DNA of 38,506 nucleotides from IMG/VR virus record IMGVR_UViG_3300031566_000165, positions 1-38,506 of that record. One strand, written 5' to 3'. This document shows positions 1-38,506 of this stretch, piece by piece. The notes beneath the pieces were generated by a model. It was not told where the DNA came from and did no database searches. It worked only from the letters and a program-made list of their open reading frames with translations. This DNA is from a virus. The position numbers were made by a program, and so were the translations under genes. Each line of letters begins with the position of its first letter. Within the stretch, counting starts at the first letter, position 1.

Positions 1-1721
1 ACGCCCCGGATCATCCGAGTTGCGTTCTCAAGGTCAGCTCCTCCCGCAGTGGGGTTGACGGCTTGAGAACCAACCGCTTCAGCTGCACCAATAGGGTTGG
101 CCATTGTGTTATCGGAACCCATCTGGGTGCCTACCACAGTGGGTGTACTAACAGCTTCGGGGGATTGCTGGTTAGCAGCAGGATTAGCGAGAGCACGGCG
201 CTGCATTTCGTAAGCCAGACCAGGGAACTTCTGTGCCCAAATCTCAAGGTCTGCAGACATCTGCGGGGAGCCGCCAGTCCCGCCGACATACTTCAGAAGT
301 TCACGATTAACTTCCGGTTGAGCGGAATAAGCTGCGCGAGCACGGTAATAGTCAGCGATGTTCTTATATCGCTCAGGACTCATAGGCTCCATCAGGCGCT
401 CAGCCGCAGCAACCCGTGGATCGGCCTGAGCAAGTTGCTCCCGCCTTTCACTTGCACGGTCACCGTTGGTTACGACGGGAGCGGGAAGCGTGGGGTCAAC
501 GTTGGAGCCACCGGGAGGAACTGCGCCAGGAAAGGTGGGAGGAGCAACCGTCGGGTCGATTGGAGGAACTCCAGGAGGTTGAGCGGTCACAGGAGTTTCA
601 AGAGTCGGGCTGGGTTGCGTTTCAGGCTGGCCAGCCATTTGATCGACTGCCTCGTTAATACCTTGAGGCATCGAGGGGGCTCTATCGCCGCCTCCAGCCA
701 TACGGCTAAGACCAGCAACGCCAAGACCACCAGCGGTCAAACCAAGACCAGCCAGAATCGCGGGGTCGACATTTCGGAGAAGACCGAAATCAGCCTTCTG
801 GACGCCAGGAACAGCAGCTGAAAGCATCTCAGGGTCAAGGACGCGAACACTGACGTCTTCGGCGGTCTGATTAACAACGCTACCGCCGGGTGAGCGGACC
901 AAAGCACCCGGATCGCCAGGGCGAGTCATGGCAGAGCCACGGGTGGGAACCATCGGTCCTCCCTGAGCCAAACGAACGGCAGTGGGAAGGTCGTTACCTG
1001 CTTCGATAAAGTTAATAACCTTATTTCCGTTAGGACCAGTAATAGCTTCGACGACTTCAAGCATCGGAGCACCGGTCTTCTGCGCTAAAGGAGCAGAAAG
1101 CTCAGCAATTGCACGGAAAGTACCAGGGTCAGCCTGACGCAGCGACATAAGCTCATCGCTCATGCGTTGAACGTTGAACTGAGGTTCAGGAGCGGGAGCA
1201 CCACTCATTCGAGCGGGACCCTGGACCGCCGTGGTACGGGGGACTTGACTCAAGCGAGCCTGACGAGCAGCTTCCTCAAGGAAGGAAGGGCTAGCGCCAC
1301 CCCGCTGAAGACGCATCAAGATCTCAGGGTCAACCCGTCCCATAAGACCTGCTTGCTCCGCTTCGGTGGCAATGCCGCGCATCCGAGAAGCAGAAGATTC
1401 AGCAGGAAGAGCACGCTGCTCAGAACGAATAACATCCGTAACGTCTTCACCCGCAGATTTTGCGGGGGAATAAGCCCGTGCTCCTCCTCCGGGTTGACGG
1501 AGATCAAGACGAAGTTGACTACCCTGAAGAGGTTCAGGGGCACGAGAAGGACGGATTTGCTCAATAGCTTCCTTTACTTCTCGTGCTTGCTGAGGCGTAA
1601 TTCCTTTACCGCCAAGAGCACGCTGAATAAGATCAAGAGTATCGTCCGCACTTGACTTGGCACCCCTTGCAAAGTCGGAAAGACCTTGGACAATATTTAA
1701 AAACCCTTCGGGAGACGCCAC
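1..1721 (-). CDS. Long low-complexity phage protein, partial (runs off left edge)
   Basis: Reading the reverse complement from 1721 gives one frame open to the window edge (at least 573 codons), so the C-terminus is missing. I place the start at GTG 1721, because an in-frame TAG lies four codons upstream and no ATG is available; no clear ribosome binding site is visible. The protein is rich in Ala, Gly, Pro and Gln. It has a short hydrophobic Gly/Leu/Ala stretch around residues 320-335, then a Pro/Thr-rich linker, then a charged, probably helical part containing PMSPERYKNIADYYRARAAY. It is the last gene of the minus-strand virion block, 28 bp after its neighbour. I do not recognise a family. 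Composition and position suggest a structural, internal virion or tail-associated protein; this is inference. Confidence 0.7.
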   Translation of the reverse strand, partial: MASPEGFLNIVQGLSDFARGAKSSADDTLDLIQRALGGKGITPQQAREVKEAIEQIRPSRAPEPLQGSQLRLDLRQPGGGARAYSPAKSAGEDVTDVIRSEQRALPAESSASRMRGIATEAEQAGLMGRVDPEILMRLQRGGASPSFLEEAARQARLSQVPRTTAVQGPARMSGAPAPEPQFNVQRMSDELMSLRQADPGTFRAIAELSAPLAQKTGAPMLEVVEAITGPNGNKVINFIEAGNDLPTAVRLAQGGPMVPTRGSAMTRPGDPGALVRSPGGSVVNQTAEDVSVRVLDPEMLSAAVPGVQKADFGLLRNVDPAILAGLGLTAGGLGVAGLSRMAGGGDRAPSMPQGINEAVDQMAGQPETQPSPTLETPVTAQPPGVPPIDPTVAPPTFPGAVPPGGSNVDPTLPAPVVTNGDRASERREQLAQADPRVAAAERLMEPMSPERYKNIADYYRARAAYSAQPEVNRELLKYVGGTGGSPQMSADLEIWAQKFPGLAYEMQRRALANPAANQQSPEAVSTPTVVGTQMGSDNTMANPIGAAEAVGSQAVNPTAGGADLENATRMIRG

Positions 1722-1749
1722 AGGGATACAGAGCTAGCTGTATATGAGT

Positions 1750-2370
1750 TTAGCGCCAATTAGCGTAAAAATAGAGTCGATCAGAACGAGAGACATCCGG
1801 AGGACCCGGAATAGCTTGAATAAACTCTCCGCCGCTTCTCTCAAAACGGTAGCGAGAGGCCACGGGATCTCGATAGTTAGCCACATAGAGCATCTGTGCC
1901 AAGCGATCACACTCGTAGAGATAGTTCTCGCGCCAGATACGCGCAGTCTCACGTTTATCTTGAATATTGATCGAGCGGCTGACGTCGCCAAGAATCGTTT
2001 CCTGGCGGCTAGTTGCGCGACCTGTTGCTAATTCAGTCAGACGCTCAGCGTCTTCGCAACGTTCGACCTGTTGAACAATTTTGTCGTAATAAAACTCACT
2101 CGGAATGCTGTTGCAAGCCTCAAGAAGTCTTGCGTAATCGCCAGCCGGGACTGTGGCGATGTTATACGCTAAATGGTACGCAACACGACTGAAATTAAAG
2201 TCATCAAGCGCATAACCAAAGACCTGCGCCGGATTTCGCGTCAGCTGATTAACAGCTGAGTAGATAATTTCTCGCTTAGACGCGTCAGTGGTCGTGGCGT
2301 TAAATACAACGCCTTGTTGAGCTAAATAACTCTGAATCTGTTCAAGTTCGTTCGGAGTTAATTGCGCCAC
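1750..2370 (-). CDS. Hypothetical phage protein, 206 aa
   Basis: A 206-residue protein beginning MAQLTPNELEQIQSYL. It is predicted mostly helical with many aromatic and Arg residues (for example TARIWRENYLYECDRLAQML near residues 143-162) and ends in an aromatic tail. There is no signal peptide or membrane segment, and I do not recognise a family. It sits between the helix-hairpin-helix gene and the long low-complexity gene on the same strand with short gaps of 22 and 28 bp, so the three are probably co-transcribed. Its place downstream of the capsid genes would fit a head-completion or tail-adaptor protein, but that is only positional inference. Confidence 0.75.
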   Translation of the reverse strand: MAQLTPNELEQIQSYLAQQGVVFNATTTDASKREIIYSAVNQLTRNPAQVFGYALDDFNFSRVAYHLAYNIATVPAGDYARLLEACNSIPSEFYYDKIVQQVERCEDAERLTELATGRATSRQETILGDVSRSINIQDKRETARIWRENYLYECDRLAQMLYVANYRDPVASRYRFERSGGEFIQAIPGPPDVSRSDRLYFYANWR

Positions 2371-2392
2371 GACCTAAAGACACCTATTTCTT

Positions 2393-2851
2393 TTATTCTA
2401 CGTACACCGAACCCGTAGCAAACACTTCTTGCCAATCAACTCGTTTGATTGATTCAAGCTGCTCGAGCTTGCTGAAGCGTTCGCCAGGCAGCGACTGTCT
2501 TAATTCGACGATTTCTTTAGCTGTTTTTAGGCCGACGCCAGGGAGACACTGAGTCAGACCCTCAGGAGTCAGATTATTTAAGTTAATTCGATCGTCGACA
2601 GGAGGGAGGGGCTTCACAACCTTGGGAGCTTCCTCTGAGCTCTGGACTCTCTTGCGGCCACGGCGTGTACTCAACGAGTTTGCACCGGGTTGAGGCTCTT
2701 TATCTTCTTTGAAGTCTTCAACTTGGTCTTTATGTGCAAAAAACACCTTGCCTGAGGTGCTAGACCGCACCATCAAGAACTCACCTTCATCATGGGTGGA
2801 AATCACGTCAACCTTGATTCCACTGGGCTTGTAAAGATGTGCAGCCATCAT
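2393..2851 (-). CDS. Helix-hairpin-helix (ComEA-like) DNA-binding protein
   Basis: The C-terminal third of this 152-residue protein matches the ComEA/UvrC-type helix-hairpin-helix pattern. It has INLNNLTPEGLTQCLPGVG (about residues 89-107), then KTAKEIVELR, with the Pro-Gly-x-Gly hairpin that contacts the DNA backbone. The N-terminal 50 residues look like a small beta domain (VDVISTHDEGEFLMVRS, GKVFFAHKDQVEDF), joined by a charged linker with a basic patch RRGRKR. The family binds double-stranded DNA without sequence specificity. In a virion gene block it could act in DNA packaging or ejection, or bind host DNA; that is inference. The first two codons are both ATG, so the start is 2851 or 2848. 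Confidence 0.8.
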   Translation of the reverse strand: MMAAHLYKPSGIKVDVISTHDEGEFLMVRSSTSGKVFFAHKDQVEDFKEDKEPQPGANSLSTRRGRKRVQSSEEAPKVVKPLPPVDDRINLNNLTPEGLTQCLPGVGLKTAKEIVELRQSLPGERFSKLEQLESIKRVDWQEVFATGSVYVE

Positions 2852-2918
2852 CTGAGGCAGTATGTAGGCAGTACTTTAGTTCAAACTTAGGTAAAATAAA
2901 CACACTAGTCGTAGAAAG

Positions 2919-3392
2919 ATGCCTAAACCGCGTTTCGCAGGTGCAAGATTAGGTTTTCTCAAGGCACTCCCAGTTGTAGGTGATGTAATTGCCGTTGCTT
3001 CAGAGTTAGCTAACCCCGAAGCAAGCCCTGCGCAGCGTGTTGTTAATGCAGGTATTGTCGGTGGAGGTGGTTTATTCTTGAGTGCGGCTACCGCAGGCCT
3101 AGATTTTATTCCTCAAGCAGTTGACTTCGCAAATGACCTTACGGGTGGCCCAAAAGGACCAGAAAAATTAAGGCAAATGCAGGCATGCGCTACAGTTACA
3201 AACCCCGATAAGCATTTACGAGCACTTTCGACAAAATTAGGACCAGATAAGTACAACAACTTTTATGGAACTGACTTCGCACGGGCGGCTGATCAATGTG
3301 GACAGAGTATGATCCCCCCTCAGTACAAAACTGAAGAGGAGAAAATCAAGTACCTCCAATATCTTGGCTCCGGAATGGGTCGTATGTTCTAA
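2919..3392 (+). CDS. Hypothetical protein with hydrophobic N-terminal half, 157 aa
   Basis: A lone plus-strand gene inside a minus-strand block, so it must have its own promoter. The AT-rich 60 bp upstream include a TAAAAT that could be a -10. The N-terminal half is basic and then hydrophobic and Gly-rich (FLKALPVVGDVIAVASELA, then VGGGGLFLSAATAGLDFIP at about residues 48-66), suggesting membrane association or an amphipathic helix. The C-terminal half is polar, with two cysteines. No family is recognised. It ends 4 bp inside the convergent neighbour. A membrane-active or internal virion protein are both possible. Confidence 0.7.
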   Translation: MPKPRFAGARLGFLKALPVVGDVIAVASELANPEASPAQRVVNAGIVGGGGLFLSAATAGLDFIPQAVDFANDLTGGPKGPEKLRQMQACATVTNPDKHLRALSTKLGPDKYNNFYGTDFARAADQCGQSMIPPQYKTEEEKIKYLQYLGSGMGRMF

Positions 3393-3652
3393 CTTTCGAA
3401 ACAATTGTCGATATCTTTAGTTAACTGACCTAAGAACTCAGCCCTTTTCTCCCAGGTGTCCCCTCCCACCTGGCCTTTTTTTGGGTTGATACACTCTGGA
3501 TCGTTGACCTTGTTGCAAACAAGACCCGCAAGGTCTAATTCGTTGCCTTTGCAACCAGTTCGCCAGTGGTGAACGCCGTTTAACCACAGAGCGCCACATT
3601 CTTTGCACTCTTTACGATCTAGTTTTAGATCAGAAAACTCCCGATCGTCCAT
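3389..3652 (-). CDS. Small Cys/His protein, probable zinc finger, 87 aa
   Basis: An 87-residue protein with a KECKECGALW knuckle (about residues 14-23), then VHHWRTGCKG and two further Cys (VCNKVNDPEC). This spacing of Cys and His suggests one zinc-binding site, possibly an HNH-like or zinc-ribbon fold; the HHW...C part is reminiscent of HNH endonucleases but is too short to call one. It overlaps the convergent plus-strand gene by 4 bp and is followed at some distance by the terminator of the capsid operon. Function unknown. Confidence 0.7.
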   Translation of the reverse strand: MDDREFSDLKLDRKECKECGALWLNGVHHWRTGCKGNELDLAGLVCNKVNDPECINPKKGQVGGDTWEKRAEFLGQLTKDIDNCFES

Positions 3653-3743
3653 ATTACACAGTCAATATGGTACACATAAAGAACTCTAGGCTTGGAATAT
3701 CTTAAATAAGCCGAAGATATCGTTAAAAAGGTCATACCAAGAC

Positions 3744-3770
3744 AAAAAAAACCCCTCCCGAAGGAGGGGC
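3744..3770 (-). terminator. Intrinsic terminator of the capsid operon (minus strand)
   Basis: On the minus strand, CCCCTCC-TTCG-GGAGGGG (a 7-bp GC stem with a UUCG tetraloop) is followed directly by eight T. It lies 26 bp beyond the stop codon of the 3796-4674 gene, so it should end the highly expressed capsid transcript. Confidence 0.93.
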
Positions 3771-3795
3771 TCCGTGGTTTCGCGAGGAAACTCTA

Positions 3796-4674
3796 TCAGG
3801 AAGGAGAGGTCGAGGTGTAGATCTGCGACTCGACGACACCATCGGGCTGCAGAGCCAGATCCTGACGCTCGGGGGGCTCGTCGGCAACGATCCAGCAGAC
3901 TTCGCAGATTGCGAGAGCCTTGTCCTTGCCGGACAGCTTGCCAGCACCAGCGCGGGGATCGTAGATACCCGAACCTTGAGCCAGACCGGAGGCAGAGGCG
4001 CCACCCAGGTCGGTGGTGGTGAACAGCTTCCACTGAGTCTCGGAACCCAGAGCAGCGAGGCTGCTGGAGTCGATGATGTTGGTGGAAGCAGTGCTGCCGT
4101 TAGCAATGCGGCTGGAGGAGCCGGTGATCGAAGCACCGAACTGACCAGACACCACAGTGCCGTCGTCAAGCAGACCTTGACCCACAGCGGGGATCAGGGT
4201 CAGCTGAGGGGTGGCAGAACCACCGGCAACGCCGGAGCTCACAATGTCGCCGCCATCAACGCGCAGGGAAGCGCGATAGACGTAAGCGCCAGCGGGAGCT
4301 TTGATGCCATCGGTGATATCAGCCCGGACATCCTTATGGAAGTCGGGAGAAGGAACGATGACTTCGGCGTTCAGGAAGGGCTGTTCGGCGCTGTTCTGAC
4401 CCGAGCCATAAGGACGGGTGTAGTAGGACAGCTGGTTGGTAGAACCCAGATCCTGATAGCTCAGGTCCACGTAACCAACGGCCTGCTGAGCGATCCAACC
4501 GGGGCGGAAGACCACGCCGACAGGACCACCAACGGGCTGGTTGGTGTAGCTGGTTTGAACGCCGTTTGCGTTCTCGAACTGAACGGTCTTTTCTTCGTGC
4601 CAGTAACGAAGAACGTTCGTGTAGTTGCCAGGATAAATCTTGGCAACGTGTAACTGGTTAGAGTTGATCGCCAT
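3796..4674 (-). CDS. Capsid-associated structural protein downstream of the major capsid gene
   Basis: A 292-residue protein encoded 14 bp after the major capsid gene. It has one of the best ribosome binding sites in the window (AAGGAGGT 8 nt before ATG 4674) and a strong terminator after it, all signs of very high expression. The sequence is beta-rich and Gly/Ser/Thr-rich, with many short segments typical of virion surface proteins (for example GYVDLSYQDLGSTNQLSYYT). I do not recognise a named family. From position and expression signals a capsid decoration or cement protein, or a second capsid protein, is the likeliest role; a head-to-tail protein is an alternative. Confidence 0.85.
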   Translation of the reverse strand: MAINSNQLHVAKIYPGNYTNVLRYWHEEKTVQFENANGVQTSYTNQPVGGPVGVVFRPGWIAQQAVGYVDLSYQDLGSTNQLSYYTRPYGSGQNSAEQPFLNAEVIVPSPDFHKDVRADITDGIKAPAGAYVYRASLRVDGGDIVSSGVAGGSATPQLTLIPAVGQGLLDDGTVVSGQFGASITGSSSRIANGSTASTNIIDSSSLAALGSETQWKLFTTTDLGGASASGLAQGSGIYDPRAGAGKLSGKDKALAICEVCWIVADEPPERQDLALQPDGVVESQIYTSTSPS

Positions 4675-4682
4675 TGTTAGTT

Positions 4683-4690
4683 ACCTCCTT
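4683..4690 (-). promoter_or_regulatory. Strong Shine-Dalgarno site for the 292-aa capsid-associated protein
   Basis: The minus strand reads AAGGAGGT, a full anti-16S match, 8 nt before ATG 4674. It overlaps the TAA stop of the major capsid gene (4689-4691), so translation of the two genes is probably coupled. Most other genes in the window have weak or no such site, which makes this one notable. Confidence 0.85.
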
Positions 4691-5804
4691 AAGCGTCGAA
4701 AGAGTAACCAACGGTGACGAAGTCAGCGTTCAGGAGTTCGAAACCTGCGTACAGGCTCCAAATCATCATGATGAAGCGGCTGAAATCGTCGTTGTTGTTG
4801 AGGAGCACCTGGGCATTGTTGCCACCGATGCCAACGCCAACGGCCTGGGGACCAAAGAAGATACCGACAGCTGCGTTGTAATCAGCGGCGGTAGCAGCGA
4901 TGGTCGCGTTCTGGGTTTGGGTAGGCATGTTGGTCGATTCGAAGAATCGCACGCCTTCAAACACGAAGCCGGTGGGCATGATGGGCTCGCCAGCCACGAA
5001 GGTGGCTTGACCGAAGCCCTGACCCATGTACAGCGCAGCGTTGGGCTGCATGCCGGACATGAGGGGGTTGATCTGACCGTTGCCAGGGTAACGAGCAACT
5101 TCGCGGAAGTCGCTGTTCTGACGCAGGTGCATCAGGAAGGTGGGATCGCAAACGCAGCGATAGAAACCATCCTGGAAGGTGGGGGTGTTCCGCTTACGCA
5201 GGGACTTGACCACGCGGAGGAGGTCGTCCTTGACGTCGAACTTAGCTTGCTCGGCGTTGGTGTAAGTCAGAGCACCGGTAGCCAGATCGCCGGGGAAGTA
5301 GTAACCACCCTGGGAATCAGTGGCTTGACCCTTGGAGACAGCTTTCAGGAGTTCGTTGATGAACACCCGATCACGCCACCGACGGTAGTCATCCAGCAGA
5401 GTCAGGCTGCCGATGGACTGGTGGAAGGTGGTGAGGTTGCCGGTGTCCAGCAGAAGACGCTGGGCGGTGATCAGAGTCTCGCGAGCAATCTTAAAGGTGC
5501 TCGGCTGAGTCGGATCGGACGGGTCGGCAGGTCCGGTGTACTCCTTAAGAGTAACCAGAACCTTGTCTTTCACGATATTGCGGCTGTTTGCAGTACCGAT
5601 GGTCTGCTCAGCAGTGCGCTCGCGAGATTCTTTGGAGCCGGGGTTACCGAAGAAGCGGTAACGATCCAGTTGTACAGTCTGGCCGGGTTGCTTCGAGAAA
5701 TCGTGAACAACCACAGGCTCCGCAGCCATCTCAACGATGTATGCGGGGTGCGGACGGTACAGTTCAGCACCAAGAATCTTCGGAAAATCATTATCGATAA
5801 ACAT
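4689..5804 (-). CDS. Major capsid protein (HK97 fold, N4-gp56-like)
   Basis: A 371-residue protein with the layout of an HK97-fold capsid subunit: an N-terminal arm, a long helix with an Arg-rich region (DDYRRWRDRVFINELLKAV, about residues 138-156), a P-domain region with KSLRKRNTPTFQDGFYRCVC, and a C-terminal hydrophobic strand set ending in the YAGFELLNADFVTVGYSFDA tail seen in N4-gp56-type capsid proteins. The length is close to that family's usual 380-400 residues. The subunit assembles into the icosahedral shell around the packaged DNA. It is followed by the highly translated 292-aa structural gene. The fold call is from sequence feel rather than alignment; an HMM search against N4-gp56 capsid profiles would settle it. 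Confidence 0.85.
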   Translation of the reverse strand: MFIDNDFPKILGAELYRPHPAYIVEMAAEPVVVHDFSKQPGQTVQLDRYRFFGNPGSKESRERTAEQTIGTANSRNIVKDKVLVTLKEYTGPADPSDPTQPSTFKIARETLITAQRLLLDTGNLTTFHQSIGSLTLLDDYRRWRDRVFINELLKAVSKGQATDSQGGYYFPGDLATGALTYTNAEQAKFDVKDDLLRVVKSLRKRNTPTFQDGFYRCVCDPTFLMHLRQNSDFREVARYPGNGQINPLMSGMQPNAALYMGQGFGQATFVAGEPIMPTGFVFEGVRFFESTNMPTQTQNATIAATAADYNAAVGIFFGPQAVGVGIGGNNAQVLLNNNDDFSRFIMMIWSLYAGFELLNADFVTVGYSFDA

Positions 5805-5846
5805 CGATATGACTCGGAAGAAACTACAAGATAAATATTAACCGGT

Positions 5847-5885
5847 CTAAGTACACATACTACTCTTAAACAGTTGCATACTTAG
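5847..5885. repeat. Inverted repeat upstream of the major capsid gene
   Basis: CTAAGTA (5847-5853) and TACTTAG (5879-5885) form a perfect 7-bp inverted repeat with a 25-bp spacer, in the AT-rich gap between the 271-aa gene and the capsid gene. It may be a transcript hairpin or a protein-binding site controlling capsid expression. No clear consensus promoter is visible here. Confidence 0.4.
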
Positions 5886-5888
5886 CGT

Positions 5889-6704
5889 TTAGACACTTTT
5901 TTGGTTTGAACTATTAACTCCAGGGCTAAAGGTGCGCACCATGTTCCTGACCCCCTCGCCCAGGACACCGTATACAGAACCATAGTTCGGAACATATCGC
6001 GTGGACTTACCTCTGTAAGAGCTTCTTGTAACCGTGCTCATAGAGCCCGGCACATCGCTTCGAACTGACTCAACGTAGGTCTTGCAATAAGCGGGGTAGT
6101 TGTATTGCCATGCGGCTCTAGACCCCGAAGTATCGTTCGTCGGGTTAGTGAGCATGGGGGTCTTAACACGCTCGTAAGACCCCGGTCCTCCTGTGATACC
6201 TCCAGTACTAGATGTGTTATCTGAAGGTGTCTGAAAAGGTGCGTAATTTTGGTTGTCCGGCACACTGCCGCCGAACCAAGTGTACGCACCAAAATTTCTC
6301 AGACCTGGCTGTGGGCCTAGAGCAGTCTGAACTGTACGACCGGCAACGCTATACAAACCTTGCGCTCTAAAACCGTCGTAGACAGTGAGGAGACCTGACG
6401 CAGCCGCATAAGAGTTGTTGTAATCAGTCCAATAACCAGATACAGCAGGAGGGACAAAGCGCCATTCAGTATTTAAAAACCCACTGATATTTGGGGGACC
6501 TACAGGAATATTTCCGAAATCTGCCCCCTCGTCGTTTACCCCATACCAAGTCTGTTTGAGCCCACTCGGCGTTACGTAACCACTCGACACAACTACATAG
6601 GTATCCCTGACATCCAAGTTGTCAGCCGTCCTCTGGGGACCTGACTGAATACGGTGATACAGGTTTTTATCGTATTTCCAGTTTGTTTGAGGCGTGTAAC
6701 TCAT
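5889..6704 (-). CDS. Probable structural protein, Tyr/Ser/Gly-rich, 271 aa
   Basis: A 271-residue protein immediately upstream of the capsid gene in transcription order. It is rich in Tyr, Ser, Gly and Asn with little predicted helix, has aromatic motifs such as YAAASGLLTVYDGF and FGAYTWFGGSVPDNQNYAPF, and a basic Arg/Ser-rich C-terminal part. No enzyme motif, signal peptide or membrane helix is seen. The composition resembles virion surface or fibre-like proteins. I cannot assign a family; neighbourhood supports a structural role. Confidence 0.75.
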   Translation of the reverse strand: MSYTPQTNWKYDKNLYHRIQSGPQRTADNLDVRDTYVVVSSGYVTPSGLKQTWYGVNDEGADFGNIPVGPPNISGFLNTEWRFVPPAVSGYWTDYNNSYAAASGLLTVYDGFRAQGLYSVAGRTVQTALGPQPGLRNFGAYTWFGGSVPDNQNYAPFQTPSDNTSSTGGITGGPGSYERVKTPMLTNPTNDTSGSRAAWQYNYPAYCKTYVESVRSDVPGSMSTVTRSSYRGKSTRYVPNYGSVYGVLGEGVRNMVRTFSPGVNSSNQKSV

Positions 6705-6765
6705 GGGTCGGCCCTTTTTAAATACATTTTACTTGGTCTAAAATTTATACAGATATAAAAAGTAG

Positions 6766-7128
6766 ATGCAGCTACCAGCTGAAGAGACTGTGTCTTACTT
6801 TCTGGCAGACCCAGAGATGGCAGCAGCCTCGTTTTCAGGCTCTGTCACAGATGTCCTAGTGCACCCTCAAAAATTCAAAAAATTTCTTCCTTACTTAATT
6901 AAAACCGTCTTGGCTGGGTACTTACTCGCTACCTATGTAAGTCCCGCTATAGTTGAAAAATTCAAGCTGACACAAAAAGAGGCCTTAGCGGCCTCCTTCG
7001 TGGTTGGTTATGCAGGTATTCGAATTCTTAACCATCTGGAGAGAGTCGCAGAAGAAGAACTCAAAAAAAGAATGGGTTCTAGAGCTCAGTCAATGACCAA
7101 GGATTCATCAAACGAGTCGGAAGACTGA
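6766..7128 (+). CDS. Small membrane protein, holin-like candidate, 120 aa
   Basis: A lone plus-strand gene in a minus-strand block. The 120-residue product has two hydrophobic segments, about residues 43-60 (YLIKTVLAGYLLATYVSPAI) and about 73-90 (LAASFVVGYAGIRIL), followed by a charged tail (RVAEEELKKRMG) ending in acidic and Ser residues. Two short membrane helices with a charged C-terminus are the usual holin plan, but no lysin gene is visible nearby, so this is a suggestion. The AT-rich region upstream has a possible TTGGTC / TAAAAA pair with 17-bp spacing. Its 3' end overlaps a small minus-strand reading frame. Confidence 0.7.
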   Translation: MQLPAEETVSYFLADPEMAAASFSGSVTDVLVHPQKFKKFLPYLIKTVLAGYLLATYVSPAIVEKFKLTQKEALAASFVVGYAGIRILNHLERVAEEELKKRMGSRAQSMTKDSSNESED

Positions 7129-7226
7129 GGCTCCTGGGTAGGTTGCTGAGCAGGCTGCTCGGAGGTAGCTGCGGGCTTAGGTGCCTCAACAGGATTTTTA
7201 CGACGAATGTCGCCTAAAGCACGCAT
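7086..7226 (-). CDS. Possible micro-protein, 46 aa
   Basis: The reverse complement from ATG 7226 encodes MRALGDIRRKNPVEAPKPAA and then a Pro/Gln-rich acidic tail, stopping at TGA 7086-7088. It overlaps the 3' end of the plus-strand membrane gene by 43 bp. It lies just beyond the terminator of the portal/scaffold transcript, so it would need read-through or its own promoter. The composition is like the neighbouring low-complexity virion proteins. Moderate to low support. Confidence 0.4.
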   Translation of the reverse strand: MRALGDIRRKNPVEAPKPAATSEQPAQQPTQEPQSSDSFDESLVID

Positions 7227-7260
7227 GGTGTTTCTCTGGTTCTTTTAAAAGATTAGCAAG

Positions 7261-7287
7261 AAAAAACCCCTCCTTTTCAGGAGAGGC
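7261..7287 (-). terminator. Intrinsic terminator after the portal/scaffold genes (minus strand)
   Basis: The minus strand reads CCTCTCC-TGAAAA-GGAGGGG (7-bp stem with one G-T pair) followed by six T. It sits 22 bp past the stop of the 309-aa gene and separates the packaging genes from the capsid gene cluster. Confidence 0.88.
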
Positions 7288-7308
7288 TGATCACCTAGTT
7301 TTTCTGAA

Positions 7309-8238
7309 TCAAGCGGCGTCCATGAACAGAAGCTTGCTACGCAGAGCTTCGGGCTGCATACCGCTGAGATAACGCCAGGCGTTCTCAGGGCTGCGGTTCA
7401 TGACATCGCTGAATTGCTCCCACTGGTGTTGAGGAGCTGCACCCTGCTGCTGACCACCAACGTTGGCGGGAGGGGCAGGCATGTCGTACTGCGGCTTATA
7501 AGCCGCAGGAGCTTGCTGAGCCACAGGTGCTTCATCGATATCGACGGGAACGACTTCGGTGAAGAAACGATCGGTGTAATTAGCGAGATGATCCGGGCTA
7601 GTCAGGATCGTCTGCATGGCGTTGTGACGCTCAGTCAGATTGTCAAACTCGCCAGCCTGATTGATCAGAAGATCTTCCAGTGCGCAAGCGTACTGGTTCA
7701 GGATGCCAGGAGCCTCAATACCGAAGTGGTTAACGACGGCTTGAGTTGCGTCGCTGAGACCGTTGGCGCCGTTCGTCTGGGCCGTAGAAGCCTGAGAGGA
7801 AAGCGGGGTCTGTGAGGCGTTGGTAGACGAGGTCTGCGCTACCTGCTGTTCCTGGTAAGCCCAGGGCTGGGCCTGTAAATTCTGACTGTTCTGTTGAGTA
7901 GCCAGCTGAGGTGCCGCCTGGGAGAGCGACTGTGGTGCCTGGCTGAGGGATTGCGAGTTGACCTGGGACAGGACCCGCTCCAGGGAACCCATCGCTGCTT
8001 CCCAAGGATTGCTCGGGGAGGAGCTGGACGTTAACTGGCTGAACTGGTTGCTGGAAGAAGGGACCGTAGCCGGTGCCACCTGCGACGGCGGTTGGGCTGT
8101 AGGTACCGAAGCTACCGCCGGGGTAGCTGTTTGCGCCACCCACTGCGGGTAGGCGGTTGAGCCCTGGTCCGAGGTTGCCGCCGGGGCTGCCGCCGGGGAG
8201 ACCGGGCTCGGGGTCGAAGCTTGGATCTGCTGGCTCAT
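7309..8238 (-). CDS. Scaffold-like Gln/Ser/Pro-rich protein overlapping the portal gene
   Basis: A 309-residue protein. Residues 1-165 are a disordered Gln/Ser/Ala/Pro-rich region. The C-terminal part contains ordered, mostly helical segments (AVVNHFGIEAPGILNQYACA, about residues 167-186; SPENAWRYLSGMQPEALRSK near the end). Position between portal and capsid, acidic helical C-terminus and disorder fit a capsid scaffolding protein or an assembly protease partner; this is inference. The first 509 bp overlap the portal gene's 3' end in another frame, so either both frames are translated or the true start is internal (ATG about 83 codons in, near 7992). The Shine-Dalgarno sites at both candidates are weak. 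Confidence 0.7.
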   Translation of the reverse strand: MSQQIQASTPSPVSPAAAPAATSDQGSTAYPQWVAQTATPAVASVPTAQPPSQVAPATVPSSSNQFSQLTSSSSPSNPWEAAMGSLERVLSQVNSQSLSQAPQSLSQAAPQLATQQNSQNLQAQPWAYQEQQVAQTSSTNASQTPLSSQASTAQTNGANGLSDATQAVVNHFGIEAPGILNQYACALEDLLINQAGEFDNLTERHNAMQTILTSPDHLANYTDRFFTEVVPVDIDEAPVAQQAPAAYKPQYDMPAPPANVGGQQQGAAPQHQWEQFSDVMNRSPENAWRYLSGMQPEALRSKLLFMDAA

Positions 8239-9970
8239 AGCTACCCGAGTAGGTTAATTCTTCCGCTAGGTGATCGAATGTCCTGTAAAGGAGCGGAGTG
8301 ATATTCAGTCTAGGATCAGCCGCAAGCGGTTGGTTAGGCGCAAGCGGATGTGGAGACTGCAACATCTGGGATAATAATACCAGAAATTGTTGCATTGCAG
8401 ATTGAGTCTGTTGCACCATGCGGAAGGGGAAACCCTTCAACATTTCAGCTCTTTCAGAGTCAGTTTTTTCGGGGAAAAGGAACTTCAGAGCTTCGACGCT
8501 GTGTACACCTAACTCCTGCAGGTTCCTGACCACGACTGACTTCTGCTGCACGTCATATGCAGTGTCCTCGTAAACATCTCCCTGATATCGGTAATCAACT
8601 TCTCGATCACCATCCTCAGGAAGACCCACCACGCCTAGTGGTACTTTGTTTTCCGCGAGAGCTTGTTTCATAACCGCATCGAGTTTTTGCTCGAAGCGCA
8701 TTACGGCTCTTTGATACTTCTCGGTTGCTTCTTGATCCGCGTCATTAGCGGGCGGTTTGGGTTCTTTAAGCCCACTAGCCAGCAAAAATGACTCACGGAA
8801 GATAGTCTCCTGGTGATAAATCATCATCTCCAGAAGACGGCAGAAACCGTAGATAAGGAAACTCTTATTTTTACGAAGTGCGGTCGCTTGGGCACGACCC
8901 ATCAGACCTTTGATCTCAGTTGCCGTGGCACCCGCCGAAATAGAGATCTCGTCAACACCGCCAAGAGCTGTACGAATTTCTTCTCGCAAAAGCAACGTGT
9001 AACGGTTCATATCACCGTTAACCGGGTCTGGCGTCATGTAACCGACGCGATCAGACGCCTCAACGTTGGCGATGATCCGAGGAACTCGGAGACCACCGCC
9101 CATAGCAGTGCCAAAAGGCTCGCTTACTCGAGTAGAGGGCGAGTCCATGCCCGCAAAACCACTCTGACTGCTGATGGTCGGGCGGAAATTGCTCTGGCTA
9201 TCACCTGCTTCGACCAGATCGCTACGAGGACGAGAGCTGATGAGCGTGGGGTTACCGAAAAACTCGATATTTTTGGCGATATTGCGAGTCAGTTGGTCAT
9301 GAAGCACGATCTGCTCCATGAAGGGGTCGAATTCACCCTCACCTTCCGTCCCACTTGCGCTGGGTTTGTTTAAAACCTCCACAGCGGGGATAAACCCAAG
9401 CGTATTGGGGCGATTTTTGGCTGGAGTTAGAACAGAACCCGGTTCTAAGTCGAAACTAAGCTCTGTATCAGTCTCAATCTCACTAATTGTTTCGGCAGTA
9501 ATAGAAAGTCGGACGTATCGCTTGTTTTGACCGGACGTAGTGCTCGGTAAACCAAGGCTACCCGCCTTAACCTTGTAGCTATAGATAATGATGACTTCTT
9601 CGACCTCACCATTCAGGTCGTGATAGACCCGGTACTGGTTCTTGTTGAAGAAATAGATTTGATATTTGAGTTTTGCGTCTGGCCGAAAGTAAAAAAGACC
9701 GCAACCGTCGATTAAAAAGTTCCGAATAATCGCTGGAAAGCGAATATCGATCTTATTGAGGGTAATTACATCGTCGAGAAACCTAGTTCGACTCTTATAG
9801 GTGTCTTGATCGCAGTAAAAAGTCAGACCCTTCTTGATCATCAAGAGGACCATCTGCTGAATATGACTCAGCACAACCATCGTGGACGATTGGCTGCTTC
9901 GATCCTGAGTGCGAGCCGCCTCAAGAATCTCTGAAAACCTATTTCGAGTATCTGCGGAGGCGGTCGACAT
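7730..9970 (-). CDS. Portal protein
   Basis: A 746-residue protein, the size of large phage portals such as that of N4. The portal forms the dodecameric ring through which DNA enters and leaves the capsid and to which the terminase docks. Portal-like signs are the N-terminal wing region (QYRVYHDLNGEVEEVIIIYS), the segment EQIVLHDQLTRNIAKNIEFF (about residues 215-234) and, after a Gly-rich loop, REEIRTALGGVDEISISAGA followed by a long Arg/Lys-rich helix typical of the portal stem. The last 170 residues are Gly/Pro-rich and probably disordered; that part is encoded in DNA shared with the scaffold-like gene. The gene starts at ATG 9970 in AT-rich spacer DNA. Confidence 0.88.
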   Translation of the reverse strand: MSTASADTRNRFSEILEAARTQDRSSQSSTMVVLSHIQQMVLLMIKKGLTFYCDQDTYKSRTRFLDDVITLNKIDIRFPAIIRNFLIDGCGLFYFRPDAKLKYQIYFFNKNQYRVYHDLNGEVEEVIIIYSYKVKAGSLGLPSTTSGQNKRYVRLSITAETISEIETDTELSFDLEPGSVLTPAKNRPNTLGFIPAVEVLNKPSASGTEGEGEFDPFMEQIVLHDQLTRNIAKNIEFFGNPTLISSRPRSDLVEAGDSQSNFRPTISSQSGFAGMDSPSTRVSEPFGTAMGGGLRVPRIIANVEASDRVGYMTPDPVNGDMNRYTLLLREEIRTALGGVDEISISAGATATEIKGLMGRAQATALRKNKSFLIYGFCRLLEMMIYHQETIFRESFLLASGLKEPKPPANDADQEATEKYQRAVMRFEQKLDAVMKQALAENKVPLGVVGLPEDGDREVDYRYQGDVYEDTAYDVQQKSVVVRNLQELGVHSVEALKFLFPEKTDSERAEMLKGFPFRMVQQTQSAMQQFLVLLSQMLQSPHPLAPNQPLAADPRLNITPLLYRTFDHLAEELTYSGSYEPADPSFDPEPGLPGGSPGGNLGPGLNRLPAVGGANSYPGGSFGTYSPTAVAGGTGYGPFFQQPVQPVNVQLLPEQSLGSSDGFPGAGPVPGQLAIPQPGTTVALPGGTSAGYSTEQSEFTGPALGLPGTAGSADLVYQRLTDPAFLSGFYGPDERRQRSQRRNSSRR

Positions 9971-10003
9971 TCATTTATTAGATAAGTGGACCCTTAGTCG
10001 GGA

Positions 10004-10162
10004 TCATTTTTTAGAACTCATCGCCTTAGCTTTGCGTGCCTTAGCGAGCGCGTCCTTACGCTTCTGATTTTTACCTTTAAGCTCTTCCCCGCTAGGAGCT
10101 TTTTCTTCCTCACGCTTCTCTTCGAAACGCTTGAGGAGTTCGGGAGGCATCTTATCAGCCAT
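10004..10162 (-). CDS. Micro-protein, Lys/Glu-rich, 52 aa
   Basis: The reverse complement from ATG 10162 gives MADKMPPELLKRFEEKREEE and continues Lys/Arg-rich to TGA at 10004-10006. Its start overlaps the stop of the upstream GT17 gene by 8 bp, a typical translational coupling, and the portal gene starts 33 bp further on. It is highly charged and helical with no membrane segment. Family unknown; the tight packing between two sure genes is the main support. Confidence 0.6.
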   Translation of the reverse strand: MADKMPPELLKRFEEKREEEKAPSGEELKGKNQKRKDALAKARKAKAMSSKK

Positions 10163-10967
10163 CGGGAAGAAGATACTTTTTCACTCTGTCCAGTTTAACC
10201 GCTTCTTCGGGCAAATCCTCGATGGGGTACCTAGTTAATAGATGATCTTCTCGGCCAAGCATGTCCGTGGCACCTTCTTGAGGCACAAAATTAGCACACA
10301 AAGCCTGTACCTCAGGACGATCCCAGATGTAATGCTCTGCAATAGAGCTCAACTTACGTGCTCGTTGCCCTGGAGTACCCATCCAGCTGAAGTGCCAACC
10401 CGCATCGCGCAAACCGATAAATTTACGATTCGGTTGCTCACGAATACGGGTTAAAGACCCGTGGTCTTTGAGTGTGCCAACAGTACACGCGGTCGCACAT
10501 CGCCATTCGAACAACTCCCCTTCAGGCGAGAACAGCTGAAGGTCAGCACGTCCATAGTGCATAGACATATTCAGACCGAAGATCTTGGAGGGGTTCTCTG
10601 AAAGAGCACTCTTTAGATCGTCAAAACAGTCCCAGTTAGGCAGCTCATCGCAGTCAGAACAAATAAAGACTGCATCTTCCGGTAGGAAAAAGAGTGCCTT
10701 AGCCAGTGCGTCCCTCTGACCACGCTCTCTAACCCAAGGATCAGGAGCTTCCTCCTGAGATGGGAGTTTTACCTCAAGGACTTGGATGATATCAGAGGGT
10801 AGTTTGAGCTCTGAAATTGTGTCCTTGAGAGTAAAAGGCTTAGGGTCACCTCTATGAGTTCTATCACCCTCGGCGATAATGAAACCGTCAACGTGGTCCT
10901 TGAGGGCATTTATGCGGAGCTCAAGTAACTCTTTCTCGTTGAAGTAGGTGAAGGTGTCAACAAGCAT
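10155..10967 (-). CDS. GT17-family glycosyltransferase (copy 2)
   Basis: A 270-residue protein with the marks of glycosyltransferase family 17 (the beta-1,4-mannosyl-glycoprotein N-acetylglucosaminyltransferase family). The N-terminus is VDTFTYFNEKELLELRIN; residues 28-40 follow the FIIAEGDRTHRGD pattern; the metal/nucleotide-sugar motif is ICSDCDELP (about 102-110); and the conserved core GWHFSWMG follows near residues 189-196. It should transfer a sugar from a nucleotide donor. The acceptor is unknown and could be a virion protein or a host surface glycan. It is a paralogue of the adjacent upstream gene and overlaps it by one base (TGATG), so the pair is co-translated. Confidence 0.88.
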   Translation of the reverse strand: MLVDTFTYFNEKELLELRINALKDHVDGFIIAEGDRTHRGDPKPFTLKDTISELKLPSDIIQVLEVKLPSQEEAPDPWVRERGQRDALAKALFFLPEDAVFICSDCDELPNWDCFDDLKSALSENPSKIFGLNMSMHYGRADLQLFSPEGELFEWRCATACTVGTLKDHGSLTRIREQPNRKFIGLRDAGWHFSWMGTPGQRARKLSSIAEHYIWDRPEVQALCANFVPQEGATDMLGREDHLLTRYPIEDLPEEAVKLDRVKKYLLPDG

Positions 10968-11773
10968 CAGGCAGGAAGCAGGAACTTGTTTACGCGGGGG
11001 AGCGTGAATATGCCCTCAGGAAGTTTGTCGAGAGGAAAACTTTCAATAATGTGATCCTCTCTGCCGAGCATGTCTACGCCACCGGGCGTCGCTGAAAACT
11101 CAGCACATTTTTCCTCAACGTCAGAGGTGTCAGTTTCCCAGTGGGCGTAGGACTTCAACTTAGCCAGTCGGCGGTCTTTGTCCCCCATCCAGCTGAGGTG
11201 CCAACCAGCATCAAGTTCCCCGAAAGTCACATAGTCAGTCTCAGCTCGCATAGATGAGAGCGTGCTGTGAGCTTTAAGAGTATTTACTGTCGCAGCAAAG
11301 GCGTTACGCCAGTTGAAGGGAGAACCGTCGGGAGTGACTAACTGGCGATCAGCACGTCCGTAGTGCATCGACATGCTTAGCTTTACAACCTTGCCAGGGT
11401 TTTCCTCAACAGTCGAAACAAGATCGTTTAATTTATCCGGATTGGCTATCTCATCAAGATCCGAACAGATAAAGACGGCGTCATCAGGGACCATATGCAG
11501 TCCCACACTTGCTGCATCCCGCTGACCCCGCTCTCGTAGCCACGGGTCTGGAGCTTCTTCCTTGGAGGGAAGCTCTACGTGTAGGACTTGAATATTATCG
11601 TCTGGAATACCGAGTTCTTTAAGAGTCTCCAAGCAAGTAAACGGTTTCTCTTCACCTCTGTGCGTTCTATTCGCTTCGGTAATAAGGAAACCGTCAACGT
11701 GCTTCTCTAGAATGCGGATACGCAGCTCAAGAAGCTCCTTCTCGTTGAAGTAGGTGAAGACGTCTAAAAGCAC
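10967..11773 (-). CDS. GT17-family glycosyltransferase (copy 1)
   Basis: A 268-residue paralogue of the next gene with the same landmarks: an N-terminal DVFTYFNEKELLELRI, then FLITEANRTHRGEEKPF, ICSDLDEIA (about residues 101-109, the metal-binding acidic motif), MSMHYGRADRQL, and GWHLSWMG. The two copies share these blocks but diverge elsewhere, so the duplication is old or the copies have different acceptors. The family transfers sugars from nucleotide donors. The gene begins in the 32-bp spacer after the 97-aa gene and is coupled to copy 2 by a one-base overlap. Confidence 0.88.
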   Translation of the reverse strand: MLLDVFTYFNEKELLELRIRILEKHVDGFLITEANRTHRGEEKPFTCLETLKELGIPDDNIQVLHVELPSKEEAPDPWLRERGQRDAASVGLHMVPDDAVFICSDLDEIANPDKLNDLVSTVEENPGKVVKLSMSMHYGRADRQLVTPDGSPFNWRNAFAATVNTLKAHSTLSSMRAETDYVTFGELDAGWHLSWMGDKDRRLAKLKSYAHWETDTSDVEEKCAEFSATPGGVDMLGREDHIIESFPLDKLPEGIFTLPRVNKFLLPA

Positions 11774-11805
11774 GCTGGCAGCATCAAGACTGCCAACATA
11801 CTAGT

Positions 11806-12099
11806 TCAACCTGCTTCAGTTAAGTACTTTCCTGCTCGACGTTTAGCCCTGGACATAATTTCTCTGTCTTGCTCAAGGGCGTCAACGGGACCCTCGACAC
11901 CATCGCCGTAAGTAACAGTCGGAGTAGAGGGTGCTTGAGGAGTGGGTTGCCCGATCAGTTCAGAATCTTCGTCAGCCGACATCTGAGCGAAAGCCGAGTC
12001 AGCAGTTTGATTAGCCCGACGCTGTTGGTCAGCTGCAAAAACTTGATCCTGGTAGGCCTTAGAGAAGTTAAAGGCGTAGGGAACAAATTGATTAGCCAT
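11806..12099 (-). CDS. Hypothetical small virion-type protein, 97 aa
   Basis: A 97-residue protein, polar and probably helical at both ends, with a Pro/Thr-rich linker (GQPTPQAPSTPTVTYGDG). It begins MANQFVPYAFNFSKAYQDQV. It overlaps the upstream gene by one base (TGATG) and lies between two clear families of genes. I do not recognise a family; composition and context suggest a minor virion or assembly protein. Confidence 0.7.
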   Translation of the reverse strand: MANQFVPYAFNFSKAYQDQVFAADQQRRANQTADSAFAQMSADEDSELIGQPTPQAPSTPTVTYGDGVEGPVDALEQDREIMSRAKRRAGKYLTEAG

Positions 12100-12371
12100 C
12101 AGTAAAGCACCTTGACACTGTCGACATTGCCGCCGCTAATAGCTGTGGCTGCGAAGGGAAGTACCTTGTTTGCACCAACCTCAGCAAGAATCCACTGGCC
12201 TGGAGCGTCGTTCAACTCGATGTAAAAGGTGTCGGTAGCGTCCCCTTCGATATATAAACCACGGCAGGTACTAAACCGCTTCTCCCCGTCAGCAGGTGCC
12301 CAGGCAAAACCGCTCGCATACGGCAGACTGGCCTGCTGAGGAAAGACAGAACCAAAAGCGCGGATATCCAT
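12099..12371 (-). CDS. Small beta-rich virion protein, 90 aa
   Basis: A 90-residue protein with the pattern CRGLYIEGDATDTFYIELND, a Gly/Gln-rich turn, then LPFAATAISGGNVDSVKVLY at the C-terminus. This two-sheet layout (surface strand, acidic loop, ending in a valine/tyrosine strand) is familiar to me from small phage head or tail structural proteins of 90-100 residues that sit near portal genes, though I cannot name the family. It is coupled to the next gene by TGATG. Confidence 0.72.
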   Translation of the reverse strand: MDIRAFGSVFPQQASLPYASGFAWAPADGEKRFSTCRGLYIEGDATDTFYIELNDAPGQWILAEVGANKVLPFAATAISGGNVDSVKVLY

Positions 12372-12394
12372 AAGTAAGAAGCCTCAGTAATAGT

Positions 12395-12616
12395 TTAACC
12401 TTCTTGCTCAGCAATTTCGATGAGCTTGTTTATATACCATGCACACTTTTTGAGATCCTCAACACCGTTCTTGTGCTCGGTGCGCCATAGATACTTAATC
12501 GCCGAACCTCGGCAAAACCCTTTAAACCCTTCAGGTCCAAGAGACGCCCTCAGAGCATCGATGCATTCGATCTCACCTTGATTGTAATGAGACGGATGAG
12601 AGACACGATCGCTCAT
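12395..12616 (-). CDS. DUF3310 domain protein
   Basis: A 73-residue protein matching the DUF3310 (phage SaV-like) consensus. It has HPSHYNQGEIECIDAL (about residues 7-22), then GFCRGSAIKYLWRTEHKNG and DLKKCAWYINKLI. The domain is common in tailed phages, often near nucleotide-metabolism or replication genes; its biochemical role is not established. Its start overlaps the end of the upstream gene by 4 bp (ATGA). The length is typical of a single-domain member. Confidence 0.92.
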   Translation of the reverse strand: MSDRVSHPSHYNQGEIECIDALRASLGPEGFKGFCRGSAIKYLWRTEHKNGVEDLKKCAWYINKLIEIAEQEG

Positions 12617-13530
12617 ACAACGAACATCTCAGAAATATCCATGAGGGTACCATCCTCATCAGCTAGAAGCGTGCTGTACTTTTTATCTAAATGCTCCACT
12701 AGGCCACAGGGGGCGATGACAACCTTATCTTTGTCTCTCACAACTGGCACCACTCGACGATGTTCCTGCCCTTGCCTAAGTCCCTCAAAGGCAAGTCCCA
12801 TAGAACTTCTGTCGGCAATCGGCCAACAACGGTGACGAGTCAGTTCGAAACTTCTGGCTGAGTCACAGCTCTGCGAATAGATATAAGTCTCCGCCATCTT
12901 CTGATCCAGGACCATTAGACCCATGTAGGGGTTACCCAGAGAGACAAAACCCAGGAGATTCAGCGTGGGCGTCAGATACGCCTGCACTTGATAAGGTCGA
13001 TCACCCCAAACATCTGGCGTAGGTCCCGTCAAACGCCATTTTCTGTAGTTATCAAACGGAACGCATTTATGGTCGTACCGCTCATAACGGCAGAAACCTG
13101 GCTCAAGATTTAACGGCTTAAGGAACTGACGGTAAGTTAACCAATAGATATAGTGCTCACTGGTGAACACCATGTCATTTTCGCTGTAGACATAGATGTC
13201 ATAAGACTTGGTTTCAACAGCCAACTTCAGTGTCGGTTTGTGTGACCAGCAAAGAGCAAACCCCTGATACTCAGGACCCGCAACCAGAACACACAGACTC
13301 AGTGTCTCGAGGTTCGGTTCAAGAACCGCTAAGAGGGTCTCCTTATCCTGTTTGTGCTCATGATCGATATAGATAAAAACATCCTTTTGAGCAGCAGGGA
13401 TCTCCTCATAACCCCTCAAGACCTCTAAGAGCTGATCGACACGTGAAAGTGGGTCGTGAGCGGTGATGTTGAACATCACCCTGTAAGTGTTCATTACAGC
13501 TGCGTCGTAACGCCAGGATTCCACGATCAT
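12613..13530 (-). CDS. Probable GT-A-fold glycosyltransferase, 305 aa
   Basis: A 305-residue protein with a Rossmann-like start (TYRVMFNITAHDPLSRVDQL) and a buried strand followed by an acidic motif, DIYVYSENDMVF (about residues 111-122), where the E-x-D would bind metal and nucleotide-sugar as in GT-A enzymes. The rest contains many Tyr/Trp residues, as in sugar-binding sites. The family is uncertain; GT2-like or an unclassified phage group are both possible. The ATG at 13530 lies 3 bp after the terminase stop codon, so it is probably co-translated; a second candidate start is 12 codons downstream (MNTYRVMF). Confidence 0.7.
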   Translation of the reverse strand: MIVESWRYDAAVMNTYRVMFNITAHDPLSRVDQLLEVLRGYEEIPAAQKDVFIYIDHEHKQDKETLLAVLEPNLETLSLCVLVAGPEYQGFALCWSHKPTLKLAVETKSYDIYVYSENDMVFTSEHYIYWLTYRQFLKPLNLEPGFCRYERYDHKCVPFDNYRKWRLTGPTPDVWGDRPYQVQAYLTPTLNLLGFVSLGNPYMGLMVLDQKMAETYIYSQSCDSARSFELTRHRCWPIADRSSMGLAFEGLRQGQEHRRVVPVVRDKDKVVIAPCGLVEHLDKKYSTLLADEDGTLMDISEMFVV

Positions 13531-13533
13531 TGA

Positions 13534-15057
13534 TCAGTACTCCGTGTGGTAGTTACCACGGCGCTGCAGGAAACACACGAGGTGTGTATAAGCGTCAAGC
13601 AAGTCGTCGTGAGAGGTGGCACCGATGTTAATAATCTGATCAAAGAGCTGATCAAATCTTCGAAACCGGTTGAAGACCACCTTCTTGTTCTCCAGAAGCC
13701 CAAGGGTACCCCTGAACCGAGCGATCTTGTCTCCTCTGAAGCCTTTCACTTCATGAATGTGAAGATTCCCAAGGCCCCACTCGTTCAACATCACTCGTTT
13801 TAGATCTGCTGCAAGCGATGCTTGGTAAGCCACGGACTCAACCACAAGGCTGCAGGTGGAATACGTAGGGAAGTACTGCCCTTCAGTGTTTTCTTGAAGA
13901 ATCCCCCACTCAATAAGCATCTTGCACAAAAGATCGATCTTCTCAAGGTTCCCAATCGATCGAACCTGATGGGCATCAATGATGTAGTACTGATCTTTGA
14001 CTCTCCCTCCAAGAACAAAAGCGGTGTAATCAGAGGTTTCGTTCTTACTCGCTGAGAGGTCGATTCCGACAGCAAGAGAATCAAACTCCGTAACAACATC
14101 TCCCTTCACCAGGAGATCTGGCGAAAGGATCAGATCCGAAGTCATCACTGGTTGCTGCTGGTACTGGAAGGCGAATGCCACGGGGTCCAGCTCCTTCTGC
14201 CCGAGCAAGTACTCAACACTCCACTGCTCAGGCCAATAACTCACAGCCTCACCAGCGTTGTCATATGTAAGTGCTTCCTGCTGAACCTGCTTCCAGCCCT
14301 TCTCAGGCACGAACATCGTTTTATGGATGTCGAGGGGGTGGAATCGAGTACCTAGGCAGATAGCTCGACCACCTTCAAAAATAATCGGAGCGATAACCGA
14401 GCTCCAATTACCGTTCATCTCCTCCCTAATCGAAGGGTTTTTAATGTCAGTGCTCGATTTAATAGGGTCATCCACGATGACCAAGTGGGCACGTTTCGAC
14501 GTGATCGAGCCTCGAAGACCTGTTGCTCGGAGGGTAAATTCTTCATCGCCCACTCGGCTGATGCCTGCGTAGTCGAAATCGATCGACCAACCAATATCCG
14601 ACTGCATGCCAGCACGCAGTTGAACCTTTGGGAAGATTTTCTTAAATGTTGCAGAGTCGATGATCTGCTTAATAATTCGACTCTTCGGAATTGCTGTAGC
14701 GATGTTGTATGAGCAGTAAATGATCTGGAGCGGAAGGCCAGCAGTTGTATGCCTACCGATAATCCAGGCAGTGAACATATTAAGCACCGTGGACTTTGCA
14801 GAGCCTCGTGGAGCAAGGATGTCCAGATTGGAGCCTGCAATATCTAGTAAGTATCTATTGCTCTCACCTGTAATCAAATGCTTGTGCCACTCCAGCATAT
14901 GAGCTGCAGGAGCTTTATCCATAATGGTACAGAACGTATGGAAGTCCTGTGATGCTCTAGTAAATATAGTATCTAACTCAGGTGCATCTGACTCAACAGC
15001 CTTAATAGCTCTAAGTTTTAGAGCACGTCGATACGCAAAACTCTCTCTACTCGGCAT
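13534..15057 (-). CDS. terL: Terminase large subunit (ATPase/nuclease)
   Basis: A 507-residue protein with both terminase domains. The packaging ATPase has Walker A LAPRGSAKST (residues 81-90) and Walker B HLVIVDDP (191-198). The RNase H-like nuclease has GIDLSAS (331-337), VVESVAY (405-411) and the final acidic SHDDLLDAY (482-490). It pumps viral DNA into the procapsid through the portal and cuts the concatemer. All catalytic residues I expect are present. It is the first gene of the long minus-strand morphogenesis block and starts 50 bp from the divergent GT4 gene. The small terminase subunit is not obvious; the 176-aa gene at 17602 is one candidate. Confidence 0.95.
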   Translation of the reverse strand: MPSRESFAYRRALKLRAIKAVESDAPELDTIFTRASQDFHTFCTIMDKAPAAHMLEWHKHLITGESNRYLLDIAGSNLDILAPRGSAKSTVLNMFTAWIIGRHTTAGLPLQIIYCSYNIATAIPKSRIIKQIIDSATFKKIFPKVQLRAGMQSDIGWSIDFDYAGISRVGDEEFTLRATGLRGSITSKRAHLVIVDDPIKSSTDIKNPSIREEMNGNWSSVIAPIIFEGGRAICLGTRFHPLDIHKTMFVPEKGWKQVQQEALTYDNAGEAVSYWPEQWSVEYLLGQKELDPVAFAFQYQQQPVMTSDLILSPDLLVKGDVVTEFDSLAVGIDLSASKNETSDYTAFVLGGRVKDQYYIIDAHQVRSIGNLEKIDLLCKMLIEWGILQENTEGQYFPTYSTCSLVVESVAYQASLAADLKRVMLNEWGLGNLHIHEVKGFRGDKIARFRGTLGLLENKKVVFNRFRRFDQLFDQIINIGATSHDDLLDAYTHLVCFLQRRGNYHTEY

Positions 15058-15070
15058 GTTCTTTAAAAAA

Positions 15071-15088
15071 CTGTCTGTATACTGTCAG
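15071..15088. promoter_or_regulatory. Palindrome between divergent terL and GT4 genes, possible shared -10/operator
   Basis: The 49-bp spacer between two divergent genes holds CTG-TCT-GTATAC-TGT-CAG, a nearly perfect palindrome centred on GTATAC. TATACT (plus) and TATACA (minus) both resemble -10 boxes, so one element could serve both directions. No convincing -35 box is present, so an activator, a phage factor or a repressor site are possible readings. Confidence 0.4.
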
Positions 15089-15106
15089 AAAGATTTTAAC
15101 CCTGGC

Positions 15107-16279
15107 ATGGCCAAAATTCTTTGGTACGGAGATATCCTTTCGAACACTGGCTTTGCTCGTGTAACACACAGTATTCTTGAGCACCTCGCGAAGGATAACG
15201 AGATTGTCGCTTTTGGAATTAACTACACCGGAGATCCTCACGACCTTCCTTTTAAGGTCTACCCAGCCTCTGCGCTGAACCCCAGCGATCGTTTCGGTAT
15301 TCATCGTCTGCCTCTTGTCGTGCAACAAGAGAATCCAGATTTCGTCATCTGCCTGAACGACATCTGGATGGTGAATCAGGTGTGGGAGAGAATTCACCTC
15401 CTGAAGTCATCGATGAAGTTCAAGTTCATCGCTTACTTCCCCATCGATAGCGAGTGGTACATCGAAAACCACATGCGGTTTATCAAGGACTGGGATTTCG
15501 CGATCACATTCTCGATCGAGCAAGCTCAGCGAATTATAAAACATGGGGTCAAACCCAAGATGCTCGGGGTTATTCCCCATGGCTTAGACACTGGTAAGTT
15601 CCACGCTCTCGATAGAGATGAGTGCCGGAAGAAACTCAGTCTCCCTCTCGATAAATTTATTGTCCTTAACGCCAACAGGAACCAACCTCGCAAGAACATC
15701 GACCTAACGATCAAAACCTTCGTTAAGTTCGCAAAAGATAAACCTGATGCTTCGCTCTACCTGCATATGAGCGAGAAAGATCTCGGTTGGGATGTACGAG
15801 CCATCTTTAACACCGAAATGAAGCGTGCTGGTCTCGACCCAGACCAACGGTTAATCATGACCGCAAACAATATTGATTACACAAACGCCCCACCCGACGA
15901 GCTACTAAACATCATCTATAACGCTTGCGACGTGGGGCTTAACACCTGTAACGGTGAAGGCTGGGGGCTCGTGCCTTTCGAGCACGCGATTTGCAAAAAG
16001 CCTCAAGTCATGCCGAACCACACGTCATGCTCTGACGTCTGGAAGGGCAAAGCTCTACTGGCCGATGTCGCTGCCTGGATCTATGACAAGGATTTAGGGG
16101 TTGAACGTGGGATCGTCGACGTAGATGACGCGGCAGAAAAACTCTCGACGTTGTACGAGGACAAAGAGTTTTATAAGAAAGTAGCCGACGATTGTTTTGA
16201 GGTGACTCAGAACCCCTCTTACCGTTGGGACAAGATCGCTGAAGGTTTCGAAAAGGCCATGCAGGAGCTGTCCAAATGA
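15107..16279 (+). CDS. GT4-type glycosyltransferase (GT-B fold)
   Basis: I start at ATG 15107 because translation then begins MAKILWYGDILSNTGFARVT, the normal start of GT4 enzymes; the frame upstream is only antisense to the terminase gene. The 390-residue product has the donor-site features of GT4: RNQPRKN (191-197), where Arg and Lys bind the diphosphate, and GEGWGLVPFE (283-292), the E-x7-E motif. It should transfer a sugar from a nucleotide donor to a glycan. It overlaps the next gene by 4 bp (ATGA), forming a two-gene sugar operon on the strand opposite to the virion genes. Confidence 0.9.
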   Translation: MAKILWYGDILSNTGFARVTHSILEHLAKDNEIVAFGINYTGDPHDLPFKVYPASALNPSDRFGIHRLPLVVQQENPDFVICLNDIWMVNQVWERIHLLKSSMKFKFIAYFPIDSEWYIENHMRFIKDWDFAITFSIEQAQRIIKHGVKPKMLGVIPHGLDTGKFHALDRDECRKKLSLPLDKFIVLNANRNQPRKNIDLTIKTFVKFAKDKPDASLYLHMSEKDLGWDVRAIFNTEMKRAGLDPDQRLIMTANNIDYTNAPPDELLNIIYNACDVGLNTCNGEGWGLVPFEHAICKKPQVMPNHTSCSDVWKGKALLADVAAWIYDKDLGVERGIVDVDDAAEKLSTLYEDKEFYKKVADDCFEVTQNPSYRWDKIAEGFEKAMQELSK

Positions 16280-17361
16280 GCGTTCAGTTCCACCGCTACC
16301 GTAATTACCACGCGCAGACTGTGGTTAAAGCGAGACTACGCAGCTCTGTAGGTTACCCATCTGTCTTTCAACAGGCTGAGGACATTGGAGGTACGTTTAC
16401 TCGAATTACCAAAGGGTTGCCTGAGGGGAGCGTTGCTAACTTCAGCCCCAGCTTGATCAAGCATCGAGGATCATCTCTTATTGCTTGGCGCTCGCAGCCG
16501 GAACCTTTCTGTTTCCGGCACGATATGAAGTATTTCTACTACAACAACACACCAACAGATTTGTGGGTTGGCGAACTTCTAAACGACTCCACGATCATTG
16601 CCCCCAGAAGACTGCGCCCTGGTAAACACCGGCTTAGTTACGAGGATCCACGTCTCTTCGTAACTCCCGACGACAGGCTCCACTGTCAATTCGTGACTAG
16701 TACTTACGCAACGAAATGGGATTCAACGAAGCACTTGATGCTGAAAACTCCGAAAGTCTGCGTGGGAGAAATCAGTGAGTACGGGCATCTTGTGGAGTGT
16801 ATGTACCCAAGGATCGGCAGAAACTATGTCGATGGGGGCTCAGAGAAAAACTGGTGTTTCTTCAATGATGAAGAGAAGCTTCGTCTTCTTTATTCGGTCT
16901 CTCCGCTTTGCATCAAGACTCCTGGCGAGTCAGATAAGACGATCGATTCAAAGTGCCTCGAAGAAGCAACGGGCAAGCATCCGACGTTTAACTCCACGGC
17001 TCCGATCAAAGTAGGAGACGAGTGGCTTGTGTTCTTCCACTGGAAGTACATGGTGACGCAAATCAGCGGAAGACCTTACTTGCTGTACTGCTTAGGTGCA
17101 CTAACTCTCGACGAGAAGCAAACCAAAATCACCGGATTTACTAAGGAGGCTTTATTCACCGGATCTACCCAAGATGACTTGATCACTTGGACAGATGCGA
17201 TGGGTAACGATATCTCTAACCAGCCCGCATGTATCCTCCCCTTCAGCTGCTATCTGGAAGACGAAGAGGAGCTCGTTATGGCTATGGGTGTTAACGACAG
17301 CTTTATGGGTGTCTTTAGGACTCCGATTGTCAATATCCTCAGCTTAATGAGTCGAGTCTGA
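16276..17361 (+). CDS. GH130/GH43-like five-bladed beta-propeller glycan enzyme
   Basis: A 361-residue, beta-rich protein with repeated blade-like motifs: NFSPSLIKHRGSSLIAWRSQ (about residues 55-74), the signature SYEDPRLFVTPDDRL (121-135), GSEKNWCFF and LRLLYSVSP. EDPR plus EKNW are hallmarks of GH130 mannoside phosphorylases and related five-bladed propellers. Those enzymes cleave beta-mannosides by phosphorolysis or hydrolysis. Phage copies next to a GT4 gene probably act on the same glycan, but the catalytic class cannot be proven from sequence by eye; an inactive glycan-binding propeller is an alternative. It is coupled to the GT4 gene by ATGA. Confidence 0.75.
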   Translation: MSVQFHRYRNYHAQTVVKARLRSSVGYPSVFQQAEDIGGTFTRITKGLPEGSVANFSPSLIKHRGSSLIAWRSQPEPFCFRHDMKYFYYNNTPTDLWVGELLNDSTIIAPRRLRPGKHRLSYEDPRLFVTPDDRLHCQFVTSTYATKWDSTKHLMLKTPKVCVGEISEYGHLVECMYPRIGRNYVDGGSEKNWCFFNDEEKLRLLYSVSPLCIKTPGESDKTIDSKCLEEATGKHPTFNSTAPIKVGDEWLVFFHWKYMVTQISGRPYLLYCLGALTLDEKQTKITGFTKEALFTGSTQDDLITWTDAMGNDISNQPACILPFSCYLEDEEELVMAMGVNDSFMGVFRTPIVNILSLMSRV

Positions 17362-17370
17362 GGTCTTTAT

Positions 17371-17396
17371 GGCACTGGGTTTACCAATCCAGTGCC
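17371..17396. terminator. Hairpin between convergent genes, possible bidirectional terminator
   Basis: GGCACTGG-(10 nt)-CCAGTGCC is a perfect 8-bp stem between the ends of the plus-strand GH130-like gene and the minus-strand 64-aa gene, whose last codons lie inside it. Neither side has a T run, so termination would be weak or factor-dependent. An RNA 3'-end stabiliser is another reading. Confidence 0.5.
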
Positions 17397-17575
17397 TGAG
17401 GACCGAACATGTCGATTTTCATCTGCTCAACCGTATCAGCGTAATAACGTTGATCGCCAGCACGACCAGAGTAATAGTCAAAATCATCTTTGATATATCC
17501 ATCAGGAACGTCATCTTTGTAGATGAGTTCAAGATATTTAGGCAGTCCTGTTAACTCGAAACGGATGACAGCCAT
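17381..17575 (-). CDS. Hypothetical small protein, 64 aa
   Basis: A 64-residue acidic protein beginning MAVIRFELTGLPKYLELIYK, rich in Asp and Tyr (DDFDYYSGRAGDQRYY). No motif is recognised. It is the last gene of the minus-strand run from 21965, with its stop codon inside the intergenic hairpin. The AT-rich gap of 26 bp upstream is too short for a clear promoter. Confidence 0.65.
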   Translation of the reverse strand: MAVIRFELTGLPKYLELIYKDDVPDGYIKDDFDYYSGRAGDQRYYADTVEQMKIDMFGPQALDW

Positions 17576-17601
17576 ATATCAAAGACTAGTTATTAATTAG
17601 T

Positions 17602-18132
17602 CTACGATTTTTCTTCTCGTTCGATAGTTCCCCAAATCAACAACGAGGCTTCTTCGAGAAGAGAGCTGATCGTTGGCTGATCATCAAAGCTGTTAATAAG
17701 CTCACGAAGACATCTATCGGCACCTGCCAGGAGCAATCCACGGCGATCAAGGCCATCTGTCAGTGCGCGAACCGCTTGAATATGCGACCGAAGCTCCTTC
17801 TGTAAGACAGCGATCTTGGTAGCAGCAGTCGCATAATCCAACATGCCCGTCGTGGTCATCGACCGGACGTTGGCTAAGTCGTCTTTGAGCGCATCGATCT
17901 CAATCAGAAGATCTTTACGGAGATCAGTTTTGGGGTATCGCTCTTGAATAAAAGCAGTCAGATCTGCAATAGAACCCTGGTAGCCAGGGGTTAGGAACCG
18001 AGCGAAAAGATAAGCCTCGATATCGCTCGTACTGTTTTTGGCGTAGTGCTTAAAGGCGTCCTGTTGAGATTTCCCAAGCGAAGCCAACCACTCGGCAACA
18101 CTTGTGGAGTCGCCGATTGTCGATTTAATCAT
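17602..18132 (-). CDS. Hypothetical helical protein, terminase-small-subunit candidate, 176 aa
   Basis: A 176-residue, almost entirely helical protein. The N-terminal 60 residues could hold a helix-turn-helix (VAEWLASLGKSQQDAFKHYA, about residues 12-31). The middle is a heptad-like coiled coil (LIEIDALKDDLANVRSM and KIAVLQKELRSHIQAVRAL). This plan of N-terminal HTH then oligomerising helices is that of small terminase subunits, but no family match is certain. It overlaps the upstream gene by 4 bp (ATGA). Confidence 0.7.
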   Translation of the reverse strand: MIKSTIGDSTSVAEWLASLGKSQQDAFKHYAKNSTSDIEAYLFARFLTPGYQGSIADLTAFIQERYPKTDLRKDLLIEIDALKDDLANVRSMTTTGMLDYATAATKIAVLQKELRSHIQAVRALTDGLDRRGLLLAGADRCLRELINSFDDQPTISSLLEEASLLIWGTIEREEKS

Positions 18133-18899
18133 GCAAAGTACCGCTGACCAGCCAAAGCTTGACCTGCTCCGAATCGCTTCAGTGCAAGTTGAGCCTGCGT
18201 CTGACCACGGATATTCTGTAAGTCACTGATGGTCTTAGCCTGTTGAAGCTTTAAGCCACTCTCAAGTGATTGTGCACCTAAGGCAAGAGCGCCTTCAGTT
18301 GCGGCTCGTTGGCTGAACACGCTTGCCAGCGTATCAGCTTGTTTTTGAGCAACTTGCGCACGAGTCTGCTCTTGCAGACCCTGAATGTCTTTGCTTGTGG
18401 CAGCGAGACCTTTAGCAAGTGCGTTCTCACCAGCCAAAGCTGCAGAACCAGCTTGAGCTAACAACGTGGGACCGGCTAACTCAGTGTTGAGTCGAGCATA
18501 ACCAAGATTCTTCAGCAGATCGATACCGGCACCAGCTGCAGTACCAGTAATTGAAGCCTGAGTAGCAGTCCGTTTTTGAGCTCGGTCAGCGGCTTCCTTA
18601 AGAATCGCAAGTTGAGCTCCGGCTTCAGAGGTGCCCTGAAGACCGAGAGCACCCCCAAATGCGCCCTGCAGGACGCTTAAACCCTGCATCGCAGCGGTTA
18701 AAGGGACGTTCGCAGCAGCCGCTTGTGTTCCGTAAAGGCTATAAAAACTTTGAGCGGGGCTCATGGTGCCGCCGCCACCGGAGCTTCCGCCTCCCATAGC
18801 AGAGTCGGCCAGACTTCCTAATCCGCCGCCAATCGCAGTGCCTATGCCCGGAGCAATAAGCGAACCGGCAACGCTGCCAAGAGTGCCTAAAAGTCCCAT
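18129..18899 (-). CDS. Ala/Gln-rich internal virion-type protein, 256 aa
   Basis: A 256-residue protein. Residues 1-45 are Gly/Ala-rich and hydrophobic (GTLGSVAGSLIAPGIGTAIG), resembling the membrane-active N-terminus of ejection proteins, then a Gly/Ser linker. Residues 60-250 are a long Ala/Gln-rich helical region (ALGAQSLESGLKLQQAKTIS). The composition matches internal or ejection proteins of short-tailed phages (P22 gp7/gp20 or T7 gp14 style), which leave the virion with the DNA. This is inference from composition. It is embedded in a run of four similar genes, 2 bp after one and overlapping the next. Confidence 0.75.
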   Translation of the reverse strand: MGLLGTLGSVAGSLIAPGIGTAIGGGLGSLADSAMGGGSSGGGGTMSPAQSFYSLYGTQAAAANVPLTAAMQGLSVLQGAFGGALGLQGTSEAGAQLAILKEAADRAQKRTATQASITGTAAGAGIDLLKNLGYARLNTELAGPTLLAQAGSAALAGENALAKGLAATSKDIQGLQEQTRAQVAQKQADTLASVFSQRAATEGALALGAQSLESGLKLQQAKTISDLQNIRGQTQAQLALKRFGAGQALAGQRYFA

Positions 18900-18901
18900 G
18901 G

Positions 18902-19510
18902 TCAGAATACCTGTTTAGCGCCGCCAGAAAAACCTTGAGCACCAGCAGAAAGAGCGTTTGCTGAAGCGCTAAGGATGTTGGGGTTAGGCATACCCAGCGT
19001 GGCGCTGAGGTTCATCATCCCCAGACCCATCGCAGTATCGCGTTGGATCTCAGACTGCGTGACAGCAGTCCACGCATCAATGACTTTGAGTTCCTTATCG
19101 CGCTTGGTTTTCTCGCGCATACGCTCAAGAGCGTTCTGGCGACCAATTGCTTCACGCGCTTTCCACGCCTCAAGATCAATCTCAGTGCGTTCTGGGTAGA
19201 ACTTGCGGGCGGCTTCTTCCCGCCTCTCAAAGGATTTACCTTGAGATTCGATGATGTAAGGAAGAAGAGTATTTAAATCAACCCCTCCGGTCGGCAGCGG
19301 CAGCCGTTCGGGCGTGTAATCCGTGCCAGGGTCTGCATAACCACCTGGGCCTTGGCCTGAAGCTTCCGATGCTTTAGGCAGCTCTGGTTTCTTTGCAGCT
19401 GGGGTGGTTCCATCCCCACCAAGCTCTCCGAATAATACAAGAGGAGCCGTAAGTGGGTTGGAAAGAAGAGGAGCTTTAAGAACTCTTTCTAATAATTCTT
19501 GGGGAGTCAT
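18902..19510 (-). CDS. Hypothetical virion-type protein, 202 aa
   Basis: A 202-residue protein with a Pro/Gly-rich first half (GQGPGGYADPGTDYTPERLP), a charged central helix (SFERREEAARKFYPERTEID; about residues 92-111, with many Arg/Glu) and an Ala/Asn/Gly-rich C-terminus (LSASANALSAGAQGFSGGAK). The pattern is like the neighbouring Ala-rich proteins. The start overlaps the previous stop by one base. A minor virion or ejection-associated role is likely but unproven. Confidence 0.72.
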   Translation of the reverse strand: MTPQELLERVLKAPLLSNPLTAPLVLFGELGGDGTTPAAKKPELPKASEASGQGPGGYADPGTDYTPERLPLPTGGVDLNTLLPYIIESQGKSFERREEAARKFYPERTEIDLEAWKAREAIGRQNALERMREKTKRDKELKVIDAWTAVTQSEIQRDTAMGLGMMNLSATLGMPNPNILSASANALSAGAQGFSGGAKQVF

Positions 19511-20145
19511 CAGAAGGCCCTCGCTAACTCAGCATCCTGTGGATCAATATTACGACGCTGAAGCGTACTTGCGATCATTTGTTGGGTAGCACCGCTCTGA
19601 GCTTGCAGACCGGCACCGATCTGATTAGCTAAGGCCTGTTGAGTACCACCCTGCTGTCTTAGTTGTTCAATAGCGTATTCACGCTCACCAGCTTCCTTCA
19701 TCAAAAGTCGATTTGTTTCGACTTCGCTAGCAATAAGCTCTTCCGGGCTGATCATCGGGAGATTAGCTCCCAACATATTCAGCTGCTTACGCCGGTAGTT
19801 GATCTCGTCCGCCATTCGGACGTAGCTTTGTACATCAGCTGAAGTCAGGTTGTACTTAACCTGACTAGGAGTAGTAGGGCTCGAAGGAGTTAAACCCCCA
19901 GGCTTCATAGCACTGCCCACAACCTCAGCAAGAAGATTGGGGAAAAACGAACCTGCAAAACGAGTAAGGCCGCCTAAAGCTCCTGAACCTCCGCCTGCTG
20001 CCGCTGGAGCAGCGGCTGCTGCTGCTACGGGTGCGACCATAGTTGCTCCTGAATAAGAACCGAGTGAAGGAGTTGAAATCAATCCGGAACCAAGGCCGCG
20101 AACTGAGGAAGTTTCGGGGGCTCTGATGAAGCTATAGCGGCCCAT
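19510..20145 (-). CDS. Hypothetical virion-type protein, Ala/Gly-rich N-terminus, 211 aa
   Basis: A 211-residue protein. The N-terminal 80 residues are Ser/Gly/Ala-rich with a run of alanines (VAPVAAAAAAPAAAGGGSGA). The rest is helical and Gln/Glu-rich (DVQSYVRMADEINYRRKQLN; GEREYAIEQLRQQGG). It is translationally coupled on both sides (one-base overlaps at 19510 and 20145). No family is recognised; grouped with the ejection-like set by composition. Confidence 0.72.
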   Translation of the reverse strand: MGRYSFIRAPETSSVRGLGSGLISTPSLGSYSGATMVAPVAAAAAAPAAAGGGSGALGGLTRFAGSFFPNLLAEVVGSAMKPGGLTPSSPTTPSQVKYNLTSADVQSYVRMADEINYRRKQLNMLGANLPMISPEELIASEVETNRLLMKEAGEREYAIEQLRQQGGTQQALANQIGAGLQAQSGATQQMIASTLQRRNIDPQDAELARAF

Positions 20146-20384
20146 TAAAACCCACCCGGATTGTCGTATTTAGTGCCACTAAGTGGCTTCTTCATTAACT
20201 TTAGAGGATCTTGAGCAGAATTCTGCACTGGAGGTACAGCTAACTGCTGAGGAGAAGGAAGCGATGCAGTTTGAGGAAAATTACTTTCCATATACATCTG
20301 CATGAACGTCCCAGGATCTAGCTCGGGAGCCAGCTTCCGAACGTCACGTTCCTTAAGTTGTTGGCGCCGAGTGTTGTTATCCAT
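20145..20384 (-). CDS. Hypothetical small protein, 79 aa
   Basis: A 79-residue polar protein starting MDNNTRRQQLKERDVRKLAP, with a Pro/Gln-rich middle (SLPSPQQLAVPPVQNSAQD) and a basic end. It overlaps the next gene by one base and follows the previous one by 2 bp. Function unknown; it is probably a minor virion or assembly protein of the same operon. Confidence 0.68.
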   Translation of the reverse strand: MDNNTRRQQLKERDVRKLAPELDPGTFMQMYMESNFPQTASLPSPQQLAVPPVQNSAQDPLKLMKKPLSGTKYDNPGGF

Positions 20385-20386
20385 TA

Positions 20387-20881
20387 TCAGCTCAGTTGTT
20401 GGAACTGCTGAGAAGGAGGAATCTGGTTAGAGCAGGGAGCGTTAAGCACCGAGTAGTTAGCACCCAGGTTGGGAGAGTCGTACTCCATAGGCCGCTGAGC
20501 AGAAAGTTGATCCATCTGCTCGTCCTCTTGTTCAGCCAGAGCTTCAAGAAGCTGAATAATCAGCATGTACTCGTCAGGCTCGAGAGAGGCCAGCAGCTCC
20601 TGTACATAAATGTCCTCACCTGCTTCAGGTTCGGTACGAAGCGCAGAAGCCAACTGAGCCTTCTGCATAGGCTGAGTATTAGCTGGGTACGCGTTAAGGG
20701 ACCGAGTAGCTCCCGTATACATACCGTCGGAGTCGTGACCCGGAGCCACGGGGAGTGCGGTTGCGAATTCGCGCATCACACGAGCAGTTGCAGGCGTGGC
20801 CGCAGCCATCTCAGCCGGGGTCTCGGGAACAGGCAGCCCTAAAACACGAGCCGCGAGTGCATAGTCGGCTTTACTAAACAC
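20387..20881 (-). CDS. Hypothetical acidic protein, 164 aa
   Basis: A 164-residue protein with an Ala/Pro-rich first half (PETPAEMAAATPATARVMRE), an acidic helical segment (EAGEDIYVQELLASLEPDEY, about residues 88-107, continuing through LLEALAEQEDEQMDQL) and a Gln/Ser-rich tail. It overlaps the upstream regulator gene by 8 bp. Acidic helical proteins of this kind can be scaffolds or assembly chaperones; no family is recognised. Confidence 0.7.
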   Translation of the reverse strand: MFSKADYALAARVLGLPVPETPAEMAAATPATARVMREFATALPVAPGHDSDGMYTGATRSLNAYPANTQPMQKAQLASALRTEPEAGEDIYVQELLASLEPDEYMLIIQLLEALAEQEDEQMDQLSAQRPMEYDSPNLGANYSVLNAPCSNQIPPSQQFQQLS

Positions 20882-21143
20882 CTGAACACACCGCTACAGA
20901 TGAGTCCATTGTACCTGTAATTGTTAACAAGTCGCCAGGGTCACACGACAGAGATATACACAATTTCTCAAGCACATCAGGCGACGGTATATAACTAGGA
21001 TCAGAATATATCTTACGTGTCGTTGTAGGAGAAAGCTGAGCTATACGACTTAAACCAAAAGACGAAATACTTTTGGAGTCGAGCAGACTCTTGAGATTAT
21101 TTAATAGTCTTCCTCCAGAAGGATGCGACGAATAAAAAGGCAT
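20874..21143 (-). CDS. XRE/Cro-type helix-turn-helix regulator
   Basis: The 89-residue product has the Cro/C1-type fold. LLDSKSISSFGLSRIAQLSP provides helices 1-2 (about residues 20-39), TTTRKIYSDPSYIPSPDVLE the recognition region, and KLCISLSCDPGDLL the usual last helix with the PGDL ending of this family. It probably represses or activates a phage promoter. The upstream codon at 21146 is GTG; I prefer ATG 21143. Either way the Shine-Dalgarno (GGTAAG/AAGG) is very close. It overlaps the next gene by 8 bp, so it would also set expression of the virion-like run. Confidence 0.8.
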   Translation of the reverse strand: MPFYSSHPSGGRLLNNLKSLLDSKSISSFGLSRIAQLSPTTTRKIYSDPSYIPSPDVLEKLCISLSCDPGDLLTITGTMDSSVAVCSGV

Positions 21144-21194
21144 CACCTTACCAGAACTGGGACAATCATAAATGTTTCATCCAAATTGATCTTT

Positions 21195-21965
21195 CTAAAA
21201 CCCTAGATGCTTACGGCGAACGAAGCTCAAATCGTAAGTAGTGAAGTCAATTGGAAGCTCTGGGATATTAAAAGGAGTTTTGTGGGTCTCCCCTTCGACG
21301 TGTGCTTGCCACGCCTCTCCCCACTTCATGTGCAGATACCGCTTGTTCATCTCGTGTGCGACATGAACAGCCGTCTGCAGCTTGGGCTCTGAACGCCAGG
21401 TCTGTGATCCGTCCGAATAATCCTTATGTTTACCGTGGTAGTAATCGTGATCTAGATCTAAAACGCGTTTCACATCATCGTGGATGAAACGCATCCCGTA
21501 GTCCATATCCTCGCAGTAACCGGGATAAAGGTTCTCATCGAATAAACCGTATTTATCAACGATCCAGTCCTTTAACAAAAAGATGTCCCAACCCCCTCCA
21601 GAGCCGTGGACGGTGCCGACCTCAGGGTCTTTGGCTTTTTCGTGCATCTCCTCCAAAAAGCCAGGCTCGAACATCACATCGTGATTACTGATGACCCAGT
21701 AAGGGGCATTCATAAAGGACTTAATGATCAGGTTCCAGGCTCCTGAGCAACCAATGTTCGAAGGCATGTGTGTCACATGCACTCGTTTGACGTATGGGTT
21801 ATCGAGACGACGGAGTGTCTCAACCTCACCAGTAATCTGACCGCGACCGTTGTTGTTAAACACAACAAAATCATCGACAGGAAAGTCGATGCTCATAAAG
21901 AGCCTATGTAACCAATAGGGGTTATTGACAATCGCGGTGCCAATAACCGGGATCGATTCGGGCAT
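21195..21965 (-). CDS. GT2-like glycosyltransferase, 256 aa
   Basis: A 256-residue GT-A-fold protein. The N-terminal strand is IPVIGTAIVNNPYWLHRLF. The nucleotide-sugar site is VISNHDVMFEPGFLEEMHE (about residues 91-109, with N-H-D-V in place of the usual DDD/DxD). The acceptor-side acidic motif is GYCEDMDYGMRF (149-160), like the ED of GT2 enzymes. It should transfer a sugar to a polymer or protein. It stands between the regulator gene and the zinc-ribbon/tRNA region, with 48 bp and 34 bp gaps. Confidence 0.85.
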   Translation of the reverse strand: MPESIPVIGTAIVNNPYWLHRLFMSIDFPVDDFVVFNNNGRGQITGEVETLRRLDNPYVKRVHVTHMPSNIGCSGAWNLIIKSFMNAPYWVISNHDVMFEPGFLEEMHEKAKDPEVGTVHGSGGGWDIFLLKDWIVDKYGLFDENLYPGYCEDMDYGMRFIHDDVKRVLDLDHDYYHGKHKDYSDGSQTWRSEPKLQTAVHVAHEMNKRYLHMKWGEAWQAHVEGETHKTPFNIPELPIDFTTYDLSFVRRKHLGF

Positions 21966-21999
21966 TGTTCGATTTATTTATGTCAGCATAGTAGCAAGC

Positions 22000-22395
22000 T
22001 TATGCTTTTACATACTGCGTGCAACCGATTGCGCCTGCTGTATCAGCTTCGGGGTAGTCGAAAGAACACCCGTATTTAGTTTTATGAGCACATGAAGTAC
22101 ACGGAAGATCAACATCCTCTAGTACCTCAAATTCTTTTGTCTCTTCTAGTGAGTCTTTAATGTGTTTAATAGCGATGCGTAACTCTTTAAGTTCTTTGTA
22201 AGCCTCACTGGTAATTTCAAAACGAGTCTCCCTAAAGAAACACTTCTCGCATTCGTGTCTTCTGCGTGTACCTTCTGGGACCTTTCGAGACTCGATCACC
22301 CTGAAGGCAGGTTCACCACAGCGAGGACATTCGGTTTTGTTAGATCGAAGGCCTCGAATTTGATCAACTGTGTGAGGCTTGACCTGAGCTGCCAT
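22000..22395 (-). CDS. Zinc-ribbon protein with NrdR-like N-terminus, 131 aa
   Basis: I start at ATG 22395; the frame further upstream runs into the tRNA gene and is not coding. The N-terminal part (about residues 23-60) reads CPRCGEPAFRVIESRKV, an Arg-rich stretch, then CEKCFFRETRFE. This is the zinc ribbon of NrdR, the repressor of ribonucleotide reductase genes, but the ATP-cone domain of NrdR is missing. The middle is a charged helix. The C-terminus has a second cluster, CTSCAHKTKYGC followed by a Cys 15 residues on, which could bind zinc or an iron-sulfur cluster. A DNA- or RNA-binding regulator is the likely class. Confidence 0.75.
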   Translation of the reverse strand: MAAQVKPHTVDQIRGLRSNKTECPRCGEPAFRVIESRKVPEGTRRRHECEKCFFRETRFEITSEAYKELKELRIAIKHIKDSLEETKEFEVLEDVDLPCTSCAHKTKYGCSFDYPEADTAGAIGCTQYVKA

Positions 22396-22409
22396 ATGAA
22401 AGAGAAAGA

Positions 22410-22495
22410 TGCCCGAGGCGAGACTTGAACTCGCACAACCCTGTCGAGTCAACGGATTTTAAGTCCGGTGCGTCTACCGATTCCGCCACTCGGGC
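22410..22495 (-). tRNA. tRNA-Leu (anticodon UAA)
   Basis: The minus strand folds as a class II tRNA. The acceptor arm is GCCCGAG/CTCGGGC. The D arm contains TGGCGGAATCGGTAGACGC, the anticodon loop CTTAAAA carries UAA, the variable arm is long as expected for Leu, and the T arm is GCGAG-TTCAAGT-CTCGC. The discriminator base is A and CCA is not encoded. At 86 nt it has no intron, unlike the tRNA-Leu(UAA) of many cyanobacteria, which holds a group I intron in the anticodon. It probably supports UUA decoding in phage genes. Confidence 0.97.
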
Positions 22496-22516
22496 CTGCC
22501 CTCAGACTGTAGCAAC

Positions 22517-22834
22517 TTACTGACAGTTGTCGCCCTTGTCGGAGCCAGGTTCGATCGAATTCTCTGCGAACTCGTAGTAATCAGGATCCTGCACAAAGGA
22601 TGTCAGCTGAGGGGTGTCGTCCTCCGCATGAGCCCACGTGTCATCGAAGGGGATCGGTTCCGTACCGTACTCATACGTGTCGTAGTCCTCTTCATTACGA
22701 GGATCTGGGATGAACGCGTAGTGGGTGGTCTCCTCTTCGATAAAGGACGTCAAGTTACCCAGAGCTTGCTGGAGCAGCTCCTCGTCCTCTTTAAGTTCTT
22801 CTGAGGTTTTTACCTCGTCAGGCTCAACGCTCAT
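22517..22834 (-). CDS. Acidic hypothetical protein, 105 aa
   Basis: I place the start at ATG 22834 (MSVEPDEVKTSEELKEDEEL), 11 bp inside the end of the upstream membrane gene; the longer frame would overlap that gene heavily. The product is very acidic, with many Asp/Glu/Tyr (RNEEDYDTYEYGTEPIPFDD). Such DNA-mimic-like composition occurs in phage inhibitors of host nucleases or polymerases, but nothing proves this here. It ends 21 bp before the tRNA gene. Confidence 0.7.
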   Translation of the reverse strand: MSVEPDEVKTSEELKEDEELLQQALGNLTSFIEEETTHYAFIPDPRNEEDYDTYEYGTEPIPFDDTWAHAEDDTPQLTSFVQDPDYYEFAENSIEPGSDKGDNCQ

Positions 22835-23132
22835 ACAGACCGACTTGGCTATTGGCATAGTAATGGCAGCTACGGTGGTTGTAGAACCCCTGCTTCGCAT
22901 ACTGTTCCATTTGACAGTGGGTCTTAAGGCGGTTGTACTCAGCCTGACGAGCGTTATCGGCTTGCCAGTTGGTCACCATAAAAGAAGTCAGAGCCGCAAC
23001 CGACGGGATGCAAACGATAAAAAAGAAAGACAGCCAGCCCCACCTAAATAACAGGTGGAGAAGCTGAGGTGATTTCCAGACAGCAGCGGCAAAAACAGCG
23101 TCACGGCTTTTGATGGAGTTCATGATGTGCAT
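22824..23132 (-). CDS. Single-pass membrane protein, 102 aa
   Basis: A 102-residue protein with one clear membrane helix (WGWLSFFFIVCIPSVAALTS, about residues 32-51), a short basic N-terminal part and a polar C-terminal domain with two Cys and several His/Tyr. The start is ATG 23132 or, three codons in, 23123. It overlaps the next gene's start by 11 bp. The topology would put the C-terminal part outside or in the periplasm, as for Rz-like spanin or superinfection-exclusion proteins; no family is recognised. Confidence 0.68.
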   Translation of the reverse strand: MHIMNSIKSRDAVFAAAVWKSPQLLHLLFRWGWLSFFFIVCIPSVAALTSFMVTNWQADNARQAEYNRLKTHCQMEQYAKQGFYNHRSCHYYANSQVGLYER

Positions 23133-23221
23133 GTGATGATGCCTAGATCATAGTGTATCGCTACAGGCGTGTCAAGAAACTGCTGCTAGCATGCTGTGAC
23201 ACTCATTGTCTGTGTAATCAC

Positions 23222-23938
23222 ATGGCCACGGCTTCGAAACCCTCCTTTAAAGAGCTGATGTCGAAGATGAACAGCGATGTAGAAGCCCAGGCATCGCCTG
23301 TTGTGAAGATTGACGGTGTAAAAAAGAAGCTAGATGACCGATACACCCTTAATCAGGGGTGGTATGACGCCCTCCTGAACACAGATATGGTCATGTGCGG
23401 GCGCGAAGAAGCCGCTCCCCTCAAGCTTGACCCAACTGCCAAGCGTCAAATTGTTGAAATTGGCGTTTACGAGGGTGCTTCGACTGTTTTCTGGTCTGAT
23501 TTCTACATGGATCACCCAGAATCACGTCTGATCTCGATCGATCCGTTCACTGGCAGCGAAGAACACCACGCAGAACCCGATCGCTACCCCGAACTCGCCA
23601 ATATCGAGCTCACCGCCCGTGGAAATATTGCAAAATCGAACAACGCGGCCAAGATCGAACTCATCAAAGGCTGCAGCTGGGACGTTTTCCCCGAGCTGAA
23701 CAGGCGTTCAGGTGGAGAGCCCTGGATTGACCTCCTCTACATCGACGGTGCGCACGACTCCACTTCCGTTGCGCGGGACGTAACCCTCTACGTGCCCATG
23801 GTCAAGCAAGGGGGGACCATTATCTTTGATGACTACGGGCATCCCGACGTCAAACGAGGTGTCGACATGGCTCTTAACGCCTTTGCCGCCATGGAAATTG
23901 GCGTCTTCACCGGCTGGCAGCTTGTTGTCAAGAAGTAA
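23222..23938 (+). CDS. Class I SAM-dependent methyltransferase (Methyltransf_24-like)
   Basis: I start at ATG 23222 (MATASKPSFKELMSKMNSDV), since the longer frame lacks supporting sequence. The 238-residue product has SAM-binding motif I VEIGVYEGAST (78-88), an acidic motif II after RLISIDPF (102-109), YIDGAHDS (173-180) and GGTIIFDDYG (197-206), the order seen in class I methyltransferases of the Methyltransf_24/cephalosporin-hydroxylase group. These act on sugars or small molecules. Given the many glycosyltransferases in this phage, modification of a sugar is plausible. A strong hairpin follows the stop codon. Confidence 0.88.
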   Translation: MATASKPSFKELMSKMNSDVEAQASPVVKIDGVKKKLDDRYTLNQGWYDALLNTDMVMCGREEAAPLKLDPTAKRQIVEIGVYEGASTVFWSDFYMDHPESRLISIDPFTGSEEHHAEPDRYPELANIELTARGNIAKSNNAAKIELIKGCSWDVFPELNRRSGGEPWIDLLYIDGAHDSTSVARDVTLYVPMVKQGGTIIFDDYGHPDVKRGVDMALNAFAAMEIGVFTGWQLVVKK

Positions 23939-23955
23939 CGCTTATCAATCGAACG

Positions 23956-24035
23956 CCGTAGCTCCCCCCAAATGGAGCTACGGTATTCAAGTCTTAGTCG
24001 GACACCCGGAGGGGGTTCAGCCAACCACCCCCTCC
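23956..24035 (+). other. Two consecutive perfect hairpins after the methyltransferase gene
   Basis: CCGTAGCTCC (23956-23965) pairs with GGAGCTACGG (23974-23983), 10 bp with an 8-nt loop. GGAGGGGG (24008-24015) pairs with CCCCCTCC (24028-24035), 8 bp with a 12-nt loop. Neither is followed by a T run. Together they fill the gap before the gene at 24054, so they may end or stabilise the methyltransferase mRNA or act as a leader for the next gene. The GGAGG in the second stem could also hide or mimic a ribosome site. Confidence 0.55.
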
Positions 24036-24053
24036 ACCCAAACTAAAATCTGA

Positions 24054-24284
24054 ATGACCGCCTTCAAACTTTTAAAGAAACTCGAACGTGCAGACAGAGT
24101 CTGTGAGCCCTGCGGAATGGATTACGGCCAACGAGGCAAAAAGCTTTATTCGCTTCTGAACGGAACTTGCGATGTCTGTGGCGACGAGACCTTCGTTGCT
24201 AACGCTAGTAACTGGGGCTACCTACATAAAGGACTTATTGAGTTACTCCACGACATCACAGACAAACTGGGGCTAGATGCCTGA
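24054..24284 (+). CDS. Small zinc-binding protein, 76 aa
   Basis: A 76-residue protein with two CxxC knuckles: CEPCGMDYG (about residues 17-25) and CDVCGDETF (39-47), the plan of a zinc ribbon. The C-terminal 25 residues form a helix (GLIELLHDITDKLG). The segment NASNWGYLHKG is the kind of sequence I recall from small phage zinc proteins. It overlaps the next gene by 8 bp. Function unknown; probably nucleic-acid or protein binding. Confidence 0.75.
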   Translation: MTAFKLLKKLERADRVCEPCGMDYGQRGKKLYSLLNGTCDVCGDETFVANASNWGYLHKGLIELLHDITDKLGLDA

Positions 24285-24465
24285 CCACACCTGTAAAAGC
24301 TGTCGCTACTTTCAGCTCGTCAAAGTAGGGGAACAAAACGCTTACGGTCTGTGCAGGCGCAACGCCCCAACGGTCTACGAAAAGACATCATCACAACCAC
24401 CTAAAGCACAGTGGCCCGTTGTGAACGCTCAGCTTGATTGGTGCGGCGAACTCCAGATTCGGTGA
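24277..24465 (+). CDS. Small Cys-rich protein, 62 aa
   Basis: A 62-residue protein with CKSCRYF (residues 6-12), a central GLCRRNAPTVY, and WCGEL near the end. This four-Cys pattern with CRRNAP resembles small bacterial and phage iron-sulfur or zinc proteins of high-potential type, but I cannot assign it. Its start lies 8 bp within the preceding gene, so it is translationally coupled. A short stem with a T run (GCG-CTAAA-CGC then seven T, about 24509-24527) follows and could terminate the transcript. Confidence 0.7.
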   Translation: MPDHTCKSCRYFQLVKVGEQNAYGLCRRNAPTVYEKTSSQPPKAQWPVVNAQLDWCGELQIR

Positions 24466-24530
24466 GAAACATTTGGGCGCCGCTCCACGCTTCTTCCATT
24501 AGCAGCTTGCGCTAAACGCGTTTTTTTCCT

Positions 24531-24752
24531 TCACCCATTACCCCCATCTTCTTCCTGCTGCTTGCGCTCCTCTGCTTTTTTTGCCTCCCAGTCCGCAGGT
24601 TTAGTCCTACGGTTTAACTGAATCTTCCTCTCGTCCACGAGGTGAAAACTCGACACATACGAACACTCGCCCCATTTGGCGCACACGCGTATGCTCATCT
24701 CGTCGATGTAGTCGACTTGAAAGTCTGAATCGTCAAAAACCTCATCAGCCAC
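24531..24752 (-). CDS. Hypothetical protein, 73 aa
   Basis: A 73-residue protein with an acidic N-terminal half (EVFDDSDFQVDYIDEMSIRV) and a Lys/Glu/Gln-rich C-terminal helix ending in Gly/Asn. It starts immediately after the upstream gene (stop and start adjoin at 24752/24753). No family is recognised. Confidence 0.65.
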   Translation of the reverse strand: MADEVFDDSDFQVDYIDEMSIRVCAKWGECSYVSSFHLVDERKIQLNRRTKPADWEAKKAEERKQQEEDGGNG

Positions 24753-24965
24753 TTAGATCTCCTCCTCTTTAAATATCATGGAGTGTACTCGTTTAATCTG
24801 GTCAGCCCTATCTTTGTGGTACGCATAAACTTCCCCAATAGCTTCTTTGAGCACACCCGCTAGTTGGTTAATTAGTCGATCGTCATCCAAAAACTCATTA
24901 ATCGACTCGTTAAGACGCTCCGCAGCTTTCTTTTCGTAAATACTGCAGTCGTAATCGAAATCCAA
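24753..24965 (-). CDS. Hypothetical helical protein, 70 aa
   Basis: A 70-residue acidic, helical protein (ERLNESINEFLDDDRLINQL; EVYAYHKDRADQIKRVHSMI). A good ribosome site for the next gene (GGAGGAG) is contained in its last codons. No motif is seen. It is part of a minus-strand micro-gene series from 25331 to 24531. Confidence 0.65.
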   Translation of the reverse strand: MDFDYDCSIYEKKAAERLNESINEFLDDDRLINQLAGVLKEAIGEVYAYHKDRADQIKRVHSMIFKEEEI

Positions 24966-24990
24966 GGGACCAACGCAGAGCTTGCTAAGC

Positions 24991-25158
24991 CTACCAGTGC
25001 CTGATCACCCCGGCGACAATAAAGCAGTTAGTCACAAAATAAGTCACGAAGATAATCGTGCGGATCAAAGCCACGCAGTCGGAGTGCCGTGGACAGTCTG
25101 AAGCTTTATCTCCTAAAGCCTGCGCCCAGATTTTGAACGCTTTCTGTCTCCTTCGCAT
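24991..25158 (-). CDS. Single-pass membrane micro-protein, 55 aa
   Basis: The reverse complement from ATG 25158 reads MRRRQKAFKIWAQALGDKAS, a Cys-containing turn, then a membrane helix LIRTIIFVTYFVTNCFIVAG (about residues 31-50) and VIRHW. A basic N-terminus followed by one helix is a normal inner-membrane topology. Its ATG overlaps the upstream stop codon (TAATG), a translational coupling that supports the call. Function unknown. Confidence 0.6.
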   Translation of the reverse strand: MRRRQKAFKIWAQALGDKASDCPRHSDCVALIRTIIFVTYFVTNCFIVAGVIRHW

Positions 25159-25331
25159 TAATCAAAGTCTAGTTCTCCGTTTTCATCCCACGCCATGTTC
25201 GCCATCAAAGAGTAACGCACTGAGGCTCTTTGTTGCCGTGAGATTCCCGGTTTACGTTCAGTCTTACCGGACTCGATTAACTTACCTAACTGACTAGCAA
25301 TACGGTGAATGGAATCGCAAGGTTCAGACAC
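25158..25331 (-). CDS. Micro-protein with GTG start, 57 aa
   Basis: A frame opening at GTG 25331 with GGAAG 6 nt upstream encodes a basic, helical product (SIHRIASQLGKLIESGKTER, then ISRQQRASVRYSLMANMAWD) ending in an acidic tail. The stop TAA shares a base with the ATG of the next micro-gene. The HRIASQLGKLIE segment could form a helix-turn-helix-like unit. No ATG is available at the N-terminus, so the start is uncertain. Confidence 0.5.
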   Translation of the reverse strand: MSEPCDSIHRIASQLGKLIESGKTERKPGISRQQRASVRYSLMANMAWDENGELDFD

Positions 25332-25500
25332 CGGACTTCCGCAAGTGTCTTAGTCTAAGTATCCAATCACCGCAATGGATGTCGCTGAATTGTAAAGACT
25401 TAAATATTTAGAAATCACACGCCGCCAATACGAGGAGGGGGTGGCATGATCCCCTTACGAATCGCATCTTTAAAGCTCGTATCTACCTAGTTTAAAGCCT

Positions 25501-25593
25501 CTATGGTAGTAACTTCTTCATTAAACAAATAACCAAAAAGCATATAATCCAATAGCTACAAGCCAAATAGACCAGTTGCCAACCGATCTCCAT
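25501..25593 (-). CDS. Possible membrane micro-protein, 30 aa
   Basis: From ATG 25593 the minus strand encodes MEIGWQLVYLACSYWIICFL and a few more residues ending MKKLLP before TAG: almost entirely one membrane helix with a positive C-terminal end. An in-frame stop lies four codons upstream, fixing the start. It overlaps the 5' end of a plus-strand frame by 18 bp. No clear ribosome site, so support is modest. Confidence 0.38.
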   Translation of the reverse strand: MEIGWQLVYLACSYWIICFLVICLMKKLLP

Positions 25594-25779
25594 GGGTCTT
25601 TGTACCTACTCAGTAATCCAACTCTAAAGAAACAGAGAGGATATAAAAGAGCAATTCTTTTAATCCTGACTTTATGGGCAGTTGGAGAGGTACTCGTACT
25701 CTTAATAAACGCAATTTATAAAGCAAAAGGGGCACTTGGCCCCTTAAGTCATTTCATCCAAACGTTTGGAGATAAGTGA
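25576..25779 (+). CDS. Possible membrane protein with TTG start, 67 aa
   Basis: A plus-strand frame from TTG 25576 encodes a polar N-terminal 22 residues, then RGYKRAILLILTLWAVGEVL and LVLLINAIYKAKG, one or two membrane helices with positive flanks. The hydrophobic core is convincing, but the start codon is weak, and both ends overlap minus-strand features: the 30-aa frame and a terminator-like hairpin. It may be a genuine lone plus-strand gene or a chance frame. Confidence 0.4.
   Translation: MPTDLHGSLYLLSNPTLKKQRGYKRAILLILTLWAVGEVLVLLINAIYKAKGALGPLSHFIQTFGDK
25727..25745 (-). terminator. Terminator-like hairpin after the DUF4278 micro-operon (minus strand)
   Basis: AAGGGGC-(5 nt)-GCCCCTT is a perfect 7-bp stem lying 3 bp beyond the stop of the 44-aa minus-strand gene. 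On the minus strand the stem runs into a short T-rich tract (TTTTGCTTT). The T tract is weak, so efficiency is uncertain. Confidence 0.5.
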
Positions 25780-25883
25780 GGTGACGTGAAGTCACGAGTT
25801 TCGGGTTGTTTGGCGTTAACCAAAGCAGCGAGAGCCTTACGGTTCTCTTTAAGGATCTTGTCCTTAATCAGTTGGAGTTCCAT
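25749..25883 (-). CDS. Micro-protein, 44 aa
   Basis: From ATG 25883 the minus strand reads MELQLIKDKILKENRKALAA, then LVNAKQPETRDF and a Pro/Ser-rich end, stopping at 25749. It lies 9 bp after the DUF4278 gene and just before a hairpin, as expected for the last gene of a small operon. It is a basic helix followed by a short tail. Family unknown. Confidence 0.6.
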   Translation of the reverse strand: MELQLIKDKILKENRKALAALVNAKQPETRDFTSPHLSPNVWMK

Positions 25884-25892
25884 AGCTGTGGC

Positions 25893-26030
25893 TCAGTTCT
25901 CCTTCTTCACTTCGTGACCACGGTAGGTCAGCTGATGGCCTGCATCCCGCACGTTTTTTTTCCAGTCGAGCACTTCCTTTTGATGATCAACGGTGTCGTA
26001 CTGCTTGCCGCGATAGGTCAGGACGGTCAT
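25893..26030 (-). CDS. DUF4278 micro-protein, 45 aa
   Basis: From ATG 26030 the minus strand encodes MTVLTYRGKQYDTVDHQKEV, a Lys-rich middle, and a second LTYRGHEV near the C-terminus. The LTYRG(x)xY motif is the core of DUF4278, a small family found mainly in cyanobacteria and their phages; here it occurs at both ends. Function is not known. Upstream the minus strand has TACAAT 20-30 nt before the start region, a plausible -10 box, and AGAGG as a weak ribosome site. This gene is one of the better indicators of a cyanobacterial host. Confidence 0.75.
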   Translation of the reverse strand: MTVLTYRGKQYDTVDHQKEVLDWKKNVRDAGHQLTYRGHEVKKEN

Positions 26031-26130
26031 GGCGGTGTGATGTTGCTACCTCTTTATTGTACAAAACGGTATCAATTTATACTGTATAAATACTATACAA
26101 AACACAGAGCGTATATGTTCACCAGGGCAC

Positions 26131-26159
26131 AAAAAAAGAGGCTGGTGAGGATCAGCCCC
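26131..26159 (-). terminator. Intrinsic terminator (minus strand)
   Basis: The minus strand reads GGGGCTG-(8 nt)-CAGCCTC followed by seven T: a 7-bp stem with one G-T pair and a good T run. It ends the transcript of the micro-genes at 26215-26391 and separates it from the DUF4278 operon, whose promoter region lies at about 26050-26110. Confidence 0.8.
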
Positions 26160-26214
26160 TAAGTCCCCTTGGTCCCACGCAGGCTGTTCGTGCCTACAAA
26201 TAAAGTCTAGGCAG

Positions 26215-26298
26215 CTAGTTGTCCGATGCAACCTTAAGTAAACAGAAACAAAGTCCTAAAGCCATCACATAGGCAAGACCAAGGGCAACAACAAACAT
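26215..26298 (-). CDS. Membrane micro-protein, 27 aa
   Basis: From ATG 26298, directly after the TGA of the 30-aa gene (TGAATG), the minus strand encodes MFVVALGLAYVMALGLCFCL then LKVASDN: one membrane helix with a short polar end. Position between a coupled gene and a strong terminator supports it. The size recalls small photosystem or cytochrome subunits, but I see no match to any of them. Confidence 0.45.
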   Translation of the reverse strand: MFVVALGLAYVMALGLCFCLLKVASDN

Positions 26299-26391
26299 TC
26301 AGTAGACCGGAAAGGACGACGGAAGCAGCCAAAAGGCGTACCCCGAGAAGAATATCGTGGTTACGACGGTAAAAAGCGTCAGGTTCGGCAT
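26299..26391 (-). CDS. Membrane micro-protein, 30 aa
   Basis: From ATG 26391 the minus strand encodes MPNLTLFTVVTTIFFSGYAF and WLLPSSFPVY, a single membrane helix with aromatic residues at its end. Its stop codon abuts the ATG of the 27-aa gene. No ribosome site is obvious. The pair looks like a two-peptide membrane operon; function unknown. Confidence 0.45.
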   Translation of the reverse strand: MPNLTLFTVVTTIFFSGYAFWLLPSSFPVY

Positions 26392-26476
26392 TTGATACGT
26401 GCGAACCCCCCAAATTTAAGGAGAGAACCCCAAAACGACTGTACTTAGCGACACTTTTACGTGTTACGAGCGTCGA

Positions 26477-26791
26477 TCAGGCCGATCCGCGAAACCAACG
26501 CTGTTTATCTGAGAACCATTCAGCCAAAGTCGTCGGATCTTGGGGACCCACGAGGTGGTTAGAGGGATCAGGATCGCCCAGATCCATTTTTTGCATAAAA
26601 TCGTCCAAACTACCCTCCTGTACATCACCGTTAATCGCGGCACGTCGCGCTTTACGGAGCATCGACTCGACCGAGTGGTTAACTTTCGCCAGTTTCTGGA
26701 TCCACTCCATATCTTTGAACTGGACTTCACCGCCACTCGCGATCCTCTCGCAAACAAACTCACACCGTTGACGTGTATTTGTCGACAGCAT
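26477..26791 (-). CDS. Conserved cyanophage-type small protein, 104 aa
   Basis: A 104-residue protein starting MLSTNTRQRCEFVCERIASG, with KDMEWIQKLAKVNHSVESML (about residues 26-45), RKARRAAING and an acidic end containing MDLGDPDPSNHL. I recall this arrangement (TRQRCEF, DMEWIQKWA, KARR, LGDPDP) from small proteins in marine cyanophage genomes; their function is unknown. The overlapping minus-strand frame ending at 26464 is rejected as a shadow. The DNA upstream is AT-rich with no clear promoter. Confidence 0.75.
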   Translation of the reverse strand: MLSTNTRQRCEFVCERIASGGEVQFKDMEWIQKLAKVNHSVESMLRKARRAAINGDVQEGSLDDFMQKMDLGDPDPSNHLVGPQDPTTLAEWFSDKQRWFRGSA

Positions 26792-26868
26792 ATAGCGAGA
26801 GCCAGTAATACCAGCCTAATGCAGGTAAAAAAGTTTAGGTAATTACTTATTTAATCTCGACGGGCGAC

Positions 26869-27159
26869 TCACCTAGAGCACCTTCCGCTCTCAAGACGGT
26901 CACGAAGTCGGTGCAGCTCAGCTTGAAGCACAGTAATTGCACTATCTTGCTTCACATCGTCTGGAAGAGCACCCATCTCCCCGCGTGGCCATAAGATTCT
27001 GAACTCCGTGTTTTGCTCTACATTCATATTTAGTTTCATAATTTCGTGCTCTATGTGGTACATCTTGGAGTTTATGCCGCTTGCCCACCACACAGCGACG
27101 CCAGCCTGAACGGCGATGGCGATAATTCCGCCAATAATTTCTAGATTAAGTTTATCCAT
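26869..27159 (-). CDS. Membrane-anchored coiled-coil protein, 96 aa
   Basis: A 96-residue protein with an N-terminal membrane helix (IIGGIIAIAVQAGVAVWWAS, about residues 8-27), a helix, the conserved-looking FRILWPRGEMGALPDDVKQD (53-72) and a C-terminal coiled coil (ITVLQAELHRLRDRLESG). Such a membrane anchor plus coiled coil resembles XhlA-like or i-spanin proteins of lysis cassettes, and I recall similar WPRGE proteins from cyanophages. A lysis role is plausible but unproven. It begins next to the large structured RNA region, transcribed the other way. Confidence 0.72.
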   Translation of the reverse strand: MDKLNLEIIGGIIAIAVQAGVAVWWASGINSKMYHIEHEIMKLNMNVEQNTEFRILWPRGEMGALPDDVKQDSAITVLQAELHRLRDRLESGRCSR

Positions 27160-27168
27160 ATCAAATTA
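27157..27168 (+). repeat. 12-bp direct repeat flanking the structured RNA locus, left copy
   Basis: CATATCAAATTA occurs here and again at 28486-28497, one copy just outside each end of the gene-free structured region. It may mark the edges of an inserted cassette, a shared regulatory site, or chance. Confidence 0.4.
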
Positions 27169-27241
27169 TTTAAGTGAATTAATTCTAAGACGCAAAATTC
27201 TGGGCGAAATTTTTTTTCGCAGGGCGTATCAGCATGTTGAT

Positions 27242-27255
27242 AGTCAAAACTTTGA
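27242..27255. promoter_or_regulatory. Short palindrome upstream of the structured RNA, possible operator
   Basis: GTCAAA-AC-TTTGAC is a 6-bp-arm palindrome in the gap between the divergent 96-aa gene and the structured RNA. A weak TTGATA/CAAAAT promoter pair spans it (17-bp spacing). It could be an operator for the RNA promoter. Evidence is suggestive only. Confidence 0.3.
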
Positions 27256-27399
27256 CCCCCAAAATTCCAGCAAGATACCCAGACCCTTCTCGGCGGCGGC
27301 GTCGGTACGCGTGTATATCTAAAAAAAAGGGGTCATTGCGGGGTGGCAAAGTTACACCTACCGGGCACACATGTGAAGGGGCATGATGACTTGGTGGGA

Positions 27400-27412
27400 A
27401 TCCTTCCTAGAA
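27400..27412 (+). repeat. 13-bp direct repeat inside the RNA ends, left copy
   Basis: ATCCTTCCTAGAA occurs here and at 28213-28225. Both copies are followed by related sequence (CAAT, two bases, then CCACGGG; the left copy has one extra T before CAAT). The left copy overlaps the closing helix by two bases; the right copy ends 2 bp before its partner strand. The repeat may be structural, for example for alternative closing helices. Confidence 0.7.
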
Positions 27413-27736
27413 TCAATGGCCACGGGCTGAGCCCTGCGGTGGGGTGGGGCGGTTGCTTTTAAATTAATTTAGAACGCGTGCGCGATCTATATATGCACCC
27501 AGCTCACCTAGTGTGACGGTCAGATCTCTGGCACACCTAGGCTGGGGATTGGGCAGGCTGTGCCCTTATGCTGGCATCAAGCCAAACGGGAGCGATCCCA
27601 AACGGCCAGAACCTAGACAATCCAACACACCAGGGCCAGCCGAACCGGTAGCCGTGGCAGTGAAACTCAGAAGCCTTGCGCCTTGAGATCCTTTGCGATC
27701 CCGCCATTGTTTCAGATTGTTTCAATCCCTGCCCTT

Positions 27737-27917
27737 ACGGTTCCGACAGGCTGCCCCCATGCTGTAGGATCTGGGTATCAGGGATCAAACCCTGCGCACC
27801 TTGACAATCCAAACACTCCCTGCCTGATACATGGGCGGACCCGTAGGGAGAGTGTGCCCCTTTATCGGTGGACTCCGAGCAAGGCATACGTTCCGACGGG
27901 CTGCTTGAAACTGTAGG
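27737..27917 (+). repeat. Duplicated RNA module within the structured RNA
   Basis: TTCCGAC(A/G)GGCTGC, a variable loop, then CTGTAGG occurs at 27737-27768 and 27888-27917. Another shared block, CCT(A/T)GACAATCCAA, lies before each copy (27612 and 27799). In the first module ACAG pairs with CTGT; in the second ACGG still pairs with CTGT through a G-U, a compatible change. This points to an internal duplication of an RNA domain. Confidence 0.6.
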
Positions 27918-27943
27918 CGTGGTGTGTGTGGACTCGAGGGGAG

Positions 27944-27955
27944 GAACCTTGAAAA
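27944..27955 (+). promoter_or_regulatory. Cyanobacterial rRNA-type boxA antitermination sequence
   Basis: GAACCTTGAAAA is identical to the boxA antiterminator known from cyanobacterial 16S-23S spacers, where Nus factors (NusB/S10) bind the RNA. The following bases (CTGAATAA) also resemble the usual spacer continuation. Here it sits in the middle of the structured RNA and not next to an rRNA gene. It may prevent premature termination of the long structured transcript or bind host Nus factors. Confidence 0.65.
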
Positions 27956-28212
27956 CTGAATAACGGGACAGGCACCGACGTGGTGAGGGTAGGCGAACTA
28001 GCGCCGCACCATGCACGGCCCTGATGCGGACTGCGCCGATGGTGTGCGCAGTAGCCAGACGGCGGCGGCCGGACTGAAATTAACGCGAGCAGTGGCAGGC
28101 TCACCGTCCCGATAGGTTAACTTTCTCTTTCGCCATGCGTGGGCCCGCGAGAATACTGTGTCCAGAGTAACTGTCTCTGATGCAGGTACGCTGGACAGAC
28201 TCGGGAGGGGCC

Positions 28213-28225
28213 ATCCTTCCTAGAA
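28213..28225 (+). repeat. 13-bp direct repeat inside the RNA ends, right copy
   Basis: Exact second copy of ATCCTTCCTAGAA (left copy 27400-27412), immediately before the 3' strand of the closing helix. Confidence 0.7.
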
Positions 28226-28297
28226 CAATTCCCACGGGGTCCGGAATCACAACAATTTGCACAATTGAATAGCTTTTGTGCGCATAATGTGCGCTAT

Positions 28298-28326
28298 GCT
28301 CGGTTTTTATTCCGGGCCTTTTTTCC
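28298..28326 (+). terminator. Intrinsic terminator of the structured RNA (plus strand)
   Basis: GCTCGG-(8 nt)-CCGGGC forms a 6-bp stem with one G-U pair, followed by one C and eight T. It is preceded by two further hairpins (GCACAA/TTGTGC and GCGCA/TGCGC). It lies 180 bp before the first protein gene on this strand, so the RNA upstream is probably a free transcript, not a leader. Confidence 0.85.
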
Positions 28327-28393
28327 AGAACTGCACCCCAGCGGGGCCTCGTATTAGTTACAGGCTCAAAGTTGGGGTGCTACTTCTACTTTC

Positions 28394-28415
28394 TGATGAT
28401 CATTCGTGATCATTA
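28394..28415 (+). other. UUCG-capped hairpin in the leader of the small-gene chain
   Basis: TGATGATCA-TTCG-TGATCATTA is a 9-bp stem (one G-T pair) with the very stable UUCG loop, 95 bp before the first start codon. An imperfect stem (28440-28470, CCCTAAGCC against GGTTTAGTGAGGG) follows. Both arms carry the self-complementary TGATCA that also recurs at the downstream gene junctions. A role in mRNA 5'-end protection or translational control is possible. Between 28327 and 28394 there is also an 8-bp stem, GCACCCCA/TGGGGTGC (28333-28380). Confidence 0.6.
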
Positions 28416-28485
28416 GGTTTTCTCGAGTTTCTGACTCTCTCCCTAAGCCATTTCGGTTTAGTGAGGGACTCAAATTCCCTCCATT

Positions 28486-28497
28486 CATATCAAATTA
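28486..28497 (+). repeat. 12-bp direct repeat flanking the structured RNA locus, right copy
   Basis: CATATCAAATTA, identical to 27157-27168. It lies just upstream of the ribosome site (AGGTG) of the first gene of the small-gene chain. Confidence 0.4.
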
Positions 28498-28509
28498 CAG
28501 GTGATTCTC

Positions 28510-28827
28510 ATGACTGTTTTTGTTGACCAAGATGCACGCGTTGAGCTTGAACTTTACTCGTGCAACTTCTCTTCTGCTCACTACAACGATGTGGGCAAAG
28601 TTCTCTCCAAGTTTCATAAGAACGGCACTTACGATTACGAACGTGCTGTTAAGTACATCGAGCGCAATTTGGTACTTCCTGCTGCTAAGGATTACCTAAT
28701 GTGCCACGGCTCGATGACTCAATCCCTGCGCAATACGTTCCCCAAGAACCTGCGTATGGTGATAGCTGAGGATATAGCTAACGCGTTCCGCGCTGAGTTC
28801 GAACTTGGCAACTACTGGGAGATCTGA
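28510..28827 (+). CDS. Hypothetical protein, first of the small-gene chain, 105 aa
   Basis: I choose ATG 28510 because AGGTG lies 7 nt upstream; a GTG three codons earlier is part of that site. The 105-residue product begins MTVFVDQDARVELELYSCNF and is mostly helical afterwards (NDVGKVLSKFHKNGTYDYER; EDIANAFRAEFELGNYWEI at the end). No family is recognised. It heads a chain of nine plus-strand genes with almost no spacing and is preceded by a long hairpin-rich leader. Confidence 0.78.
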   Translation: MTVFVDQDARVELELYSCNFSSAHYNDVGKVLSKFHKNGTYDYERAVKYIERNLVLPAAKDYLMCHGSMTQSLRNTFPKNLRMVIAEDIANAFRAEFELGNYWEI

Positions 28828-28829
28828 TC

Positions 28830-28943
28830 ATGACAGACACTGAATACATGGCAATGATCGAGGCCGAATGGAACAACCCATCGGACGATATAGATCTGTT
28901 CGACGAACTTAACTCTTTCGAAGAATCACTACCTGAGGACTGA
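28830..28943 (+). CDS. Acidic micro-protein, 37 aa
   Basis: ATG 28830, two bases after the previous stop (TGA-TC-ATG), encodes MTDTEYMAMIEAEWNNPSDD, then an acidic Leu/Phe/Glu end before TGA 28941. It is followed by a two-base gap and the next gene. The strictly repeated spacing supports translation. Strongly acidic; function unknown. Confidence 0.62.
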   Translation: MTDTEYMAMIEAEWNNPSDDIDLFDELNSFEESLPED

Positions 28944-28945
28944 CT

Positions 28946-29149
28946 ATGCGATCTGATTACGCAACGCCCGGAGACTTCGCTAAGTGGAGATCCCACGCGG
29001 AGACTTTAGATACCTATTCTCTGCGATTCATCATCACAGACTGTAGGCAAGCTGCAGCTAACTTGCGCCAGGTTAATCCTGTCCGTGAGGGTTATTACGA
29101 GGACCAAGCATTCACTTACGCCGACGAACTTCACCGGAGGAAACTATGA
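28946..29149 (+). CDS. Hypothetical small protein, 67 aa
   Basis: A 67-residue protein (MRSDYATPGDFAKWRSHAET, then a helical DTYSLRFIITDCRQAAANLR and an aromatic, charged end). It follows its neighbour by two bases and overlaps the next gene by 4 bp (ATGA). Helix-rich; no family recognised. GGAGG near its 3' end is the ribosome site of the next gene. Confidence 0.7.
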   Translation: MRSDYATPGDFAKWRSHAETLDTYSLRFIITDCRQAAANLRQVNPVREGYYEDQAFTYADELHRRKL

Positions 29150-29337
29150 ACCGCTTCAAAGCTGTCTACCAAGAGTGGACCGAAGAGGGTCCTGTGCGCC
29201 ACTTCATTGACATCTACGCTCGAGATCTTGAGCAAGCAAAGGATAAGTGGTGCGCTATGCGTACACAGAACGAGTTCCTACTTAGCTTGCACAAAGTAGT
29301 CACACCGTCTGAACACTGGAAGTCAATCGGAGTCTGA
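29146..29337 (+). CDS. Hypothetical small protein, 63 aa
   Basis: A 63-residue protein starting MNRFKAVYQEWTEEGPVRHF, with IDIYARDLEQAKDKWCAM (about residues 21-38). The beta-strand then helix pattern, with AxDLEQAK, resembles small phage proteins in which a short sheet is followed by a helix. GGAGG lies a few bases upstream of the ATG, a good ribosome site. Function unknown. Confidence 0.7.
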   Translation: MNRFKAVYQEWTEEGPVRHFIDIYARDLEQAKDKWCAMRTQNEFLLSLHKVVTPSEHWKSIGV

Positions 29338-29339
29338 TC

Positions 29340-29531
29340 ATGCATCACAAACGAAAACAAGAACTACGCTGGATAGTTGTAGATCATATCTTCGATCTGT
29401 ATCACTACGGTGATGAGATTCTCGGTGAACAACTAACTGAAGAAGAGAGCCGTTACTTATACGACTTAGCTGTACGAGTTGCTCGTAACTTCAACGTCCG
29501 TAACCACATCGACCTACCTGAAGGTATCTGA
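29340..29531 (+). CDS. Hypothetical small protein sharing a 38-bp repeat with the 34105 gene
   Basis: A 63-residue basic and helical protein (MHHKRKQELRWIVVDHIFDL). Residues 25-36 (DEILGEQLTEEE) are encoded by 38 bp identical to 34354-34391, indicating recombination or copying between two loci 4.9 kb apart. It is joined to both neighbours by TGA-TC-ATG. Function unknown. Confidence 0.7.
   Translation: MHHKRKQELRWIVVDHIFDLYHYGDEILGEQLTEEESRYLYDLAVRVARNFNVRNHIDLPEGI
29412..29449 (+). repeat. 38-bp exact repeat, copy 1
   Basis: The sequence from GATGAGATTCTCGG to GAAGAAGAGAG is identical to 34354-34391. In both places it encodes DEILGEQLTEEE in frame, but downstream sequence differs. Confidence 0.9.
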
Positions 29532-29533
29532 TC

Positions 29534-29899
29534 ATGTCTTGCACTAAATTCACAGTCGATCTTCACGAAGCTGAGCCTCACAGTGATCTCAAGTGGCGTT
29601 ACTTCAAGTTCCTCTACTTACTAGATCCTGTGGGTGAAGGTGATGAGAAAGTAGGCAACATTCAGATGAGTTCATTCACGGGCTTGTTTTATGTCGACTG
29701 GGAACATGTTCCCGGTGATGATGAGTTCCAATGGCGCTCATTCGATAGCTATGAGAAAGCTCTTAAGTTTGTACGCTCCAACATACTTAAGTGGTGGCAG
29801 CAGTATCACACATTCGAGCAAGATAATGAGCTCGATGATGATAATGACTGGGGCGAATCGTGCCTCACAGCTTCCGAACGTAATCCATTCATGCACTGA
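29534..29899 (+). CDS. Hypothetical protein, 121 aa
   Basis: A 121-residue acidic protein. The central part has aromatic and beta-like sequence (GNIQMSSFTGLFYVDWEHVP, about residues 42-61) followed by a helix with Trp/Lys (KALKFVRSNILKWWQQYHTF) and a run of Asp/Glu/Asn. No family is recognised. It starts after TGA-TC-ATG and is followed one base after its stop by the next gene (TGA-T-ATG). Confidence 0.75.
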   Translation: MSCTKFTVDLHEAEPHSDLKWRYFKFLYLLDPVGEGDEKVGNIQMSSFTGLFYVDWEHVPGDDEFQWRSFDSYEKALKFVRSNILKWWQQYHTFEQDNELDDDNDWGESCLTASERNPFMH

Positions 29900-29900
29900 T

Positions 29901-30068
29901 ATGGATCAAGTCATCCTGCGCACCGTAATCACACTGAACGGCACAGACTTCACTGTGAATCGCTGTGACTACACTCAAACCATCAACGATCTAATCGAAG
30001 ACGGAATTATCGAAGAGAACAACAACGAGATCATCGACTTCATTATCGAAGACTACGAGGAGCCCTAA
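29901..30068 (+). CDS. Acidic micro-protein, 55 aa
   Basis: ATG 29901 gives MDQVILRTVITLNGTDFTVN, then a helical, very acidic tail (DLIEDGIIEENNNEIIDFII) to TAA 30068. The N-terminus looks like two beta strands, the rest helix. The single-base gap to the previous gene and two-base gap to the next fit the chain. Function unknown. Confidence 0.62.
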   Translation: MDQVILRTVITLNGTDFTVNRCDYTQTINDLIEDGIIEENNNEIIDFIIEDYEEP

Positions 30069-30070
30069 TC

Positions 30071-30250
30071 ATGAAAGTGTCCCGTGAGTTTATGCGTCGT
30101 CTTGTTCGTGCTTATGAACAGGATTTGATCCAGTTAATTAACACCACGCCGGATCATCCTGGTGGCGATTGGGCTACGAAAGACCTAATGACCGTGGAAG
30201 ACATTAGGGAGATGACATTTGATCCTTTTCTTCAACACATCGAGTTCTGA
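30071..30250 (+). CDS. Hypothetical small protein, 59 aa
   Basis: ATG 30071 (after TAA-TC) encodes MKVSREFMRRLVRAYEQDLI, then TTPDHPGGDWATKDLM and an acidic end, stopping at TGA 30248. A basic N-terminal helix is followed by a proline-rich turn. It is joined to the next gene by TGA-TC-ATG. No family recognised. Confidence 0.65.
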   Translation: MKVSREFMRRLVRAYEQDLIQLINTTPDHPGGDWATKDLMTVEDIREMTFDPFLQHIEF

Positions 30251-30252
30251 TC

Positions 30253-30477
30253 ATGACCAAACTAACTTCCGAACAAGTAGATCTCCTGCGTGATTCTTAC
30301 GCATGGAAGATTGTCGATGACATGGATGTTAAGGATCTTATGGAATCCTGTGCGCTTCAGATAGCGAATGAGCTTATGAACGTGGAGCAACAACAGTTAA
30401 TCGCAGAGATCACTGAGATGTACGACGAAGATACAGCTCAAGATCTAGTCAACAAAGTAATCACTCACACCAAATGA
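30253..30477 (+). CDS. Conserved small acidic protein (cyanophage-type), 74 aa
   Basis: A 74-residue acidic helical protein: LTSEQVDLLRDSYAWKIVDD (about residues 4-23), MDVKDLMESCALQIANEL, then an acidic helix with EMYDEDTAQDLVNKVI. I recall similar DSYAWKIVDDMD(x)KDLM proteins in cyanophage genomes, with unknown role. It is the last member of the TGATCATG chain and overlaps the next gene by 4 bp. Confidence 0.75.
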   Translation: MTKLTSEQVDLLRDSYAWKIVDDMDVKDLMESCALQIANELMNVEQQQLIAEITEMYDEDTAQDLVNKVITHTK

Positions 30478-31187
30478 AAGCCATGACTAACTACAAAGGC
30501 TACGTTCTTCAACGCGGAACATCACCAATCGACGGCAAACCTTTCGTTGTCATCATGACAATGAAGACCACCAATCGTAAGACTGGCGATATGGTTCAGG
30601 TCTGGATTCTTCGGGATGACGTTAATCCTGTGGAAGCTATTGCCACGGGTGATGACTACAGTATCTGCGGCAACTGCAGTCACCGTAAGCAACCTGATGG
30701 CACTCGTTCTTGCTACGTCAACGTAGGTCAGGCTCCCTTAAGTATCTGGAAAGCCTACAAGCGTGGCACTTACGGCAAGCTGTCTGACCTGACGGCTGAG
30801 ATGCTGCAAGGTCGCAAGATCCGCTGGGGTGCTTACGGGGATCCCTCGCTTGTCTCGCCGATCCTGTTCGCAACGATCAATGAGCATGCGGCAGGGCACA
30901 CAGGCTACACACATCAATGGCGCGAGCCTTGGGCACAGTGGTGCAAGGGATTGTTTCAGGCATCCTGTGATGGTATGGATGACTACCTTGACGCTAGTGC
31001 TCACGGATGGCAGACTTTTGCAGTGATTCCCAAGGGATCACAAGCGTACAGCGGCAAGCTGTGTCCAGCCACGGCTGAGAACTCGCAAGCCCAATGCGCT
31101 TCTTGCAGCCTTTGCGATGGGGCAAAAGCGGACATCTTTGTAGAGGCTCACGGGTCTGGCGCTAAGTACGTCACCGCATCCCGCTAA
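30474..31187 (+). CDS. Conserved Cys-rich phage protein, 237 aa
   Basis: A 237-residue protein of a type I recognise from phages of several host phyla. It has a conserved N-terminal NRKTGDMVQVWILRDDVNPV (about residues 35-54), then GDDYSICGNCSHRK (61-74) with CxxC, SCYVNVGQAPLSIWKAYKRG (about 81-100), and a C-terminal C...C..C..C cluster (AQCASCSLCDG). The Cys sets suggest zinc or an iron-sulfur cluster. The biochemical role is not established; some relatives sit near replication genes. The start is ATG 30474 (overlapping the previous stop) or 30483. Confidence 0.82.
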   Translation: MKAMTNYKGYVLQRGTSPIDGKPFVVIMTMKTTNRKTGDMVQVWILRDDVNPVEAIATGDDYSICGNCSHRKQPDGTRSCYVNVGQAPLSIWKAYKRGTYGKLSDLTAEMLQGRKIRWGAYGDPSLVSPILFATINEHAAGHTGYTHQWREPWAQWCKGLFQASCDGMDDYLDASAHGWQTFAVIPKGSQAYSGKLCPATAENSQAQCASCSLCDGAKADIFVEAHGSGAKYVTASR

Positions 31188-31229
31188 CGCGGGGCCAACT
31201 CACACAACACACTCACACATCACATCGTC

Positions 31230-31442
31230 ATGAGCCTTTACAACGTCTACGAACTTTCTACGCAGTCGCTCGCTTACCACGCTGCGGAACGCTTCAAGCA
31301 TCTCCTAGTGAGCGGGATGCTGCCGGGTGACATCATCGACAAACTCGAAGAAGAGGTTATCCCTGCACTCGAATGGATCGAAGGATGGGAGCCTTCCGAT
31401 GCTGACATCCTGGCTCACATCGATTCCCATGGGCTCTTTTAG
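31230..31442 (+). CDS. Hypothetical small protein, 70 aa
   Basis: A 70-residue acidic, helical protein (STQSLAYHAAERFKHLLVSG; DKLEEEVIPALEWIEGWEPS). The 42-bp leader before ATG 31230 is CA-rich (ACACACTCACACATCACATC) with no Shine-Dalgarno, a pattern repeated before other genes here. No family recognised. Confidence 0.7.
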   Translation: MSLYNVYELSTQSLAYHAAERFKHLLVSGMLPGDIIDKLEEEVIPALEWIEGWEPSDADILAHIDSHGLF

Positions 31443-31466
31443 AGTTTTAATAGCCGGATTCGATTG

Positions 31467-31649
31467 ATGTATACACTCAAGTTGTCTGAACGTGAGTTCT
31501 ATTTAGTTAGGAGGGCACTAAATGCTCTCAGGACTAAGCAAGAACTTAACTCTTTGAGCTGTACCGAAAGACAAGTAATCGTCTTTAAGGATACTGTGGA
31601 TGAGATCAGAAAGCTTGAGGAGCGAATGAAATTACAGGAGATCGACTAA
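31467..31649 (+). CDS. Helical micro-protein, 60 aa
   Basis: I use ATG 31467; the preceding TTG is the weaker alternative. The product starts MYTLKLSEREFYLVRRALNA and is a helical, charged protein with a coiled-coil-like C-terminus (KDTVDEIRKLEERMKLQE). Function unknown. It lies 24 bp after the previous gene. Confidence 0.65.
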   Translation: MYTLKLSEREFYLVRRALNALRTKQELNSLSCTERQVIVFKDTVDEIRKLEERMKLQEID

Positions 31650-31680
31650 CTACAACAACACTCACCACGCCTCAAAGATC

Positions 31681-31857
31681 ATGGACAACTTCACTCTCAG
31701 ATTCAGAGACAACGAAAACAACTTAACCAAGACAGTGATCCAAGCCAGCGGCAGAGCTGATGCGATGACTCAGTTCCGGAGCATCTACCCAACAAACCTG
31801 CTGTACTACATCATCAACAACGAAGAACTCAAAACCCATGGGACGCCCGAAGACTAA
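31681..31857 (+). CDS. Micro-protein, 58 aa
   Basis: ATG 31681 encodes MDNFTLRFRDNENNLTKTVI, then QASGRADAMTQFRSIYPTNL and a polar end, stopping at TAA 31855. The pattern of two beta strands, a helix and another strand (RADAMTQFRSIYP) is found in small phage proteins such as the one at 29146. CA-rich leader without a Shine-Dalgarno. Confidence 0.6.
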   Translation: MDNFTLRFRDNENNLTKTVIQASGRADAMTQFRSIYPTNLLYYIINNEELKTHGTPED

Positions 31858-31903
31858 GACTAAAGCTCGATTCTCCTATTCCCGCAAACCCTCAGATGAT
31901 TAG
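31838..31903 (+). CDS. Basic micro-peptide, 21 aa
   Basis: ATG 31838 (within the previous gene) encodes a very basic peptide, MGRPKTKTKARFSYSRKPSD with one more Asp, stopping at TAG 31901. It overlaps both neighbours by 20 bp and 8 bp. Too short to be sure; it is listed because the overlaps mimic coupled genes elsewhere in the window. Confidence 0.35.
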   Translation: MGRPKTKTKARFSYSRKPSDD

Positions 31904-32168
31904 CTTCTTCTGCGCTGCTGGAATGGCAGCATGCATGATCCAGCACCTAAACAACGTTAGAGACTACACATGCATTGAACGCTCACAGGACTACTACCAG
32001 TGCGTCAAATACCCCGACGAAGTTCGGCAAGGGCAGCGCTTACAGACTCTTCAGGAGACAAAGTATGAGCTGTTCGAGCTTGACCGATGGGTGCAATCTC
32101 ACCACGGGGCACCCTCTGGACATACCCAAACTCATCAGTCACAAGCTGACTGCCAGTCAAAGGGTTGA
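31896..32168 (+). CDS. Hypothetical protein, 90 aa, antisense to the next gene
   Basis: A plus-strand frame with a hydrophobic N-terminus (MISFFCAAGMAACMIQHLNN, possibly a signal or lipoprotein-like segment), then Cys/Tyr-rich sequence resembling the short secreted or membrane proteins seen at 22824 and 32509 (IERSQDYYQCVKYP). The last 164 bp are antisense to the minus-strand 156-aa gene, and its final 20 residues are low-quality His/Gln/Ser sequence. The true gene may be shorter or disrupted. Confidence 0.5.
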   Translation: MISFFCAAGMAACMIQHLNNVRDYTCIERSQDYYQCVKYPDEVRQGQRLQTLQETKYELFELDRWVQSHHGAPSGHTQTHQSQADCQSKG

Positions 32169-32475
32169 CCCCGATAAAAGCTCTACCCGCCTCTTCCTCT
32201 TCAGGGACAACACCGTAGGGAGAACGTGATGTGTAACCTACCTGCACACCCTTATCCCTAGGGTCTACAGTGACACTGAAGTTACCCTTATCAAACCCGA
32301 TCCTCCCTGAACGAGGATCAAAGCGCACGGCTCCTGAAGGATCCTCCATTTCGATGGCGCCTCCTTGCAAGAGTCGGAGGGCACGAGCGAGCTCCTCTCC
32401 GTACCCTGCACGCATGATCTGATCCGTCGGACCCATAGCGGGATCCAAGGCCTGGCCTGCGTAGCGAATGTCCAT
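32005..32475 (-). CDS. Hypothetical structural-type protein, 156 aa, lone minus-strand gene
   Basis: A 156-residue protein with beta-rich central sequence (GAVRFDPRSGRIGFDKGNFS, about residues 48-67; GVQVGYTSRSPYGVVPEEEE) and a helical C-terminus (LSPEESVSAALAELRRG). It is the only minus-strand gene in the right-hand plus-strand block. Style and codon use resemble the minus-strand virion proteins at 1-2400, so it may be a stray virion gene. It overlaps the convergent plus-strand 90-aa frame by 164 bp. Confidence 0.65.
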   Translation of the reverse strand: MDIRYAGQALDPAMGPTDQIMRAGYGEELARALRLLQGGAIEMEDPSGAVRFDPRSGRIGFDKGNFSVTVDPRDKGVQVGYTSRSPYGVVPEEEEAGRAFIGVNPLTGSQLVTDEFGYVQRVPRGEIAPIGQARTAHTLSPEESVSAALAELRRGI

Positions 32476-32508
32476 TACTTAATTCTCGTTAAGTTAAGTC
32501 TACCAACC

Positions 32509-32760
32509 ATGAACAAGCACACCAAAGGAACTCCTTACTCCTTTATTTCCTTACTTCCTTACTTCCTTGCAGCAATGGGTGGCGTTGCACTCACCACCTG
32601 GGGAACTGTCGAGATCCAGCGTGAGTTGAACGCACAGGCTCAGCGAGCTTGTAAGAGTGACCACTATCGCCGACTTGTTACGTTCCGAGGAGCTGCAGGT
32701 GACACCAGCTACTGCATCCCTGCCTACTTCACCAACGGTTCTGTTTCTCACCCTGACTGA
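32509..32760 (+). CDS. Small membrane or exported protein, 83 aa
   Basis: I start at ATG 32509 (MNKHTKGTPYSFISLLPYFL). A basic N-terminus and one hydrophobic helix (about residues 10-30, through AAMGGVALTTW) are followed by a polar domain with two Cys (QRACKSDHYRRLVTFRG; TSYCIPAYFTNG), the same plan as the 22824 and 31896 products. The two Cys could form a disulfide outside the cytoplasm. The stop overlaps the next start by one base (TGATG). Confidence 0.68.
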   Translation: MNKHTKGTPYSFISLLPYFLAAMGGVALTTWGTVEIQRELNAQAQRACKSDHYRRLVTFRGAAGDTSYCIPAYFTNGSVSHPD

Positions 32761-33077
32761 TGCTGTCCTCTGCTCTTCTACCTTTCGCTCGACTAAACCC
32801 ACGAGAGATCAACTGCAACACACTGGTCGTATTTCTGGCTATCGCTGAATCAGGCGAGCAAGGGGTCAAGCAAGCAGACCTGGCTCTGCGTCTCCGGATT
32901 GCAAAGTCCAGTGTTTCTAGGAACTGCGGGATTCTTGGACTTAAAACCCAGAAGAACAAAGATGGACTCGGACTGATCAAAGTAGATCCGTGGCCCAAAG
33001 ACCCACGCATCAATCTCTTGAGTCTCACAGATAAGGGCTACGATCTTTACGAGACCATGACCGCATACCTCCCCTGA
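32760..33077 (+). CDS. MarR-like winged-helix DNA-binding protein, 105 aa
   Basis: A 105-residue protein with a winged-helix pattern: NTLVVFLAIAESGEQGVKQA (helix 1 and turn, about residues 20-39), DLALRLRIAKSSVSRNCGIL (helix-turn-helix, the recognition helix containing KSSVSRN) and a wing with GLIKVDPWPKDPRINLLSLT, then KGYDLYETM. This closely follows MarR-type domains in which the wing is followed by LTDKG. It is probably a transcription regulator of phage or host genes. It is coupled to the preceding membrane gene by TGATG. Confidence 0.82.
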   Translation: MLSSALLPFARLNPREINCNTLVVFLAIAESGEQGVKQADLALRLRIAKSSVSRNCGILGLKTQKNKDGLGLIKVDPWPKDPRINLLSLTDKGYDLYETMTAYLP

Positions 33078-33141
33078 GGTTAGGGGTTGTACTGTTTGTT
33101 TAACTGTACTTGCTTAGTTCTACACACTACGAGGTTCACCA

Positions 33142-33543
33142 ATGATTTCTAACTCCGCCGAACGACGGCAACGCATTAAAGAACAAAGCAAAGAGGTTGC
33201 TAATTACATGAACTGCATCGAACCATCGCCTGAACTTGTCCGTAAATGGCAGATCAAGATTGAATACTGCAGTAAACGCGCAGACCGCGAAGCTGCTGTA
33301 GTCAAGATTTTTCAGCTTGGTGCGGATATGGAGCTGGAGGCGTGCATAAAACTGTTGTCTGATCTTGGTGGCGATGGTGAAATGATCCGCCGCTATCGCC
33401 GCCCCAAGCCGCCGAGCTTGAAGGAGCAGGCGCTGCAGGCAGCACAGCGTTTCTACGCAAATGGTCACGAAGACTGCAACGACGAAGAGGTAAAGGATGA
33501 CTTTGACATCATCCGCCGCGCTCTTGAATCCCTGCCCGATTAG
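33142..33543 (+). CDS. Hypothetical helical protein, 133 aa
   Basis: A 133-residue charged, helical protein (RRQRIKEQSKEVANYMNCIE; RKWQIKIEYCSKRADREAAV) with a C-terminal segment KEQALQAAQRFYANGHEDCN and an acidic end. GAGG lies 8 nt before ATG 33142, one of the few proper ribosome sites in this part. An AT-rich gap of 64 bp with a short CCCCT/AGGGG stem precedes it. No family recognised. The 186 bp after it contain nothing I can assign except CCGGA-TTT-TCCGG (33696-33708), a small hairpin. Confidence 0.72.
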   Translation: MISNSAERRQRIKEQSKEVANYMNCIEPSPELVRKWQIKIEYCSKRADREAAVVKIFQLGADMELEACIKLLSDLGGDGEMIRRYRRPKPPSLKEQALQAAQRFYANGHEDCNDEEVKDDFDIIRRALESLPD

Positions 33544-33729
33544 TCAACATCACTAGTTGTTCAACATCGCACGCATTAACCCAAGTGCTGTTCGCGTTGA
33601 TGAACATAAAGCCTACTTTGTGTCCTGTCGTCTAACCTCATTGGCTCGATTAACTTGTAAGGCGTGCTTACACGTTGCCCGAACGTGTCAAACATTCCGG
33701 ATTTTCCGGACAGTTCATCTACCCCTCAA

Positions 33730-34053
33730 ATGACTGACATCCTTGACGACTCCTACGAAAGCGACCTCACCGAAGAGGAGCACGAACGGCTGATCCTGAT
33801 GAGTGAGCACGCCATCGCACCACCGCTTTCACCTGCTGCCCAGGCGGTGTTTCACGCCTTCAACAGCAAGTTTGATTGGGTGGACGACGGAGTGCCTGGC
33901 CCCCAGTTCGAGGCAATCGCCGCCGCCATTCGTGCTGCTGCGGATCAGGTGGTGCCAGTGCCGATCGAAGCTCAAACTCCAGAAGAGCACTGGGCACTGC
34001 TTGGCGTTAAGAACCGCTTGCTCGCCATCGCTGACGAGCTTAAAACTTGGTAG
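33730..34053 (+). CDS. Conserved small cyanobacterial/cyanophage-type protein, 107 aa
   Basis: I start at ATG 33730 (MTDILDDSYESDLTEEEHER); the upstream extension looks non-coding. The C-terminal part follows a pattern I recall in many Synechococcus and cyanophage small proteins: PLSPAAQAVFHAFN, AIAAAIRAAADQVVP and LLAIADEL. Their function is unknown. GC content here is a little higher than in neighbours, which would fit recent exchange with a host. Confidence 0.75.
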   Translation: MTDILDDSYESDLTEEEHERLILMSEHAIAPPLSPAAQAVFHAFNSKFDWVDDGVPGPQFEAIAAAIRAAADQVVPVPIEAQTPEEHWALLGVKNRLLAIADELKTW

Positions 34054-34104
34054 CCGCAGTACAATCCACCCGTACACTGTCGTAACACACCTCCTCACAA
34101 GAAC

Positions 34105-34413
34105 ATGATCCTCAACATTTCACTCTCCGAAAGGTTTGACGACGAGCTGTCTAAACCTCAGCACATTTCAACAAACATCATGGCAGATCTTAAGCACAGA
34201 GACGTCCATGCTTACTTTGAGGTCTTCGTTCGTGTTCTGAAGTTCGCAGGTTTCTACGAAAAATCGATCGCAGTTGGTGCAGCAGAGATTGCTTTGAACA
34301 CTACAGACGAAACTTTGAAATACATTCTCGATGAATACGATCTGCTTAGAGCAGATGAGATTCTCGGTGAACAACTAACTGAAGAAGAGAGAAGAAGCTT
34401 ACGAAAAAGTTGA
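34105..34413 (+). CDS. Hypothetical protein with probable frameshifted end, 102 aa
   Basis: A 102-residue helical, acidic protein (FDDELSKPQHISTNIMADLK; HAYFEVFVRVLKFAGFYEKS) ending with DEILGEQLTEEERRSLRKS. Bases 34354-34391 are an exact copy of 29412-29449. Right after the copy the +1 frame continues as EEAYEKVEEVTDKLSNG to TGA 34442, next to the dCTP deaminase start. Removing the 10-bp near-duplicate GAAGAAGAGA would restore one frame through to that stop. The current C-terminus is therefore probably the result of a recent recombination. Confidence 0.65.
   Translation: MILNISLSERFDDELSKPQHISTNIMADLKHRDVHAYFEVFVRVLKFAGFYEKSIAVGAAEIALNTTDETLKYILDEYDLLRADEILGEQLTEEERRSLRKS
34354..34391 (+). 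repeat. 38-bp exact repeat, copy 2
   Basis: Identical to 29412-29449; lies at the point where the 34105 gene appears frameshifted. Confidence 0.9.
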
Positions 34414-34440
34414 AGAGGTCACGGATAAACTCAGCAACGG

Positions 34441-34974
34441 TTGAAGTTAAAGACTGTGGCAGTTCTCTGTGATTGGCAGATCAAGGCTCTCTGTAACGGG
34501 GGCGCGATAACTCCCTTCGACCCCACGCTGGTGAATCCCGCTTCCTTAGACGTTCGATTGGGTACTCACATCTTTGTGGAAGACGAGGAGGTAGGTCTGC
34601 ATGCCGCTTCGTTAGAAGGACATACACAAGACAACCCTTATTACCTGTACCCCAATGAGTTCATGCTCGCAGAGACTATGGAGACTTTTAACATCCCAGA
34701 GAATGTGTGCGCTCAGTATGCGTTGAAAAGTTCTCTAGCAAGAGCGGGATTTGAACATCTTCTCGCTGGTTGGATTGACCCAGGGTTCAGTAATTCTGTA
34801 CTTACACTCGAGCTGAAGAACGCTCGCAAATACCAACCAATCCCCCTCTGGCCTGGTATGCGTATCGGACAGATCATCTTTATGCAGATGGATGAAACTC
34901 CTCAAGTTAGCTACAAACAATCTGGTCGCTACAACGGTGACAGAAAGGTAGCTATGTGTAAGGGGCTTATGTAA
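34441..34974 (+). CDS. dcd: dCTP deaminase
   Basis: A 177-residue protein of the dCTP deaminase/dUTPase family, of normal length. It has VAVLCDWQIKALC at the N-terminus, PASLDVRLG (33-41), the substrate-site ALKSSLARAGFEHLLAGWID (94-113, with the KSSLAR motif), DPGFSNSVLTLELKN (113-127, the catalytic Glu being in LTLEL) and PLWPGMRIGQIIF. The enzyme turns dCTP into dUTP, feeding dTTP synthesis for phage DNA replication. The start is TTG 34441 or GTG 34456; the GTG gives the more typical N-terminus. TTG overlaps the stop of the shifted frame of the previous gene, hinting at coupling. Confidence 0.92.
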   Translation: MKLKTVAVLCDWQIKALCNGGAITPFDPTLVNPASLDVRLGTHIFVEDEEVGLHAASLEGHTQDNPYYLYPNEFMLAETMETFNIPENVCAQYALKSSLARAGFEHLLAGWIDPGFSNSVLTLELKNARKYQPIPLWPGMRIGQIIFMQMDETPQVSYKQSGRYNGDRKVAMCKGLM

Positions 34975-35151
34975 TATCTGGAGAGAACATCACATCGGTT
35001 TGTATACGTAACAACAAATGTAAATGTAATCAAACAAGTGCAAACTTGATGAGCATTGTTTAATTAGAAAAGTCTTTAATAACTAGAAAGTTGAACATAC
35101 TATAGCTCCAAGTAAATTTATGTAAAACCAACTCGCCCTATTTAAAAGGGG
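34975..35151. other. AT-rich spacer, no gene seen
   Basis: This gap is clearly AT-rich compared with the genes around it. I see no frame with coding character and no strong hairpin. It ends at the promoter at 35152, so it probably separates the dcd transcript from the MoxR operon. Confidence 0.5.
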
Positions 35152-35180
35152 TTGACACCATGAGCTCTATGCTCTAGATT
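35152..35180 (+). promoter_or_regulatory. Sigma-70-type promoter of the MoxR operon
   Basis: TTGACA (35152-35157) and TAGATT (35175-35180) are 17 bp apart, the best consensus promoter in the window. The spacer holds GAGC-TCTAT-GCTC, a small palindrome that could be an operator. The predicted start of transcription near 35187 leaves a leader of about 50 nt, ending in CATCACATCACACATC before ATG 35236. Confidence 0.75.
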
Positions 35181-35235
35181 CATTTACATGGGTGGCACCG
35201 ACCCGAACGCGGCGCGTACCATCACATCACACATC

Positions 35236-35661
35236 ATGAGTAAGATCACCGCTGCATCACTGATCACTAAAGCCCGCAAAACGGCAGCTGTCTGGAACGA
35301 AGCTGACGCAGCTTTATCTGAATGGAACGAGGGCTTCGGGCTAGAGCTCGACTGCCACAGGGATCTGCTGAAGAAAGAGTTCACCAAAGCCGATGCCCAA
35401 GGTCTCGATTTCAGTTGCTTCCAAGGCGAGCACTCCAGGCTGATCTACCCAGAGCTGGCAACTAGGATCATCGTCTCGATCCGAAAGGCACCGGCTGGGC
35501 ATGAAACCATCGAGGAAATGACTGCAGAGATCGACGAGCTCGAGTCGAAGCTCCGTCTCCTCAAGAAGAAGCGGAAGAACCGCATGGAGGAGATTGAACA
35601 AGAAGGAGAGTTCAACTTCCCTACCGAAAACATCACCATCGCTTTCAAGCGCACAAAGTAA
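35236..35661 (+). CDS. Coiled-coil protein heading the MoxR operon, 141 aa
   Basis: I start at ATG 35236 (MSKITAASLITKARKTAAVW); the frame before it covers the promoter leader. The 141-residue product is helical, with a long C-terminal coiled coil (TIEEMTAEIDELESKLRLLK and KKKRKNRMEEIEQEG). No enzyme motif. One base separates its stop from the next start, so it is an obligate operon member and may be an adaptor for the ATPase system. Confidence 0.75.
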   Translation: MSKITAASLITKARKTAAVWNEADAALSEWNEGFGLELDCHRDLLKKEFTKADAQGLDFSCFQGEHSRLIYPELATRIIVSIRKAPAGHETIEEMTAEIDELESKLRLLKKKRKNRMEEIEQEGEFNFPTENITIAFKRTK

Positions 35662-35662
35662 C

Positions 35663-36856
35663 ATGTCGGATCACATCTACCTGCTTCAAGTCGCAATCAG
35701 CGCCAAGGTCCGCCAAAGCACCACCATTCAATTCAAAGACCTGAAGCTCCCTGATTCCGTAGTCGACGCATTTGAGAAACAGAGAGCAGTCTCTGTACGC
35801 CCTGTGCTCTCCAGCAAGCTGAAGGATTACTTATCCGTCCTGCGGACTGAGCAACACAAGCTCTACGAAGAGTGCACCATCAATCAAGGCGACACCCATT
35901 TCCTCCACGGTGACTCGTTTAACGAAGCGATGGAGCGGATCGGATTCATCCGCAGCAAAGCAAAAGAGTTCAACAGTCTCCTGAATAATCTCTGGTACCA
36001 GGAGTACTCACAGTGGGTGACCACCGTGGACAACTTCTTGGATCCTCTCTTCTCCGAAGAGCCTGAGGCGCTCAAACTTGCTAAGGAGTTGTACCTTTCT
36101 CTTTTCCCTACGAAGAAAGAGTTCGAGAATCCGATCCAGGTGTTCGTGGTTGGTCCTAACCCCGTGTGTCTGACGGAAGCTCGGCACGCTGACGATCACC
36201 CACTGGCTGATCAGATCTTCCACGCGTCTTTGTCGCACACCACTGAGGTGTTGATGGCGGCGAAGGAAGGGGCAGCTGATCGTGCCTTCATGAAGGCAGC
36301 AAAGCTAATCGACGACCTCGATGTCCGGAAGGCAACTAACGTTTCCGAAAGGCAGACAGGGTCGACTAAATCTCGTGGCTCCTGGCAGCTTATCGCGCAG
36401 GATCTGCAACTGATTAGCAAGCACTGCGAGGGTTTTGATGGGGTGGCCTCTCTTGCCGAGAGGTTGCTTGAAGTCGGTGTGAACCTTCAGTCGTCAGTAC
36501 CCAAGATTCGAAACGAGGCCTTCAATCAATTCAGCGAAGTCAAGCGAGCTATCAGACGCGAACTTGATTCAATCGTGGAGGCGCGTCACTCAACCAAGGG
36601 ACTCGAAGCACTTCAAAAGTCTCTGTCCCTATCTGGAGAGTACGCCGACCTACTTGCTCAGATCGAACAGGTCACCACGCGGGCTGAACTGGACGAGCTA
36701 AGCAGCTTTGTAGAAGTCGAAAAAGGCATCTACCAACAGCGGGCAAAAGAACTCCAAAAGTCCGTTAACGCTAAGGCCGAACTTCTAAAAGCTTCTTCAA
36801 TCTCATTTGAGGACACTGTGAAAGAAGTCGTCTCCATAACTACTCCTGACTTTTAG
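35663..36856 (+). CDS. DUF3150-like protein of a phage MoxR module, 397 aa
   Basis: I start at ATG 35663 (MSDHIYLLQVAISAKVRQST). The 397-residue product is helical, begins with a short beta/helix unit and ends in coiled coils (ALQKSLSLSGEYADLLAQIE; VEKGIYQQRAKELQKSVNAK). Gene order with a MoxR-type ATPase two genes downstream matches phage clusters in which a DUF3150 protein accompanies CobS/MoxR-like ATPases and a CobT/VWA-like partner. I therefore suggest DUF3150, by context and general style, not by a proven motif. The family has no known activity. Confidence 0.65.
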   Translation: MSDHIYLLQVAISAKVRQSTTIQFKDLKLPDSVVDAFEKQRAVSVRPVLSSKLKDYLSVLRTEQHKLYEECTINQGDTHFLHGDSFNEAMERIGFIRSKAKEFNSLLNNLWYQEYSQWVTTVDNFLDPLFSEEPEALKLAKELYLSLFPTKKEFENPIQVFVVGPNPVCLTEARHADDHPLADQIFHASLSHTTEVLMAAKEGAADRAFMKAAKLIDDLDVRKATNVSERQTGSTKSRGSWQLIAQDLQLISKHCEGFDGVASLAERLLEVGVNLQSSVPKIRNEAFNQFSEVKRAIRRELDSIVEARHSTKGLEALQKSLSLSGEYADLLAQIEQVTTRAELDELSSFVEVEKGIYQQRAKELQKSVNAKAELLKASSISFEDTVKEVVSITTPDF

Positions 36857-36859
36857 ACC

Positions 36860-36961
36860 ATGAAACATCCGCTGAACATCAAACTCCTTCTCTCAAGCAA
36901 AGCACTTACCTGCGTTTACAAACGACCCTCGTTGATCAAGCGTCTCTTCAAAATTATCTGA
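36860..36961 (+). CDS. Basic micro-peptide, 33 aa
   Basis: ATG 36860, three bases after the previous stop, encodes MKHPLNIKLLLSSKALTCVY then KRPSLIKRLFKII before TGA 36959. It is hydrophobic and strongly basic, possibly amphipathic, and ends one base before the ATPase gene. The exact fit between two genes supports it, though a simple spacer is not excluded. Confidence 0.48.
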   Translation: MKHPLNIKLLLSSKALTCVYKRPSLIKRLFKII

Positions 36962-36962
36962 C

Positions 36963-38147
36963 ATGAACAAAACCCTGTTTGCCAACCTCCAGAACTTCCG
37001 CGCTTCTTTAAACGCTTCCTTCTTGGAGCGCAGCGTCGTCATTGACGGCTTACTCGCCAGCCTCATCACAAAACAGAATGCTTTCCTTTTCGGTCGACCA
37101 GGGACAGGTAAGTCCGAGCTTGTCCGAGCTGTAGCGAAAGGCTTCACTGGCTGCAGTTTCTTCGGTTATCTCCTCTCTCCCACGACGGATCCATCTGAGT
37201 TGTTTGGTCCTGTCGCTGTATCCAAACTCCTCAAGGATGAGTACACGAGAGACGTAGAGGGTTACCTACCTACAAGCAATATTGCTTTTCTCGACGAGCT
37301 CTTCCGAGGGAGTTCAGCCGTACTCAACTCTCTGTTGACGATCCTCAACGAGCGGACCTTCAACAACGGTAAGGATGTAATCGAGACACCTATTCAATCG
37401 ATCGTCGCCGCCACTAACTCGTTTCCTCAGGAAGAATCTCTTCAGGCATTCTGTGATCGCTTCCTTTTCAGGCCGACTGTTGAGTCCCTACTTAAGCCTG
37501 TATCGAAACGGATTCTTGACCAGTGGACGTTCGGTATTCAGCAACGACCTGCAGTCGAATCAGATCTCAAGTTCGAAGACTTGCTACAGCTTCAAAAAGA
37601 TGTAAATGAGATCAAAGTCGACGAGGAGTTCTTAGATCGTTTCAACCAAGTAATCGATCTCCTATCTGCTCGAGGAGTGTCGATTAGTGATCGGCGAAGA
37701 GTCCAGATCCTCAGGTTTATGCGTGGTTGGGCTCTTGTGCAGGGTGACGATTGTCTCTACGCGGAACACCTACATCGACCCTTCCCCCACATCGTCTACC
37801 AAAACAAAGAGGACATTCGAGCTATCAAGGAAGTCTTGATGCAGGCGATCCCAACTGCTGAGAAGCAGATGGAGGACATCAAGAAAGCTCAAAACGCAAT
37901 CATGACTGAGTACCACGGGGTCTTTACAAAGACATCTAAGTCTTTGAGCGAACTCAGCTCGAATGTAGAGAAACTAAAACGACACCATAAAGATCTCTCG
38001 ACCCTCGCGAATAAGCTCGATGAGATACTCGATGGCGGAAGCTACAGAGTTACCGCAGCTGCACGCAGGGAAGCAACAAAAGTATCTCAGCTGATCGAAC
38101 AGTCCAAACAACTTGTAGCTAAATCAATCTCAGACATCACACCATGA
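36963..38147 (+). CDS. MoxR-family AAA+ ATPase, RavA-like
   Basis: A 394-residue AAA+ protein. Walker A is GRPGTGKS (44-51). After it comes the RavA-like block YLLSPTTDPSELFGPVAVSK (69-88) and GYLPTSNIAFLDELFRGSSA (100-119), with Walker B IAFLDE. Then come LNSLLTILNERTFNNG (121-136), sensor 1 in VAATNSFPQEES (148-159) and arginine finger CDRFLFRP (164-171). The C-terminal third is a coiled coil. MoxR/RavA ATPases are hexameric chaperones that work with a VWA-domain partner such as ViaA. In phages their targets are unknown. The next gene, overlapping by 4 bp, sits where the partner belongs. Confidence 0.92.
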   Translation: MNKTLFANLQNFRASLNASFLERSVVIDGLLASLITKQNAFLFGRPGTGKSELVRAVAKGFTGCSFFGYLLSPTTDPSELFGPVAVSKLLKDEYTRDVEGYLPTSNIAFLDELFRGSSAVLNSLLTILNERTFNNGKDVIETPIQSIVAATNSFPQEESLQAFCDRFLFRPTVESLLKPVSKRILDQWTFGIQQRPAVESDLKFEDLLQLQKDVNEIKVDEEFLDRFNQVIDLLSARGVSISDRRRVQILRFMRGWALVQGDDCLYAEHLHRPFPHIVYQNKEDIRAIKEVLMQAIPTAEKQMEDIKKAQNAIMTEYHGVFTKTSKSLSELSSNVEKLKRHHKDLSTLANKLDEILDGGSYRVTAAARREATKVSQLIEQSKQLVAKSISDITP

Positions 38148-38506
38148 CTATCGAAAAACAAACCGAGTTTCTTCGTCTTGTTAACAACGAGCCATTGGTT
38201 CTCGCTGTCTCTGCACTGTCAGATTTTCTCTGGGATGACTTCGTAAGAGAGACGAGGCCTTCTGTCACATACTTAATAAACCAGTACGACTTTGTTCAGC
38301 TTTCTCGTTTCGGCAAAGAGCTCTTCGACTATCTGTACAACGGAGAGGTGACCACGCCTCTCATCACGTTTGATGCACTAGAGAATTACTTCCGTCAGAA
38401 ACAAAACGGAGACCCGGTTACTCTCCCTGAGGGTTATAAACCAGAAAACTCTCTCTGGTATGGCTTATTTGCAGACGTAATTAGCTCACCAGCATGGGAA
38501 TACATT
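38144..38506 (+). CDS. Probable partner of the MoxR ATPase, N-terminal part only (cut by right edge)
   Basis: ATG 38144 overlaps the ATPase stop (ATGA) and the frame stays open for 121 codons to the window edge. The visible part begins MTIEKQTEFLRLVNNEPLVL and is mixed helical with aromatic residues (NQYDFVQLSRFGKELFDYLY). In RavA-ViaA and CobS-CobT type operons the gene after the ATPase encodes a VWA protein whose VWA domain lies at the C-terminus. That part, with its MIDAS motif DxSxS, would be beyond this window, so the call is inferred from order. Confidence 0.7.
   Translation, partial: MTIEKQTEFLRLVNNEPLVLAVSALSDFLWDDFVRETRPSVTYLINQYDFVQLSRFGKELFDYLYNGEVTTPLITFDALENYFRQKQNGDPVTLPEGYKPENSLWYGLFADVISSPAWEYI

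Follow-up and report, generated by a model that had tools for sequence, protein, structure and literature searches.

Antitermination through boxA is known for rRNA operons, some host genes and lambdoid phages. In the nut sites of phage lambda boxA is followed by boxB and the protein N is required; the put RNAs of phage HK022 are short and need no Nus factors. The boxA-dependent process has been described in several studies (PMC4807359, PMC5725501, PMC10250234), and boxA in front of genes other than those for rRNA, suhB for example, recruits Nus factors (PMC5725501). In the cyanobacterial ITS, boxA reads GAACCTTGAAAA and the D4 element CTGCATA (PMC8461337). Large ornate phage RNAs are represented by GOLLD and ROOL (PMC12286853). 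The literature searched, which left out most subscription journals, contained no description of boxA in cyanophages or within a giant RNA of phages.

Extent and structure of the RNA locus

The window, i.e. the whole stretch of 38,506 nt of viral DNA that was analysed, carries a structured RNA locus at approximately 27215-28325. An earlier note, made from the sequence, had described a gene-free region that is GC-rich against AT-rich flanks, and both points were borne out: the GC content is 56% compared to 46% in the 2-kb flanks, and the longest ORF inside the stretch does not exceed 93 amino acids. The span given there for the RNA (27394-28326) does cover gene-free, structured sequence, but its start has to be moved, as conservation among homologues begins near 27215, well upstream of 27394 (alignment of 22 phages including Synechococcus phage S-EIV1). 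A conserved protein frame, which according to the same note would have spoken against an RNA, was looked for in the alignment of the window with the homologue L005 and not found. Between 27640 and 27965 this alignment contains five single-base indels, and substitutions hit all three codon positions; a protein-coding reading of the stretch was rejected on these grounds.

Homologues were collected from IMG/VR with the right (28510-28827) and left (26477-26791) neighbouring genes as anchors and with DNA patterns describing the core hairpin and the 5' block; more than 20 viral contigs turned out to carry the locus. The terminase encoded in the window shows 52% identity to that of S-EIV1, the nearest cultured phage, which supports the assignment to a cyanophage made in the earlier note. 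In S-EIV1, the 5' block is retained in the equivalent gap, where no clear boxA was found. BLASTN of the window RNA and the L007 RNA against 50,697 phage records gave no match, nor did the first protein of the rightward operon and its L058 relative match cultured phages; no Pfam family was found for this 105-aa protein. Searched as an exact pattern, the repeated element ATCCTTCCTAGAA had no viral match. The core-hairpin pattern gave 13 matches in genome contigs, scattered over unrelated phyla and judged to be due to chance. Nine contigs (L003, L004, L009, L012, L013, L029, L030, L031 and L097) start or end in or near the RNA locus, which is perhaps difficult to assemble. Elsewhere in the window, a tRNA-Leu (TAA) is located at 22410-22495 on the minus strand, and a MoxR-type AAA ATPase (bpMoxR, Pfam E 9e-54) is encoded at 36963-38147 within the rightward gene block.

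The following features were assigned, from 5' to 3':

27215-27345, plus strand: conserved 5' block (alignment of 22 phages including S-EIV1; pattern scan)
27568-27573, plus strand: possible second -10 element, TATGCT, immediately 5' of boxB-boxA 1, with a degenerate -35 here
27581-27606, plus strand: boxB-like hairpin 1, GNRA-capped, with matched AAAC internal loops (from sequence)
27609-27620, plus strand: boxA 1, GAACCTAGACAA (motif scan)
27779-27794, plus strand: boxB-like hairpin 2, CAGGG/CCCTG, folding directly 5' of boxA 2, in L005 too
27796-27807, plus strand: boxA 2, GCACCTTGACAA (motif scan)
27944-27962, plus strand: boxA 3 with D4-like element, GAACCTTGAAAACTGAATA (18/19 against the cyanobacterial spacer GAACCTTGAAAACTGCATA)
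27964-28111, plus strand: closed multi-branched exchangeable module, closed by CGGGAC/GTCCCG and common to L008 and L082
28159-28197, plus strand: near-invariant core hairpin TGTCCAGAGTAACTGTCTCTGATGCAGGTACGCTGGACA, in many homologues
28238-28324, plus strand: long hairpin at the 3' end, with a terminator-like element and T6 (fold; sequence)
28510-28827, plus strand: 105-aa gene that opens the rightward operon (anchor for the homologue search)

The 5' block, at which the leftward and rightward genes diverge, consists of a -10-like hexamer, a C-rich stretch, a TTCTCG element, an A8 tract and an ATTGCGG repeat, and probably represents a promoter or the 5' end of the RNA. The hexamer (27233-27238) reads CATGTT in the window and TATANT in most homologues. 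In several homologues (L045, L078), two or three copies of the ATTGCGG repeat (27335-27345 in the window) lie 3' of the A8 tract; the repeats could be an operator or iterons. Long alternating GC/GT tracts resembling Z-DNA separate the 5' block of L005 from its first boxA (approximately 3840-4010); such tracts were also seen in the leaders of L006, L028, L036, L078 and L097, and the window has none.

As the earlier note had claimed, the stretch is full of hairpins. The GNRA-capped stem with matched AAAC internal loops is present exactly as described there (27581 GCC-AAAC-GGGA-GCGA-UCCC-AAAC-GGC 27606), and at the plus-strand end (28298-28324) the announced terminator takes the form of a terminator-like hairpin (28298-28317) followed by T6. 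This U-tract terminator is not kept in all homologues. The hairpin at 28159-28197 is strongly conserved across those homologues that have it.

Folding energies compared to shuffled sequences gave z-scores of -2.75 for the plus strand and, more weakly, -1.92 for the minus strand, which by themselves are modest evidence of RNA structure. The real proof that the locus is structured at the RNA level is the covariation of its modules in homologues. An alignment of the module at 27964-28111 with L082 and L008, at a mean identity of 92%, shows five pairs that are changed on both sides and still paired. The 3' core of seven L003-type phages folds into a pseudoknot and long helices in which 94.6% of cells pair; it contains 17 pairs with double changes, and its covariation score was reached by none of 500 shuffles. 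Most of this L003-type core is absent from the window, which retains its central hairpin. The collection of homologues and the covariation analysis proposed in the earlier note thus yielded compensatory changes in both the window module and the related core, instead of substitutions ignoring the helices, and they support the claim of a structured phage RNA that is both large and new. In the alignment of hairpins adjoining boxA (A8), the sequences are too divergent for column-wise pair counting. In L003 (4560-4850) and its relatives (alignment A3), GTAGTTAGTTACAG can pair with either the upstream CTGTAACTAAG or the downstream CTGTAACTAACTAC, two mutually exclusive pairings that might constitute a switch.

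The ends of the RNA had also been described as closed by exact complements. The region contains four exact inverted 8-mer pairs, and the pair in question, GTGGGAAT/ATTCCCAC, is just one of these; it is missing from L005, and L086 and L030 show local pairing of the GGTGG/CCAC type in place of end-to-end pairing. The closed-circle reading was discarded, the complementarity being at chance level and absent from homologues.

The folded modules between the boxA copies vary strongly and are swapped among phages. The module at 27964-28111 is common to the window, L008 and L082 at 92-93% identity while neighbouring parts differ; on this basis the self-closed module is one that phages have exchanged, by recombination. 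Another module, CTAAGGGCAAAGGAG...CCTTAGTTA, is shared by L009, L083 and L086, again 3' of a boxA, and seems to be a further case of module exchange.

boxA signals in the phage RNA

A repeated motif with the consensus GAACCTTGACAAT, which the earlier note had missed, is located at 27609, 27796 and 27944. At the first two positions, GAACCTNGACAA differs by one or two bases from the cyanobacterial boxA, and GAACCTTGAAAACTGAATA at 27944 matches 18 of 19 positions of the Allocoleopsis ITS boxA and D4. Three plasmid-borne cyanobacterial rRNA operons, from filamentous cyanobacteria and not picocyanobacteria, served as reference: boxA with D4 reads GAACCTTGAAAACTGCATA in Allocoleopsis, Scytonema departs from it by one change and Leptolyngbya by two, and in each operon a hairpin ends a few bases before boxA. 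The same arrangement, with a hairpin directly 5' of boxA as in the cyanobacterial rRNA boxB-boxA, is present at copies 1 and 2 of the window; upstream of boxA 3 there is just a weak 3-bp hairpin.

All three matches to the boxA motif in the window lie in the RNA locus and on its strand, and the rest of the 38.5 kb has none on either strand. For all loci together, 31 unique sites were counted in leaders and 10 outside them, in 1.05 Mb of strand. This count is descriptive, since the motif was already known when the pattern was made, sites were assigned to leader or elsewhere by position and the phages are related. Hairpins of at least 4 bp ending at most 2 nt from boxA were found at 21 of the 31 sites, with 12 expected and a maximum of 19 in 100 shuffled sets, and these hairpins differ in sequence from site to site. 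The identification of the motif as the boxA of cyanobacterial rRNA operons is well supported by these sequence comparisons. It is the most persistent element of the locus across phages; several homologues have a single copy, and others, the window included, have two or three. A TTGAC box upstream of the first boxA was found in 15 of 28 homologues; the window, with its degenerate -35, lacks it.

The distant relative L058 has no giant RNA. Its TTGACT-17-TATATT promoter is followed by a hairpin, boxA (GCACCTTGACAACTGA), a short leader and coding genes, among them one related to the 105-aa first gene of the window. This order matches that of a bacterial rRNA leader, here in a phage operon. The arrangement is not uniform, because in the L057-like phages boxA (position 3028 in L057) starts a stretch antisense to a terminase-small-subunit-like ORF and not the operon.

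The host-like boxA and D4 pattern GAACCTTGAMAACTGMATAG was found in 34 viral contigs (L101-L134), three of which (L109, L113 and L118) carry the exact host sequence with a hairpin ending just before it. Others of the 34 may be coding, host-derived or chance matches, and the scan is a lead only.

Possible function of the locus

The chances are about even that the locus serves as the untranslated leader of the rightward operon, loading Nus factors for rRNA-like processive transcription. This is the most economical reading, the leader having presumably been expanded in this clade to a modular RNA of about 1 kb. A host-type promoter would start the RNA, and the operon behind it would presumably be early. 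The boxB-boxA signals (a hairpin, then GAACCTTGACAA) would bind the host NusB-S10 dimer, and RNA polymerase would thereby be loaded with Nus factors, as happens in the rRNA operons of the host. Modified in this way, the polymerase could cross the long folded leader and then the operon while pausing and terminating less often. Folded RNA follows every boxA copy, so that the RNA of about 1 kb is a string of boxB-boxA-module units. Transcription, Nus binding, antitermination and early timing are all predicted here from sequence. The identity and strand bias of boxA, the hairpin order, the TTGAC box, the order in L058 and the compensatory changes argue for such a leader. Against it stand the lack of a clear boxA in S-EIV1, the L057-like phages in which boxA is not at the operon start, the fact that the reference boxA sequences are from filamentous cyanobacteria and not picocyanobacteria, and the terminator-like hairpin at 28298-28324, which could end the RNA before the operon. 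Cyanobacteria are thought to lack Rho; classical Rho antitermination can therefore not be the point, and any gain from boxA would need to lie in reduced pausing, in intrinsic read-through or in the folding of the RNA. More tentatively, and with odds somewhat short of even, the chain of boxB-boxA units and exchangeable domains could give rRNA-operon-like early transcription, might in addition divert Nus factors, and would define a new class of giant RNA.

Given the terminator-like hairpin at the 3' end, much of the RNA may end as a discrete molecule, and two other explanations build on such a 3' end. The RNA could be free-standing, with a function of its own broadly like GOLLD or ROOL, boxA merely aiding the production of a long untranslated RNA as in rRNA. 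In favour of this rather unlikely alternative are the elaborate covarying modules, the near-invariant 3' hairpin and the pseudoknot of the related core, but the RNA has no Rfam match, and it is boxA that persists, while the body of the RNA is exchanged and varies greatly. It also seems unlikely that the RNA acts as a decoy, in which tandem boxA copies on a discrete, terminator-ended transcript would titrate out NusB-S10 and thereby lower host rRNA synthesis at takeover. Two or three boxA copies per RNA are more than a leader needs, and the large folded body could stabilise the RNA; however, several homologues have one boxA only, and the single boxA of L058 is found in a coding leader. A replication origin or RNA primer region, with the 5' block (A8 tract and ATTGCGG repeats) as the origin and the transcript priming or opening it, is very improbable. 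It would fit the conservation of the 5' block as far as S-EIV1 and its position at the divergence of leftward and rightward genes, but it accounts for neither boxA nor the preceding hairpins, and no marked GC-skew change was seen at the locus in a local scan.

If the leader reading is true, a tandem copy of a host rRNA signal would be a simple route for a phage to rRNA-grade transcription. The locus would also offer a natural system for asking what role boxA has in bacteria thought to be without Rho, and a giant RNA class with a mechanistic handle, unlike GOLLD and ROOL. Its modules show that RNA domains, like protein domains, are shuffled between phages.

Comparison with known RNA classes and antitermination systems

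At the gathering score, no Rfam family matched the RNA locus in the window or its homologues, the sole match in the window being a tRNA. At E-values up to 10, no GOLLD, ROOL, HEARO, OLE or intron match was obtained for the window, L003 and L005; Ocean-VII, neisseria_FSE and CRISPR-DR9 appeared with scores far below their thresholds and were rejected. Divergent membership of GOLLD or ROOL, which the earlier note had considered and for which it had proposed this covariance-model search (with HEARO and introns), is consequently not supported. Of its overall interpretation the large new cyanophage RNA is supported, and the known class and the closed ends are not.

With GOLLD and ROOL the RNA shares the character of a large ornate phage RNA with multi-branched domains and pseudoknots (PMC12286853). 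It differs in having no covariance-model match, in containing boxA units and in lying outside any tRNA island, the one tRNA-Leu being 5 kb away.

Like lambda nut and HK022 put, the locus would be a phage leader RNA giving RNA polymerase resistance to termination, but in contrast to lambda nut the hairpin comes before boxA (21/31 sites), as in rRNA. No known antiterminator domain was found in ten rightward proteins, N-like proteins being hard to recognise by sequence. The suhB-type boxA is likewise used outside rRNA, though as a single boxA near a host gene, where the phage has boxA in tandem within a large folded RNA. The bacterial rRNA boxB-boxA resembles the locus in its near-identical cyanobacterial boxA, in the hairpin directly 5' of it, in the long folded untranslated RNA behind and, for several phage homologues, in the promoter upstream. 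The differences are that the locus belongs to a phage, has protein-coding genes and no rRNA behind it, and combines at most three boxA copies with exchangeable modules.

Follow-up and report, generated by a model that had tools for sequence, protein, structure and literature searches.

Three 17-nucleotide sites in the leader of a long rightward gene block of this phage are very probably, to judge from their sequence, genuine boxA signals of the type that serves the rRNA operons of picocyanobacteria. The sites lie in the window, by which we mean the whole 38,506-nucleotide stretch of DNA analysed (Table 1). We consider it probable that the leader, which is presumed to be transcribed as RNA, mimics the rRNA and rpsJ leaders of the host and recruits NusB-S10 for processive transcription of the operon downstream. 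The boxA identity of the sites is well supported by a scan with a host-derived matrix, by identity with rpsJ and 16S-leader sites and by conservation in related phages.

Table 1. Leader, boxA sites and neighbouring features of the window.
Feature	Position	Strand	Remarks
Last gene of leftward block	26869-27159	-	Flanks the leader
Non-coding leader/control region	27160..28500	+	About 1.3 kb; no convincing ORF; homologous leaders in relatives
5' anchor, conserved	27322..27342	+	AAAAAAAGG-N-ATTGCGGG, TTCTCG upstream; used for motif-free sampling of the leader family
Weak promoter-like element	27549..27577	+	TTGGGC-N17-TGGCAT, ahead of copy 1
Hairpin, boxB-like position	27581..27606	+	Ends 2 nt ahead of copy 1; z -2.5 for 27570-27630
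boxA copy 1	27609..27625	+	GAACCTAGACAATCCAA; 23.6 bits with host matrix; identity with L313/L433
Hairpin CAGGG-AUCAAA-CCCUG	27779..27794	+	Ends 1 nt ahead of copy 2
boxA copy 2	27796..27812	+	GCACCTTGACAATCCAA; 22.3 bits with host matrix
boxA copy 3 (site of the preliminary description)	27944..27960	+	GAACCTTGAAAACTGAA; 23.3 bits with host matrix
Conserved domain directly 3' of copy 3	27961..28113	+	About 94% identity in L189
Candidate intrinsic terminator	28237..28324	+	10-bp stem GGTCCGGAAT/ATTCCGGGCC, long loop, then T6; -27.2 kcal/mol
Rightward block, co-directional, mostly small genes	28501..38147	+	Presumed beneficiary operon
Regulator-like gene, rightward block	32760-33077	+	
dCTP deaminase, rightward block	34441-34974	+	
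ATPase gene, rightward block	36963-38147	+	

The preliminary description had singled out a 12-mer, GAACCTTGAAAA, as a boxA of the kind found in cyanobacterial 16S-23S spacers. The 12-mer is located precisely at 27944-27955 of the plus strand, where the sequence continues with CTGAATAA, and it is the sole exact copy on both strands of the window, the chance expectation for exact copies of a given 12-mer being, by arithmetic, about 0.005 per 77 kb of strand. Alone it provides weak evidence, because five sites with up to two mismatches are found against 4.2 expected; its significance derives from its context as the third in a set of local repeats and from its place among the top-ranking host-matrix sites. 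Repeat analysis groups it with GAACCTAGACAA at 27609 and GCACCTTGACAA at 27796, at spacings of 187 and 148 nt, while a matrix built only from Cyanobiaceae rRNA-operon boxA sites (leader and spacer) ranks copies 1, 3 and 2, in that order, as the three best positions of the window, with the next position at 11.9 bits. All three are in the sense orientation and inside the leader, and the random expectation is 0.0021 sites per genome at or above 22.2 bits (from 467 random genomes with matched dinucleotide composition). The host-matrix scan, the rpsJ and 16S-leader identities and the relatives thus bear out the reading of the 12-mer as boxA; it is not, however, a solitary spacer-type signal but one of three, the other two being of the 16S-leader/rpsJ type.

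In the Cyanobiaceae the pattern G[A/C]ACCTnGACAAYYnAA is found 320-590 nt 5' of the 16S gene in 66 of 69 loci, and the 16S-23S spacer carries GAACCTTGACAACTGCATAG, which has been published as the picocyanobacterial boxA (PMC9769826), GAACCTTGAAAA being the form named boxA in other cyanobacteria (PMC8461337). The phage sites have this motif, with the same variants, in common with the rRNA boxA of 16S leaders and spacers in these candidate hosts. The GCACCT form of copy 2 is also present in host 16S leaders, and GCACCTGGACAACCGAA is identical in two phage loci (L178, L022) and two host 16S-leader loci (L285, L300). Copy 1 matches at 17 of 17 positions a site between tuf and rpsJ (S10, that is NusE) in one picocyanobacterial genome. 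Sites resembling boxA lie about 50 nt 5' of rpsJ in most of 30 Cyanobiaceae genomes, 15 of them scoring at least 14 bits against an antisense maximum of 11.4, and the rpsJ leaders swap GAAAA and GACAA forms as the phages do. The pattern with which the host sites were first detected owed its form to phage and spacer motifs; the sites themselves were fixed independently by their position (16S, rpsJ) and conserved flank. The rpsJ-upstream sites lie in L313 (about 1600-1625, minus strand) and in most of L433-L462. Such sites suggest NusE autoregulation in cyanobacteria, and boxA 5' of rpsJ has been predicted as a Nus-factor target in other bacteria (PMC5725501). Of 41 host genomes 40 encode NusB, whereas for Rho there are only weak matches, none of them above the cut-off in any of the 41. 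Beyond the Cyanobiaceae, Nostocales chromosomes present a recurrent non-rRNA boxA context, GAACCTTGAAAACTGAATAagaaatgggcaagttcacc, in L055, L072, L090, L093, L114, L115, L123 and L163.

The arrangement around the first boxA is also shared with the host. A stable hairpin ends exactly 1 nt 5' of the first boxA at a frequency of 77% in the phages and 78% in host 16S leaders, compared with 15% at random positions in the same leaders, and each outer position of this hairpin is occupied by at least four base-pair types. Later boxA copies mostly have no upstream hairpin; in the window hairpins precede copies 1 and 2 and none precedes copy 3, whose 5' half can pair locally with TCGAGG. The hairpin ahead of copy 2 has a near-identical counterpart before a boxA copy in L336. 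The boxA itself is among the least paired stretches, with an average unpaired rank of 0.85 in phage leaders versus 0.88 in hosts. Further upstream, 17 of 30 leaders carry TTGAC at 40-85 nt before the first boxA where 2.5 would be expected, an enrichment which suggests that transcripts begin near the hairpin. Relatives present TTGACn-N16..18-TAnnnT at the position of the promoter-like element; that of the window is weak, and a promoter consensus scan of the window gave no match above chance.

The leader is structured as a whole (fold z -3.6 for 27470-28330), while the domain of about 150 nt that follows copy 3 has a folding energy no better than shuffles. No Rfam large RNA family, GOLLD and ROOL included, matched at gathering score. 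A weak, sub-threshold resemblance to Ocean-VII (E 0.045) was seen at 27772-27805, spanning the hairpin before copy 2; Ocean-VII was rejected as a clue, as the RNA in contigs with its 18-mer is another one and lacks the boxA motif. The candidate intrinsic terminator is the only one in the window and is not a family-wide feature: two of 21 leaders have an intrinsic terminator between boxA and the first gene, the same proportion as in controls, so that a dedicated leader terminator or antitermination switch is not indicated and was rejected. No rRNA genes were found in the window, which speaks against an origin of the signal in an rRNA operon. Elsewhere in the window a tRNA-Leu (anticodon TAA) lies at 22410-22495 on the minus strand.

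Comparison with relatives made use of leaders sampled without reference to the motif. The first downstream gene was rejected as an unbiased anchor because it is replaced between relatives, and a 5' DNA anchor was chosen instead (AAAAAAAGGN{2,5}ATTGCGGG, TTCTCGC upstream), giving 30 leaders that include two near-duplicate pairs. Sense boxA sites of at least 15 bits are present in 21 of these and of at least 10 bits in 25, against 0 of 30 in antisense; the remaining five have no recognisable boxA. Most leaders hold one or two copies, with a maximum of three, and each of the two largest relatives, near-complete at 87 and 81 kb, has its sole strong site in the leader. A scan of viral contigs with the pattern GAACCTNGACAATCNAANNA identified homologous leaders in several more, frequently with a pair of copies separated by about 150 nt. 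The L007 leader aligns at both ends and has a diverged middle in which GAACCTCGACAATCGAA is kept. The 5' part of the leader at 27245-27350 (AAGATACCCAGACCCTTCTCGCC ... ATTGCGGGG) is strongly conserved and common even to leaders that have no boxA. A possible three-way-junction domain was noted by eye right after the second and last boxA of L178 and L175, with sequences differing between relatives. In L196, at about 9954 on the reverse strand, GAACCTAGACAATCCAA stands just 5' of an ORF resembling a LAGLIDADG homing endonuclease, beside an apparently interrupted phage gene.

In L189, identity to the window is about 94% over the 150 nt that follow the third site, but the site itself reads GAACCTGGACAATCGAATAA, another host-type boxA (the position homologous to copy 3 in full being GAACCTGGACAATCGAA). 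Conservation thus does not extend to the exact 12-mer, whose expected retention in homologues does not hold in this close relative. The preliminary description had regarded loss of the 12-mer within a retained surrounding as speaking against its proposal; such a loss is what L189 presents, although what has taken the place of the 12-mer is a boxA accepted by the hosts.

The window is itself a viral record of IMG/VR. The large terminase subunit (TerL) of the phage shows a 52% match, along its full length, to that of Synechococcus phage S-EIV1 and matches of 80-83% to those of six IMG/VR relatives, making a picocyanobacterial host likely. The TerL match to S-EIV1 together with the picocyanobacterial type of the boxA supports a cyanobacterial host, as the preliminary description had argued from the 12-mer. 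The 12-mer by itself is weak evidence for this and was rejected as a cyanobacterial marker, because GAACCTTGAAAACTGNATA is also carried by many Clostridia and other bacteria. In S-EIV1 the host-matrix scan found no leader boxA, its single moderate match falling within an annotated gene, and a blastn search with the leader matched no known phage.

In the mechanism that we favour, a long phage transcript of co-directional genes would begin with a leader holding one to three boxA sites, of which the first follows a hairpin. On emerging from RNA polymerase, boxA would be bound by host NusB-S10 (NusE), which with NusA and NusG would bring the polymerase into its processive, rRNA-transcribing form, and the modified polymerase could then cross the structured untranslated leader and several kb of small phage genes. 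Transcription start, protein binding and the effect on antitermination or processivity are all predictions made from the DNA. The E. coli rRNA complex chiefly counters Rho. Since the hosts here have no Rho to be protected from, the expected benefit would lie in processivity, in RNA folding, or in a polymerase that better withstands pausing or intrinsic termination.

The phage leader shares with the boxA of cyanobacterial rrn leaders and spacers the 17-nt motif and its permitted variants, the hairpin about 1 nt upstream, the location in a 5' leader and the sense orientation. It differs in that the phage sites precede protein genes in one to three copies, and the conserved downstream element of the host, AAGTTTAGGAACTGA, is absent. 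Like the boxA of rpsJ (NusE) and suhB (Baniulyte et al., 2017; PMC5725501), the phage sites lie outside rRNA, and one picocyanobacterial rpsJ site is the same as copy 1, but here they belong to a phage operon, in several copies, within a long structured leader and in a Rho-less host. The lambdoid nut sites, which combine boxA and boxB and act with the N protein, likewise place boxA and a hairpin in a phage leader, in several copies and with presumed control of downstream genes, whereas here the hairpin comes before boxA as in rrn, instead of boxB after it, and the boxA belongs to the rrn type of the host. Three boxA-bearing nut sites occur in the mEp021-type coliphages, which are non-lambdoid (PMC11893012). 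In our phage no N-like protein was recognised and no relation to lambdoid phages was seen; PHROG and Pfam scans of the downstream and other neighbouring proteins named no N-like arginine-rich protein, short proteins of this kind being easily missed. The put RNA of HK022, a direct antiterminator RNA, resembles the phage leader in being a structured leader with a possible action on RNA polymerase, and differs in working without Nus factors or boxA.

Other readings of the sites deserve consideration. It is conceivable, though rather unlikely, that boxA recruits the Nus complex mainly as a chaperone for folding or processing of the structured leader RNA and not against termination. The absence of Rho from the host, the structured nature of the leader and the presence of conserved domains 3' of boxA sites would all fit such a role, and the E. 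coli Nus complex is described as aiding rRNA folding. The domains after boxA vary among relatives, however, and that of 150 nt folds like its shuffles, while boxA persists; a hairpin and boxA heading a long gene block also suit control of elongation. We regard it as improbable that the sites sense free NusB/S10, in the way suggested for the autoregulation of rpsJ, and report the state of rRNA synthesis in order to repress or delay phage genes. This would accord with the identity of copy 1 to the rpsJ-upstream site of one picocyanobacterium, with the wide occurrence of such sites before rpsJ and with the known boxA-mediated repression of suhB (PMC5725501), but that repression was studied in a Rho-containing host and the phage sites adopt the hairpin geometry of 16S leaders and not the compact rpsJ arrangement.

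A decoy function, in which the leader RNA titrates NusB/S10 off the rRNA operons and alters host rRNA synthesis, appears very improbable. The up to three copies of some leaders would suit a sponge, yet most leaders have one or two and near-complete genomes a single strong site, and a sponge requires neither a place at the head of a gene block nor the hairpin spacing of active host leaders; the earlier suggestion that the phage RNA soaks up Nus factors has gained no positive support beyond its being possible. There is even less reason to believe that the 12-mer matches by chance or is just a structural element of a large RNA with no relation to boxA: for all that it is unexceptional once mismatches are allowed and belongs to a local repeat family, this reading is opposed by the host-matrix ranking, by the contrast between sense and antisense in independent leaders and by the like variation of host and phage sites (A/C at position 10, YY at 13-14, GAACCT/GCACCT). 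The reading that we consider likeliest is recruitment of NusB-S10 for processive transcription.

The exact boxA core of the window, GAACCTTGAAAACTGNATA, is found in 51 viral contigs (L382-L432), which represent 44 distinct contexts; most of these copies lie outside ORFs and at a distance from rRNA. Recurrent leaders were seen among these contigs (L393/L401/L415/L426/L431, L397/L411/L430 and L398/L403). Control of phage genes through boxA and Nus factors is known chiefly from lambdoid coliphages, which require the phage N protein, and no prior report of rRNA-type boxA in such cyanophage leaders was found in the open-access papers searched. What is new here is that signals of the nut/rrn type occur in a cyanophage lineage that is not lambdoid, in the exact form of the host rRNA leader with its hairpin geometry and in a host family without Rho. 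We put forward, tentatively, that phages infecting cyanobacteria without Rho, and probably others that are unrelated to them and have different hosts, may disguise their transcripts as rRNA operons by means of host-type boxA leaders, a widespread N-independent route to a Nus-modified polymerase. The role of the Nus complex in the absence of Rho becomes testable in this system, the leader offers a sequence marker for the picocyanobacterial hosts of uncultured phages, and phage gene expression would be tied to the rRNA machinery of the host.
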